64,000 nucleotides of DNA from Saccoglossus kowalevskii (Eukaryota > Hemichordata > Enteropneusta > Harrimaniidae). Below the pieces are notes generated by a model. That model saw only the letters and a list, made by a program, of their open reading frames with translations. It ran no database searches and was not told where the DNA came from. Location of the stretch: contig NW_003131863.1 of assembly GCF_000003605.2 (NCBI RefSeq), forward strand, positions 365,030-429,029. The letters are read 5' to 3'. Of the stretch, positions 1-64,000 are shown one piece after another. Made by a program: the position numbers and the translations under genes. Position 1 is the stretch's first letter. Each line of letters starts with the position of its first letter.

Positions 1-3000
1 CACATTTGTGAAATTTTCTGATAATTGTGTCATATATGTTAATTATGTGACCTATAAACATCCTGTTTGTAACATGGTTACTCGAGCAAAGCACCATACA
101 AAAACAGACAAATTTGTACGTCAAACAAAACACATAATAATTTGCAGTTTTACAGAAAGCATAACAGACTAGTTTGAACCTTCCTGACCACCTGTAAAAA
201 GGAAGGTGGAAAGAATGTATTTGTTCATACACCTTGATGAGCTCAGATTTATTTATGATTGCGTGTGCTAATAAACAACATACAACATAACATCCACAGC
301 GATAATGCTTTACAATGTTTCACGCAAAATCAATAAAAATAAATATCAATGAATAAGCCAATTATAAGCTTACAAATTTACTAATGAAATGTACATTACA
401 ATGAGAAATTGTAATGAAAAGATGCTCACTTAATATATTTCATTCTCTTCTATGCCACAGAAGGCATAACATAATAACGTTAATGACTTTTCGTGACAAA
501 GATATATGCAAAGCTGATATCGGAAGTATCATTTGATATAGTTATCCTATGTTTATTTTCCCCTTTCACTGGTCTTGTTTATCCCCTCCCCTTCTCTCCC
601 TGCCTTTTTAAGAGAACTAAATAACGTGCACTATAACGTGTATTGTTATCAAACCCTTTTGCATGTATGAAAATGTATTCATATTTTCTATGTTTATTCA
701 TGAATATTCTTAGTGAAATTTTAAATTCAGGACTTATCAATGTTTTTTTAGAGTTTATTGAGAACAGCTATCTATGTGATTTAAGTTGATTGGAGTCTTT
801 CATGGAACTTTCACGTTATACAGTCACACTCATGCGAAATGTGAAGGAAATGGGATCAGTACAGTGGATATAAATATTTTTATTATAAGATCTGAACATG
901 AATAATTGTAATTATTAATTTTGATGATATGAGAAATCGATCAATCTAAATTGAGGTGTATCGTATTGTTTGTAATGTAATCTCAAGATGGCATATGAAA
1001 CAAATAATTTGATTTTCAGTTACTTCCTTTTGACTAATTATGAAAAACTGAAGCAAGTTGCTTTTCTGAAAATTTATGCTGTTCCCCTGTTTACTTTCAC
1101 AGAGAGCAGCACACAATGCCTCAATTTACCTGTTCAACTCCTGTACTGACATCTTAACTACAACTACAGAACACGCAGTCTTAAGCGAGGCGTGGATAGT
1201 AGACAGTATGTCTGGCTTCGGTTCACAAACTGCATGCAAGAAAAACGAGAACGAAATTGTCGTCATTTCATTATAATATGAAATTAATATTGAAATAACA
1301 TTTTTATTACTTTAATGAATTAATTACTCTTGTATGAAGGTCATGGGAATACATCTTCTGTTTCTAACAATTCATTCTGTTTGTTTTAATCCGCGTCTCA
1401 CAGGATTAATATATGAATAATATATGAGTAAACTCGGTCAGCTCGCCATCCTTAGATTCATCATTATGGATGCCACGACCATGAAAATGTATTCATTGTA
1501 AGACATTTGCAGAAAACATCATATTTCATATGGGGAACACGTGCAGTTATTCCTAAGCTATATAGTCAGCATGTGATGTTCCCAGGATGTCGTCGAGATA
1601 TCTTTTTTTAAATTAGAAAGTATCATACTGAGTTAATATAGATGATACCTGAAAATAGAATAATGCATGCTGGGAATGCGAGAGTATCCGTGTCTCCTAG
1701 CAACAGTTGTCAGCATATACTAATTTGTCGTTATTGCCATTATTACTTACTCGTATTAGCTGCGTGCATGCGATAGGAACGCCTTTGATCTGGATAAGGT
1801 TACTCGACCCTTTTTCTCTCATAGTGCAAAAGAGGTCTTCTGTCTTTATGTATGTTGTTATAACATTATTACATTTGAGATTGTTTAATTCTGCATTTAC
1901 GATAAATTGATGATTTCCCTTTATGAAATACACAATGAGATGACGCAACATGACATGTTGAACATGAAGTAATGTCGCAACTTTATTTAGAACTTGATGA
2001 ACTAACAACGAAATGTTATCCAATTCGATGTATGCGCAGTATTGGCTCATATTGGTAAATATGCTCTTCTGGGGACTAACTTGATTATGAGGGATTGAGG
2101 GCTCCTGTATGTGCACTGCCGAATTGTTTCAATTATTGTGCCATTAAGAAACGAACCTTTTATCAAACAGTTAGTGGATACTTTGCATTGTACACCAAGT
2201 CATTATATACGTTGAACCTATAAGTTATTGAATTAAATACTATATTTCCTACTCTTCACCAGTGTTTAAGTTGTGGGTCCGCAATCTCCGGAATTGCACC
2301 AGTGAATCATAGTAAATGTAATTCGACTGACTAGCCAATCGTGTATTGTTTTGAAAGAGCGTATTGTCGCCAGTTTAGATTTAACACTTTGATTTGAATA
2401 AACCCATGACCGAAACTTATTTTGAAGACTCGAATGGGTGTTTGAAACATGCTTTCCAGTCAACTTGTTCCGTTAAATTGTACTGAAATATTGCCCAAAT
2501 AGTGGTTTTAATAATCTTATTTTGTACACAGATCGATATGCGTATCACAAGTGAGAGTGTGATTACAGTCAGCTGGCTTACAAGTCGGAATATACTAAAT
2601 ACGTAGTTACCGTATAGGGGAACATGCAAAAACATAACAGTGAACAAATTTAAATCTAATTAGATATTATTGCAAATTATGTACATAAAAACGCCTTATT
2701 ATCTGTAAAACAAATGTGAATAAACCTTGAACACTTGTTATGTGGAGTTGAAACTGATATCGTCACTGAATTGCAATGCTATTGCTCAATGGCTGTGGGA
2801 TGATTTGGGTTTCAAGAATCCACCAATAAGTGTTGTGGTTATTTGGAATTTGTCGCACAAGAACGAACAAGTGGTTTTATTACTTTTACATCAGCGTTCG
2901 GCTCGGAAGGTTGTTTTTACTTCTCGTGTAAGGGTAATAGCTGTTCATTGTTTTTGCGAGGATTCAGCTTAGTCGTTTCCATATATTACCACTTGTCATG

Positions 3001-3687
3001 CTGCTGACTTGTGCTCACGTGGGATTTGTAGTGACACAGTTTTACTATGATTACAAGCATCACATTAAACAAAACTGTTTGCGTGGCATCCTAATAGAGG
3101 AATCAGGGTTAGTTTAGGTTATTTTATTACATTTCCATGCAAGTAATTACTGTTCGTCTTTAGATATGTATGATACTCGTTAAAGACCTAATCTTGCCGG
3201 AAATGTGTTGCATCATCTATATGCAAATCTGGTTCTTCTAGTCTAAGCTTAAGATCCGAACAAAAAATGCAATTTCTAGATACAACTGACCTCAATAACC
3301 CCCTATTCAATCTCCATAGTATTGTATCGTCAATTAAAGACTAGTCAATACAGGGAGAAAGTTTGTTTAGAGAAGCTAGTTTTTTGCTTTTCACGCATCA
3401 TCATATATCAGCATTTTAAGTACAGGTAGTCGCTTAATAAAAGTGTGTTCATGATTGTAAATGCCAAAAACGTAGTCACCATCTTATAAACTATAAACAA
3501 TACTATTATAACGTGAAGTGTCGAATTAAGGTTCATTCAAATAAATACAAAAATGTGTATTGTACGCGCTGTCATCTACTCATTAATATTTCAATTCTTA
3601 TCACGTGACGTTGAAAGCATCATTCTAATACGTCTCAATAGCCGAATCCGCATCAGCTCAGTTGTTAAAGACCGTGTGTGTCCCTGT
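1..3687. other. Unique AT-rich non-coding DNA
   Basis: No gene is recognised here. Short open frames exist on both strands, the longest on the minus strand at 1697-2116 (139 codons). None shows a recognisable domain, a run of codon-like sequence or clear splice-site context. No tandem repeat or long inverted repeat was noticed before the minisatellite at 3688. Confidence 0.6.
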
Positions 3688-4041
3688 CTGTTGGAATCGG
3701 ACGTGTGTGTCTGTGTCTGTCTGTTGGAATCGGACGTGTGTGTCTGTGTCTGTCTGTTGGAATCGGAGGTGTGCGTGTTTCTGTCTGTTGGAATCGGACG
3801 TGTGTGTCTGTGTCTGTCTGTTGGAATCGGACGTGTGTGTCTGTGTCTGTCTGTTGGAATCGGAGGTGTGCGTGTGTCTGTCTGTTGGAATCGGAGGTGT
3901 GCGTGTTTCTGTCTGTTGGAATCGGACGTGTGTGTCTGTGTCTGTCTGTTGGAATCGGACGTGTGTGTCTGTGTCTGTCTGTTGGAATCGGAGGTGTGCG
4001 TGTTTCTGTTTGTTGCAATCGGAAGCTTGTGCGTGCTTTTA
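3688..4041. repeat. Minisatellite with 33- and 31-bp units in a higher-order pattern
   Basis: Tandem units each begin CTGTTGGAATCGGA. Two unit types occur: a 33-bp type continuing CGTGTGTGTCTGTGT (D) and a 31-bp type continuing GGTGTGCGTG (E). Unit starts are 3688 D, 3721 D, 3754 E, 3785 D, 3818 D, 3851 E, 3882 E, 3913 D, 3946 D, 3979 E, then a decayed unit from 4010. The order DDE-DDE-E-DDE means the 97-bp triplet DDE is itself repeated. All three plus frames and one minus frame stay open because the unit contains no stop codons. The 31-bp units shift the frame, so the 117-170 codon frames here are by-products and not a gene. Confidence 0.93.
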
Positions 4042-4059
4042 TCTGTTAGAATTGACGTT

Positions 4060-5583
4060 TTTTGAGGTGTTGAGGTAGAAGTTGCAACCGAAATATGGCA
4101 ATTTATGATGTTTCGTTGTGTAAAGTATAGAATTTCCAGTATTCGTGTGTGTACCTAGCTAAGTGTCGTATAACATTCTAGTAGTCAAATGTCTCGCATT
4201 AACAAAATTGACAATCACAAAATAAGTGCTTGTTTGGGGATTACGTGTTGGGTTGTAGTTTTACGTAGGTGAGATTTGTTACTTGTAGCATTAATATTGG
4301 AAATTAAATCTTGTTTATCTCAATATATCATCTGTAGCAGACTGGTGCCTAGTGACTTACTAAAGGTAATCTAATCTTTAGAAGTCAGACAAAACTATCT
4401 TCGCCACCTAAGGCTCATTTATTCGTCGAATCACTTTTATACCTTTATACCGAACGCAAGATTACGTGCTTTTGTTGGTTAAGCTATGGTGCGTGTTATA
4501 GGACGGCAACATCTATTGGTTTAAATTTGAAATTGATGCAAGTTGGTGTTACAAGAATGCTGATTGATGGACACAGCTCCTTCGCGCGCCCAATCAAATC
4601 GTTAAATACTTGTTTTTCGTAACACGATCACGCAAGGGTAAGTAAGGTCGACCATGGGTGGTCGGTTTCAGCAAATTCGTCCAAATAGGACGATGGTATA
4701 TTACAAATGATGGCATGATATCCTACATATTCTCTCATAATCTTCCTCATTCATAAGTTAATGTGAAAATGTGCTTTAATGTGTGCAATAAATAAGAAAA
4801 GTATGGATCATGATTGAAACCTACAATGTTATATTTATTAACAAATATAGTATTTGTAATTTTTAAACATACAACTAACATCATAAATATTATGTGAGTC
4901 TGGGTCAGGACTTCGTAAAGCGTCTTATTTGCAATACAAGAACGTGGTTCCACGAAAACCTATTACCGTCATGGGATTAAGAAAAATGACTTTAAAGCCA
5001 TCAATGTTTCTACAATGTTAGGCGATGTGTTGGTAACATGACTAATACAATTGGGGGTAAATTTAATTCGTGGATTTAACTCATTGAATGAATGACAAAT
5101 GCCACCAGACACGAGCGAAACAAAATTATATGTGTGGATATGGTGGGGGTTTGAAGAATTATATGCGGTTTTTTACGCATTTTTACTGATACTTAAAACA
5201 GGAATATTTGATAACTGTAACTCAATCCAATCTTCTCGCCATTCTGTTTTTCTACTATTATAGTTTGTATTGCAATTTGTATATCGTTTATTGAATTGTA
5301 CGTTTTGTATTGTATATTTATCCAATGACCGTAAAAATAGATTTTATATACGATTTTCTAAACAGCACACTATTCAGTCTTATGATCAATTGGGATAGTG
5401 TTCTCACGGGTAATTGAGTGTCTTGGGATATATTGGTCTATAACGTGACACGCTATAGGCTAGGTGACGTGTAGATGTTAGTTCGGATTTTGCCTCAAAC
5501 CTGTATTTGTGTGTATCCGCTTCTTGTCATTAATTTTCATCTGACTTCTGCCTTAATGTCTGCCTGTTCCTGCTATTGGCTGT
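4060..5583. other. Unique non-coding DNA
   Basis: No gene or strong repeat was recognised. At 4590-4645 a CCAAT-like motif, a TTAAATA motif and a donor-like GGGTAAGTAAGG lie close together. No reading frame supports an exon, so I do not call a promoter. Confidence 0.5.
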
Positions 5584-5752
5584 TTAACCTTTTCATCACC
5601 AGTTCCCACTTTTCATCACAAAATAGTCCCATTTATATTCCGCACTTTTCTTCAGAAGATTGAGACAAAAATAGCAATTTTTTTGAGTAAAAACTGACAA
5701 TTGACTCAAATTTTGTCTGTTGGGCGAAAAAGTCTGGTGATGAAAAGGTTAA
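5584..5752. mobile_element. Palindromic MITE with perfect 19-bp ends and TTAA termini
   Basis: The left end TTAACCTTTTCATCACCAG (5584-5602) is the exact reverse complement of 5734-5752. The 169-bp unit therefore has perfect 19-bp terminal inverted repeats, including TTAA at both outer edges. TTAA target duplication is known for piggyBac-type transposases, so a non-autonomous piggyBac-like element is a reasonable inference. The interior is AT-rich and has no open frame. The identical ends suggest a fairly recent insertion. No second copy was noticed in the window. It differs in sequence from the TTAA family at 10351, 49463 and 63435. Confidence 0.85.
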
Positions 5753-6756
5753 TCCCATCTTCTTGTCATAATGTTCATTATCTGGAGGGGGTGTTTAGAC
5801 CAGACCACTCGCCGCATTGTCGGTGTCTTTATATTGCGTCAAAACATTCTCTGCTCAATATACGTCACTAACACATATTCATGTCTATTCACACAACCCT
5901 ACACACTAGCATACGTTTTTACTGGCACCAGCGGAACCAAAATTAATACGGCACTTTGAAAACGAATGTTTATGTCTTAATAAACTGTGACCGATCGTTA
6001 TATATATAATATATATACTGCAAATACATTATTTTCTTGAAGTGAAAATTCCCGTCAAATACTAAGATAAACGACCAGATTATGTACTCCTCTCCATTGT
6101 TATTTCTGTCACTACCAGCCCCCGTGGTACGTGTGATTCCCCAACAAATGTAGTAGCTGAAGGTAAGATGGTTTTTGCAAGTTAGGTCACTGCGTTCAAT
6201 AACTAATTAGATCACAGTTCCGAAACTGATTGGCCAAAAGTTGCGATTTAAAACATAGTTTCACACAATTGATCAGGTCCTGGTAATCAACTATCTAGTG
6301 CGTAGGGCTGTATGTAGGGACATTCCTAGTGCATTTACTACACACTCAACCCTCTGTTTATGTTCGCATTGATCAGCACAGTCTAGTTATTATTTCAGTA
6401 CCAAAACCATCTAGATAGTATTAACAATATCTAGGATTGAGCAACTTAATCGTACTTATCTTTATAAATGGCCTGAGGATCAGAATAAAAATCATCATTG
6501 ATTATACTATTGCAATCCATTATCTCAATCAATATACGTTACTTTTTATAGTTACAGAAGAGCAATGATTGGGTAGCTATATAGTTAAGTACATCTAGAG
6601 GCATGCTGGTCCAAGATACTCGGTAATATATCGATTCAGTCACGTGCATCAATACTCCCCATGTTCTTTTAAGTGTTGATATTTACCAAAGTATGCATAA
6701 TTATTATGTATTTATGTATGTATGTATGCCTTGGGGTTTAACCTTTACAGTCACCT
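5753..6756. other. Unique non-coding DNA with a TATG microsatellite
   Basis: No gene is recognised. An alternating AT palindrome lies at about 5999-6019. A short (TATG)n tract lies at about 6703-6729, just before the foldback at 6757. Confidence 0.55.
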
Positions 6757-6884
6757 ATTGTACTGTATTGTTCAGCTATTGTTGTGTTACTTTGTAAACT
6801 TCCTTTGTGAAATATTAATTTCAGTATGATGTCATTTCTAAGCTGGGCGTGTCAGTTACCACACATTGAACAATACAGTACAAT
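6757..6884. mobile_element. Foldback element with perfect 18-bp inverted ends
   Basis: ATTGTACTGTATTGTTCA at 6757-6774 is repeated as an exact reverse complement at 6867-6884, enclosing 92 bp. An 18-bp perfect match at this distance is unlikely by chance. The size and form suit a MITE-like element. No clear target duplication is visible, and no second copy was seen. It could also be an inverted duplication of non-mobile DNA. Confidence 0.65.
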
Positions 6885-8610
6885 TTCTGTGAACTGTGAA
6901 TATGAATTACAAGACATCTATATATGAATTATGTTGGACGTCTGTAAATATATAATAAGGGAGAAATCTGCGTTGGTCGATTTTACTTGTATGTATACGT
7001 TGTATTCCCATGTTGGTTATCTTATATTATTGTCTATACGTCGTTAGTTCAAAAACTTGAAATGTTAAATTATTAAAATTAATTCCTATTTATGATCATA
7101 GTGATTATTGTGGCATTCCGAATGCATACTTTCCAGTAATAATGTGGACGCCTGTTTAATGTCACGTGTGGATTACAAATCAACTGTTTGTCACACATAA
7201 TCAGTATACCTTACCTAGTATATCCTGTTACGCTTACAGAGTTAAGTATCGGACAAGGTATGAATAATTGAATGCAAGTTCAAATAAAGTATCACACTCA
7301 GTTTTGCACCATGGTTACTGAAACTATTCGCTTATACGATGTAAATGGAAACGTTCGTATAAATCCTTTTAACACTGCTCTTTGCAATACTACTCACTAA
7401 TTGTTTTTCAATTCTATCACCGGGGTGACAGGTGTTTATAAATGCGTATGCTAGAAATACAATATTGTATTGTCCAGTGTGGAATAATGAACCCTTATGT
7501 CTCTGTCAGTTATATTTCAAAGTGGCAAATTGATGGCAGAAATGAATTTGCATATTGATTGTAAATGCTGTCTTGGTTTCAATTTATTTTCTCTTTCATG
7601 AATTTAGAATTAATTGTATTGATGGAGGTATTTCGAGACTGCTTCATCTATAATGTTCATGTATGTTCCGTGCATGCATATTTTCCGGCTCAGAAAACTG
7701 AAATATAAAGATCAGTGCTCCCACTTATCCTAATTACCGCCTGAGTATGATTGATGTATGGCTATACACAAACGTACACGTGTAGCTCGCATGTGCTTTT
7801 AGAGTCTTCGAGTCTGTCAAGTTTCATTTGTGTCTAGCTGGAGAACTATCCTATTGTATCGTTTGTATGTAGTAGTTTCTCCCATCTCTGTGTATAATCG
7901 CAAGTATACTTAAAAAAAATATCTACTGTAATATATTGTGCTATAATATAATTACAGGCGGGAGTATAAACCCGCAGCACACTAGACACGAGACACGAAT
8001 TCGCGACTTGATGAGCAAGTGCAAACCAAATCTCTGAACTCCCAACCTACTAACTACAATCCGATACGTATTATTTTTCCATGAAGTGTCAATATATTGA
8101 TGAGGATGAAAGTGACGTAAATTACTAGGTCAAACTGCAGACAACTAAATCTAAAGAGAATTGTTTTGAACAGTCCAGACTAACTCATCTTTCTCTTTCA
8201 ATGTCCGATTTTACTAGTCATATTTTTTTAGTAAGGTTTGACATCTTCTGACTTTGCTTGTACTGTGTAACGATAATCCACTATGACACCTTCCATGTCT
8301 TTCACGAATGTCAGATATCTCACTGAGTGAGAGAACAATCTGTTAAGACAGTTGCGCATGCGCAGTGATTGTTTGCTAACACACATAAAACGATATGGCA
8401 TTATTCGCTATATACTATACTAACTCTTGCTTCCCATTCAAATACTAGTGATGAAAGGCCATTCCCCAAAATGTATATTTATTTCGAATAATGTATTAGG
8501 GACTACGGCCCCAAAATACCATTGTCAATATGTTATGTTTCCAGTGTTATATAATGTTTTTAAAGTATTTAGTGTATATGTTTATCGATTTCTTAAAAAG
8601 GTTATGGTTA
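6885..8610. other. Unique non-coding DNA
   Basis: No gene is recognised. A weak minus-strand tRNA-like stretch at about 7962-8052 was considered and not accepted. The short palindrome TTGCGCATGCGCA lies near 8351. Nothing else was noticed. Confidence 0.5.
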
Positions 8611-8930
8611 TGTACTGTCTTCGTGCATATTTTTGGTATCCTCGTAATAACCTTGTTATTATACATCTTTTCCTCCCAATGATACATCATGGGAATGCTG
8701 AAATCCAAAAAGTTTAGAACAGAATCAGCAAACTTCTTTGTGTAGAATTCGGTCAAACCCTCGTGGTAGCCATGTTTGTTTTTATAATTAGAATACGTTT
8801 ACGCGCTTAATCATTCCATATTTGGAATTCGCATTTCCCAATATGGTAGGATGAAAAAAAAACGTAATTAAAATACCGCAAATTACGGCAGGTTATAATT
8901 TATGGTGTGACGATGACAGATGTATAATAA
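8611..8930. repeat. Unclassified ~310-bp interspersed repeat, copy 1
   Basis: This aligns over its full length with 18542-18850. Both contain TACTGTCT followed by GTGCATA, CTCGTAATAACCTT, CAGAATCAGC, AACTTCTTTGTGTG, CATGTTTGTTTTTAT, TTTGGAATTCGCATTTCC and GATGACAGATGTATAA. The copies differ by scattered substitutions and small indels. On the minus strand both can be read as ACAAACATGGC followed by a short frame containing TKKFADSVLN. That conserved peptide is only suggestive of coding origin. No terminal inverted repeats are obvious, so the class is unknown. The first ~50 bp recur alone at 9420 and 56545. Confidence 0.8.
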
Positions 8931-9068
8931 TTATATTTATTGAAATATATTGCAACCAGAAGAATCCAATTCTTTTTTTTCAAAAAGATTTCAGAAATGT
9001 TTACCATTATTCACAAGCAGATTTTGTTTCACTAGATATGTGTCGCCTGTAGCATTTGCCTTGACTTT

Positions 9069-9091
9069 ATAATAATAATAATAATAATAAA
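9069..9091. repeat. (AAT)n microsatellite
   Basis: About seven uninterrupted AAT triplets, followed by AT-rich unique sequence. Confidence 0.85.
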
Positions 9092-9289
9092 TAAAGACAG
9101 CTGTAACATAATACTAGTCTGTTATAAACCACAGACATAATTTATTCAAACTAATCTGGTCTACTGCTCAAATAAATCATCTTATACATATGACACCGAA
9201 AACAATATAATTTACCCGTTCGTAAAACGTTGTACGGACGTGTTCAAAAGTGTGACGGACGCTTTCGTATGTCTTTCTTATTCGGACAT

Positions 9290-9395
9290 AACGTTTACGT
9301 TACATTCGAACATTTTCCACTGTTTACGTCAGCTGCAGACGCGCTATCAGCGCGTGGTGGAAATATAATCCTGCAATGAACGCAAACGTTCACAC
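9290..9395. repeat. Imperfect palindromic segment
   Basis: The left arm CGTTTACGTTACATT and the right arm AATGAACGCAAACG are imperfect reverse complements. A second inner pair, TTTTCCACTG and TGGTGGAAAT, flanks the small hairpin GCGC-TATCA-GCGC. This could be a decayed foldback element. No target duplication or second copy was seen. Confidence 0.35.
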
Positions 9396-9419
9396 AGTGA
9401 GAAACGAGTAGGTCGCTGC

Positions 9420-9490
9420 AATCACCATACTGCCTTCGTGTATACTTTCCGGTATCCTCGTTATAATCTCATAATAGTATATGCCCATGG
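9420..9490. repeat. Fragment of the ~310-bp repeat (head only), copy 2
   Basis: TACTGCCTTCGTGTATACTTTCC then GGTATCCTCGTTATAATCTC matches the first ~50 bp of the repeats at 8611 and 18542. The rest of the repeat is absent. The head is therefore either a mobile module or the better preserved end of a truncated copy. Confidence 0.6.
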
Positions 9491-10350
9491 TACATGTGCG
9501 TGTGTAACTTATACAAAACTCCTTAGTAGGTTGGTTAATATTGTCATTTGAACCCAATCTACATGTTGTCTCATTCAACACATTCAGCATTACATTTTTA
9601 ATTTTTTTTTCATTCCTGATATGAAGGAGCACGTTCAGGCATAATGCTGTCTATACACAAATGTCACGTGACAGGGAATTTGCAGTGCGTTTTTAAAATC
9701 AGTATAATGCGATTGCAAGAGAAACAGAGCTGACGTTTACATGATATGTCACCAGTGTTTAGAGAAGTGTACAGAGGATTGTATTCACCGTTCTAGTAAG
9801 TCAACACCTCAAGCTTCTTCAAATCATTTTCTTTTAAATTCAAAGACAGTTCCCCCTGGCATTTTCTTCCTATTCGTCTGTGTAAATTTAGTTTATTTTT
9901 ACCGTGGGGCTTGTCGAAGCAGAAGCTCTTATTCATCATTCACAGACGATACAACGTAAGGCAACTGTAATGTATTGTTGCAACAAATGCAAAGAATTGC
10001 GACGACTGATAAAACATGTTCTAAAAAAATTGTGTGTTGTTTCTATCGTCACATTGTTGTGTAAACGTGTCAACATGACAGGGGTAATGCATTTAGAAGC
10101 ATTGAACTGATAAGGTACAACACACTTTATTTTTTATTTACCCGTGCCCGTTTGTTTTATACACCCATTGCGGTATATACAGAAATTCAACCTGTCACCT
10201 GCATGAATTTTGTCCATATTATTTAATTTTTATATTTAGCCGTATAAACAATGAAGGAAATTATGTCTATTTGATCCAAAATTAACGAAGGAATTATGGA
10301 GAAGTGCATATATTAAATGTGCAGCATGGGGCATTTAACAATAATGATTG
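9491..10350. other. Unique non-coding DNA
   Basis: No gene or repeat was recognised. Overlapping frames of about 70 codons occur at 9741-10110, with no recognisable features. Confidence 0.5.
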
Positions 10351-10515
10351 TTAAAGCCGGGGAGTCGCCACCTGCGCATGCGTCAGATGGCCATACCTTG
10401 TCATTGTTTACAAACAAGCGTCTACCCATGAGCCTTTGCGCATTTAGCGTGTGTTGTTATCATCGCTTGGGACTCAATTCCCGCGCATGCGCATGTGACA
10501 ACCCTCCCGCTTTAA
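10351..10515. mobile_element. TTAA-ended palindromic MITE (family T1), copy 1
   Basis: The element starts TTAAAGCCGGGGAGTCGCCA and ends ACCCTCCCGCTTTAA. The two ends are imperfect inverted repeats over about 35 bp, with shared GCGCATGCG motifs. TTAA lies at both edges. The interior contains TTGTTTACAAAC and GTTATCATCGCTTGGGACTC, which recur in the copies at 49463-49599 (inverted) and 63435-63589 (same orientation). No coding capacity is visible. The TTAA ends suggest piggyBac-type mobilisation, which is an inference. Confidence 0.88.
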
Positions 10516-11040
10516 CAATGAGCAAATACTCATAATTATAATTCTTTCCAATTTTAATATATATGACAGAAATGAATTGTCGTCAGAATATCTCAGGATT
10601 AATTTCACAAATGTTCAATAGGTCTACTGTTGTTCATTACAATCTAAAGTTAGTAAAATACTCGTTATTCTACGTTATTCGTTCACAACTATCGCGCTGT
10701 GTTACATAGAATATACAGTACGTTCACCTCGTTAGCCTTATTGATATACAACATTCGTAGATGCCGCTTTTGACATGCGCGTCTGGTTTTGCAACTTATT
10801 CAACCGAAAGTTATATATTTCTTGTAATATCCTGCATTGTATTTTTTGTAATTAGTTTCATTGAACGAGTCAATCAAAATGTTAAATTCCTCCTTCTGTG
10901 CCATTCATAAGATAATTTCCTAAATTACACAAACAGCAATAAAATGCGCGAGTCAATCATTTCAACTTAATCTGAGTATTTATAGGTTTCGTAATTTCGT
11001 CAATGTTGAAATGTAATTACAGTCATCTACATTACAACGC
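10516..11040. other. Unique non-coding DNA
   Basis: No gene or repeat was recognised. Confidence 0.5.
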
Positions 11041-11115
11041 GACACACAAGATTCGAACTCGAGATCACGAAAAGCGCCTCGTCAATATATGCAAACGTGT
11101 TCGTCACCACGCTAC
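11041..11115 (-). repeat. tRNA-like Pol III sequence, probable SINE head
   Basis: On the minus strand the sequence begins GTAGCGTGGTGACGAACACG, with an A-box-like TAGCGTGGTGA. About 44 nt downstream is a B-box-like AGTTCGAATCT. Order and spacing fit a type 2 Pol III promoter. Stem pairing is too poor for a working tRNA. A tRNA-derived SINE head or a decayed tRNA copy is the likeliest reading. The body and tail of a SINE could not be delimited. Confidence 0.45.
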
Positions 11116-12655
11116 AGTCAGTGATCCAAAATGAACAGCTCCAAGCAGAAAAAGAATTTCGGACATGTACAAACTAGCTATACTACATGTATACGCCCAG
11201 TATGCATTGTCTAATACAATCATACATAGTTAAGATTGTCTTCTGGGGCAAAAATGTCAACCATCAGCGGTAATTACCATTATTAAATGTTATTATTATG
11301 TTATTACTAATTACTGAATTCGAACACGAAATAAATGACTCTCTGTTCAAAGCGTATCTTATGTATCTTTATAGTGCATTCGATGAGTGTGTGACGCACG
11401 GGTAATACATATTTTCTGGATTCTACTGCAATTCCATTCCAGACATTACGAATCGATGGACTCACGGTGATTCAAAATGATTGGAATTCGTTCTACGTGC
11501 AAGAAATCAAAGGTTTCTGCTTAGCTGATTTGAACATATCATTTGCGAAATTATATCATGTGGAAAAAGTACCCAAGCGAATCCAACTGTAAACAAAAGC
11601 ACTTACGTAAATAATTATATTCAAATATTATATGTACTTTGCTTGAGCTCGTATTACCATTTGAAACAAAATAAGCGTTCAGTGGTCGTATGCTTAACGA
11701 AAATAAAGTAATATGTATTTGTCAAATGCTTATATAATTATATTTTCATTACGTAGATCCATAGAAAAATGTCAATATTATTTCGTTATTATTTCTCAAC
11801 TAGGTTAGAACTGTGGAAGATATGAAATTCGCGAATGTCCGATATTCAATATAGTAACTTGCATGTATCTAGTGTTGATGATCCAAATCAAGAAGTTTTT
11901 GTACGTATTTATATGTAGTGCAGTATCTCCCTTATCGACAAAGCCCTGTTGTTAGTGAAAGCCCTATTGACAACCTCGGGCAATCTTCTTCGCATTAGGC
12001 AAGGTTGTTCCGTTAGTTAATGTGCACAGAGGACAGGAGCAGCACACATAGCCCACAGTTTCCCGGGTGGACGTGTGACTGCCAAATAGAATTGCCGCAG
12101 GGGGAAAGGGGACACGTTGTACTGTTTTTATTTTCACTACTGAGTGAGAAGCCGACAGACATGCTATTCCCACACGTTATGTCTACCTCATATATGTTGC
12201 ATCATTGGTTACTCTTGACATTTATTAGTCGAGCCGATGAAGGAAACGGCGTGCTGCATAGCAATGGAGCGTGAAATTGCACGTGGGAGTGCAATGACAT
12301 ATGCAATTCTTTTATGGACTCACTTCTATCACCCTATTCAACAACTTCCCATTCACGATCGAGTCTACTGCTAAATGTTTCTGAATGTTTTTTTTTCTTT
12401 GAGAACACATAAGCTATTAAATTGATTTAAATACATTGCCCGTAGTATTAATGCATAACTGTAGATTAAATCAGGCTTTATAACTATATGCAATTCAATT
12501 TTCAAGAGCTTAGATAATATTGCCGGTGTCAAATATAAAGTGGGGGAAATGTTTAGCTCGTTACAAGACACGTGGTTGGTCACCGACAAATAGCGTAGTT
12601 CTGACTAGCATTGTGATATATATAGTGAACATATTTTTCTAATAATAAGCGTGTT
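11116..12655. other. Unique non-coding DNA
   Basis: No gene was recognised. A slightly GC-richer patch at 11960-12280 has open frames of 69 (minus) and 84 (plus) codons. Neither resembles a family I know. Confidence 0.5.
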
Positions 12656-12735
12656 TCATTCTCCACCATCTTTTCGTCTACTATTGCAAATATCATGGTT
12701 ACATGGCAAGGCAAACAGTGGATGAGATGATTGTA
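12656..12735. repeat. Possible fragment of the ATGGCCGCC foldback family
   Basis: The stretch GCAAATATCATGGTTACATGGC followed by AACAGTGGATGAGA resembles the centre of the element at 38047, which reads TTCAAATACCATAGTTACATTGC then AACAGTGAGAGAGA. The arms of the element are not recognisable here, so the assignment is tentative. Confidence 0.4.
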
Positions 12736-12764
12736 GAGGTTGGTACATGTGGTGCAAAATAAAG

Positions 12765-12799
12765 TCTCTCTCCCTCACTCTCACTCTCTCTCCCTCTCG
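12765..12799. repeat. CT-rich microsatellite
   Basis: Pyrimidine-only tract made of imperfect TCTC and TCCC repeats. Confidence 0.8.
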
Positions 12800-13451
12800 T
12801 GCAAGGAATTCAAATATATGATGCATGCAATTTCATTTTTAATTATATTACTTATTTTTCCAGTACAATGATGATCGGACACGTTTTGTCAGGCTTACAC
12901 GGAAATCAATGCTTCTTAGTTATGTTGTACATATCATTCTCATTCAGTTTATTGTATAAATGATTACACTGATAAGCGTGTCTGAACGTATTTTGCGTCA
13001 CAGGTAGCTTTCTTAATTATTTATTTACAGAAGCTATATACTATCACATAGCTGAGACAGAACAACTTATTTTAAAATCATTCGATTAATTCGCACCGCT
13101 GCAAAGAAAGACAAATCGTGAAATGTCTGCTTCTGAGACAGCTGTATGTGAAGGACGTACGAGTATTATTCTGTGTAGACACTTTGTATAAACAAAACGA
13201 AACAGGGAATATCAGTGGCCGCCGTGTTATTTGTATGACCATAGTCAGACTGTTGTGTTTTTTTCCCGTTTCGAATTTCAGCCGGATTAGAGTGCCGCAA
13301 AAGAAGCTTCTGAATTTGTTCAGATGCTCAAATGGTGTTAAAACGAACAATTCTTAGCTACCTATAGACGGATTGCGGGTTTCATTATCAGTTGTTTCCC
13401 GTTCCTGAGTACGTTATACAGTCTGCTGTCTCGTTCCAAGCCAGTTAATAA
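12800..13451. other. Unique non-coding DNA
   Basis: No gene was recognised. Frames of 90 (minus) and 79 (plus) codons overlap around 13078-13357 on opposite strands and look like chance. Confidence 0.5.
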
Positions 13452-13646
13452 TTAAATAATAACACGTGCTGGTGAGGGTAATATCACGATTTGTTGCCTG
13501 TCCAAGGGATGGTAGTCATGACCATAATATTGATGATGCCAGAGCCGAAGCCGATGGCATCATCAATATTATGGCCATGGCCAACAGCCCGAGGGCAGAC
13601 AACAAATCGTGATATTGCCCGAATAACCATGTGTTATTTATTTTAT
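13452..13646. mobile_element. Foldback element (family F1) with internal 19-bp hairpin, copy 1
   Basis: The left arm reads AATAATAACACGTG, then GGTAATATCACGATTTGTTG. The right arm reads CAACAAATCGTGATATTGCC, then CATGTGTTATT. They are near-perfect inverted repeats of about 45 bp. The centre holds a second palindrome: CCATAATATTGATGATGCC (13522-13540) is the exact reverse complement of 13556-13574. That inner hairpin is absent from the related copy at 14456. It is therefore either an insertion into this copy or a loss from the other. The short plus frame across the element is incidental. Confidence 0.85.
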
Positions 13647-14455
13647 CACATCAAACATGACAATCACATCTACCATACAACTCACACCCGCTCTCCCACA
13701 AAATAACAACACTTATATTTGAAGTATGCAATACTTTATTTTATCTACTATAACGAGTTTCACATTACTCAATAACATACATACATTGTTTGCTGAAAAA
13801 AAAAACACCCAGTAAATATTATTCTCAGCCACGGATGCTTTTTTTAGTAACCGTGTTTCAGCAGTGTGAGTCACTACATTTATCGAGAATAACATTTTTT
13901 AAATGAATTGAGAAATTCTCAAACACAAGTTATTCGATCACTCTACAGATACAAATGTCGTGGAAGTGACTGAAATTACTTTCTCGCGAACGTATCACAC
14001 ATATTCACAAGCCACACAGCTTTAGAGCGTTTTCGGTTAGCATCGGCGTGGAACGCGTAGAAATGCTCACAGCGTAGAACGCGCCGCAGCGACCCCGACT
14101 GCAACGTTTCAGTGGCAGCTTTGCCGTACATTTTTGTTAGTATAAGAAATATCCTAAATATCAAAACAGAGTATCTCACTTAATATCCATTCTGGCACGT
14201 TCACTGTCTATTTCGAATGGCTAAATTTCCTTCAAAACCTTTAACGCAACCCTAAGAACAACAGCGGCCGGGGCAGCACCAGTGCAGCGAACGACAATTT
14301 GTTATGCGTACTATTGTTGCGCAGTAGTTTTAGTTACGTCATTCATGTAATATCCACTTGGCGGGCAATATACCATGTAGTATCCATTTTTATTCAATGT
14401 CATGTGACCAAATCTCAACCAATCACAGCATGCGTAACAGCAGTGAGATGTGATA
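13647..14455. other. Spacer between two inverted foldback copies
   Basis: About 810 bp separates two related elements that lie in opposite orientation. It holds a GC-richer stretch at 14030-14110 and again near 14260-14300. No recognisable frame is present. Whether the spacer moved together with the flanking elements cannot be told from this window. Confidence 0.5.
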
Positions 14456-14587
14456 ATTAAATAATAACACATGGTTATTCGGGCAATATCACGATTTGTT
14501 GTCTGCCCTCGGGCTGTTGGTCATGGCCATCCCTTGGGAAGGCAACAAATCGTGATATTACCATCACAAGCATGTGTTATTATTTAA
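14456..14587. mobile_element. Foldback element (family F1), copy 2, inverted relative to copy 1
   Basis: The ends TTAAATAATAACACATG and CATGTGTTATTATTTAA are inverted repeats, and the arms continue through ATATCACGATTTGTTG for about 48 bp in total. The left arm matches the reverse complement of the right arm of the copy at 13452-13646 almost base for base. The centre, CTGCCCTCGGGCTGTTGG and CATGGCCATCCCTTGGG, also matches that copy in inverted order. The element lacks coding capacity. Confidence 0.85.
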
Positions 14588-15617
14588 CTAAAACCGTTCT
14601 GTAAATATGTACTCACCGCACCACAACATGAGAGGTAAATAACTAAATTGAAACACCGCGATATCCTGATTAAAGTTACATTCTTTTCTCTTATTTCGTT
14701 GTGTGTACAAGCTACTGACCGTGCGCGACAAAAAGCAACTACGAACGAGCCTGTAAATAGATGGCGTGATCGGACGCATCACCACGTGTATAAAATTCAC
14801 ACGAATGGTGTATTAGTCCCAACAAAGTTGCAAAATATGGTTTTGTGCCGATTCCACGTATTCTATTTTCACTTAAATAAGCCATGAAATTCCTTGACGT
14901 TGAAATATATAATTTAAGATTGCTAATATAATGATTCACATGGTGTTATTAATAACTGGGTTTCTATCACAGACAGTAGGGTAAAACGTTTAGCAAAGTA
15001 ATGCATGTAAGCCATGATAACATGTTCATCGATTTATACAATATATGGTAATCTTATTTACCCGATTAGTGTTGTAGGTGTCAATTGATTGTCCGGCTTT
15101 GACTTCATCAAACAAAGCCCGATGGAATTACATTCGTGACAATGCATACATAGCAGATAATGTAATTGAATTTTATTGATCACTACGGCATATACAAAAC
15201 TGCTAATGGAAAATGTACATTGGTTTTACATACAATTCTACAGTATGTTGATGATTGACAAGGGTATACATTTTATTTATGGTGCTGTGGTTCTAATAAA
15301 TTTATTTGTCCTCGTTCTACTGAAAACACGTTTTATTAGATCGTTATATGTTCTGTAGATTGGGATTCTGCAATGAATTGAATTGTTTGTCTCTCTAATT
15401 GACACGCTATACATGACCTTCTCCTAACCTTAGTTCAGAATGAATAATGCTAATGATATATGAGTGAACATATGATTTTCACGAGTCTGGCACGCTTTAT
15501 GCCAATGTAATGCTCATCTTTAATCACGTGACTTTAAGTTTCCGGTTTGAGAAAACGCATCATGACACATGAGCTAAAAAAAGTGAAGGATTTTCCCTTG
15601 TACATTATTTGCTTCAT
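14588..15617. other. Unique non-coding DNA
   Basis: No gene or repeat was recognised. Confidence 0.5.
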
Positions 15618-15775
15618 TTTTAACTCCGCTGTCGACTTTGTCGAGCGGAGCTTATCATATGAGTGATTGCCCGTCGTCGTCCGTAACAACGTTTTACTTT
15701 TTCGACTTCTTCTTGAAAACTACAAGCCTGTTTGCTTTGATACATATAAAATTCTTGAACCAATGAAAAGTTCTT
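15618..15775. repeat. Module repeat (family R2), head fragment
   Basis: It opens with the hairpin CTCCGCT...AGCGGAG (about 15626-15652), followed by CGTCGTCGTCCG and then TTTTTCGACTTCTTCTTGAAAA and ACAAGCCTGTTTGCTTTGATAC. The last part is closely matched at about 30470-30515. This looks like the 5' part of the modules present at 16495-16870 and 30425-30790. Confidence 0.65.
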
Positions 15776-16494
15776 GTTTAAAGTCACGTGGTATGTCATT
15801 TAAAGTTGAAAGCATTTTGCCTCCTAATTTCACGTAAATAAAAGAAAATATGAGAAAAAGCTTTTGCTAGGCATAGTTTCCTTTCAACTATTATATAGGT
15901 TATTGCCAATTTTTAAACGATTTTGATTCATGAAATATATTTTTAAAATCCTGGGATATTGAACAATCGCAGAATTACAAAGAATCATTGTCTGATAACC
16001 CAACTAATGCCATTGTACAGTATATTCATCGGGTGATATCTCTGTTTTCATATTTTCACAGAAAGACGTTGACAGTGTTAACCTAGTTGCCTATCTGTAT
16101 ATACACTAGGGTAAGTTATTTATGGCCGTATGTTATTTTCTTGATACTCGTCTTGATGAAGTAGTTAACATATTTTGAGACAAACCATTGTTTATGGGGT
16201 ATTTGTTTCTCGAGTATTAACTCCCTCCTGTGATGCACAAAAGAGTAGTCTCAAATTTATGGGTGTGATTGCGATCTACATTCATCTTAAGAACTATTTC
16301 GATGACACATGGCCTTGTGGAGGTATTTTCCAGAGTCTGTCTGTGCGTGGCATTTCTTATTATTTGTTCAATATTTGAGAACATCCTGCACAGCTCTATA
16401 CTAAAAAGATTTTTATGTTCACCCCACAAATGAAAAAATACAGCTCTCTTTGCAGCAATAACATGGATGTATTACTTCCATTGGCGGTTTACCT
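15776..16494. other. Unique non-coding DNA between module fragments
   Basis: No gene was recognised. It may include decayed parts of the neighbouring module repeat that I cannot align by eye. Confidence 0.45.
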
Positions 16495-16870
16495 AATATA
16501 CAAGTCGCTGACGTCTGTCGGCGTCCGCATCAACTACTTTTACTGATTGCTTCAGTATTATACGTATAGGTACTTCGGGTGGACCTCTATCAGATTTCTT
16601 TATTTTGTGACGATATTTTCAATTTTTTAATTTACATCAATATGTTTGCCATGTTTGGTAACAAGTGATGTTATTGACATATTGTTGAAACTGTCAGTCT
16701 TGCTGTTTTGGTATTATACATATAGGTACCTCAGATGAACCTCTCTCAGATTTGATCATTTTGTGATGATATCTTCAATTCCGTAATTGAAATGTGCATT
16801 GCAAACAGCTGAGCTATCTCAGCCGAGAGGCTGCTTGTAACACTCTCACTGAGCATTACATTACATTATT
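16495..16870. repeat. Module repeat (family R2), two tandem ~180-nt modules
   Basis: Two diverged modules follow each other. The first has TATTATACGTATAGGTAC, GGGTGGACCTCTATCAGATTT and GTGACGATATTTTCAATT. The second has TATTATACATATAGGTAC, ATGAACCTCTCTCAGATTT and GTGATGATATCTTCAATT. The second ends in ATTGAAATGTGCATTGC, then GCCGAGAGGCTGCTTGT. The same order, including the terminal GCCGAGAGGCTGCTTGT, occurs at 30425-30790. The class is unknown and no coding frame is seen. Confidence 0.75.
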
Positions 16871-18490
16871 TGTATTTTGTTACCTTGTAAATTATTCTTG
16901 TATGATTGGCCCTTTATTGATGTCAACAACCACATCAATCTCCTTTGCAGTTAGTATCTGTATGTATGTATATGTGTCTGTCCGTCTGTTCCACTGGAAT
17001 CTCAATAAGCAATTCAATCATCGGATTTCAATAAAACTTTGAAATACATGTACATTAATTACCTTACTCGCATAAATTATTAGTATGCAATTTTCTTATA
17101 TCTCAATAACCAATTATTCAATTTATATTTGGCTTATGGACGCTTGGGATTAAAAGGACTGCAAACTACAGACGCATAATGAAATGCGAGTTTTTTTAAT
17201 ACTGTGATAGCTTTCACATTGTGCATCCCAGAATTCAGATCTATCCTAAATTTCATATAAACTTTTTTTCACTGAAAGTTCTTTTTTTTAATTTTAATAA
17301 TCACCTGAACTATCTGGCATGGGATGCATCAACTCATTCCTAACAATACTCAACCATGTTTTTGATGAATGTCTATGTACTATAAAGTGTATTTCTATTT
17401 AATAATTCAATTTTCAATTTTAATAAATAATATTACGCGTTCTTTGATTCTCACGATGTTCATTGTGTCTCCCGACATTTTAGATTGGTTGTACTTTATT
17501 ATGTGTTTTATGTGTCTTCGTTCCTTGCTCCCCCTCTCCATCTGTGCAGCAGAAGTGCTAGTCAGAGCGTTTGGTGAACTATATCATCCAGTAAAACTGT
17601 TTTAGTTATTCTCATATCTCTATTCGGGATCGCAGCGTATTCATATTATGAAAACTTTTATGCGCGCTCGAAAATATCAATACTACTTTTTGCACTACGA
17701 TAAGTTATGACCGTTAATAACCGTGAATAATCTTTAGGTATGCTCAATATTGCTTATACAATACATTTCCTATCATGCCCGGCTCTTTTTGGCCACATTT
17801 GTATAAAGGGATCTCATTACAGGGACATTCTCGAATTGATTGCTGTTAGTTACTGATACTTCTATGTTGGGTTGCGTTGCCATTCAAATGTGGGCAACAG
17901 CGGCCAAACTTATTATTGAAATGTATCAGCAATCAGAAGATTAGTCGACGAATCATTTGGATGAATGGGAGTCTGCATTCATATTTCAGAAGTGGTAAGA
18001 CGAGAGAGAGAGAGTAATAATGGAGCGAATAAAACGGCAGTAGTTGAATACAATTGCATTCCTAATCTATCATGTAAGGTATATGATAACACAATTTTAT
18101 AAATTGAATACGATATTCCTTGTACTGGGTCGTACTGATAACTCATACCTCAAGCACTTCCGCCGTATGACCTCGTGCGGCCGCAACATCCGTTTAGGAC
18201 CTCACTTCGTTAAGTGACATATCTCTGTGTGCCTGATGATGTTATTCTGATCACGTAACTAGAGTTGAATAGGTCAAGCTACTAGTACTCTTATTACAAG
18301 ACAAAACATATTTTACTGTAAAATATCACGGCTCTTCAAATTGAATAATCGTATTGTAAGTTTGTTTCTAAAGATACTGGCGTCTGTTTTGACAGATATG
18401 CGTAATTCTTGTATGTAGACGTTATATCAAGGGTTTCTAGGCTGAATGCTAAAGCAATGCAGTTATTTCACAATATATATTAACCTTTCA
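16871..18490. other. Unique non-coding DNA
   Basis: No gene was recognised. A short GA tract lies at about 18002-18014. A GC-richer patch at 18140-18220 contains CGTGCGGCCGCAAC but no recognisable feature. Confidence 0.5.
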
Positions 18491-18492
18491 AT

Positions 18493-18541
18493 AATATGAG
18501 GTTATTACAGGAATAACGGAGTAGCGGAGGTCAATGCGCGG
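18493..18541. repeat. Inverted head of the ~310-bp repeat
   Basis: AATATGAGGTTATTAC at 18493 is roughly the reverse complement of the GTAATAACCT motif at 18574-18585 inside the adjacent repeat. The head of this copy is therefore duplicated in inverted orientation, or part of its end is foldback. Confidence 0.45.
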
Positions 18542-18850
18542 CGTACTGTCTGAGTGCATACTATAAGGTATTCTCGTAATAACCTTAATTTGTATACATC
18601 TTTTCTTTCCAAGAATAGATCATAGGAATGACGAAACAGTTTAGAACAGTTTAGAACAGAATCAGCGAACTTCTTTGTGTGGAGTCCGGTCAAACCCTGG
18701 TGGCAGCCATGTTTGTTTTTATTATTAGAGGACGCTTACGCGCGTAATCATTCCATGTTTGGAATTCGCATTTCCTCATATGGTAGGATAAAAATATCGC
18801 AAAATTACGGCACGCTGTAACTTATGGCGTCACGATGACAGATGTATAAC
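18542..18850. repeat. Unclassified ~310-bp interspersed repeat, copy 3
   Basis: This aligns end to end with 8611-8930. Conserved blocks include ACATCTTTTC, TTTAGAACAG (tandemly duplicated here as CAGTTTAGAA), ATCAGCGAACTTCTTTGTGTG, CAGCCATGTTTGTTTTTATT, GCGCGTAATCATTCCATG and GATGACAGATGTATAA. On the minus strand the short frame with TKKFADSVLN is again present. Its function and class are unknown. Confidence 0.8.
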
Positions 18851-21800
18851 AATATAGAACATGCTAATCTGTTTAAGATCTCGTTAAACGTCGGCTGAAG
18901 TCCTGTGCTGTGTCTTTTGTGTTGATGTCTTTCAAGTTTTCTTCACTAATTCAATTGTCTCCTCATAGTCACCACAATATTTTTTTTTCTCAATACTTGC
19001 AGTATAAATAAATCCTTAATTTCCAGTCCCTACCAGACCAATACACAATAACAGCGCATATATTCGATTCAATGTTGAGTGTGCTACTTTTGTAAAATTT
19101 GATATTCCTTGAATGCTTGTTCGCTCTTTGTTTCGCTTAGAAGGGCTTTTGAAAATGCACAATAATATATCTTTGTAAAACTGGTCACGTGTCATATTAG
19201 ATTACTTGCGTCTTCCATAAATAAATTTCCTGTGAAAAATTAAAATTTTCATCTCTTTTATTTATAGTAGAATTATGTCAAATAAATCACGTTTTAGATC
19301 GAACAAACGTCGAACACGTTAGTAACTAATACTGGTTGGTGTTGTGGAGAATGTTACATTGTTACAAGGTAACAAAAACGTGTGTAACACTTTATATCAC
19401 ACATGTAACCACTCATTCTCTCGCGGCACTGTGTCACAATTTACGATTTGTACCCGTGACATACACAAGATGTACATGCCTTGGTTATCCGCAAAACAGC
19501 ACATGTGCACGTTTTTCTGTAACTGAAACCTATAAATACATTCATTATAGAGTCTAGATATTTTCCGTACAGTACAAAAGATGTAAATATAAGGAATGAT
19601 GTACATAATATCTCTTGTTAGAAAAGTTGAATTCGTGACTGCACGAATAAAACTATTTTATTGCGTATGCTTTTTTTTCAAAAATCAGAGGTCTTAGTTA
19701 AGGTCTTAAGTTAGTCTTACCTTACAGCTTCGCCTACGCATCTCGCAGTAACAATATTTCGTCAAGACGGATATAGTTCATTCTTAATATTGTCATGGAC
19801 GTGACGTGAATAAGTCGAACATTTTATCATTAAAAATTATGCATGTCACTCGGCTTAACAATTAATAATGATCGACAATTTATCAGTTTTGTTTCGTTTT
19901 ATTTTGTTTTTGTGCCGTTTTTACTCATATAACAGCAACAGTGCCTTAAATATACGTATTTACATGTTCATGAGTAAGTGCCTCGAAAACACGAACTTTG
20001 GTTTTGGAATGAGGACATGAATCGTCTCTTGCTCTTGCCAGTGTTTATAAGACTTGGTGCTTCAGGAGGATCACAAATAACAAGACAAGTTTGCATAAAC
20101 CAACGTTTTATTTGCTTTTGTATTTACTCTTTGATGCTGCAGTTGATGTAGCATTTTTGCAGCTTTTGGTAAATTTTATGCGCTATTTAAATATCCTGCA
20201 TGTTGTTTTCCAATGTTGGCGGATTTAATCAATAAAATCGTTCCAATCAATTATGGCACACTCCGATTGATTGGTTCCCATATATTGGAACCGCACTGAT
20301 TGGCATATTGCATTCGAATGTGAGTGTTTCATAGCTTTCTCAATCCAAATTTGACAAAGTAGTTCTCGCAACACATGACTGGGTGTACTTACACATTTCC
20401 TATCGACGGCACGCACGGCAAATAAAATAAGGCGCAATCCTTCAATTAATCATTCCGCTATATGAATGACGTGCTTTCCATTCCATAATATCATTCATAT
20501 TCCATATCTTTACATCAATGTTCTGCTTTTCTATGTCAAGTAGTACATATAGATTATGATTTTCTAACCAGATATAATGCTATTTATATTTTGTATGCCA
20601 CCTACACAAATACGTATTCCATAGTATACCCACAATTCACCACGATACCACGCGACGCACAAACAACTACCCTAATTCGATTTTATTATAAAATAGTATA
20701 ACATTACATTATCTATATTATTTTGCTGTACTCAACCAGTATTGCTTTATGGGGTCGCATATGCAGGGCATTTATGCAGGGAATCTGCATAGCAATTGGA
20801 CGTTAAATTCAATAATGAACAATCAGACAACATCAGGAAATACGCAACGTAAACAAAATATATAGTATATTTTTTTTACTCGAACGAACTTAAATAAAGC
20901 ATGTTATACGAATACTGTATGAACTGCTAAAATGTGTGACTAATGTATCCCTCAGCATAGATTTACATGCGTATACGTATTCTAAGGCATTGCGTTCTAT
21001 GCTACGCGTCATTCGAGTTGTGGACGTGAAACAAGCCAATATGGACCGCGTCATATCAAAGATATTTTTTTCCAAGGACCGCGCGTGTGTTGCCAAGACA
21101 GATACGAACACGAATTAACCAGACAATATATTCCCCATGACACTGGTACATAATCGGTTGTCAAGGCGGTTATCAGCACTGACAAGCTAATCATATTATC
21201 CGTTGATTAGACAGTTGAGTTGATCTACATTCCGGTAATTCAAACGCCGTAGTCTTGATATTGTCGGCCATACCCTTACCTTTTCAACGGTTCCTTCCTC
21301 ATAAATCTGACATTAGATACACTGTGTGGAGCTATATACGTCATATTGGTGTTTTCCATCCGCTAATCACTTTCACGGCCAGTGTTCAGCGTAATCATCT
21401 GCCTTTGATAGGCTGATTCCGGTACGGTTAACTTATTTGAATGCATATCAATGTCACGACAAGCACCCTAGAAGTAATATGCACTGGGTTGAACTGTTGG
21501 GGACTATCGATTATTTACCATGATCTATCCAAACACAGATATATAATTAAGATATCTTGGTTTACGGGCATATGTGAATCAATTTAAATGTGCTGACTTA
21601 GATCGACTCGATTTAATCATTTGGTATCCTGTTACCCTTCAGTTACTGTGCCCTATTGCCCCATGGTGACGTCATTAACGCGATTGCGGTCGAAAGGCTA
21701 ATTGCTTGTCATTGATTCAACGAAACGTGTATTCCAATCTGCATGTATTAGAGTTGTCTTACGAATTCATTTCGTAGATCAGACTGTCAAACCGTTCATT

Positions 21801-24800
21801 ACACGAAACAATTACTCAATGTATGGGAATCCCGTGTAATAGTTGGTTCAATTAGCGACTCTGATTGGGTAAACCATTGTCAGTGATGTGCAGTGCACAG
21901 ATATCGGTGTTATCACTGTCTGACGCGCCCGGCCATTAGACATTGAACGCACTTGTTTGAAAAGTGGCTTTTTAGAGGTCCAAATTATAATTGATGAATA
22001 TTCAAACATACCCTATGTTATTAGCACTATTTATAGGGTTGTATGTTGACATTGCCTGGACCCATTTAATTTATATTAATATAATAACCCGAATTTACTT
22101 CACGATATTTCAGATAAATGTTAATTTACACCCATCTGATGCGTTGTCAGGCTGCTAAGCACCAATACATCATAATCTGTATACAAACACCATACTATTA
22201 TGTGTCACTATGAAAACGTTTTAATAGTGGCACCTTTTTTTATGAAGATTGTAGTTTCTACAAAGTTTCCCTGTGTGATATCAAGTAATTTGCTGATAGC
22301 CTTAGTCTTATTTGTTGTTTAACATATTTTAAAATTCCAGACCTGCCTCATTGTGGAAGATTGTGACATAGATTTTAAGTGTTATATTTGTATGTAACAC
22401 CATATATTCCTATGTTTTGTTTAATTTCATTCGTCACACTAGTAATTACCATAAAATGTTTGAGTCAGCCAGTCAGCAACTATGAGTTGCTTGGTATAAA
22501 CTTCCGGTATCCATGCAGACTGAGATTGTCGTGCGCATTTTTAACATCGAATAAGCCGTAAATTAAATAATCTGAATATCGCATGGATTATATCATTTGC
22601 CCGTAAATGTTGCTAAAGTAGTCTAGCAGTTACAGTCTGTTATTAGTGGTTTATAATCTGTGAACGTAATATGATTGTAACTAAAAACGATATATTCCGT
22701 ACATGAAGGCCGCAACAAGACATCCACACAACCCATATGTGGTCTAATGACATTCCTTAGTGACTCGTATAATGATGTCGTATTCAAAAGCATTAACAAT
22801 GAGACCTCTGGCAGTGAAATGTTGTTCATCAATAAACTTCGCAACTGTTTACCTCAGCCTAAGGAACCCATAAAAAGTTACAGTGTGTCCAACTCATTCT
22901 TATTATAACTTCAATTCTAACATGGTTTATCATAAAGTAAAACGCTGCTCAATAAAACATATGCTGGTTGTTCGGGTACATGCGCCAGCCGCCGCATATG
23001 CGTATTTTCATTTTTTAAGAACGAATGCTACGACCATTTCAGTGTGCTTCAAAAGAAACATTTCGGTCAATGATAAATCAAAACTTCCTTGAATACCATG
23101 AAGTTTATAACAGAAGCGCCCACAGTGAGATAGTTCTGAGTAAAGTAAAACAAATTTCCATATTAGGCAGTGAAATGCTTCCTATTAGCCGATGTGCTTC
23201 GATCATTGAATATTTATACCGATGTTTGAATGAGCAGTTACGTGTTAATGTATATGCGTGCGAAACGGCTGATTATCCAATTATACCGCTTTATATCAGA
23301 ATGAAATTTCTAAAAGAAGGTACCTTTATTATCATGTGTTTCCCAGCTGCAGTGTGCGAATGACTATCGCCGAAGCTGCCATTTCCTTCGTATTCGTACA
23401 TCAATTTGAATGGGATGTGAATAGTGAGTGAACTAACCGGTTCTGGTACATACTAATAACGCCATACATCTTTATAACACTGACGTCGCCTATTTGAATG
23501 AATTTGAATGAGTTTTTGCCATCTGAGGTTTTCTTAAATCAAACTGTTTTGTCGTGTTTGCGACTGGTTTTATTAAACGTATTAAAAGTGTTTTCCGATG
23601 TCATGACGTAATTGCCGATTAGCGGTGCACGTAATGTAATCATGCCTGGGTCATATTTCTTGTAACTGGATCTAGCTTTTGTATTGTTTTCAATTAATTG
23701 TATTCATGAAGTTAAAGGTCATGAACGTTCAATATCCAATTAAGTTTCGCGAGTTGAATGCTTGAAGAAATAACTAGCGAGCGATATACCGTTTTGGGGC
23801 ACTGTAAAGTGTGTGCATTGGAAATAAATGTCTTCTTTTTCCGATGTCCTGTTGTTGGCATGTTGACGTGATCACTACTTTCGACGTCGTGCACAAAAAT
23901 GATCATAATAAAAAAAAAACAGAAATGAATTCTATATTGGTTACTGCTTTTGCTTTCGTTCGACAGCCAACTGGAAAAACACGTGTCCTACCACGTTGGG
24001 TTTGATTCGTTTTCGAATCCCATGAGAAATACACAACGCATGAAATAACGCGCAATTCGAATTCCTCTGTGTCGTTTTAAATTACTCCCGCAAATTATGT
24101 AAGACTGTTGCAGTGATATATTTATGTGAGCTCGTTGTGACATTTGTGAGCAATACCATCGGCCACAATAATAGTGTTAATGTGTGTACCTACACACCGC
24201 GTCTTGAAGACCTTTTGCCTCAATGTATTGGCCCATTGAAATTCAAACTAATGGCCTCATATGCAGCGATGGAGGTCGTGTATGCGAGTTAAATTAAATG
24301 ACATTGTTGTGTGCGGTGGCTGTGAGATACTTGTGCCCTTTTGATACAGGTTAGGCCGTTAGATATTAGGTAATAGCTTTCAATATTATAGGCCATGTGC
24401 ATTTTATGTACAGTGATAAAATATTCCAACAAATTAATGGTCAGTCGAGGTGCAGATAGTAAATTAAATCAAATACATGCCATGCGATTCAACTATTACA
24501 ACACACAATTTTGCAGTAGATGTTCTAGTGTGCAACTAAATTTTATTAAAAGTAAATAATATTTATCTTCGAATCTGATGTAATACTCATTATCCCGGCT
24601 GTTTTTCTCTGTTAATAGTTGTATTCGAAAGTGCTTAAGGACACCGGCCAAATGCACAAGCCAATAAAAGAATAAACACGGTTAGTGATATAAGATTAAT
24701 TGTTATGAGAATACCCAATGTTAAAAATAAATTACAATAACTCTTGCTCTTCAAGATGCAAAGTTCCTTTTTGGTGATCAAAAAGTAAAAATTTAGCACA

Positions 24801-25814
24801 GTTTTATCACTGTTCCCGGACGTTTACTGTTGATAAGGTTTGTAAACTTGAAGTTGAGATTCGATGAGTCATGTACCTGGTTTTGATAAATTACTGTTTT
24901 AGCTCATTTTAATGTTCCCATGCATAGGTCATGTGACGAAATACAACATTATTATAATATTTCCCAATATATTGAATATATTAGAATAATTTGTAATGTT
25001 ATTATGCCACATTTGCATGGAAATAGCAGCATGTACATAACACACTACGCAACACATATGTAGTTTTATGAAGGCTTCGTCACTAATGGTGATCATTTAT
25101 CATTGATCAATTGTGTACTAAAGTCATATTTTGTAATCATCGGAAAAAACACATATTTGTGTCTGGAGCCAATAGAAAATTGTGTTCAGTTACTCCACCA
25201 TTATAAAAAAAAGTTATTATATAAAAATATTTAAAAATAGGCAATATGTTCAACATTATTTCTGTCAAAAATATACGAAATAATCATGATTTCAACTTTT
25301 TCTGCTATTGGTGTGCTGTATCGGATCCACGTAGTCTGGTTGCCAGTGAGCTATACGTAGAAACATACACGGCTTGTTTGTTTGTTTGTTTGTTGATTTA
25401 ATATCCAGGGTGTATGTATTATAATGCTTCAAATAATTATTTTTATTTAGTGGACCATTCGTTGCCATGTTTTTCAATATTATATACTGCTACTGATATA
25501 GCAAACACTTGCCGTAGGTTATTGTTGTCAATGTAATAATATAAAAGTGCATACAAATCAGATGACTTTAAAACTTTAAAACGAGTTTTTGAATTTATGA
25601 ACAAAGTTGTGTTAGCTTCCTGGTTAAATACACTTGGTATATATCTGTATGTATATACAATACAACATATAGATTCATAATTTTTTTCTTCCAACAACAA
25701 CTATTAGTTTGTGTTCGACAAAACAAGGATTATAGATGAAAATGTAAATGTAATTTGTTATTTAGTGGACATGCTATATATCAACCAGACTTTTGAATCC
25801 TTTGTGCTTCTATG
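18851..25814. other. Long unique non-coding stretch
   Basis: Almost 7 kb in which I recognise no gene, RNA or repeat beyond a (TTTG)n tract at about 25374-25395. Open frames are short; the longest is 112 codons at 23025-23363, without recognisable motifs. The TGACGTCA-like octamer near 21666 is a single occurrence and not a supported regulatory call. Confidence 0.55.
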
Positions 25815-26347
25815 AAACTGCATGAATTATACAACAGCCATGATAAGGGCAGCCAGAAGACAAGTTATATTTTTTGTAGATAGCTAATGACAACGCATTT
25901 TGGTGATGAGCTAGTTCTCGTACAAAAATGGTGTGCCAGCATGTTATGTTTCAGATATGCTGTTATACTGTTCTCATGCATCTACAACTAGTAAAAGTTC
26001 AAGGTGACGAAGATGATGAACTTCTACCTGGAAGAGTGACACAACAAATAAAACGGAATGATATTCCGAAACTTGATAATTATGATCTTAGCGAGTTTAT
26101 ATATTACAGAGAAGTTGCAAATACCAGTATCACTTTGTTGTCACTAATATCTAAACTAGTCACAAACGCTATAACAAGATAACCACTGGGTTTTCACAGG
26201 CCATTCAATCCCATGTAAAACAACTTGGTCTTGCTACAAAGAGGATAATAATTACTTTGTTAAACGAGTATGGATACACTGTAACTTATGATGTGGTCCT
26301 TAGGTTGAGATAATCAATTGCAAAGTTGAAAAATGTCACTGCAAGAA

Positions 26348-26445
26348 GTCTCGGTGGCCGAGGGGAAGACGTGTAGTGGCGTGAAGCTAGGCGATTAGGT
26401 GCCGTATGCGAGCGTCGGTTCGAGTCACGCACGCAGTACGTGTTT
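26348..26445 (+). repeat. tRNA-like (Leu/Ser type) Pol III element inside the pseudogene
   Basis: GTCTCGGTGGCCGAGGGG contains a full A-box match, TGGCCGAGGGG, at 26355-26365. GGTTCGAGTCA at 26417-26427 matches the B-box at 10 of 11 positions. The 51-nt spacing fits a tRNA with a long variable arm (Leu or Ser type). The acceptor and T stems pair poorly, so this is not a convincing working tRNA. A tRNA-derived SINE or tRNA pseudogene inserted into the decayed protein copy is the likeliest reading. The surrounding sequence resembles the protein family on both sides. Confidence 0.6.
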
Positions 26446-27349
26446 ACTATAATTAGACATAGTCTTTACCTTGCCGTTTATTTGGTGTTATTTGCTTACT
26501 TTACTTCCTATGTCGACAGCAACTATGAGTTTAAAATTATTTCTCAGTACAGTTAGTCGTTGGTTTGGAAGAAGGGAGATTGATGCAATGACTGGGTAAT
26601 TCACTCAACAATCTTACACAGTAGAAGTAACTGAAACTGACAATGTTTCACCATTGTCATACCAAAACGAAAAAAGTCACATGTAGAACATAAACCTTAG
26701 TGAAACTTGGCCTTAAAACCTAATATTCAGTGGTTAACATGGTTTATCACCAAAACGAATGATGGCCAACCTACCGTAGAAGGATCAGGACATATGTCCA
26801 CAAAGCCACTTGTTATATCTTTGGTTCGTTTATTGATGCCATCTCATCAAACTCTGACACTGTGATTACCACACTTCTTCTCTGTAAACAATTGATGAAG
26901 CAACATGGAAAACACTATATGCACTTAGTATCTGAAATTTAGTAGCTCATTTTCAGGTTTGCTATCGAATGAGGCCAGGTGGCATACACATGTAATCTGC
27001 TAATTGTTTTGGCAAACATATGAAGGCAATAGAATAGGAACATTTGAATGCTGCATTTGGTGGAGGCAGCAGCATGCCAAATGGAAAGACTTGGTCAAAA
27101 GCAGTGAGAGGACTTCGAGTGGTAGTGAATGCCTCCTGGAGAAGAATGTTCTTGATGAAAAAAAAAATTGAAGAGCTATAATCAGTTCTCAGTGAAGATA
27201 GAACAACCCATAAAAGAACACTTATGGGTCGCTGCCTCATAATTCACATCATAATCATTCTCCTCTTTATTCATGCAGAAAGAGGGGCAAACTGGATATT
27301 GCACCTATATTGTGTTGATAAAATGGTATGTTACTTTTTTGCTGGTCAA

Positions 27350-27370
27350 CAATGATAGATAGATAGATAC
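27350..27370. repeat. Short (GATA)n tract
   Basis: A run of about four GATA units within the decayed protein copy, where it interrupts the similarity to the family. Confidence 0.7.
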
Positions 27371-29105
27371 GTTCTTTGGAATTTGTTGGAAATGATGGGA
27401 ATGCTTCCCGAAAATGCTGATGCAATATTCATGCAATGTATGCCGACACAAGTCTAGTGTATAGAATGATGTTATCAGTGACCAATTTGGAGAGCAAATA
27501 TACATTAGATATGGTAATTCCAAAAGAGGTCTAATGTGCATATTACTGTCACCTGACCAGGTTGCATGCTAGATATTATCTCACTAATGTGTACTACAGT
27601 TTCCTTTGCTATGAATAACATGTTTGCTTCTGAAGATAATGAGTATGATGGCATCTTGCACAAACATAAAGAAGTGGCGCCAAACATAGAGATTGGATTT
27701 AGAAGACTGACAGAAAATAGCAGAAGAGTCAGATAAACACATCAATCCACTGAAAACTAGGAAGTTATTTATTGTTAATGGGCGTGTGTCATAAGAACAG
27801 GTTACTGTTAAAAATGCTGTGATTATTGGTGAGAAAATGGCAAATTAATTTTAAGATAAATTTCCGGGTGGATTATATGAAAACAAGTGGTGACAAGGGT
27901 GTCAAAGTAGGGAACAATATACTCTACAACATGGAAAAACTGTATACTTGCATGTTGGTAATGAATCAAACACGAGATTTTGATCTGAAGCATGTGATAT
28001 GCTACGAGCTGACACCACTTTCAAGTATAGGACATGGGAAAAGTGAAACATAGAACAGTTGATTGAAAACCTTAGCGTTTTCACTTCATCAATGGACACA
28101 AGTGGGGTAATAATAATTGATAGAAATCTACCATGTTACATGGCCTAAACAAAATTGTCTTCATGTTGCCGGGAGAAAACAAGATGTTGTTGTTGTATTT
28201 GATAAACCCGTTGAATTGAATTCAAAGATCATACGCTAGTGAAATCCTGCATTCTGCAAGATCCAATTGATTAGGTGTTAATATTACCGTAAAACAAATT
28301 GATTGATAGGAGATGATTAGAGAGAACACTCAAGGGCAATCTGGACATGAAGAAGCATAAGATGTACGCATCATCAGTTATTTGTTTCTCTAGGTTCAAG
28401 AAACTTATCTGAGTTGTTACTGATGGTACAAACATATTTGTTTTGTTATTATAATTCCACTAGAAAGAGAAACAAACCAGAAACAAAACTCACAATGAAG
28501 AATTTCAATAGTGAAATAATAGACATTAATGCAACAGCACACGAACTGGACATTAGATTCACAGGGTGCGATTAGATATATTTTCCATTTCGAAAAAGAA
28601 ACGTTTCTACACTCAATATGATGAATAAGAAAAATTGATTGGAAAGCCATTAATAATATTAAAACATTCTTCTTTATTCTGACTTCTGTATTCTATTTTA
28701 CAAGTTATTCACCTGCAAAATGGATCACATCACTTCCTCCTACAGATGACAACCTTGAGTATCACATGATGCATGCACACCCTATGATATGGAAGGCTTC
28801 TGACCAACATCACTCCCTCCCTCTAGATACTAAGGAGTTTGGATGGAATATAGTTAACAATAATCCACATCCACCAATTGCTAAACATAATGTGGCACCT
28901 GCGGGACTCATGAAAGTGGTTGTCTGTTGCTGTTCGTTTTATATGGCATTTTCTCACAATAGCTGTTCCTGCAAAGTAGTGAGTTTATAATGTACAATCA
29001 TGTACGCCATTTCGTAATTGCGATGTCAGTTATGTATGCTTCAATAAATCCACTAGTGTAGATCATTCGGTTGATGAAAACTTGGGCAGTGGCGCTGAAG
29101 ATTAA

Positions 29106-30424
29106 GCTCAATAAACTATCATTACTAGTATTTTCATGAATAAGTATTATATTTTTTTATCGAAAAACCTATACTTTGGATTGTTGTAATTAAAACATTA
29201 TTACGATGTATTAGTAGTGTTTGCATGTGAGAGTGGCCTGAATACAAGCCTTATCTGAGAAGTAACATGTGATCATATTTCATAAAAATATTCTACCGCT
29301 TGACATTCTAAATGACCAACTAATCCTGCCATTGTGTATCTACATAAACACTGCATAATTACATACATACGATACATTATACCATCTATATATGGTAACA
29401 ATTGATAACTATTTGATGTCATGAACAATTTTAAAAAATAGCAATCGATATGACTGTATATGAAAATTTTATTTGACATTATGATGAACAACAACTCATG
29501 TTTGCTTTATTATGCAATTAATATTATGATCAGTAACAATTTTTTATTGAATGTCAGGTCACAAACAAAATGTGCTGTCTAGACTGACAATCTGAAATGA
29601 GCCTGTACTGACAGTGTATGATAATGTAAATAAAGAAGCACTATGTAATGTACTGATCATGTGACATGGCAATGTTTACCCACAAGCTTAGTGGTGTTCT
29701 TTCTGTTGATATCCTGGTCGGAAATGCGTCACAGGGCGATATTAAAATTCAATACTCTACAGTATGTAATTATGTTTAATAATCCTAACAATGTATTTCA
29801 ACAAATGTTCACAGTCGGTCAGATAAAGAGACGCGTATACGGTGGAATTGACAATTCTGTATCATGTATATTTGTTCTGCGCCGAGGGTATTCGTTTGAA
29901 TTAAAAATGATATTTTAATATCCAGGATATTGACAATCATTTTTCCATACATATGTCTATTTGAGATTTTAGGCAACGTTTGAAATGAAATTTGTTGATG
30001 ACAGGTACCATGTGTTCGGCTTTTGTGAAGTCAGCTGACACGTTATAAAAAAATAAGTTGGGTGGCCTATCATAGTCGTTCAATTTACGCAATCATGTAT
30101 GTATGTAAATCCCAGTCGACGTGAACGTGACCAGTTACAAATAATGAGCCCGAGGTATATTCCTTATCTCGAATTAATATTTAAAATTGATGGAACAGTG
30201 TTAGTACACGTTTTCCCTAGTGGTCAGTGTGATTAGGGTGATGGATAATTGTATGCATTTTACACGAAATAAGCAACATGCCTATTGTGAAAATAAATTG
30301 GTGTACCGTTTATTCAGCGTACGATTTTATACAACATTGACTCCGTGTGCAGTAAAATCGTGTCAGTTTTGACTTTCTACACGCAAACACATAGTGAACT
30401 ATGTACGGAGAAGAGTTTTGTTTA
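29106..30424. other. Unique non-coding DNA
   Basis: No gene was recognised. An AATAAA hexamer lies at 29110, right after the pseudogene stop. Nothing else is supported. Confidence 0.5.
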
Positions 30425-30790
30425 GCTGCCGAATAGAGCTTATTATACGTCGTCGTCTGGGTCAACTTTTTACTTGTTCGATTTCTTCTTGAAAACAACA
30501 AGCCTGATTGCTTTAATACTTGGTGTATATGTGCCTTGTGCAGACCTCACTCCATTTCATGATGATGTCTTTAATTCTCTAATTTAGATTAATACTTTTT
30601 TTAAAATAGTGATAGTTTTGACTTCTTGTTGAAAACCACAAGGCTTTGATTTAATTCATATAGGTACTACAGGTGGACCTCTCTCATATTTGTTCATTTC
30701 GTGATGATATATTCAATTCTTTAATTGAAATGTGCATTGCTAACAAGGGAGCCGAGAGGCTGCTTGTTTTAAATCCACACGCTCCCAGGT
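30425..30790. repeat. Module repeat (family R2), two tandem modules
   Basis: The first module has CGTCGTCGTCTGGGTCAAC, TTCGATTTCTTCTTGAAAAC, AACAAGCCTGATTGCTTTAA and CATGATGATGTCTTTAATT. The second has TTTGACTTCTTGTTGAAAAC, CACAAGGC, CATATAGGTACTACAGGTGG, ACCTCTCTCATATTTG and GTGATGATATATTCAATT. It closes with GCCGAGAGGCTGCTTGT, exactly as the copy ending at 16870 does. This is the longest copy of the family in the window and shows that the 15618 fragment belongs to it. Class unknown. Confidence 0.78.
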
Positions 30791-31415
30791 ATGTTATTCG
30801 AAGCATGACGTCGTCATCATTGTCATGCTTTAGTATATATTACCCACAATGCATCATGGTGCAGGCGAATACAGTCACAATTCCTTGAATACAGTCACAT
30901 TTCTCGTCGTATTGATTTCTAAATGCATTTGTCAAGCAACGTCGATATTAGACATTGTGCACATAATCGATGTTATGTTTTTTTGTCTAATGTCTCAATA
31001 CGAACTCACTGTCAGTGCAGCTTAGTTTGAATGCGTGCGTTAGACTGTTTGGTTGCGTGACCCAACCTGCAGGTATTGCTCATTGACAAAGAGATATTTT
31101 GACATACCAGGTTTGTTACTATTTCTTTGTCGGGCAGGAGGCGATTTTATGGCAAGAGAAAATTCCCTGAATAATGTCGCGGGGGATGTTGTAAGCGTGT
31201 AACCAAAATTGTATAGGTAGTTAATTATTTAGAGTTACCTTTAGTTACCTTGTACCTTGTCTAGGTACTAGCTAATTGATGTATGTTTCCTAAATGGCCA
31301 CACATTGTATAATTAGCTGGGTATCGTCATTAGGTGGTCATGCATATGAAATTTGTTTAATTAAAAACATTCATGTTTATTTCAAACTGTGGCGCAATAC
31401 TTGTGAAATATAAAA
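30791..31415. other. Unique non-coding DNA
   Basis: No gene or repeat was recognised. Confidence 0.5.
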
Positions 31416-31612
31416 GTCGGTTTACACAAGGCAAATCACCAGCAATGCTAGAGGTAATTCGCGACACCGGGCAACTAATTATGGAGACGGCGACAAGTTG
31501 GCTGAAATCAGATGGAGCGTTTTTTTCAGGCGACATTGACTGGGACATCTTGGCAACGAATGATACAGAAGGCAACTCGTGGGCAACGCACGAGTTTCCG
31601 TGTAAACCGGTC
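31416..31612. mobile_element. Short terminal-inverted-repeat element
   Basis: CGGTTTACAC at 31418-31427 is the exact reverse complement of GTGTAAACCG at 31600-31609. The arms continue with partial similarity (AAGGCAA against GGCAACTCG motifs). An inner hairpin, ACTCGTG and CACGAGT, lies near the right end. The ~195-bp unit has a base composition unlike its AT-rich flanks and fits a non-autonomous DNA transposon. The overlapping 101- and 85-codon frames on opposite strands are probably incidental. No certain target duplication was identified. Confidence 0.68.
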
Positions 31613-33069
31613 ATTATTCATACAATGGATTCTGCTGCCAGTGAGAAAAAAATTGTAACATTGTTATTGGTGTTGTAGAATCATGATAAAGTTTAAAGGA
31701 TTTGACCACGAATTTTCTTCAGATCTGAGCGTGCTTACTGTTATTAACATGTACATTGTAGTTTCCTGAACACTGATGTATAATGTTTAATACCTCATTG
31801 CATGTTAATGACCATATGTTAAAGATTTAAAATTGGGTTCCACATACTACAGTGAACTGAGAAACCTGTGGACATTATAAAAATGTTATAAAGATAAATC
31901 TTATAAATCAAAATAACCATTAGATGTTAAAATCATCAATCCAGAATGAGTTTTGGAATATCATCCGAGCTCTCAGAGTTTTAGATTGATGAATTGGTTC
32001 AACATCGTGTAATCAGCGAGCTCTTCATTTTAAATAAGTGGGTGGTCACCGTTGCCACGTGATAGCATGATGTGCGTAGGAAATGTTATGCGCTTCAGCC
32101 AATTACTATACAATATTTGCATGTAAGTCGGTAATCAGTAGTTCCAATTGTTTTGTTATAAATATGTTAAGCAAAGATTGTAACCTGTGAAATAAAGAAG
32201 GAATATGTTAATTATGTGTCTGAGTGTATATATTCACCTGTATTCCAACATTCAAAAATACAGTTGTTGTTTCATCGCCTGAAAAAACTAAATCATAAAT
32301 TAAATTAAATTCCACGTTGATTTCACCAATGTGAAAATTATATTGCAAAAAAGTACAACAAAATGGTTTCACATCTAAAAAAGTGGTTTTCTTTGTTACC
32401 ATATGTAAGATAAAATAGAGGTATTATTATATATGTATAATGGAATACAGGAATAGAACAACCCAATGTTATTTCATAACAATGTAATGTATCATTGAAG
32501 CGCCTAATAACAAGTGTATAAAAAAACAAAAACGTTGATTGTGTTTTTTATTTTTATATATAAAACGGATCCGACTATTATCTATAACTTAACTATACCT
32601 ATAAAACACACTTTCATAAAAAAAAATATTACTAAATTGAGATACTTAAATGAATGTTACTCGTATTTGGCATGACATGTCATAAGCAGAGATGTACACA
32701 TTACCCCCGGGCGTGTGTTATACGTTAACCCAGATAACCATCGATCGTGTACTCGTTACTCTGCAAAACTAATTGTATCTGGGTTTTTTCTCTTCATTAT
32801 ATCGTCCTTAATGATAACATGATTCCACAAATGCTGTTAAAGTGATTTACTAGAAATATAAAACATGTTTCAAATTAGAAAGTTATTTGAACTGTTCTAG
32901 TGATATATATATACTTCTATTTCGATGTAATCTGATTGACGCTATATCTGCTGAATAACGGTACTTCTTTGCGTATTTTATTGAGCGTAACAGATCAACC
33001 TGTGACTCAACTTGTCAAAATCCGACCCAAGAACATTATTTTTATCACTTCCTAAGTTCCTCGCGCTCT
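31613..33069. other. Unique non-coding DNA
   Basis: No gene or repeat was recognised. Very AT-rich between 32200 and 32650. Confidence 0.5.
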
Positions 33070-33251
33070 GACCACATACGTGCAACTGTAGGAGTGCGCA
33101 TAAATATCTTCTCTTTCAGAATTAGTCAATGAATCAGAAAGTTTGAATTGAATACTTGAGGACCACATACGTGCAACTGTCGGAGTGCGCATAAATATCT
33201 TCTCTTTCAGAATTAGTCAATGAATCGTAAAGTTTGAATTGAATACTTGAG
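33070..33251. repeat. 91-bp tandem duplication
   Basis: The 91 bases 33070-33160, starting GACCACATACGTGCAACTGT, are directly repeated at 33161-33251. I see only three substitutions between the copies: one in ACTGT(A/C)GGAG and two adjacent in AATC(AG/GT)AAAG. The arrangement is head to tail with no spacer, so it is a recent local duplication. The unit contains no recognised gene. Confidence 0.93.
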
Positions 33252-33756
33252 TCCTACATTGGCTGCGTAGTGTCATGCATTTTGAGACGTGATTGTTGGA
33301 ATCTACACATCGTTAAACAAATCCCAAATTAAATTGAAATATGTAATTCAGTTAATATTGTTACACCGAAATCATGAATTACCAAAATTCACCAATACGC
33401 TGATGTGCATCACCCCTTCATTCACTGCACTTCAATTATTTCGGAGTATTATAATTGACTCCACACTACACTATTGCTACGTGTTATAAATCCCCACTAC
33501 CAGAATTATAGGTTTTTATGACGTCATAGCTTTACATTACCACGCGATAATGTAAACCTCTGTTTGCAAGTAAGTTCATTCGAGAAACTAAATTTGTTTA
33601 ACTCTGATGTTGAACTCTGTTATGGTGGTTATTTATAACAACAATAATAAATGCCCCAGAGCGTCATGATATTGAATTCGGGGAAGGTATAGACGCGATA
33701 ATGTGTTCGGCTTCGTCTTACACCGTGTCTTGTCAAGTATGGCACTATGGGGGATT
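33252..33756. other. Unique non-coding DNA
   Basis: No gene or repeat was recognised. A 66-codon frame at 33289-33489 has no known motif. Confidence 0.5.
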
Positions 33757-33901
33757 CATTATTGTTTTAATAACGGACGGGACTTTGCGCTTAAATAACA
33801 GCTTCGACTACGTCTCGCCCATTATTGCGCACATCGCCGTTTTTGTCCTGTTGTTGCGCAATAATGGGCAGCGCGTCTTCCGTTATTCTCTAAATAATAA
33901 A
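33757..33901. mobile_element. Foldback element with perfect inner 15-bp palindrome
   Basis: GCCCATTATTGCGCA (33817-33831) is the exact reverse complement of 33855-33869, with a 23-nt loop. Outside it, AATAACGGA on the left (about 33769) is matched by TCCGTTATT on the right (about 33886). ATTATT-rich edges extend the symmetry. The nested symmetry suits a MITE-type foldback. The plus frame here is incidental. Confidence 0.7.
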
Positions 33902-34834
33902 TAGACTGTATTCGGAGGGTAACAAAGCTGCACAGAGAAAATATATACAGAGGGAATCATATAATTTATAGAGAAAGCAATCAAACAATCTACATCAACG
34001 TCGTCATCTTGAAAATATCTAGTTGAAAACTGGTTGAGGAAATAATTAAATTGATGTCATCGTTCTTTATGTTTCACAAAGTTGTGTACGCATATAGTAA
34101 ATTCAATGTGGCTTTGAAGCGCAACAGCATATTGATCTTCATTAACCACGGACTTATTTGAGATCTAAGATTATAATAATTGTGAATTTAACATTCCAAT
34201 TTATTTCAAAGGTACAGTCATTACACAGACGTAAATTAGGACCATTGCGTTGAGTTGACATCATTAGAAGCAGGTGGGCCAGAACTAATCATCTGTGGGG
34301 GATAAATATTTTCTACCCTGGCAGCGTTGTTATTCACTATCTTTCGAATCCGATTGTTACATTCGTACTATTAGTTTATATATCAAGTGATCAAAACTAG
34401 TTCAGCCGGCCTGTATGGTCTGTTTTATTAGCAAGGACGCTTGTTGATGAGTAAACGACATTCTACTATGGTTGGGCCGTACAATAATGATGGAAATATT
34501 GTGAACTCCATAAAGTGAAAACATGTGCACCATTATTTAAATAGATTCTTTCGGGGGAATTACGTGACATTGTATGGATGCATTCCCCTGACGTGTTATA
34601 TAGATATCAATCGCATTTTATGTTTTTGTGCATTGAAAGCCGTATAAACCGAATTAATCTCATTTATGGAAGCACTACTTTGCCCATGATCAAAACGTCT
34701 GTGTCTGGTCTATTGTAGAGCGTCTGATACCTCCGTAGAATCTCAATGCTTCAGTGTTATGTAATTATATAATTGATTGTGATATTTCTGTCTGAGTCGA
34801 ATATTAGTCAGGCTAAACATATACAGTCATCACG
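33902..34834. other. Unique non-coding DNA
   Basis: No gene or repeat was recognised. Confidence 0.5.
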
Positions 34835-34909
34835 CAGTCATCACTTCGCAGTCGTCACGCAGTCATCACGTCGCAGTCGTCACGCAGTCATCACGTCGCA
34901 GTCGTCACG
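34835..34909. repeat. 25-bp minisatellite, three units
   Basis: The units 34835-34859, 34860-34884 and 34885-34909 read CAGTCATCACGTCG then CAGTCGTCACG. The only difference is T for G in CACTTCG of the first unit. Each unit is itself a pair of similar halves (14 and 11 bp). A partial half-unit, CAGTCATCACG, precedes the array at 34824. The 82-codon plus frame through it is a by-product. Confidence 0.92.
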
Positions 34910-35622
34910 CAACGCGCGTGTAAACAAACAGTATAGATTACGCGCAGTTTGTGTTGAATTTCGAATCACATATGACGCGACGACTGACACGTTAAACGGT
35001 TGGAGTGTAAGGGTCATGTAGTGACTTAGTATCAATCTTGTTGGTTCTGCATCAAATGTGGTAATTCCATTTGTGATCAAATTACAAGTGCAGCGGTAAC
35101 GATAGTACAATTCATTCCATATACCATTGATCCCTTTTCTAATGATCACCTACTACATATCTAACAGTGCAGCCAATGTTAGTGTTGCCATAGCAATGCT
35201 CATCGATTTAAGTCTGTAAACTGTGTTTATGACGGCCCGTGTAAGACGCCTACATAAAACAGTAAGGTGGTTTATGTGAAGTGAGCTTTGTCACTTTTAT
35301 TAGCTATATCAGGAACTAAAAGCGAATTTTAAAGGCCAATAAGGGCATTTTATGTGCTATAGTACATTTCGAATCGTCACTATAAAAATGTAATCACTGC
35401 TTTGATGAAGTGGATTTTGTTCCCAAAATTAAGGATTCATTTTGAAGCCATTAGCTGAGTTTTTAATACTACTAAGGGTTGTTCCCTAGGTTAGTGACTT
35501 GCAGTGACCGCATTCATTTATATTAAACGCATTTCATTTAAACTAAAAGGTATCTGTGTTGCTGGGACGTTAAGGCGTCAGGGTCATTGCACAACGCATT
35601 CTAATCTCGTGTAAACACTGAA
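34910..35622. other. Unique non-coding DNA
   Basis: No gene or repeat was recognised. Confidence 0.5.
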
Positions 35623-35661
35623 TTTTACACGTGTTGTATATTTCGCATGGGACCCATGTCG
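35623..35661. repeat. 39-bp dispersed block, copy 1
   Basis: TTTTACACGTGTTGTATATT followed by GGGACCCATGTCG is shared, with a few differences and one shifted gap, with 53118-53156. It may be the core of a decayed short element related to those at 37877 and 59643. The flanks do not align convincingly. Confidence 0.5.
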
Positions 35662-36496
35662 CGTTGCGATGGTTGTGGTGCTTTAAACTGTTTTAATTAT
35701 ATGTAAGACGAGAAGAGTTTATAATTTGCTGCACTGTAATAATAATAAAATCGGATTTGTACGTTACGAATTTTACCAACAATTTAGTGTAGAGTCTGCG
35801 TATAGTGACTCGTCCATAGATGTTTCCAGAGATGATGATGGTGTAATGGTGGGGCTCTCTCACTATCTCACTTATAATCAACACGCCACACAATTTGGCG
35901 AAGTGGGAATGCATTATTCGATAAGAATTTTCACGTAATTAATCAGGAATACCTTTTCAATGCTACGCTGAGGTGAATCCTTTTAAAAGATGAGATTCTA
36001 GGTAGATGCGACCTTGTTGTCCATGAAACTAAAAAGGTTGAGTGATAAATCTATATAATATTACTCAACAACCTCGAAATGTGTCACAGCATTCATGTTT
36101 GAAGGACAACAGCTCAGTGACTTGCAGTGAGTCGTGTGCGTTTGTTGTAACTGTTTTTTGTATATATTTTTTACTGTTCTATTCGGCTGGGTATGTCGGC
36201 GTGATGTAATTTGTTTACACTTGTGTGTGTATTCTATATATACATATGGCAGCTGACAACGGCATTATTTCAAGTGCATACGGTTGCAGACGACTTGCCA
36301 ACCAGTCACTGCGTATGCGAAACGCATGCGCGTGATCCTAATATCCATATTTTCCTCTTTTGGTTCCTGGAACAGATATATTCGTGTTATCATGGTCTTA
36401 TATGCATGAACTAGTCAATGCTATTTAATGTGCATGGCACACTCCCCTGGAGACTTTGATCAATGTGCTTTCACAGCATGTATTTCATTCATGTCT
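35662..36496. other. Unique non-coding DNA
   Basis: No gene or repeat was recognised. Confidence 0.5.
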
Positions 36497-36615
36497 AATA
36501 GACCTTGAACAAAAAATGGCCGCCAATATCTCGTTGATAGCGAGTGCCACGAGACTTATTCTTTTCTCGCGTCATCGCTTCCAAATACCATGGTTACGTA
36601 AATGGACGCAATGGG
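36497..36615. repeat. ATGGCCGCC foldback family, one-armed copy
   Basis: TAATAGACCTT followed a few bases later by AATGGCCGCC, ATCTCGTT, AGCGAG, CCACGAGACTT, CGCGTCATCGCTTCCAAATA and CCATGGTTAC matches the left half of the elements at 38047 and 44690. The right arm is not recognisable, and a G-run (about 36611-36621) follows. It looks truncated. Confidence 0.7.
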
Positions 36616-37876
36616 GGGGGGGGGTATATTTACTTGAATTGATGTCATGTATATCAATTCGTTTATAAAAGTAACATTTGCTATATTATATTAGTTTTAT
36701 TACGGGTGACCACAAGCGTATGAATATAAAATTCAACGCTGCATGCTGAGACACCTGGATCGCCGCCATGTATCGGAAACGCTTTGGGTGGCGATAAAAC
36801 AATTCGAATAACCCATTTCATCTCCAGCGAAGCATCACCACAAATCAATATATGAATTGCCATTGAAAATGTCATTCTAGTGAAACGTTATCAGTGACGA
36901 TGAACACCTGACTGGGTTGTATATGTATCGGCGATTTTACATGCAGTGATAATAGGGGGCAGGGGGTAGCTGGTACAGGTTCCAGGAAATAAAACCGGCA
37001 TTTAACGTTTTTACAGGAAATGCAATAAAAGTTCTATTTACAGTAAACATTAGGTTTTTACAATTTACAGATAATTAAAAGCAAATTCTTAATTACGTTT
37101 TTATAATATATTTACATTGCACATTGCCAATGTCTACGAATTTACGTTTTTTATTTGTTTAAATTACATCATTACGAAAAAAAAAACAATTGATTACAGC
37201 TTACGAAAATACCCCTTGCAGACCCTCATAATAAATACACAGTTCTTTATATATATTTTTACGTATTCCCTGCACAAAATTTACACGCAATGCAGGAGAA
37301 GTGTAATTCAAACAAAAACATACTTGCAACTGGATATGAGGCCCTCGGTTGTAAACCATTTCTTTAATTAGGTTCGGGTTGTTTAATAGTATGCGCCAAG
37401 GGTGCATATGCATCCATGCACTCACGTATATTGAACGAACTACAAATCCCGGTAATGCAGTTCCTGGCTAAGCTTCTTGGCGTGCGAAGGAAATTCAATA
37501 AACTGCCATAGCCCACGACCTCCTGTGAATGCATTATTTGCACTATTAGTTATTGAGTAAATATCAAATATGTTTGGTCATGTCTTGTACTTTATTTTCA
37601 TTTGTTTTTCTTTTTGTAGTCTTTTAAATAAACTTTACCAATTATAATTCACAATTATAATTAATTGGCTTGTTATTTATTTATTTATTTACGTTTTTAC
37701 ATCTTTTTTAAATTTTGTCACCAAGGCAACTAAAGACTCTCAATATTATAATTCATAACAAAACAATAATTCGTGGCAATATGGCAAGCAATATATGTAA
37801 CAGATGAAATGAACGTGGAATATCATTGGTACCCACATATTATTATACCTCTAAAAACTACGGTAGATTAAAGGCT
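36616..37876. other. Unique non-coding DNA
   Basis: A poly-G tract opens the stretch. A short (TTTA)n tract lies at about 37677-37690. No gene was recognised. Confidence 0.5.
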
Positions 37877-37988
37877 GGTGGTCGTCGTGCAGCGCATGTT
37901 ATTTCATATAAACAAACAATGTATTTTACATGCGTTGTCTACGTCACAATGAGTTACATATCGAACAAGATGCGGCGCGACGACCACC
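37877..37988. mobile_element. 112-bp foldback element (family F3)
   Basis: GGTGGTCGTCGTGCAGCGCA at the left is matched by the reverse complement of TGCGGCGCGACGACCACC at the right, with one substitution and one single-base gap. The interior is AT-rich and carries TATTTTACATGCGTTG. A related element is at 59643-59740. No coding capacity is visible. Target duplications are not clear. Confidence 0.75.
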
Positions 37989-38046
37989 GCTCTCTAAACT
38001 AAGTACAGTTATGCATACATGCGTACAATATTTTAAATTGACGAAA

Positions 38047-38240
38047 ATGGCCGCCGAAATCTCGTTGGGACGAGATAGCCACGAGACTTGTTTTTGTCCC
38101 ACAAATATTGATGAATTTTCCGCGTCATCACATCCACTGTTTCAAATACCATAGTTACATTGCCAGTTGAACAGTGAGAGAGAATGGAACACAATTAACG
38201 GGTAAACAAGTCTTGTGGATCTATCTAAACGAGATTTTGT
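38047..38240. mobile_element. ATGGCCGCC foldback family, full-length diverged copy
   Basis: The left arm is ATGGCCGCCGAAATCTCGTT, ACGAGATAGCCACGAGACTTGT. The right arm is ACAAGTCTTGTGGAT, CTATCTAAACGAGATTTTG, its approximate reverse complement. The centre is a smaller palindrome, CACTGTTTCAA and TTGAACAGTG, around CCATAGTTACATTGCC. This layout shows that the 36497 and 44690 sequences belong to one palindromic family. Confidence 0.78.
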
Positions 38241-41200
38241 GTAGTTTTCCATGGCGATCAAGATTTTACTTCAATATTTGTATTGACTACGCACAACGCT
38301 GACATTAAGTGATCTCAGGTTTGCAGTATTATTACATTGCTTACACGACCGTTAAATTAGACCTGACATTTCGTAAGCCTTATTAGCAGCAGTGTTGATG
38401 TGCTTTAAGAAATCCGTATTGTCGGTAAGAATAACAACACTAGTAATCCTAGTGATTCTAGACCCGTCAGTCTAGTGCGCATAACAAAGAGCTTTCTTCT
38501 TATTGGTTAACGCCATACGATGAGAATTGGCTCTTATATATAGGAAACAGTATATTAGTTGGGCTCTTCAAATCTCCCATATGTCGACAGTATGTCGAGG
38601 ATGTTAAACACGCTTCACTGTACCTAGTAGATAGTGGTGCGTGTAAGACGACCAAGATTGGAACACCAAGCAGCGGGTCGACAGACACATTGAGCTGTAT
38701 GTGAAGTAGAACTACCATCATATCCAATCATTATATTGCAGATTACATTGGAAGCTTGATTCATTCCGGGAGTTCTTCAACTACTCGATCTACTTGAACC
38801 CTATAACTAACAACATGTGTCGGTGTTTTTTTTTTTCTCTCAATAAATTTGACAAGTAATCACAAGTAATGCATGTTTACGGTTAATGGAGCGGTTGAGT
38901 GGTATAAATGGTATAATATTTCTGAACAGGGACAATGGCAGACATTGTTGACAGTTCTGTCTCTTAGAGTGTATTCCAGGCGACCAGGACGGGTAATTGA
39001 TGTTGTATTAATTTATTCACTCATTAGATCGATGGAACAAATATTCATATAATCGGAACTTAAAACAACAACCAAAAGCGCATATTCAAAACAGTTAAAA
39101 GGCACTGATAAACTATGTTCGCAGTATGTGTGCAATAGATATTAATAGGCCAGGGTAACATAAACATGATTTGCATCGTCGTATATGTTATATATGGGCA
39201 GTTAAAGTTTAATTATATCGTAAATATTGTGAGAGGAAAAGACATGAACACAACAAGTATCTAGACAGGATTCGCATTGATGTTGTCAATTCAAGTGGCG
39301 TTTAGACGTCATTTGTATAATTAGGTCGGTTCGTGTTTATCGCGGTTCAGGATCGGAAATGGATGTATGCCTCGTAATAAGCACATCAGAAGCACTCATT
39401 TTCGCGGTATTCGAGTGATCTTTCAAGGCTACGTAAAGACTTTGTGACACTGCTTGCTTGTAAAAAAAAAGGTCCCGCGGCTTGAATCAGATGCATCACA
39501 GTTATCCAAAGAAGATATGTAATAATATGTTATGTACGCGTCTTGTTTATATTGATATGTTGATTATATGAGTCGGTGGTGTTCCTGCATGGAATCGAAA
39601 GGTTGGACAGATTGATACAAATTTATAGTTTTATTTCAAATACTTTTTGAAATTATTTGTGACAGAGCAGTTATAATATAAATATTGAATTTCGAGTAAC
39701 TGGCGTATATCGCAGATAAAGATCTCGGTAGGTGGTAGTCATCGGTGAATGGCGAGTAAATTTTAGCCACAGCTGAAAGAAATATCAATATTGTTTCCTG
39801 TTAATCTCCTAACTCGAACATTGCTTACAAGCAGAGAAAATCGCCATTCTTTTTAATATATATATAAACAACAATCCCCTTCAAAAGGTGTCTAATAAGT
39901 GGGAATATCACACTAGATATGGTTGTTTAAAAAGTAGCCTTACAATATTTTCAGGTGACAAGTTAGAATATTACAACTTTACATTCCATTTTTGATCTCA
40001 CTGTTAATATTCTTCTAGTGCGGTTCCGTGGGCGATACATTCATAACGACAGCTTCTATTGGATAACTTATTGAAAACAAAACGAAACACACTACATGCA
40101 ATCTACCACCTGCGTTCCGGAAATTTTCTTTGATATCTGCCTTGCCTAATTGTCAAGACCATACGTTTTTACGGGCTGGGCCTTTGACTCATTTGTTGCC
40201 AGGACAACCATATTTTCTTAAGGCTTGTGGTTTTATTATAATCACAGATTATGTTATAGTTAGAAGCTATTTGGCAGGTTGGTATTGAACCATAAAGCTG
40301 TACCACGCTGCTAGAAGTTCTTCGCACATATGTCCGCATATTATGCGCATCGTATAAGCGCACTCCTTTGTTTCGCGTCTGATGAGTGATGCGTTCCTGA
40401 CACTGAACATTTCTATCCTCCTAGATGCTCAGTCTGTTCCAACCATTGCGAATAAAGTTGCCTTCAGTGGGATTTCCCTTCACGTGCGCGCGGCATAGCA
40501 TCCCTGGAAGTCACCAGAGACAAGAGTTGTCTACAAATTATATTTTGACCCGACTGTTGGCTCGTAGCATGCGATCCCACGAATATGCAATCGCGACAGT
40601 GCAGCGAGAAGCAGCCAAGGAAACTCTTGAGTTATCGGGGTCGGGGCCGGTTCCAGTATGTAATACCGTGGCTTTATAATAGTACGCTGATTCATACAGG
40701 TTTATATACTACCTGCTGTGAGATCGGTCGGATGCCGTTATTGTCTAACTGTGTGTTAACCTAAAAATGTGTTCAATTGTGACACAGATACGCTGGTGAT
40801 CGACACACAGAGTGAATTATTCAGTGTACCAAATCAGGATGCAGTTGACGTTGTTGGGAATACACAGTCCTGCCAAATATATCGTCGATTTTCAAAAATG
40901 TATGGGGCAATAGTATTGGACTAAATTATATATTGCATTTATTAACATTAAGTCTTGTCAAGTGTAGTTATATTTCAGACGTGTGAGACATGCATTCTCC
41001 GATGTCAACTTTACAGCAGCTTATATAGAATAAATATATACTACTGATGCTTGTTTCGCCTACTTAGTATTGGAACTTTATAAACCTGATCATATATCCC
41101 ATCCCACGTACGTCTCCACATCAAAAGAAACCACCTTCAGCTCTCCCGTAATTGCAGTAAAAGCAAATTTATAAAAGTTACTAGTATTTTGGTTTTGCAA

Positions 41201-44132
41201 AAACAGCATGTAATAAAAACACATTGTAAAAAGTAACAGCAATCTGATGGTAGATAAATATTTATTTGATAGCATTTGTGTGATTAAACTTTTACTAGAT
41301 AAGCGTGTGATTTCCAGTCGGTGATTGAACTAGCAAAGCAAACTTCTTATGTTGAGTGATGGTACGCACACACAGCCTGGAGGGAAAGTGTTAATGATTG
41401 TGGATTCAGCTTTCCTCTTTAAGTGAACATTGTCTTTAAGTACGTGACTTTTCCGTGATGTGGGCCGAGTATTAGAGAGAAAGCTCCGAGCGTAATATAC
41501 ATGCCTAACTTTGTATCTTATGTAGTAAGTTTTACCATGCTGAGGATAGCAGAAGGCCGTGAACCTCTCCACTGTGCGTTGTCCTTTGCTTTGATGACGT
41601 ACCTTCGATAATATTGACTGGGTTCAAAATATGTGTCTTAGTTCCCTTACATAAGTACGGCCAGAAAATAATCTCACTGAGAAAGACATGCATATTTCAT
41701 GCAATGTTGCTCTCAACATTATTTGAGTATACGTTGTTGCCTAGAGTGACATCATCGACACAGTCGAGTTGAAGGCCTCGTTCAAAATAAAAGTAGTACG
41801 TATACACGATGCAATACAAAATCTCCATGGCAACTTCGATCTGCGAGATAAAAACACTATAATGTTAGACAGCAGGCAAGGACGTTATGGTGTATCATAC
41901 CACTTGTGAAGGCAGTGGCATTATGATTACGGCGCCATGCATAATTTTAGAAATCGCCTAGTATGGATTTTATTGAGTTTTTTTGCCTGTTATCTTTTTT
42001 GTTCCCAAGCTTGTAGCTAATAATGAAAATAATGTTTGAATTATCTGTATTATCAACTATCAAGTCAATGATTGTATCGCAGCTAACAAATGGTATTTCC
42101 AAGATTTATCACTCCTTAGCTCAAAGGATACCATGTCAAGCCATCATTCAGTCAATCTGTACTGACGTACTTTCTACTCACAATGAAATAATGTAATCGT
42201 TATAAAAGGGCGTACGGCAGTAGACTTATTCAAGTGAGTCAATTTGGACGAAGCATCGTTAAGTTGAGTGTCTGTCGTTACTTTGTCGCGTTCAAGAATG
42301 TCACGGCGACCTTGATACTTCGTTGCCCATGCGCAGATGCAGTGTTTAAAAAAAAAACTGTTGTTTGTGAATGACTGTGACGATGATCAGAATATGTTGC
42401 AAAACAGAAAAAAGGGTACAAGTGACATTCATTCCGAGAATAGGAAGGTGGCTACAGCATAGGAAAAAAAATGGATTTTATTGGGGTTAATTAAACCTAT
42501 ATATACCTCAGTATCGGTCAATACACAGTTTTAATTACCTTCAGAGGAATTATAATCACTCTTGACGTGACAACGAGAGAGAATGGGAAACGTGCGTTTA
42601 TGGTTATTGATTAAGTATTAATATGTGCAATACAAGAAACGTACGATTTGTTGGTGAACATGTGCGAAATTTGTGTTGATAAACATTGAATTTCCCACAA
42701 TCCAATGCGCTCTTCTAATGGAAATCACAAGTATGAGGTTTCACCTGGGTGCCACTTGCACTAATTACCACCAGTGACTCATTCGATACCTTCCAATCAC
42801 CTGAAAATACCTATAATGCTTTGGAACGTCTAAGTTTGTACTCGTTGATCTGTCAAAGTCAACTGTCAAAGTCGCCATTTTTGTTTATATGTGACCTATA
42901 TATCACGCGCATGAGTGGCGCAATGACTACCGCCCTTTAAATGTCACACTCACTGTGTAATTCATCGAACAATTGGTGATGTGTGCACAGACGCAAAAGC
43001 TGTTATTTGTTCCTGATTTCTCCAAGCGGTTATTACCTAAATAATAAATTTAGTGCTACAAACAACAGCCCGAGATTTATGAACTGTTCAATGGCTTCCT
43101 CGGGGGTAGAATAGATATGAGTGGAAATAAATAAATGAAAATAAACAAAACATTCACGTTAACAATAAATACTATACAAAATCTTTGAAATATTGTACAG
43201 GGTGTCTACAAAACCTCATCATGGAACGAAAATCATGGACGACGAACGGAGAAAGGCGTGTGTAGATATCAAACATAATTTAATGATATGGTAATAATAA
43301 TAATAACAATTTCTGAATCTGATCAGTTGATATTATGATATAAATGATTCCAACAACCAAATATATCTAAATTTAGCTTTTAATTTAGGAAGTTGTTATC
43401 TAAACGTGACGTCACAATGATTTAGCGTCATAATTCAATTAAAGTAGACTTTTTTAAATATTTTAAATATTTTTTATTCGACGTAAGATATTTGCCTGCA
43501 AACTGTGCTTAGACCAATAATGTACATGTTTGATTTACATAATTAGCGAATTTGGGTTAATATCTGTTATGATTGTATAACCCATAAATTGATGAATTCA
43601 AGATCAACGATTATGCATTGACATGACACTGAAAACGGAAACATTAGTGTAACAATAAATGACACTATCTTATTCGTAAATCAGTGCCAGTCTATATGAT
43701 CTTGCGTAGGCGACACTGATGGAACGCTTGTTCCTGTCGTGCCTTTAAAAAATGCATATATAGACATTAGAAGTGGGCGAAATTCGAGAGTTATACATCA
43801 ATGCATGTTGTGTGATTTGCTAGAAGCACGTACAATGAATTATTCCCGGTCGGAATATACTAATCCAAAACCCTGGGAATTCATTAATTTATAAATAGTA
43901 AGCACGCTTATCTGTTTAAGCAAAGAACTTTGTTATGTGTCGAGGTATTGCACACATTCTTAAGTAGCGAGGTTCATATTTCAAAGTCTGTAGTCATGGA
44001 AATGTAATCGACTGTATTGGCTTAAGCTTCACATAAAATATATTGCTTCCGTCTTGTGGTTGTGATTGACAGATTTGTGGAAATACCGGATTTTATAATC
44101 CAGTTTTTGGATTTGCTGATTTGTGTTGATTT
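38241..44132. other. Long unique non-coding stretch
   Basis: Nearly 6 kb without a recognised gene. There are poly-A or poly-T runs and a short (AAT)n tract at about 43293-43307. The longest frames (84 codons at 40425-40679, 80 at 41330-41572) carry no known motif. Confidence 0.5.
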
Positions 44133-44689
44133 ATGACCGTACATACAATACAGAGTATTTCGTTCATCACCTTTGGATATCTCGTATTTTGTAGTATAGT
44201 TTCAACCTTGTCCGTACGCGTGGTGAAGAACATCAAAGATTATTATACATCACGACTAGAACAGCCAATCATATTCTCCATCCGGGTTCTTTCCTCCCGC
44301 TTTTACCCGATTTACGCCACTTTTCGAGAGATCACGATACTCGGCATTATTCATGAATTAATTAGTTTGCCACGTTTGCTTCTACTATTTGACTATCTTA
44401 TTGGAGAAAAAACGCGTTCAGCACGTTTCAGAACACTAAATTTGAACGGTGACGCCGTGTGGCATATAGCTGCGCCCGACAGCGCACATGTAAAAATGAA
44501 TTCTTCTTCAGGCTGAAGCTGCTCAAATTAGGTTTATACAACCATGAAAGTAATAAAAAAAGCGTTCATGATAAAACTCAATAAAAATCAATCACTGCTC
44601 TTGAACTCTTTCAACTTGTGTATTTGTGTGCATACATGCATTTAGCTTCGAGTGATTGCCATCGTCGTTGCAACCGCCGTCGTCGTTAG
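44133..44689. other. Non-coding stretch with a 127-codon open frame of unknown status
   Basis: The plus frame 44133-44516 (127 codons) is one of the longest in unique sequence. Its N-terminal half is hydrophobic. I recognise no domain and see no splice-site or promoter context. A frame of this length is expected about once by chance in 64 kb of this composition, so it is not called as a gene. Confidence 0.45.
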
Positions 44690-44940
44690 TAATAGACCTT
44701 AGGAGTAAATGGCCGCCGAGATCTCGCTAAAAGCGAGAGAACCACGAGACTTGGCCCTCAGATATTGTGTTATTCTCCCCCGCCATTGCGCCCACTGTTC
44801 ACCTGATCTATGTTTCCTTTGAAGCAGTGGGTGTGAAAATACTGAGGAATAAAACAACTATTTGAGGGGCAAAACAAGTCCGCATGTGTGGACGCTCTCT
44901 CACTCTCAACGAGATCTCGGCGGCCATATTGTCTCTATGG
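44690..44940. mobile_element. ATGGCCGCC foldback family, best preserved copy
   Basis: ATGGCCGCCGAGATCTCG at 44709-44726 is the exact reverse complement of 44910-44927. The symmetry continues outward (AATAGACCTT on the left, a partial match in GTCTCTAT on the right). It also continues inward through GCGAGAGAACCACGAGACTTG and CAAGTCCGC...GGACGCTCTCTC. The centre has CCCACTG and CAGTGGG. The ~250-bp unit has no coding capacity. It shares its left flank TAATAGACCTT with the copy at 36497, so those bases belong to the element. Confidence 0.85.
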
Positions 44941-46499
44941 TATATTGTATTGTCGCCAATGATACGCACATCTTGGTCTCGTATTTCTTAGAATCTCGAC
45001 AAATGTTGATTTTCGAAAAGAAAGAAGAAAACACTTTTTTGATTGTTTTACTGTTACAATCTGTAAGTTGACTCACTTTTGTCACCATTCAAAATTAAAT
45101 TTATGAAATTTATAAATTTAGCACATGTAGGCGTAATCTTGTTACACTGTTCAGGGAAGTCTCAACATCTAGCCCAATGTATATTGTTCGATCGTTGTTC
45201 ACCGGTTGCGGTTCTCAGGCGCTGAAAATGCCCGGATGTTCGTTCCCAAAAATACGGCTGTACTCCATCTATCTGGTGGGCGTAGCTTTGAGACAATAAT
45301 ATTAACGTTACCGTTGCTTATTACATACCTGATACAATTTCTGTTGTATTCCACAGTGTTGTTGTTTTATTTATCACTCTTCTGTTGATAAGTAGAATTT
45401 ACGTTATAACGATATTGAATATGTTGGAGTTTATTCTGTGATTTATAATGGATTTGAATTTGTGGAGGATTATATAACATCAGTGTATTAATCGGCTATT
45501 TCACTAATACTATCATCACTACTAGATACCCTGAAGCTAAGCAAATGTCATCAAATTTCAAATACGCAGACGACACTATGTCGCCACCGCCCGGACTGAC
45601 CCGCTTGAATACATCGGGCTGATTGGTTGATGAATTATTGACGTAAAGTGCCTTTCACTTTCAATTATTCGGATTATTGTCTTTTTATATATACACGTCT
45701 TCACATGCCACCCTAGCACACAAATTCCGTGTCGTAACTTCATTCAGGTTGGTCAATATAGTGCAATTGCTTTATCTGCTTGATCAAACACAGCAATGGT
45801 GTCACACATGCGCGATTATGGGCAGTCACGTACTCAATAAGATGAACGAACGAGGTCTTTCCCATTGTCCAAATTGTGTGTTGGTCTGCTGTCGTCAGTC
45901 AATAAAAATGCTGTTTTTTATTTTTATTTTTTAGAGATTTTCTACATCATAAATGTTAGAATTGTTTATTTGAACGACCTTAACTCCTCCACCTCATTTT
46001 GACGTCACAGAAGAGAGTCGTCACTAGAGGGCGCGATTGTATTGCGAATGTACATTGAACTCTTCACGTTGGTATAACTCCTGCTGAACAAATAGGTCCA
46101 GATAATCTGAGTGTTGTTGAGCAATGATCGTAAAAAACGTAAGCCGTGAATTACACAATGAAATGAAATGCAACGATTCAATGAGGAGATGATTTATTTA
46201 TTACAACTTTTTTATAAAAAAAAAAGTACAATAATCCCAAAAGTTTCTATTTTAAATCAAAATAATGTAGAATAATTACTTTTATTTTTTATTTAGAAAG
46301 GTGTATTTGCGATTTAGTGAGCTGATTTCAGCAGACGAATTGATCGTGCACTGCGAGAATAGGTATATATATAGTGCAGTTACAATGTGCAGACAAAAAC
46401 ACAAATGACATTAATAGCAGGAAGCCTCGTTTTCAACACATGCTGTGTGAATTAGGTCATTTGTTAATCATATGCGCGTGACAGTCATCGCTACCTGAT
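44941..46499. other. Unique non-coding DNA
   Basis: No gene was recognised. A TGACGTCA octamer lies near 46001, in isolation. Confidence 0.5.
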
Positions 46500-46800
46500 C
46501 GAACGTGAGCACTACGGCGGGTTGCATCAGCAGGAGCACACTGTACTGTGTGTGCCCCCACTCTCCGGGATCAAGTAATTTGGACGAGATAGATTCATCG
46601 TGTGAGCGAGAGAACGCCATTGTGATTGGGGCCGCTGTTCTGCTCTCCGTACATACGCGGGGGTTCGACTAAAGAGGTGTTGGCCCGCTGTTATATACTG
46701 CCTGTGCGTTCTATTGATTTTTCCTCTATGTCATAGCGACCGATGTTGATCTAACTCAGAGGTAAGTCTTATGTGGCCTATCGGCATTGATGATGCCGTG
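46500..46800 (+). promoter_or_regulatory. Weak candidate promoter with short first exon
   Basis: A GC-richer stretch (46500-46680) leads into TTATATAC at 46691-46698. About 65 nt further on is a consensus splice donor, CTCAGAG|GTAAGT (GT at 46762). A sharp hairpin, CGGCAT-TGATG-ATGCCG, lies at 46782-46798. This order could be a TATA promoter, a short non-coding first exon and an intron start. A small structured RNA is another option. No coding frame supports it, and each motif alone is common. The frame at 46909-47235 downstream is not recognisable. Confidence 0.22.
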
Positions 46801-48045
46801 AAATAATAGCCATTTGCAAATTGTCCGATTCATCTTATGCTTTTTTCTGCATGTTATACAAATGGTGCGAGCAGTGGGCGTGAGTGAGTACAGCGCAAGT
46901 AGTCGTAGATGGAAATCGTGTTGTGCTCCCGTGGCCGTAGAAATCGCGTAGAGTTTCCCATATTCGATCGGGGTTGCGTGCTCTATGAGAAATACAAGGG
47001 CGATCATGCCCGTCTGTCGTCAGTCACATATCGCATTGATGGCGTCTGTATATTCATATATATGCACAGCCAGATTACAAATTTACGTATGGTTTCGATC
47101 GATCTACAGCTGCCGACCAGCGGTGTCGGTGAACTGTTTATGCTCTGCGTTCGCTCAATACAATTTGACGACATAGTGAATGAACTCCTCGTGACAGCTT
47201 GTCGATACATGGATTACACTCGGCAAAATTATTGACCGTCTACATCGTCAGTTGCGTGGTTAATTAAACTATGTGACATCGCGGGGAAAAAAACTGTTTT
47301 CATTTTAATTTGCTAATAAATTGAAGAATAGCCAATGTCGCTGCGTGCACGACTTGGTGAGAAAACGTTATATGTTTTACTACCGGCATTGCCGCAGACT
47401 TGGTCGCCATCGCCCATTTGTATCGAGGCTCCAAATATAGCCATGCTCACGCGCTTAAAACTCTGTTCTAATATCCGCCCCATTGTCCCTTCATACACTG
47501 TTTAGTAACCGTGCTTTATATGACGACCTGAAAACTAGTTATTGCAAAACGTTCACTATAGCTAGTTTAAAGTATACAAAACCATTGAAATAGATTAGTA
47601 AATACCGCATCTCTAAAAAAAGTACACGCGTAAAAAAACGTGCAAAGCATATATAGAAATAAAAACTCCATTGGTATTCGAATGTATATATAACGTGTTA
47701 TCGTACATCTCGTTTCAAGAAATTCGCTCAAATCGAATAAGTTATAAAAAAAGATAATGCCCGTTAGCTCCAAATTAAAATATTATTCGACTTTATTAAT
47801 CGAATCAGACTGCAAATTAATCATGGAACAATGATTTAAATGCAGACTTAACATATTCTATCCGATTCTGTGAATACATGTATTATACAACACTCGCACT
47901 TATGCAAGTCCCGGCTTATCCTAGCCTACGGCGCACCAATCACATTTCAGTCGACAAGAGCTACACATGTATTATGCAACTGTGCTACAATCTACCCGTT
48001 AAATAAGCGCTGTAATAACAATGTCGTCATCGTTTGCATTATACC
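46801..48045. other. Unique non-coding DNA, slightly GC-richer at 46900-47470
   Basis: A 108-codon plus frame (46909-47235) overlaps other frames in both directions. I recognise no domain in any of them. Confidence 0.45.
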
Positions 48046-48087
48046 ATGGAGGTGAAAGACTAATCTCAGGTTGTCTTTTACCTCCAT
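48046..48087. repeat. 15-bp hairpin
   Basis: ATGGAGGTGAAAGAC (48046-48060) pairs with GTCTTTTACCTCCAT (48073-48087) with one mismatch and a 12-nt loop. It could be transcribed as a small stem-loop. It is shorter than a typical pre-miRNA. Confidence 0.6.
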
Positions 48088-49382
48088 GATTATATATACT
48101 TCGCACGAGGCAATATTTAAATAAATGCATACATGTATATGGACACAGCCGAGTTTATTTTCACGAGGATCTGCAGCGTCAAGCAATGTGAAGAATATTA
48201 TGGTAAAATGGAAAGACGAAACCAGTCAGGCATCATCGATTCCCCGTAGTATACAGTAGCCAAGATAATATGCATTCTTACGATTTATTAATCATGCCGT
48301 AGACCATATTCGCTCTTTATCCCAGAATGACGGTTAGTTGACTAGCCTAAGCTCTTCTAATCAGCTAACGCGCTAACGGGATTTTTTTGTTTTTGCAAAA
48401 CATGGCCTGCCAAAGACGGATGGATTTTTACAGCGATGTAGATAAACTTCATGTTCAAGTATACGCAGGCAGACTCATTTTTACGAATAACACCTTAACG
48501 CAGATTTCGATTTTCACGAAAAGATTGTTTTAGTTAAACTATGACATTTCAATAATTTAAATGGAATCGTCTCTTCTGGTTATATTATTCCCCCCAGATC
48601 TGTGTACCCCTTTTTTTCAGAATATCCACGGCCGTACAGTACACATTGAGAGTGTTCCAATTTTACGACTGTTATTTTAGGAACATTTGGTTTATTTTTG
48701 CAAAACAAACACTCGAAAATCCAACATGCATTCTAAATATAATAAATAAACATATTAAATCCGGGGTTTTCACACGGTATCACGTGACATGGAATTTGAG
48801 CGGTTCGAATGCTGATGACTTCGTACACTCTATGTTTGGAGTCGATGCGAAGCTACTTACAAGACTGTGCCTGATTGGCTAACTAGCCCCAACACCTAAA
48901 GGTCGGACCAATCAGAGAGCAGCTAGTTTGTTGACCTTTTTGGCATACAACTGAAGTCAACGTCACGTAGTCCGTTACATATACATGAGTCGATCATCAA
49001 GCTCAAAAAATTGCCACGTAAACGAATTTTGGAAATATCCAAGACAAAAATAGGAAAACAAAAATGAGCATATTTTTAGATGTAATATTTACGCGTCCGC
49101 ACATTTTTTTATTGGCCGTATCGTCATCGGATAGCGGACGAAGGTGAATGAAGAGAAAATGTCTGTCCCCGTTGTTGTTGATGTTGTTGTCGTCGTTGAC
49201 TCCGCCATAAACTTTCTTTTTGTGGTTACAGTAACTCAAACTGTTATTTTACCCAATCTCTTAAAACTTGTATATATTACTGGCCAGTGTGGGATCTTGG
49301 AATGTCGTGCATGCATGATGTTCAATGTATTGGTGAACATGTAACTTAAAACTGTCTTCTTCGTGTATTTCAGCTTTTTCAA
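48088..49382. other. Unique non-coding DNA
   Basis: No gene was recognised. A short inverted pair, CTGATTGG and CCAATCAG, lies at about 48869-48916. A GTTGTTGTT-rich stretch is at about 49170-49197. Confidence 0.5.
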
Positions 49383-49440
49383 ATAACAACGCACGCTAAA
49401 AACACAAAACAGACACGCTATGACCGTCTCCCCGCTTTAA
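49383..49440. mobile_element. TTAA MITE family T1, terminal remnant
   Basis: ATAACAACGCACGC, GACACGCTATGACC and the end GTCTCCCCGCTTTAA correspond to the last ~58 bp of the T1 element in one orientation. The rest of that copy is missing. It sits 22 bp outside the next T1 copy. Confidence 0.65.
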
Positions 49441-49462
49441 GTATTAACATGTAATTTTATGA

Positions 49463-49599
49463 TTAAATAGGGAGGGTCGTCAGCTGCGCACGCGCGAGAA
49501 TTGAGTCCAAGGCGATGATAAAAACACACACGAGTAGACGCTTGTTTGTAAACAATGACACGCTATAGCCAACTGACGCGTGCGACTCCCCCGCTTTGA
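49463..49599. mobile_element. TTAA MITE family T1, copy 2 (inverted)
   Basis: It begins TTAAATAGGGAGGGTCGTCA and ends GCGACTCCCCCGCTTTGA. The interior has GAATTGAGTCCAAGGCGATG, CGCTTGTTTGTAAACAATGA and CACGCTATAGCC, the reverse complement of the order at 10351 and 63435. The right-hand TTAA has become TTGA. At 137 bp it is shorter than the other two copies. Confidence 0.85.
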
Positions 49600-50820
49600 G
49601 ATAAACATCTTTGTTACTTCCTTCAGTTTATAAAAGCAATGGAAAAGACATAATTCCACTCCTTGTATAGGGACAACAAGTATTAATTTCTCTTAGCTTA
49701 ATGAACTGCGGTCGTAACTGTTCTCACTTAGTTTTTCAAGGCACCAAGGCCATATAAATATCCCATATGTTTAATTCTCTACTGACATAAGATAAGCAAC
49801 CATGTGTCATTTTTGTCAGTCACAATTCACAGCCTAACCGAAACTGAACTGACCAATGCTATTATATCTGAAGGTGTCCAATATCTAGATTTTCAACGAG
49901 CAAGGTTCTATTAGTTACGCTATGTTTTATATATTTGCAAAGTAATCACGCTCTCGTGGATTGGTTCGGAAGTGGTGCCTTGCGTCCAATCATGCGAGAA
50001 TTATTGCCAGGGTTGAAAGGGGAAACATCGATGAACGCATCTATAGACTTCCTTGATTAAATGTGATTACAGTTGAAAAGCGATTCTTAAGGACGGGTAT
50101 AAACACTATTATGTATGACCAAATACCGTGCCATTGAGTGCAGAGATGCAAATATCCAAGCTATGTGTTAAAATGTCCACGTGCTTTGCTCATCGATTCA
50201 TATATAGTGCAATAGACCAGGAAATTTGCATACGTATTTCTGCGCCTTCTTCTGTGTTTGGGAAAAATTCTCTTATTATACATAGATTCATATTCGATGT
50301 GACATATGGCAGCGTAGTTACAATGACATTTCTTGGCGCAGTGTAACACTCCGGGTAACAATTCTTAACTAGTACTCGATTCATGCGTTTGACTATAGTA
50401 TTTTACCGCATTCAACAACTATTTCCTTCTTTCTTTACCATCTGACCAAATTTGACTAGTTCGTTCGTTTTAAATACCAGATATCGAAACAAATACTGCA
50501 TGTGTGTAGGAGAGAATTTAGTGATGACGCAATCAAGATCGGAGTTATCTGAAAACATTTTCTTTGATCCGAAAAGCCTAATATTGCAGAAAACAGACTC
50601 ACGTGCGAATCGATATGGGATACATGGAGGAAAAATAATACACACCGTCGACAAATGCGAAATATTAATCGGTGGCCGCGGGAAGTAGCTTGCCGAATCT
50701 TAAATTGGGAAATCATATATCTGTTTCTAAATTGTTCAACTTAATAGTTTATTGACCTTTCAGCTGAGCAGGCTATTGGTGTGTGTACTTGGATTGCTAT
50801 ATGTTGCGAGGACAAAAATA
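49600..50820. other. Unique non-coding DNA
   Basis: No gene was recognised. Frames at 50452-50716 overlap on both strands and have no known motif. Confidence 0.5.
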
Positions 50821-50844
50821 CAGATATATAGCTACTTCCGAGGA

Positions 50845-50887
50845 CATACACACCTTCCGAGGACCTTTTTCATAGTCCTCGGAAAAC
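50845..50887. repeat. TTCCGAGGAC direct and inverted repeats beside the gap
   Basis: TTCCGAGGAC occurs twice in direct orientation (about 50846 and 50862) and once inverted as GTCCTCGGAA (about 50875). The inner pair forms a 10-bp hairpin. The cluster sits about 60 bp left of the run of Ns. Confidence 0.7.
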
Positions 50888-50948
50888 ATAATTTATATTA
50901 ATAGTTAATTCGATTATTAATACGTTTTGCGTAGCTTAGGTTTAGTAT

Positions 50949-51735
50949 NNNNNNNNNNNNNNNNNNNNNNNNNNNNNNNNNNNNNNNNNNNNNNNNNNNN
51001 NNNNNNNNNNNNNNNNNNNNNNNNNNNNNNNNNNNNNNNNNNNNNNNNNNNNNNNNNNNNNNNNNNNNNNNNNNNNNNNNNNNNNNNNNNNNNNNNNNNN
51101 NNNNNNNNNNNNNNNNNNNNNNNNNNNNNNNNNNNNNNNNNNNNNNNNNNNNNNNNNNNNNNNNNNNNNNNNNNNNNNNNNNNNNNNNNNNNNNNNNNNN
51201 NNNNNNNNNNNNNNNNNNNNNNNNNNNNNNNNNNNNNNNNNNNNNNNNNNNNNNNNNNNNNNNNNNNNNNNNNNNNNNNNNNNNNNNNNNNNNNNNNNNN
51301 NNNNNNNNNNNNNNNNNNNNNNNNNNNNNNNNNNNNNNNNNNNNNNNNNNNNNNNNNNNNNNNNNNNNNNNNNNNNNNNNNNNNNNNNNNNNNNNNNNNN
51401 NNNNNNNNNNNNNNNNNNNNNNNNNNNNNNNNNNNNNNNNNNNNNNNNNNNNNNNNNNNNNNNNNNNNNNNNNNNNNNNNNNNNNNNNNNNNNNNNNNNN
51501 NNNNNNNNNNNNNNNNNNNNNNNNNNNNNNNNNNNNNNNNNNNNNNNNNNNNNNNNNNNNNNNNNNNNNNNNNNNNNNNNNNNNNNNNNNNNNNNNNNNN
51601 NNNNNNNNNNNNNNNNNNNNNNNNNNNNNNNNNNNNNNNNNNNNNNNNNNNNNNNNNNNNNNNNNNNNNNNNNNNNNNNNNNNNNNNNNNNNNNNNNNNN
51701 NNNNNNNNNNNNNNNNNNNNNNNNNNNNNNNNNNN
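50949..51735. other. Assembly gap (run of Ns)
   Basis: All bases are N. The ~281-296 codon 'frames' across it are artefacts of the Ns. The gap size may be an estimate. Confidence 0.99.
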
Positions 51736-51764
51736 AAAATGCAATTCTCCATTGTATTGCATTG

Positions 51765-51870
51765 TAATTGAGTTTAATTAAACTCCAATTAAAACGCAAC
51801 CCTATATAGGAACGCGTTTTAATCGAGTTCATATCGCAACTATATTAAAATTTAATTCAACTATATTAAA
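51765..51870. repeat. Palindromic AT-rich DNA beside the gap
   Basis: Several overlapping dyads occur: AGTTTAATTAAACT; ATTAAAACGC (51788-51797) with GCGTTTTAAT (51814-51823) around CCTATATAGG; and a direct repeat of CAACTATATTAAAA. The density of palindromes may explain why assembly failed just to the left. Confidence 0.65.
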
Positions 51871-51910
51871 AGTTAATCCAATGGAGTCCTCGGAACATAT
51901 TGCAATACAA

Positions 51911-51913
<3 letters not shown>

Positions 51914-51955
<42 letters not shown>
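51914..51955. repeat. (TG)n microsatellite
   Basis: About 21 uninterrupted TG dinucleotides. On the minus strand this gives a histidine-threonine run in an 85-codon frame, which is not a gene. Confidence 0.97.
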
Positions 51956-51956
<1 letters not shown>

Positions 51957-53117
51957 TACAAGGATTTGATGACAGATCGAGCCACCGCGTCATGTGAGTC
52001 CCCAATTCCATCACAACAGTACGAATGAGTGCACTATCTAGTTTATTTATCGACATGTCCGTTACGCCGATTGCCTGTGAATACATTTATCAAGATTGTT
52101 CCCGCGTTATTGGTCAAATCATTACAATTTCGTATCTGCGATCCTGCCGATATATTCGACTTTTGTAACATTCTGACATAATCGATTTATTTCTCCACCG
52201 GGTTTGACGAATGCGCGTTAATGATAAACGGCAGTTTACACTTTACAAACCTAACCAGAAAACAAAATGGCCACTGAACGGTGTTATTGGAAAATCGTAA
52301 GGAAGAATACCGCGCTACTAAACCAACAGTCGCTACTTCGCGTCACTGCTAAGGATTCTATACTCGTAATAGCTCCTAACCAATCCTCCCAGTTTTTAGA
52401 ACGTTTAAGGCGTTTCACCAATCGGTTTCGTGTTTTTTACATAAGTATACAACGACGTAGGACACTTGCTCACATTAGAGCGGGTTCAACGGTAACCACC
52501 GTGACTGTAAAGTAATAATTAGGTTAATGTCGATACCATTTGTCCTTTATCAGAACTAGCTTAGAATTGGCAAATATATACAAATCTGTGCATGTTTTGC
52601 ATCCTGGCTTATGTAAATACCACAAAACATTTTACTGGCGAAACGTTGAAATCTTCTGTAAAGAAAAACAATTCTGAACAATCTGCCGAAATTTGAAAAG
52701 ATTGAATTTTGTTTTGCGAATGTAATTATAAACGTGTTTAACCAGATAATGACATCCACATAACTATTAATTGGGTATAAAACTTCTGGTCTAGTTGCTG
52801 TAAACATGTGTTACTATTAGTTTGCGGATTTGCATAATAATTAATAAACTCATTTATTCTTCATTTAAAATGATTTTTTTAATTATAGTGCCAATATGTG
52901 GCAATTAGCAGTATATTCAAATGTTAATTACAAGAACGACAACAATGTTCTTTTACTGATTAGATTGCTTTCATTCGTTTCCCACTGGGTTAGTAAAGTT
53001 CATGTGACGCGTATTTGGGATGCAAAATGAAATGTACAATACTGATTGTATAATTCTAAGCGTTATATTCGGCACACAGCATGATTCGAATAGGTATCCT
53101 GTGAATATAACAATATG
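51956..53117. other. Unique non-coding DNA
   Basis: No gene was recognised. An 82-codon plus frame (52267-52515) is basic but has no known motif. Confidence 0.5.
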
Positions 53118-53156
53118 TTTTACATGTGTTCTATATGTCATGTCGGACCCATGTCG
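53118..53156. repeat. 39-bp dispersed block, copy 2
   Basis: TTTTACATGTGTTCTATATG followed by CGGACCCATGTCG matches 35623-35661 in the same orientation. Class unknown. Confidence 0.5.
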
Positions 53157-56100
53157 AACGATGAATGTGTCACGTGAAGTTCCGCTGTGACAAAAGTTAT
53201 TGAAATCTCATGTGGTAAAAAATACCAGGGTCGGCATACATCATGGAGAGTCCTTCGGTCACGGTTAAACTCTGACGTCTGTCGAATCGCAGGTGGAATT
53301 ATTGTATTATCATACGGCTGAAATCAAGAGATGTACATTGTGGTTGCTATGGACTGCCGTGTTTTGCAGGGGGATGGGGTCTCATTATTTGGTTTTGCTT
53401 CCGCGTCATGAAATGAACACAATGTGGCCTATTGCAATCATAAGTATATTAACAACAACACTCTTTCTCTATTTCACCAATCAAATTTATTAATGGAAAA
53501 TTGTGATCGTCACCATGGTAACAACAATACCACCCCCTTCACCTACTCCACTAATCTAACTAATTAACATAGCACCGTTATAACCTTGATTAACTAACTA
53601 ATGAGATAAAAAAAAAAAATAGTCCTCGGTGTCTCGATGAGCGTCAAACAAACAAAAGTTAAAAATAGAACGCTGCGTTAAAAATAGTGGCATTATTCTT
53701 ATGTTCACATACGATATTTCTTAAAACTCACCCTCCGATTGCAAACCATTTTGCTGATCTGATCTTTCTATTAATGACGTCACAGTCATGGTTATTGAAG
53801 GTTTCAGTGACCCTCAAGACGTCCACAGCTTTTTGGATAGACAAACGTAACACTATTGCACGGACACGGGTTTTGCATGATATACGAGTACAACTCAACA
53901 TTTGCTCAGTACAACAAAATGTATTTCCTTCCATGTCACCACTTGCCATTGTAACATACAATTGTCAAGATTTTAGCTATTATTGTCGCCTACATCGCTG
54001 CTATCCTAGTACTTCTGACCACACGTTGTTCACTGTATTGAACTGCATTAATGTTTCTTCCTGTAATTGATAAAACTGAGTTTTACTATCACCCTTGAAA
54101 CGTTACCAAACTAAATAACACTAATGATCAGACGCTATAGCATGTATTATATCTCCTTCATTATTCTTGTTAGAAAGATGAAGAAAGTGAGATGAAAATG
54201 TGGGCGTCTCCGTACATAGTGGAGAGAATGTACAAAATGGAGTAATTTTCTTTTATGCATTTTCTCATGGTTTCCTGTAATACAGAAAAATCAATGATCT
54301 GGGGTGAAAAAGTGCAAAGCCCCCACCATGTCAGGCAATCCGGTCGAAAGCTAATTCCTTTCTATCGTTGATGCGTTTCCTGATTTGGCCTATGACCTAT
54401 CTAAACATAACCTCGTGTCTTTATTATCGTAATTATGGCATGGAATCGCTTCTGTTATAATCATATCAAATTGGCGCCATGTAAGGCAGGTGAAATCATT
54501 TTGACCAAAACGTGATAGAAGTTATTTACAGCAACTGAGCTAGACCCGAAAATAGTTGAATTCCATTTTTTTAGGAACCATTACACACCCTATAAGGTCT
54601 TGTTTTCGAGAAGTATTACACAATTTGCATACATTTCGGTTAATTTTAATGAGATAAAGTATTATGTACATTTCTTTAATAATAGCAGTAATTAGTGTGT
54701 GTGAGTGACTTAAGGAAGCAATTAAAAAAGACCATTAATCAGGCGTGTCACTAATTACTAGTTCCTGACGAAGCCTTTCTTTAAGGCGAAACGTTCTTGA
54801 ATTAAATGTTATCGATTTTTTGAAATTGACAACCAGCTGTGGTAGTGTGAACATATTATTTGTTCCTTGCTTCCTCTTAAATAAAACATACTAACAGAAA
54901 ACAACACAATTTCACATAATGTTGAATAGTATTAAAATAGTTAGTTATAGAGAGATTTTGACAAGAAATATTGTCACTGCATCATACTATAAATTAGCGC
55001 GCGTTACGAGCTGCACTGAGTTTTGCCATGAAATGTATGACATCATAGGTCATTTAGATGGCGCCAAAGCAAGATACGGCGTAGCATCTCTAATGATTAA
55101 GTACCTCGCAATGTATGCAAGACACAGATGAATAATTAGCGTTTTGCAATATCACAAATTGATTTTCTAATCCGCGTCCTCGTTGTGCAACTCGTGCCTT
55201 GCGGCTGTCAACAAAATTACCGCTAGTGTAGTAATTATCTTTATCTTGAGACGAAGTGTGTGTGCGTGACAATATTACTGATTAAAATCTGACCTTATTT
55301 GGGCATTACGTGGTGTTGTTTTTCAACGAAATGTTAATTACAAACATGCATACTGTTATGATGGCAAGTTCGCTAACGAAAAACGAGTTCGCCTTTTTGT
55401 TTTTTCGAAAACTGAGAATTAAAAAAAAATTAACAATATTCAATTTGAAATTACTTTTGTTTGCGATTATTACGACTATTCCGTCCATGTACTTGAATGT
55501 CATATTAGGAACGAATGTATGTTTCATTAATACCGCTAGTGTTCTGGGAGCGTTATTGTTGAAATATACAATAATTGGAAACAATAAATACAAAGATATA
55601 AATTATTCCGCGGTGTGACTTATTTTGTGTTCGGTAGATCTGCATTTGCACATCTATTACGGCCATCCTAGCCGTCCCGGTAAATACTCAAACACGGCGG
55701 CTTTTTGCTTCGGGAGACAATCAATTCCCCAATCACATGATTATTGTTGTTTTCATTATTAATCGGATGTAATTCCCCGAAAATGAAACGGTATTTAGTT
55801 TAGTTTAGTTGTTTTAGTGTTGTTCAGTTTACCTTAGCACACCTACCAATCAGAAGTCAAGTCTGTAGTAAGGCACACTCTAATTGGTCGACATGACCGG
55901 AATGAAAAGCGAATGGAGCGAAGCGTCCACCAATGTTATATTTAAACGTATGGCTGAAAATAGAAGCATACTTCTATCATACGTAAACATTGAATAAGCA
56001 CTTGAAAAACGTGCTCAATTACCAAACTTCGATAGTTCTGCTACATCACAAATCATACCACTCTCCGGTATTTTTTGAACTACATGCTTCCGCTATGCTG

Positions 56101-56544
56101 TTAAAGCTGATATCTAATTTAAAATAATATATTCTTGAAGAACTTAAAATTGAAGTAGTTTATTGAATACTGCGTATATTAAAAATCAAAAATCGAGACC
56201 GTCGATTACTTTTCTATCATCATTATTTATCGTTGAGTAAGTTCGGTTATTTGCCGAATCATTCCTTGTGATTGGCTATTTGAAATTCCAAAGCAAAAAA
56301 ATTAGGTTCCCGCACTAGTTACTGATTCATTAACCTCAGTTGTATGTATGTTGGCTAGAATAGGGAGCATGTTCGAATACGCCCGCTTTTCAGTTGCTCT
56401 TTGTCGTGTATGTAACTTATCATTCAGAAAAACATAAATAATTTGTAGAAAATGGTAGGTAATCTTAGTTCTTGATAATTATTATACACTCAGACAGTAC
56501 GCTGTCGCATCGACCTCCGCTGCGCGTCTGTCGATACTGCAGCT
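53157..56544. other. Long unique non-coding stretch
   Basis: No gene was recognised. A 127-codon plus frame (53687-54070) and a pair of ~100-codon frames on opposite strands at 55306-55618 have no known domain. Confidence 0.5.
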
Positions 56545-56605
56545 GTACTGTCTTCGTGCATACTTTGAGGTATCTTCGTAATAACCTCATATTATTCAAT
56601 ATAAC
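56545..56605. repeat. Fragment of the ~310-bp repeat (head only), copy 4
   Basis: TGTACTGTCTTCGTGCATAC, TTTGAGGTATCTTCGTAATA and ACCTCATATTA match the heads at 8611, 9420 and 18542. As at 9420, the rest of the repeat does not follow. Confidence 0.6.
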
Positions 56606-59600
56606 AATAATAGAATACTCATGCTCATGTCTATCATTGAGAAATGTCTGGTTACATTCAATAATTGCTAAAGACTAAGATTACACACTACTATTTCTTA
56701 TTATTCCACCAATTTTGAACAATTTGTAGTACGTTTAATGAATATTTAAAATTTGTCCATAAGTTTGCTGCGCATGTCCACAGAATTTTAAGAGAAATCC
56801 GGCAGAACATAGTTCACTAAAACATCAGATGACAAAACTCAGCTATAAATCTATTAATGTTGTATGGTTCTATAACTTTCTATTTACGTTTAACCTCTGA
56901 CTTGAATTACACGTGACGAACGATCAGTGGGTTGAAATCATTCTCCGTTATTCAATAATTATTCTACAATCCTCATCAGTCGTTACAAACGGTGTGTCGC
57001 TTCAATGTTGTTTTTTTTCCTCGGGTAATGAATTGTGGAATTGTGCACAAGACTCATTGAAACTCGATAATTCAATCACGAAGTAAAATTACGCTGTTAA
57101 ATCCATACTAGTATTAGTAGTCGCCCATAGTATGTTTTTTTAGTGGTTACGCCCTTATTCTAAACTGATTGTTATGCCTGCGACATTCTGGCAAGCGTTA
57201 TTTCATCTAAAAGCGATTATAAAGGAAAATATATAGAGTCTGCTATTATCCATCGTGTGATATTGAATTTATTTAATGAGTCTAATATTTCTTCGGTTGA
57301 TTTCGTTGTCGTGTGTACGTGTGTACGCGTACCTAGATTACATACATTCTCTGTACACATTCCGTAACCACCTGTTATTGAAGACGTTAAAAAAAGGATT
57401 TCTATAGATACAAGGTTTGTCAAGAAAAATGTTCAGAATTGGCTTTTTTGCACTGGTTTCTATGGGGAAATTATTTATTCATATATCAAAATTGTGTTCG
57501 GGATTTGGGATGAAAACAATTTTAGTACACTGACATATAATTTAGTAATTTAGCTTAGGTTTCCATGGTGATCATATTTTCCTTTTATATACAATGAGAG
57601 GTTACCTCCCACAATGCATTGCAAATGTGTGCTCAGTAGTGCGAAAATTTAATTTAGCTCAAACTGACTTTAGACTCTATCTTCCAATAAAAAAAACTGC
57701 TAAAGTCAAAGTCGCGCTTTAAACTATAGTGCTCTAGTAAATTCGAGACGAAAATCATTTTACGCAATTAAGTGGGTACCGTCTTCCCTGCTCGAGTAAA
57801 TGCCACGGTACTGGTTTTCTCAATTGGTTTTGATTTATTACTCTACATTAAGGCCAATATAAGACGTGTGTGTGCATAAGCCGAATGCCCACGTTTAGCG
57901 CCCGATCTGAAGGGGCGTAACGGGGACTTAGCAATCATGGTAACACGAGATACGTATGAATGTTACGTCTTGAATTAATTAGCACTTAACGATTCTGCTA
58001 TCCTGCAACCGTATTTGGGGCATCCATACTCTGCAGGGAGTTTGTTGTATTACTAAATTAAATTGATAAGGTTCGGTAACCATGACAATAGCGTCGAATT
58101 CACAAAGAATGCACTTTTTATTATATATATAATGCTGCAGTCACAACAACCTATTATCCGCCATTTTGTCCCATCGTTCCCTAGCAGACATTATGGTGTC
58201 ATCTGCTTGTTAAACTGTTTATAAATTTATATATTCCAATTAATATCAGCATTTCCCGACCTCTGTAAAATGTATTTCATGATAGCTTGAACGCCTTAAT
58301 AGATAGGAACGTCAGTGCTCCGGCTGCTCGATATCACAAGACGTTGACGGTGCGATGTATGGTGAGTGTACCTTATTTCTGTTTTGCATCCGACCATCGC
58401 ATACGTCATCACACATCACTAGTACTACTGTGACTAATACAGATGTTTACTTAATGTAAGTATGTCAAATTCGGTCTCATAATGTTTACGTCCTTTTATC
58501 CTGAAAATGTAATTTCAATTTCAGATATACATATGATGATTCTTTTAAACGACACTGTTCTGAGCTCTTTCAATTGAACAGCTAGTGAGAAAGATGATAC
58601 GACACCCCTGACCTTTATTTAAGAACAATAGACAATATGCCCATTAATGTACAATTTGTTCTGCGCATTTCCGTTTCTTAAAACGTGATCGTGAACCCCC
58701 CCCCCTCCCGTGAAAAAATAGAATCGGCAATTGTGTAACCTTATTTCTGATATTTTCGGCACCCAATGCTAGTAATAATACCTAGAAGTACATTTATTGA
58801 ATTGGATTGCCAGAGCACCACATTTTCCATTTTATTTCCTCTCTTTACCTCTCAGTCACGTGACCTGTAGCATCTCGAGTAATTTGCGGCTCATAGTGGT
58901 GACTTTATAATAATGTCGTTGCTTCCAACGTATCGTTGTGTCAAATTGTAAATAGCAACTGCTGTACTGTTTTATTATATTATAATGGATATACATACAG
59001 CAAATGGGGATGATAACAGCATTTTGAAAACAAAAGACATGAATTTTCCTGGTTTCACTGCCCTGCCAATCTGTGTATTCTCGTCGTCTGTGTTACGGCG
59101 TGGGATGCATGAAAGCTGCCACAGTATATTCATATGTTCAATTGATGAGTATGATATATCAGTTAACAATACGTCTCACATTCGTGTATTTCTACAGCGT
59201 ATTCAAAACCGCAGTGTGTTTTCCTACTCACTTAACCGTGTCAGGAAATGCAATATTTGTCACTGTCAAGTATTCTCATGTTGACATGACAACCAGATTA
59301 ATTACATTAAATGCAATGGTGGACTGAAGTGACAGGTATGGAAGTGCATTCTCACCAATCTCTGTAATTGTATGTAAATTCGTACTGACGCCAATTCTAC
59401 TGATATATCCTATAATGCACTGTGTTGTTGAGACACACAATCTGCATAACACTTCCTTTCTTGGAAACACAGTTGTTACCAAGGTACATGTACCCAACCA
59501 ACAAATATGCGAATAAATACGTACGGCGTATCGTTGGCTATCCATTGGTGTTTAATTCATGTGCACAGTTGAGTATAAACAGATAGTAGGGCTACATGTT

Positions 59601-59642
59601 CATAAAGATCAACAAGATGTCCGTAGATGTCCCATCCAATAT
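56606..59642. other. Unique non-coding DNA
   Basis: No gene was recognised. A poly-C run lies at about 58697-58706. The 99-codon plus frame at 58985-59284 has several cysteines but no known motif. Confidence 0.5.
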
Positions 59643-59740
59643 GGCCGTCGTGCAGCGTGCGTGCGCACAATATACTTTACACAGTACGCGTAGTATAGGT
59701 CCCGTGGGACCCTTTTAGAGCGTGACGCGTCACGACAACC
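59643..59740. mobile_element. Foldback element (family F3), diverged copy
   Basis: GGCCGTCGTGCAGCGTGCG on the left and GCGTGACGCGTCACGACAACC on the right are imperfect inverted repeats. The left arm shares GTCGTGCAGCG with the element at 37877. The centre includes the palindrome GGTCCCGTGGGACC. Short and without coding capacity. Confidence 0.6.
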
Positions 59741-60746
59741 GCTACAAGTCTAAATGTAATGCGGTAAAACTAAACTCTGGGGAAGGTGACTTTGGTGCAA
59801 TAATTTGTATAAATTATAACTAAGGTCAAATCGTATACGTCGACCATTGCTGGTGATGATAATTCGCCGTATTATTCATATCGATTCAGGTGTTTGGGAC
59901 ATGTTTTTAGCACGCCGTCCTAACGTGACAATTCTTGAGCTGTGTGCCCTGGCAAACGTACAGTTGAAATATTACCACAGTTATAACTAATACTATATAC
60001 TAATAACGTTTAATTATTTTATCCCATGGGAGAGCATAAACTCATTCTACCACGTACCACCATTGGCTCATGAACCTAATGGTCGGCGCAATGCGGCTAT
60101 TAAAATTCATTGATTCCATTATTAGCATTCTCATTTATTTAACATGGTTATCGTGGACTGAATGTTCTGTTATATGCAGTTAACATTTAATATGTGTTAA
60201 GTTCATACAATGAACAATATATGTTGCAGTAATCGCCGCAAAACGCGAGATTATTGTTACAATTATCGTATCAACTGTACATTCCTTGTGACGTTGATGT
60301 ATCGGGTCTATTGATGATAATGATTGCTGTGGTTAAAGTGTTAAAGGTATATGACCTCTGTAATATGACATGTCTCAAATAGTCTCAGTGACTGTATTGA
60401 ATTCGTGATTGAAATATGGATAAGATCGACGCATACCGATGTATTATGTTCGGCTCACAGTTTCTTTGAACACGATTGTAGTGTGTTCAACACGCGTCGA
60501 TGAGTTTACCGTTTTTCGTCCACGGCCTCGCGTATGCCCTTATACATACACTCGTCACATGCTGTATTATGTTGACAGATCGAGTTCCAATTAACAAATA
60601 TGTTTTGAAGTGGCCATATTGCGTTGACATACTGAATCTCGGTGCTAATAGTTCAGTGGTTCAGTTGATTGTGTCCTTCCATGCAAATTATCTGCGCTCT
60701 GGTCGTCTCGCCTCGCTCTGGTTGTCGCTGTCATGACCGGTGCTTT
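59741..60746. other. Unique non-coding DNA
   Basis: No gene or repeat was recognised. Confidence 0.5.
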
Positions 60747-60854
60747 GACAGTCGCGGTAATAGCAGACGCTCTCACTGTCGAGAGAATAGCAGACTATAT
60801 GGTAGTTGCGGTAATATCAAACGTTCTGATAGTTGTGGGAGTAGCAGGCGTTCT
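60747..60854. repeat. Degenerate 27-bp tandem array, four units
   Basis: The units are 60747-60773, 60774-60800, 60801-60827 and 60828-60854. They share the pattern (GA)NAGTNGNGGTAATANCANACGNTCT at many positions. In one plus frame the units read DSRGNSRRS, HCRENSRLY, GSCGNIKRS and DSCGSSRRS. The period is a codon multiple and all four units remain open. The enclosing 70-codon frame (60669-60881) has no other support, so I call a decayed minisatellite and not a gene. Confidence 0.7.
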
Positions 60855-61438
60855 TGTAATCTGATTATTTCTCGGGATTAATCACACCTATATGCAAACT
60901 ATGTTTCTATGACCATGTTGCCACACAACCATAAATTATCATGCGTTTTAACAATGTAGACCCAATGTTTGTCGTTTTGTTTCAGGAAACAACCTAAATT
61001 TCTCAGGGAATAATTTAAATATGTCGAGCATTTTCAAATCTGAATCTACCTGGACATGGTGTCTGACATCAAATGTGTATTGAATAGCATAATGACCTAA
61101 CTTCCGTTGTATTCCCATTAATATGCAACACCACGCATAATGCCGTTTCATCCCGTAATGCTCGCGTGCCTTCATCTGTATCCATAAACCCCACACACGC
61201 TATTATACCGGATAATCAGTATCTACTAATTATTGGCGAGTGTCTGTGACGTAAGGTGTAATGCCATCAATATTAACGCCGGTACATTCGCACGTCATTC
61301 TGTGGTAACGGGGCTCGTTGAAGTACGGTTGATAAACACCGCATTGAGGCAATTATATTCAGGCGTTTCAGCCGTCGTATATTGCAACTTAATTGCATTC
61401 TCACCCTAGACAGCTAGGTGCGTGGTAATTTTGTCTCC
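60855..61438. other. Unique non-coding DNA
   Basis: No gene or repeat was recognised. Confidence 0.5.
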
Positions 61439-61481
61439 AATTAAGGTGTAATATCACCACATGTGATATTACACCTCAATT
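61439..61481. repeat. Sharp hairpin with perfect 14-bp stem
   Basis: AGGTGTAATATCAC (61444-61457) pairs exactly with 61463-61476 around a 5-nt loop. The stem continues outward past one mismatch for about four more pairs (AATT and AATT). A cruciform, a small foldback relic or a short RNA stem are all possible. Confidence 0.8.
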
Positions 61482-63434
61482 CACATCGCCACTCATGGTA
61501 TACTTATATTTATTACTAGTGGTAGTCTTGAGGTATATTGCCGCATCACAGGCAAGCACGTGGGCTAATTTAAGCAATTATCAGAAACATTTCGTCGTAC
61601 TTAAAATTTACAAAGACATGATGAGCGCATGTATCTCCGAAGATTATCAGTTGTTTTTGACATGGCAACCAAACATATGAAAAATTATATTCTCCTGGAT
61701 TTTGAATTCTTAAAAAATTATTTGTATACCCGCAATGTCCATGTCAATCGTATCCCGAAGTAGTCAGTTCAGTTGATTGTTGGATTTCATACCATTTCAT
61801 GAATTATTACCAATTAGGATTCCTTTTTAGTGCGTGAGAACAAAATATTATTAATTCTGATCGAAATAACGGGCGATTCAACCAAAGGTTGAAGAGATTT
61901 AAACGATATAAAGGCGGCAGGTGCGCGATGTAATTGCTATAGCGCCTGGGTTTCCATTCAGCAACTTACCGCAGGATTGTAATCACTATATCCACCACGT
62001 GCCTTATACCCAGTGGCGGCATGTACAGATGTAGATTATCTTGTAATGTACGCATATTAGCGTGAATGCCTTGGCCAGGTCGAATATCGAACAGTTTTTT
62101 TCCCGTGTCAATAAAGCGAAACGCCTCTGCTGTTTTTATCCGAGATTATGGGGTGGTACCTAGGATACGAACGATTGCTTCAAGTCACGTAAGCAGCACG
62201 AAATCCCAAAATGAATCTAAATGGGAATCATGTATGAAAAACAACGAGGTGTGTCGGAGATGAAGTTCACGCAATAACACTTGTATTTCATGACAATTCT
62301 GCTATTGAAATGTGTCAGTGTATCGAGTGCCCTCTTCAATATTTAATAACCGACAGCGCAGTGGTTGTTGCGCTTGACCTACGACGGTTTTGTCACGAGC
62401 CTAGCCTTTGATTGGACATCAAAAAAAGGTCGACTCCTATTCCGTAAACGATGCGTAATACATCAACCTGTCCTGATTCAGAACGTCGCCGACTCTATGT
62501 GGAAGTCAAAGCACCGTGACTGCGATTCATTTGCTAACAGATGAGACTTTGATGATCCTAAATGAAAGATGTAATAAAGTAAACCACATTATGAGTTATA
62601 ATAAACGTTTGCAGTACAGTATTCGTTAGATGAAAATTCAAAAACACTTATACGCATGTGCATTGATTGTAATTGTACGTACCAAAATAATAGTGCACAT
62701 GCGTATTGGAGAATTTCATTGGTTCATAGAACGAATACTCAGATGTGTACTAACAAGAACAACGTAATCGCGTTATCAGAGTCCAATGTATTCATCAACA
62801 TGCAGTATCAAACAACAATATTTACTAAGTTGGTCGATCCGTAAATGCTTAGATGTGAAAACTGTATAAACATTATACATTGTATGTACCTGTGCATGCC
62901 TGTAAAACAAGACACAGTAGACGGTCGTGTACTTGTGGACCACCATTTGTTAAAGATAGAGAGACAACTGATACCTAATTTCATAATTAGATAAATCGAT
63001 ATTGACAAATCTAAAAACAAAACAAAGGACCGGTAAACAATCCCATAGCTAACAACAACAACTGAAAAGTATAGTACTTTACAATATGTGGTAAAATCAG
63101 TGAGAGAGATTTGTTAAAAAATAAAGAATATATTGAATGTTATACAGAATAGTTCACGACTGCAATTATGCTCAGGGTAAATGTGAAAGACAAATAAATT
63201 CCAACATCGGAAACCCCGGACCTCTTCAAATGTCGCACACAAAGCAGCGCAATATCTGGGAGAACGAGAATTACCGATAGTAACTTGCCAGGAGAATAAT
63301 AATAATAACAACAATAAAATCCGACCAAACACATAACAGCCATGCACAGGATAATCGATTTTCTCCGTTCGCAAAAAAAAAATCGTGTTTGGAGAACACT
63401 GATATTAGCGCAGCTAAGTAAAACATATTTCTAT
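61482..63434. other. Unique non-coding DNA
   Basis: No gene or repeat was recognised. A short (AAT)n-like tract lies near 63296-63310. Confidence 0.5.
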
Positions 63435-63589
63435 TTAAAGCTAGAGAGTCGTCACCTGCGCGTGCGTCAGGCGGCCATAGCGTGTCATTGTTTACAAACA
63501 TGAGCCTTGGGTTTTTATTTGCGTGTGTTGTTATCGTCGGTTGGGATTCAGTTTCCGCGCGTGCGCAGGTGACGACCCTCCCGCTTTAA
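63435..63589. mobile_element. TTAA MITE family T1, copy 3
   Basis: It starts TTAAAGCTAGAGAGTCGTCA and ends GACGACCCTCCCGCTTTAA. The interior has GCCATAGCGTGTCATTGTTT, ACAAACATGAGCC, GCGTGTGTTGTTATCGTCGG and TTGGGATTCAG, in the same order and orientation as 10351-10515. TTAA is intact at both edges. At 155 bp it is somewhat shorter than copy 1. Confidence 0.88.
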
Positions 63590-64000
63590 TATAGGATGAA
63601 TACGTGCTTAACGCTTCTAAATATAGATCACGTTCAAACGTCACGTGAAAAGCGCTGATGGTACACCCAGGATTATCGACTAGACCCGCACACATCATCT
63701 TCTCAATACAATACAATGCAGTAAATGTTCTTACACGCACTTCGGAAGTTGAATAACACTACTGTGTAACGTTGTTTCAACACATTACATACGTTACGTG
63801 ACGAACGTCACAGAGCTAGGCGCGATGATGGAATAATCGCGTGTTCAATTCCGAGGGGAGTGGGATAATCAGACAACACAGCGTGTCAGCACTTTTTTGG
63901 TGAAATTAAAAACTATAAACTGAAGTATAACATTGCTCACAGTATGCACGGATAACAAGTGTGACAGCTGCTATCGTATTTAACATAACTAATAATTTCG
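63590..64000. other. Unique non-coding DNA
   Basis: No gene or repeat was recognised. Confidence 0.5.

Follow-up and report, generated by a model that had tools for sequence, protein, structure and literature searches.

The Academ superfamily of DNA transposons, with its AcademX lineage, reportedly goes back to Kapitonov and Jurka in 2010 and to Kojima in 2020, and the nuclease of AcademX is one that we take to be XPG-like. A second point of reference is given by the KDZ transposases, which are associated with CxC cysteine clusters, and by Zisupton, whose target duplication is 8 bp long. The passages on Academ in one study give duplications of 9-10 bp for AcademH and of 3-4 bp for AcademX, linked to the encoded helicase and nuclease (PMC10045372), and a passage of another puts the mean length of the curated Academ elements of bivalves, the molluscs in which Academ is mainly found, at 5565 bp (PMC10294476).

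The locus that we compare with these systems lies in a window, by which we mean the whole 64,000-nucleotide stretch of Saccoglossus kowalevskii DNA that was analysed, positions 365030-429029 of contig C2350, and we read it, with a probability of roughly 85%, as what remains of the coding part of a large cut-and-paste DNA transposon, in a single copy that is now dead. When the open frames of related loci are compared with the window by tblastn, collinear matches to the relatives of one large protein run along the plus strand from 26027 to 29044; these relatives are found elsewhere in the same 572-Mb genome (4830 contigs). A query set of 199 coding-strand frames, taken from 15 loci, gave 25 HSPs at E<=1e-3 in the stretch 25201-29300, all on the plus strand, and the same queries gave none at that threshold in 18 control sequences (one reversed, ten block-shuffled and seven other stretches of the window). 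A single relative, L032, suffices to follow the order of the protein, matching in turn 26027-26170 (E 8e-4), 26704-26799 with 26805-26939 (E 3e-7), 27296-27436 (E 7e-7), 27693-27839 (E 0.001), 27895-28026 (E 6e-8), 28468-28635 (E 2e-5) and 28772-28969. The parts of the relic are collected in Table 1.

Table 1. Parts of the relic, in window coordinates, and what each rests on.
Feature	Position	Strand	Basis
First supported part of the relic	26027..26352	+	tblastn to L038, L032, L029 and L025; first DNA-level match to a relative (L038) begins at 25892
tRNA-like or SINE-like stretch with B-box-like (presumed) GGTTCGAGTC	26345..26450	+	Sequence; gap in protein matches
Candidate transposase block	26704..27172	+	L032 and L029 matches; alignment A2 of relatives
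AERGANWILHLYCVDKM block	27011..27566	+	L035, L032 and L042 matches; alignment A3, including window 27182-27352
Linker with the KHVICYELTPL block at its end	27693..28026	+	L032 matches
Place of the putative FEN/EXO1/XPG-like nuclease region	28117..28635	+	Position between flanking blocks; L032 match; L037 DNA matches
C-terminal block: HAHPMIWKA, Cys cluster, acidic end, stop	28694..29105	+	tblastn; alignment A4
AATAAA, putative poly(A) signal of the element's gene	29110..29115	+	AATAAACTAT shared with L026 and L025

Other relatives support the same parts by tblastn. At the 5' side, a frame of L038 matches 26045-26170 (E 8e-10, 57% identity), L029 matches 26167-26352 (E 5e-6), and residues 426-457 in the N-terminal frame of L025, which has 519 codons, have their counterpart at window 26230-26325 (E 0.005). 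Further on, L029 matches 26817-26927 and 26975-27172 (E 6e-9) across the candidate transposase block, where relatives show TxD and LGxFHxxMSFLxxIG (alignment A2), L035 matches 27011-27394 (E 3e-11), L042 matches 27444-27566, and in relatives a D-x3-E follows the AERGANWILHLYCVDKM block (alignment A3). The nuclease region is eroded in the window, protein comparison detecting its later part only (the L032 match at 28468-28635), and DNA of L037 matches at 27741-28203 and 28363-28530. The C-terminal end has 16 sense-frame matches from 15 loci in 28694-29044 (best E 1e-9), and the final 60 bases before the stop are uncovered.

An earlier note on this DNA had claimed, from the letters alone, that ordered peptide landmarks on one strand mark one decayed copy of a large protein, multicopy and uncharacterised, whose tail is Cys-rich, and in this it was right. 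The landmarks AERGANW...LHLYCVDKM and KHVICYELTPL, the cysteine cluster and the acidic tail were found in frames where they had been placed (AERGANWILHLYCVDKM in 27182-27355, KHVICYELTPL in 27823-28053, the cysteine cluster and acidic end in 28625-28990 and 28983-29105), in blocks that run in shifting frames along the plus strand over 26027-29105. Only KLHE at 25815, proposed as the 5' landmark, found no support, the best protein match in 25201-26026 having an E of 0.29. Just upstream of the relic, at window 25440 and 25755, stands the direct repeat TTTTTATTTAGTGGAC / TTGTTATTTAGTGGAC, which contains a TAGTG like that of the family termini described below and for which an inverted partner was not found.

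In all six frames stops are about as frequent in the relic as in the stretches next to it, and so the window copy is thoroughly decayed; it is a dead, inert fossil. None of ten relic pieces reached the Pfam cut-off, and a 231-base DNA query, cut from a block that ranks among the best of the relic, matched only itself in the genome, so that no close DNA copy was found. Protein matches are absent between 26352 and 26704, and this is where the tRNA-like or SINE-like stretch sits; Rfam and ARAGORN made no call on 26345-26450 and no further copy of it was seen in the window or among fetched loci longer than 4 kb, and the stretch is probably a SINE inserted later into the dead gene. As for the ends of the window copy, no TIR or duplication is recognisable: 39 pairs of TAGT[G/C] / [G/C]ACTA were tried and none reached 15/20, and local alignment of the flanks gave a score of 28, with shuffles reaching up to 30. 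That this copy, too, came in as an element of that kind and later lost its ends we infer from its family.

Other repeats are present in the window. The complete set of tblastn queries held frames from both strands of the loci, hence the antisense hits inside the relic, and the other hits that this set gave elsewhere in the window are to other repeats, for example L040:579-896; frames near that part of L040 match window 10329-10514, 49461-49681 and 63451-63591 (best E 6e-20), an unrelated dispersed repeat. A short DNA repeat common to L043 lies outside the relic at 30553-30716 (84% over 128 bases), a 91-bp unit stands twice in tandem at 33070-33251 with 96% matches, and 3684-4052 is a tandem array of about ten copies of a 33-bp unit with long open frames on both strands.

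Taken by its sequence, the family consists of a large predicted protein, uncharacterised and multicopy, of which the window holds a single decayed copy. Searching the genome with the C-terminal piece 28625-28987 brings up 22 further places at E<=1, including eight at E<=1e-3; 20 of 22 regions, at up to 10 kb, and two more copies make up the related loci that were examined (L024-L045). A frame of the nuclease block (L018:1783-2718, minus strand) gives 67 matching rows at E<=1e-3, which, merged per copy, correspond to at least 61 places, that of the query included. Translated matching thus joins the relic through many blocks over 26027-29044 to a multicopy family, as had been proposed, and does so within the same genome. 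The nearest fetched relatives, L037 and L038 on contig C1737, are 57-71% identical to the window in short protein stretches and 64-93% in DNA pieces. No relatives were seen in viral and prokaryotic genome contig collections by short peptide pattern scans, nor in phages and plasmids by tblastn; a PDB sequence search with the family protein gave no convincing match, and the protein family is not described among the literature matches listed, a search for the EADTR motif included.

The architecture of the protein is best seen in its fullest relative, L025, in which about 4.7 kb hold frames of 519, 301, 308 and 352 codons and a C-terminal piece, the frames overlapping or standing at most 69 bases apart, so that a protein of this type would have some 1,500 residues, though its frames are broken. 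From the N-terminus the order is two CxxC...HxxC modules, a block that has a conserved D as well as GxFH, an HL...MLPYF block followed by D-x3-E, a block with EEADTR, SPDTDV and GCDT (RADT in L025 itself), and at the C-terminus the cysteine cluster and acidic tail that the earlier note had called a Cys-rich tail. In the parts scanned, Pfam returned nothing better than E 0.002, never reached its printed cut-offs and gave no transposase or nuclease call. For a DDE triad there are candidate residues: the conserved D is present in all five rows with letters (A2) and D-x3-E in six of seven (A3), and between them no clear third acidic residue is seen, only GxFH.

The block with DTDV and GCDT, which in L024 lies at 5678-6616 on the minus strand, we take to be a FEN1/EXO1/XPG-like nuclease, a predicted kinship that both Pfam and HMMER against PDB sequences missed. 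A profile of 13 open pieces from eight loci, compared by hhalign with seven FEN/RAD27/EXO1 sequences, gave a score of 38.5, an E of 1.5e-4 (for a single comparison) and a probability of 52% over 125 columns, while 60 profile controls (one reversed, 59 column-shuffled) gave scores of at most 19.8 and probabilities of at most 0.64. The alignment pairs SPDTDVLV with SEDSDLLV and GCDT..HGKRTA with GCDY..VGLITA; the first two acidic motifs fall outside it and EEADTR in a gap, and all three were matched by eye. Against five archaeal FENs alone, the best alignment again falls on the GCDT motif, and its score of 20.7, against a maximum of 18.9 in 30 controls, is not significant. FENs from viral contigs were considered as a further yardstick and dropped, as they amounted to one short locus. 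The likeness to the structure-specific nucleases of the Rad2 family (FEN1/EXO1/XPG) lies in five acidic motifs in the same order and at broadly similar spacing, at 14, 61, 161, 187 and 250 in L024 and at 30, 78, 150, 171 and 227 in EXO1, and the order is identical in L024, L025, EXO1 and 1b43. The family differs in a longer gap between the second and third motif, in having EEADTR where EXO1, matched by eye, has FEADS, and in that its nuclease block sits in a transposon gene.

The ends of the relatives show how the family has moved. Enclosing inverted repeats are found in 8 of the 22 related loci (L024, L026, L027, L028, L030, L042, L043 and L044), and no such pair was seen in the other 14, the loci being unequally covered by the methods: the terminus rule was run on all 22, with no pair for comparison in L032, L025, L033 and L039, and the flank alignment covered 12. 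Among the 14 are L033, with one recognisable end, L025, whose 3' end falls where a contig begins, and several loci that contain runs of N. In L024 and L044, two copies of one element that are 82-93% identical in pieces, the inverted repeats measure about 200-350 bp each; L024 further carries at 7262-8207 a MITE-like insertion of 0.95 kb, with inverted repeats of its own of about 200 bp, that is absent from L044.

Both ends, of the form TAGT[G/C]...[G/C]ACTA, are present in six copies, 3.6 to 5.8 kb apart, and four of the six have identical 3-bp flanks, while 1600 shifted comparisons never gave more than two. A 2-bp duplication of TA, suggested by the first two copies, was dropped because counting TA within the TIR gives these identical 3-bp flanks in four of six. 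A 246-bp TIR query found 13 places, namely four inverted pairs (C1351, C342, C1343 and C344; 4.6-6.5 kb apart) and five single ends; three of the four pairs enclose a nuclease match, and the genome search with the L018 nuclease frame gave none within the C1343 element. C1343 (ATA/ATA) and C344 (CTT/CTT), which were examined only after the 3-bp rule had been fixed on the first six copies, both follow it. Overall, six of the eight elements with both ends (3.6-6.5 kb, mean about 5.1 kb) have identical 3-bp flanks and none has identical flanks of 2, 4 or 5 bp, and when the flanks of one element are paired with those of another, 7 of 56 pairings agree; the two misses, L024 (ATA/AAA) and L044 (GTA/ATA), are each one of three bases off. 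The earlier note had asked if the copies multiply through a retro route or in the manner of a DNA element, and the flanks of the genomic copies, with their TIRs and 3-bp target duplications, answer for a DNA element and not for retrocopies: most likely the family moves in the form of DNA, with no RNA intermediate.

How such an element might work can be sketched from its domains. The family protein itself would move the element; the middle block, as the likely transposase core, would carry out strand transfer, the FEN1/EXO1/XPG-like nuclease would process the element ends, and the C-terminal cysteine cluster probably binds zinc and DNA. By its ends this is a TIR DNA transposon, and we consider it probable that it belongs to the AcademX branch of the Academ superfamily, the known kind that it fits best by description. 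Alternatively, the elements may form a separate, non-Academ TIR group with a FEN/XPG-like nuclease as its central enzyme and no standard DDE triad; such a group would be recognised by its TAGT[G/C] ends and 3-bp duplications, and would lack a Pfam model despite dozens of copies in the genome. We think this unlikely.

It is improbable, in our judgement, that the copies are a host gene family grown by segmental duplication, with transposable elements adjoining them by chance. Some copies do seem to have multiplied by duplication, apparently segmental, since L037 and L038, separated by about 80 kb on a single contig, resemble each other for several kb past the gene, and the 14 of 22 loci in which no TIR pair was seen would also suit a host gene. 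L024 and L044, however, share TIRs and gene on different contigs, and their similarity ends at TAGTG (TAGT[G/C] on both sides), beyond which the flanks are unrelated; a third contig, C344, carries the same TIRs around a nuclease match, and the eight elements have different 24-bp flanks, with no common sequence seen outside the TIRs.

Still less probable is that the genes are cargo of unrelated TIR elements and not their movers. The unproven DDE triad leaves room for this, the mobilising activity of the protein being a prediction, but five divergent groups (L024/L044, L026, L027, L028 and L030) combine the same type of terminus with the same gene, and in L024, L027, L028 and L030 the inner frames of at least 180 codons are those of this gene or antisense to it. 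L026 has one extra frame of 185 codons (1440-1994), which matched none of the queries used and was negative in a Pfam scan.

The AATAAA at 29110 was what had raised the question of a retro route. At the end of the frame, AATAAACTAT is shared by the window, L026 and L025, three of seven sequences inspected, and as the gene of L026 is enclosed by TIRs, with TAA as the duplication, the AATAAA probably serves the element's own gene as its poly(A) signal. A host gene retrocopied through its mRNA by LINE machinery, with AATAAA as the trace of a processed transcript, is the least probable reading of all: it would fit the position of the signal directly after the stop and a remnant in which an informal look recognised no intron, but in the 250 bases after the window stop there is no poly(A) run (longest A run 5), and for the TIR-bounded relatives it is contradicted by the TIRs of eight loci, by duplications of 3 bp where processed copies would have long ones of variable length, and by the shared AATAAACTAT.

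With the cut-and-paste DNA transposon as the preferred reading, a large uncharacterised protein family becomes a transposon whose ends are defined and whose target duplication can be tested, and the unusual EADTR block that the family conserves can now be tied to a putative domain of the flap-nuclease type. Annotations of animal genomes may count such genes as expansions of host gene families, and TIRs with 3-bp duplications offer a check.

Among the known systems, the KDZ transposases with their CxC clusters resemble the family in being large eukaryotic transposases with Cys-rich clusters; the family differs from them in giving no Pfam match in the parts scanned and in a duplication of 3 bp against the 8 bp of Zisupton. 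The likeness to Academ, as drawn from descriptions, lies in ends, duplication, length and nuclease. As in Academ and AcademX, TIRs surround the gene (in 8 of 22 related loci, though they are not visible in the window copy), and the elements, at 3.6-6.5 kb, compare with the 5565-bp mean given in the passage on bivalve Academ. With AcademX in particular the family shares a duplication of 3 bp, in six of eight elements, against the 3-4 bp that the passages cited above give for AcademX and the 9-10 bp for AcademH, and a nuclease-like block within the same gene (profile E 1.5e-4, probability 52%).
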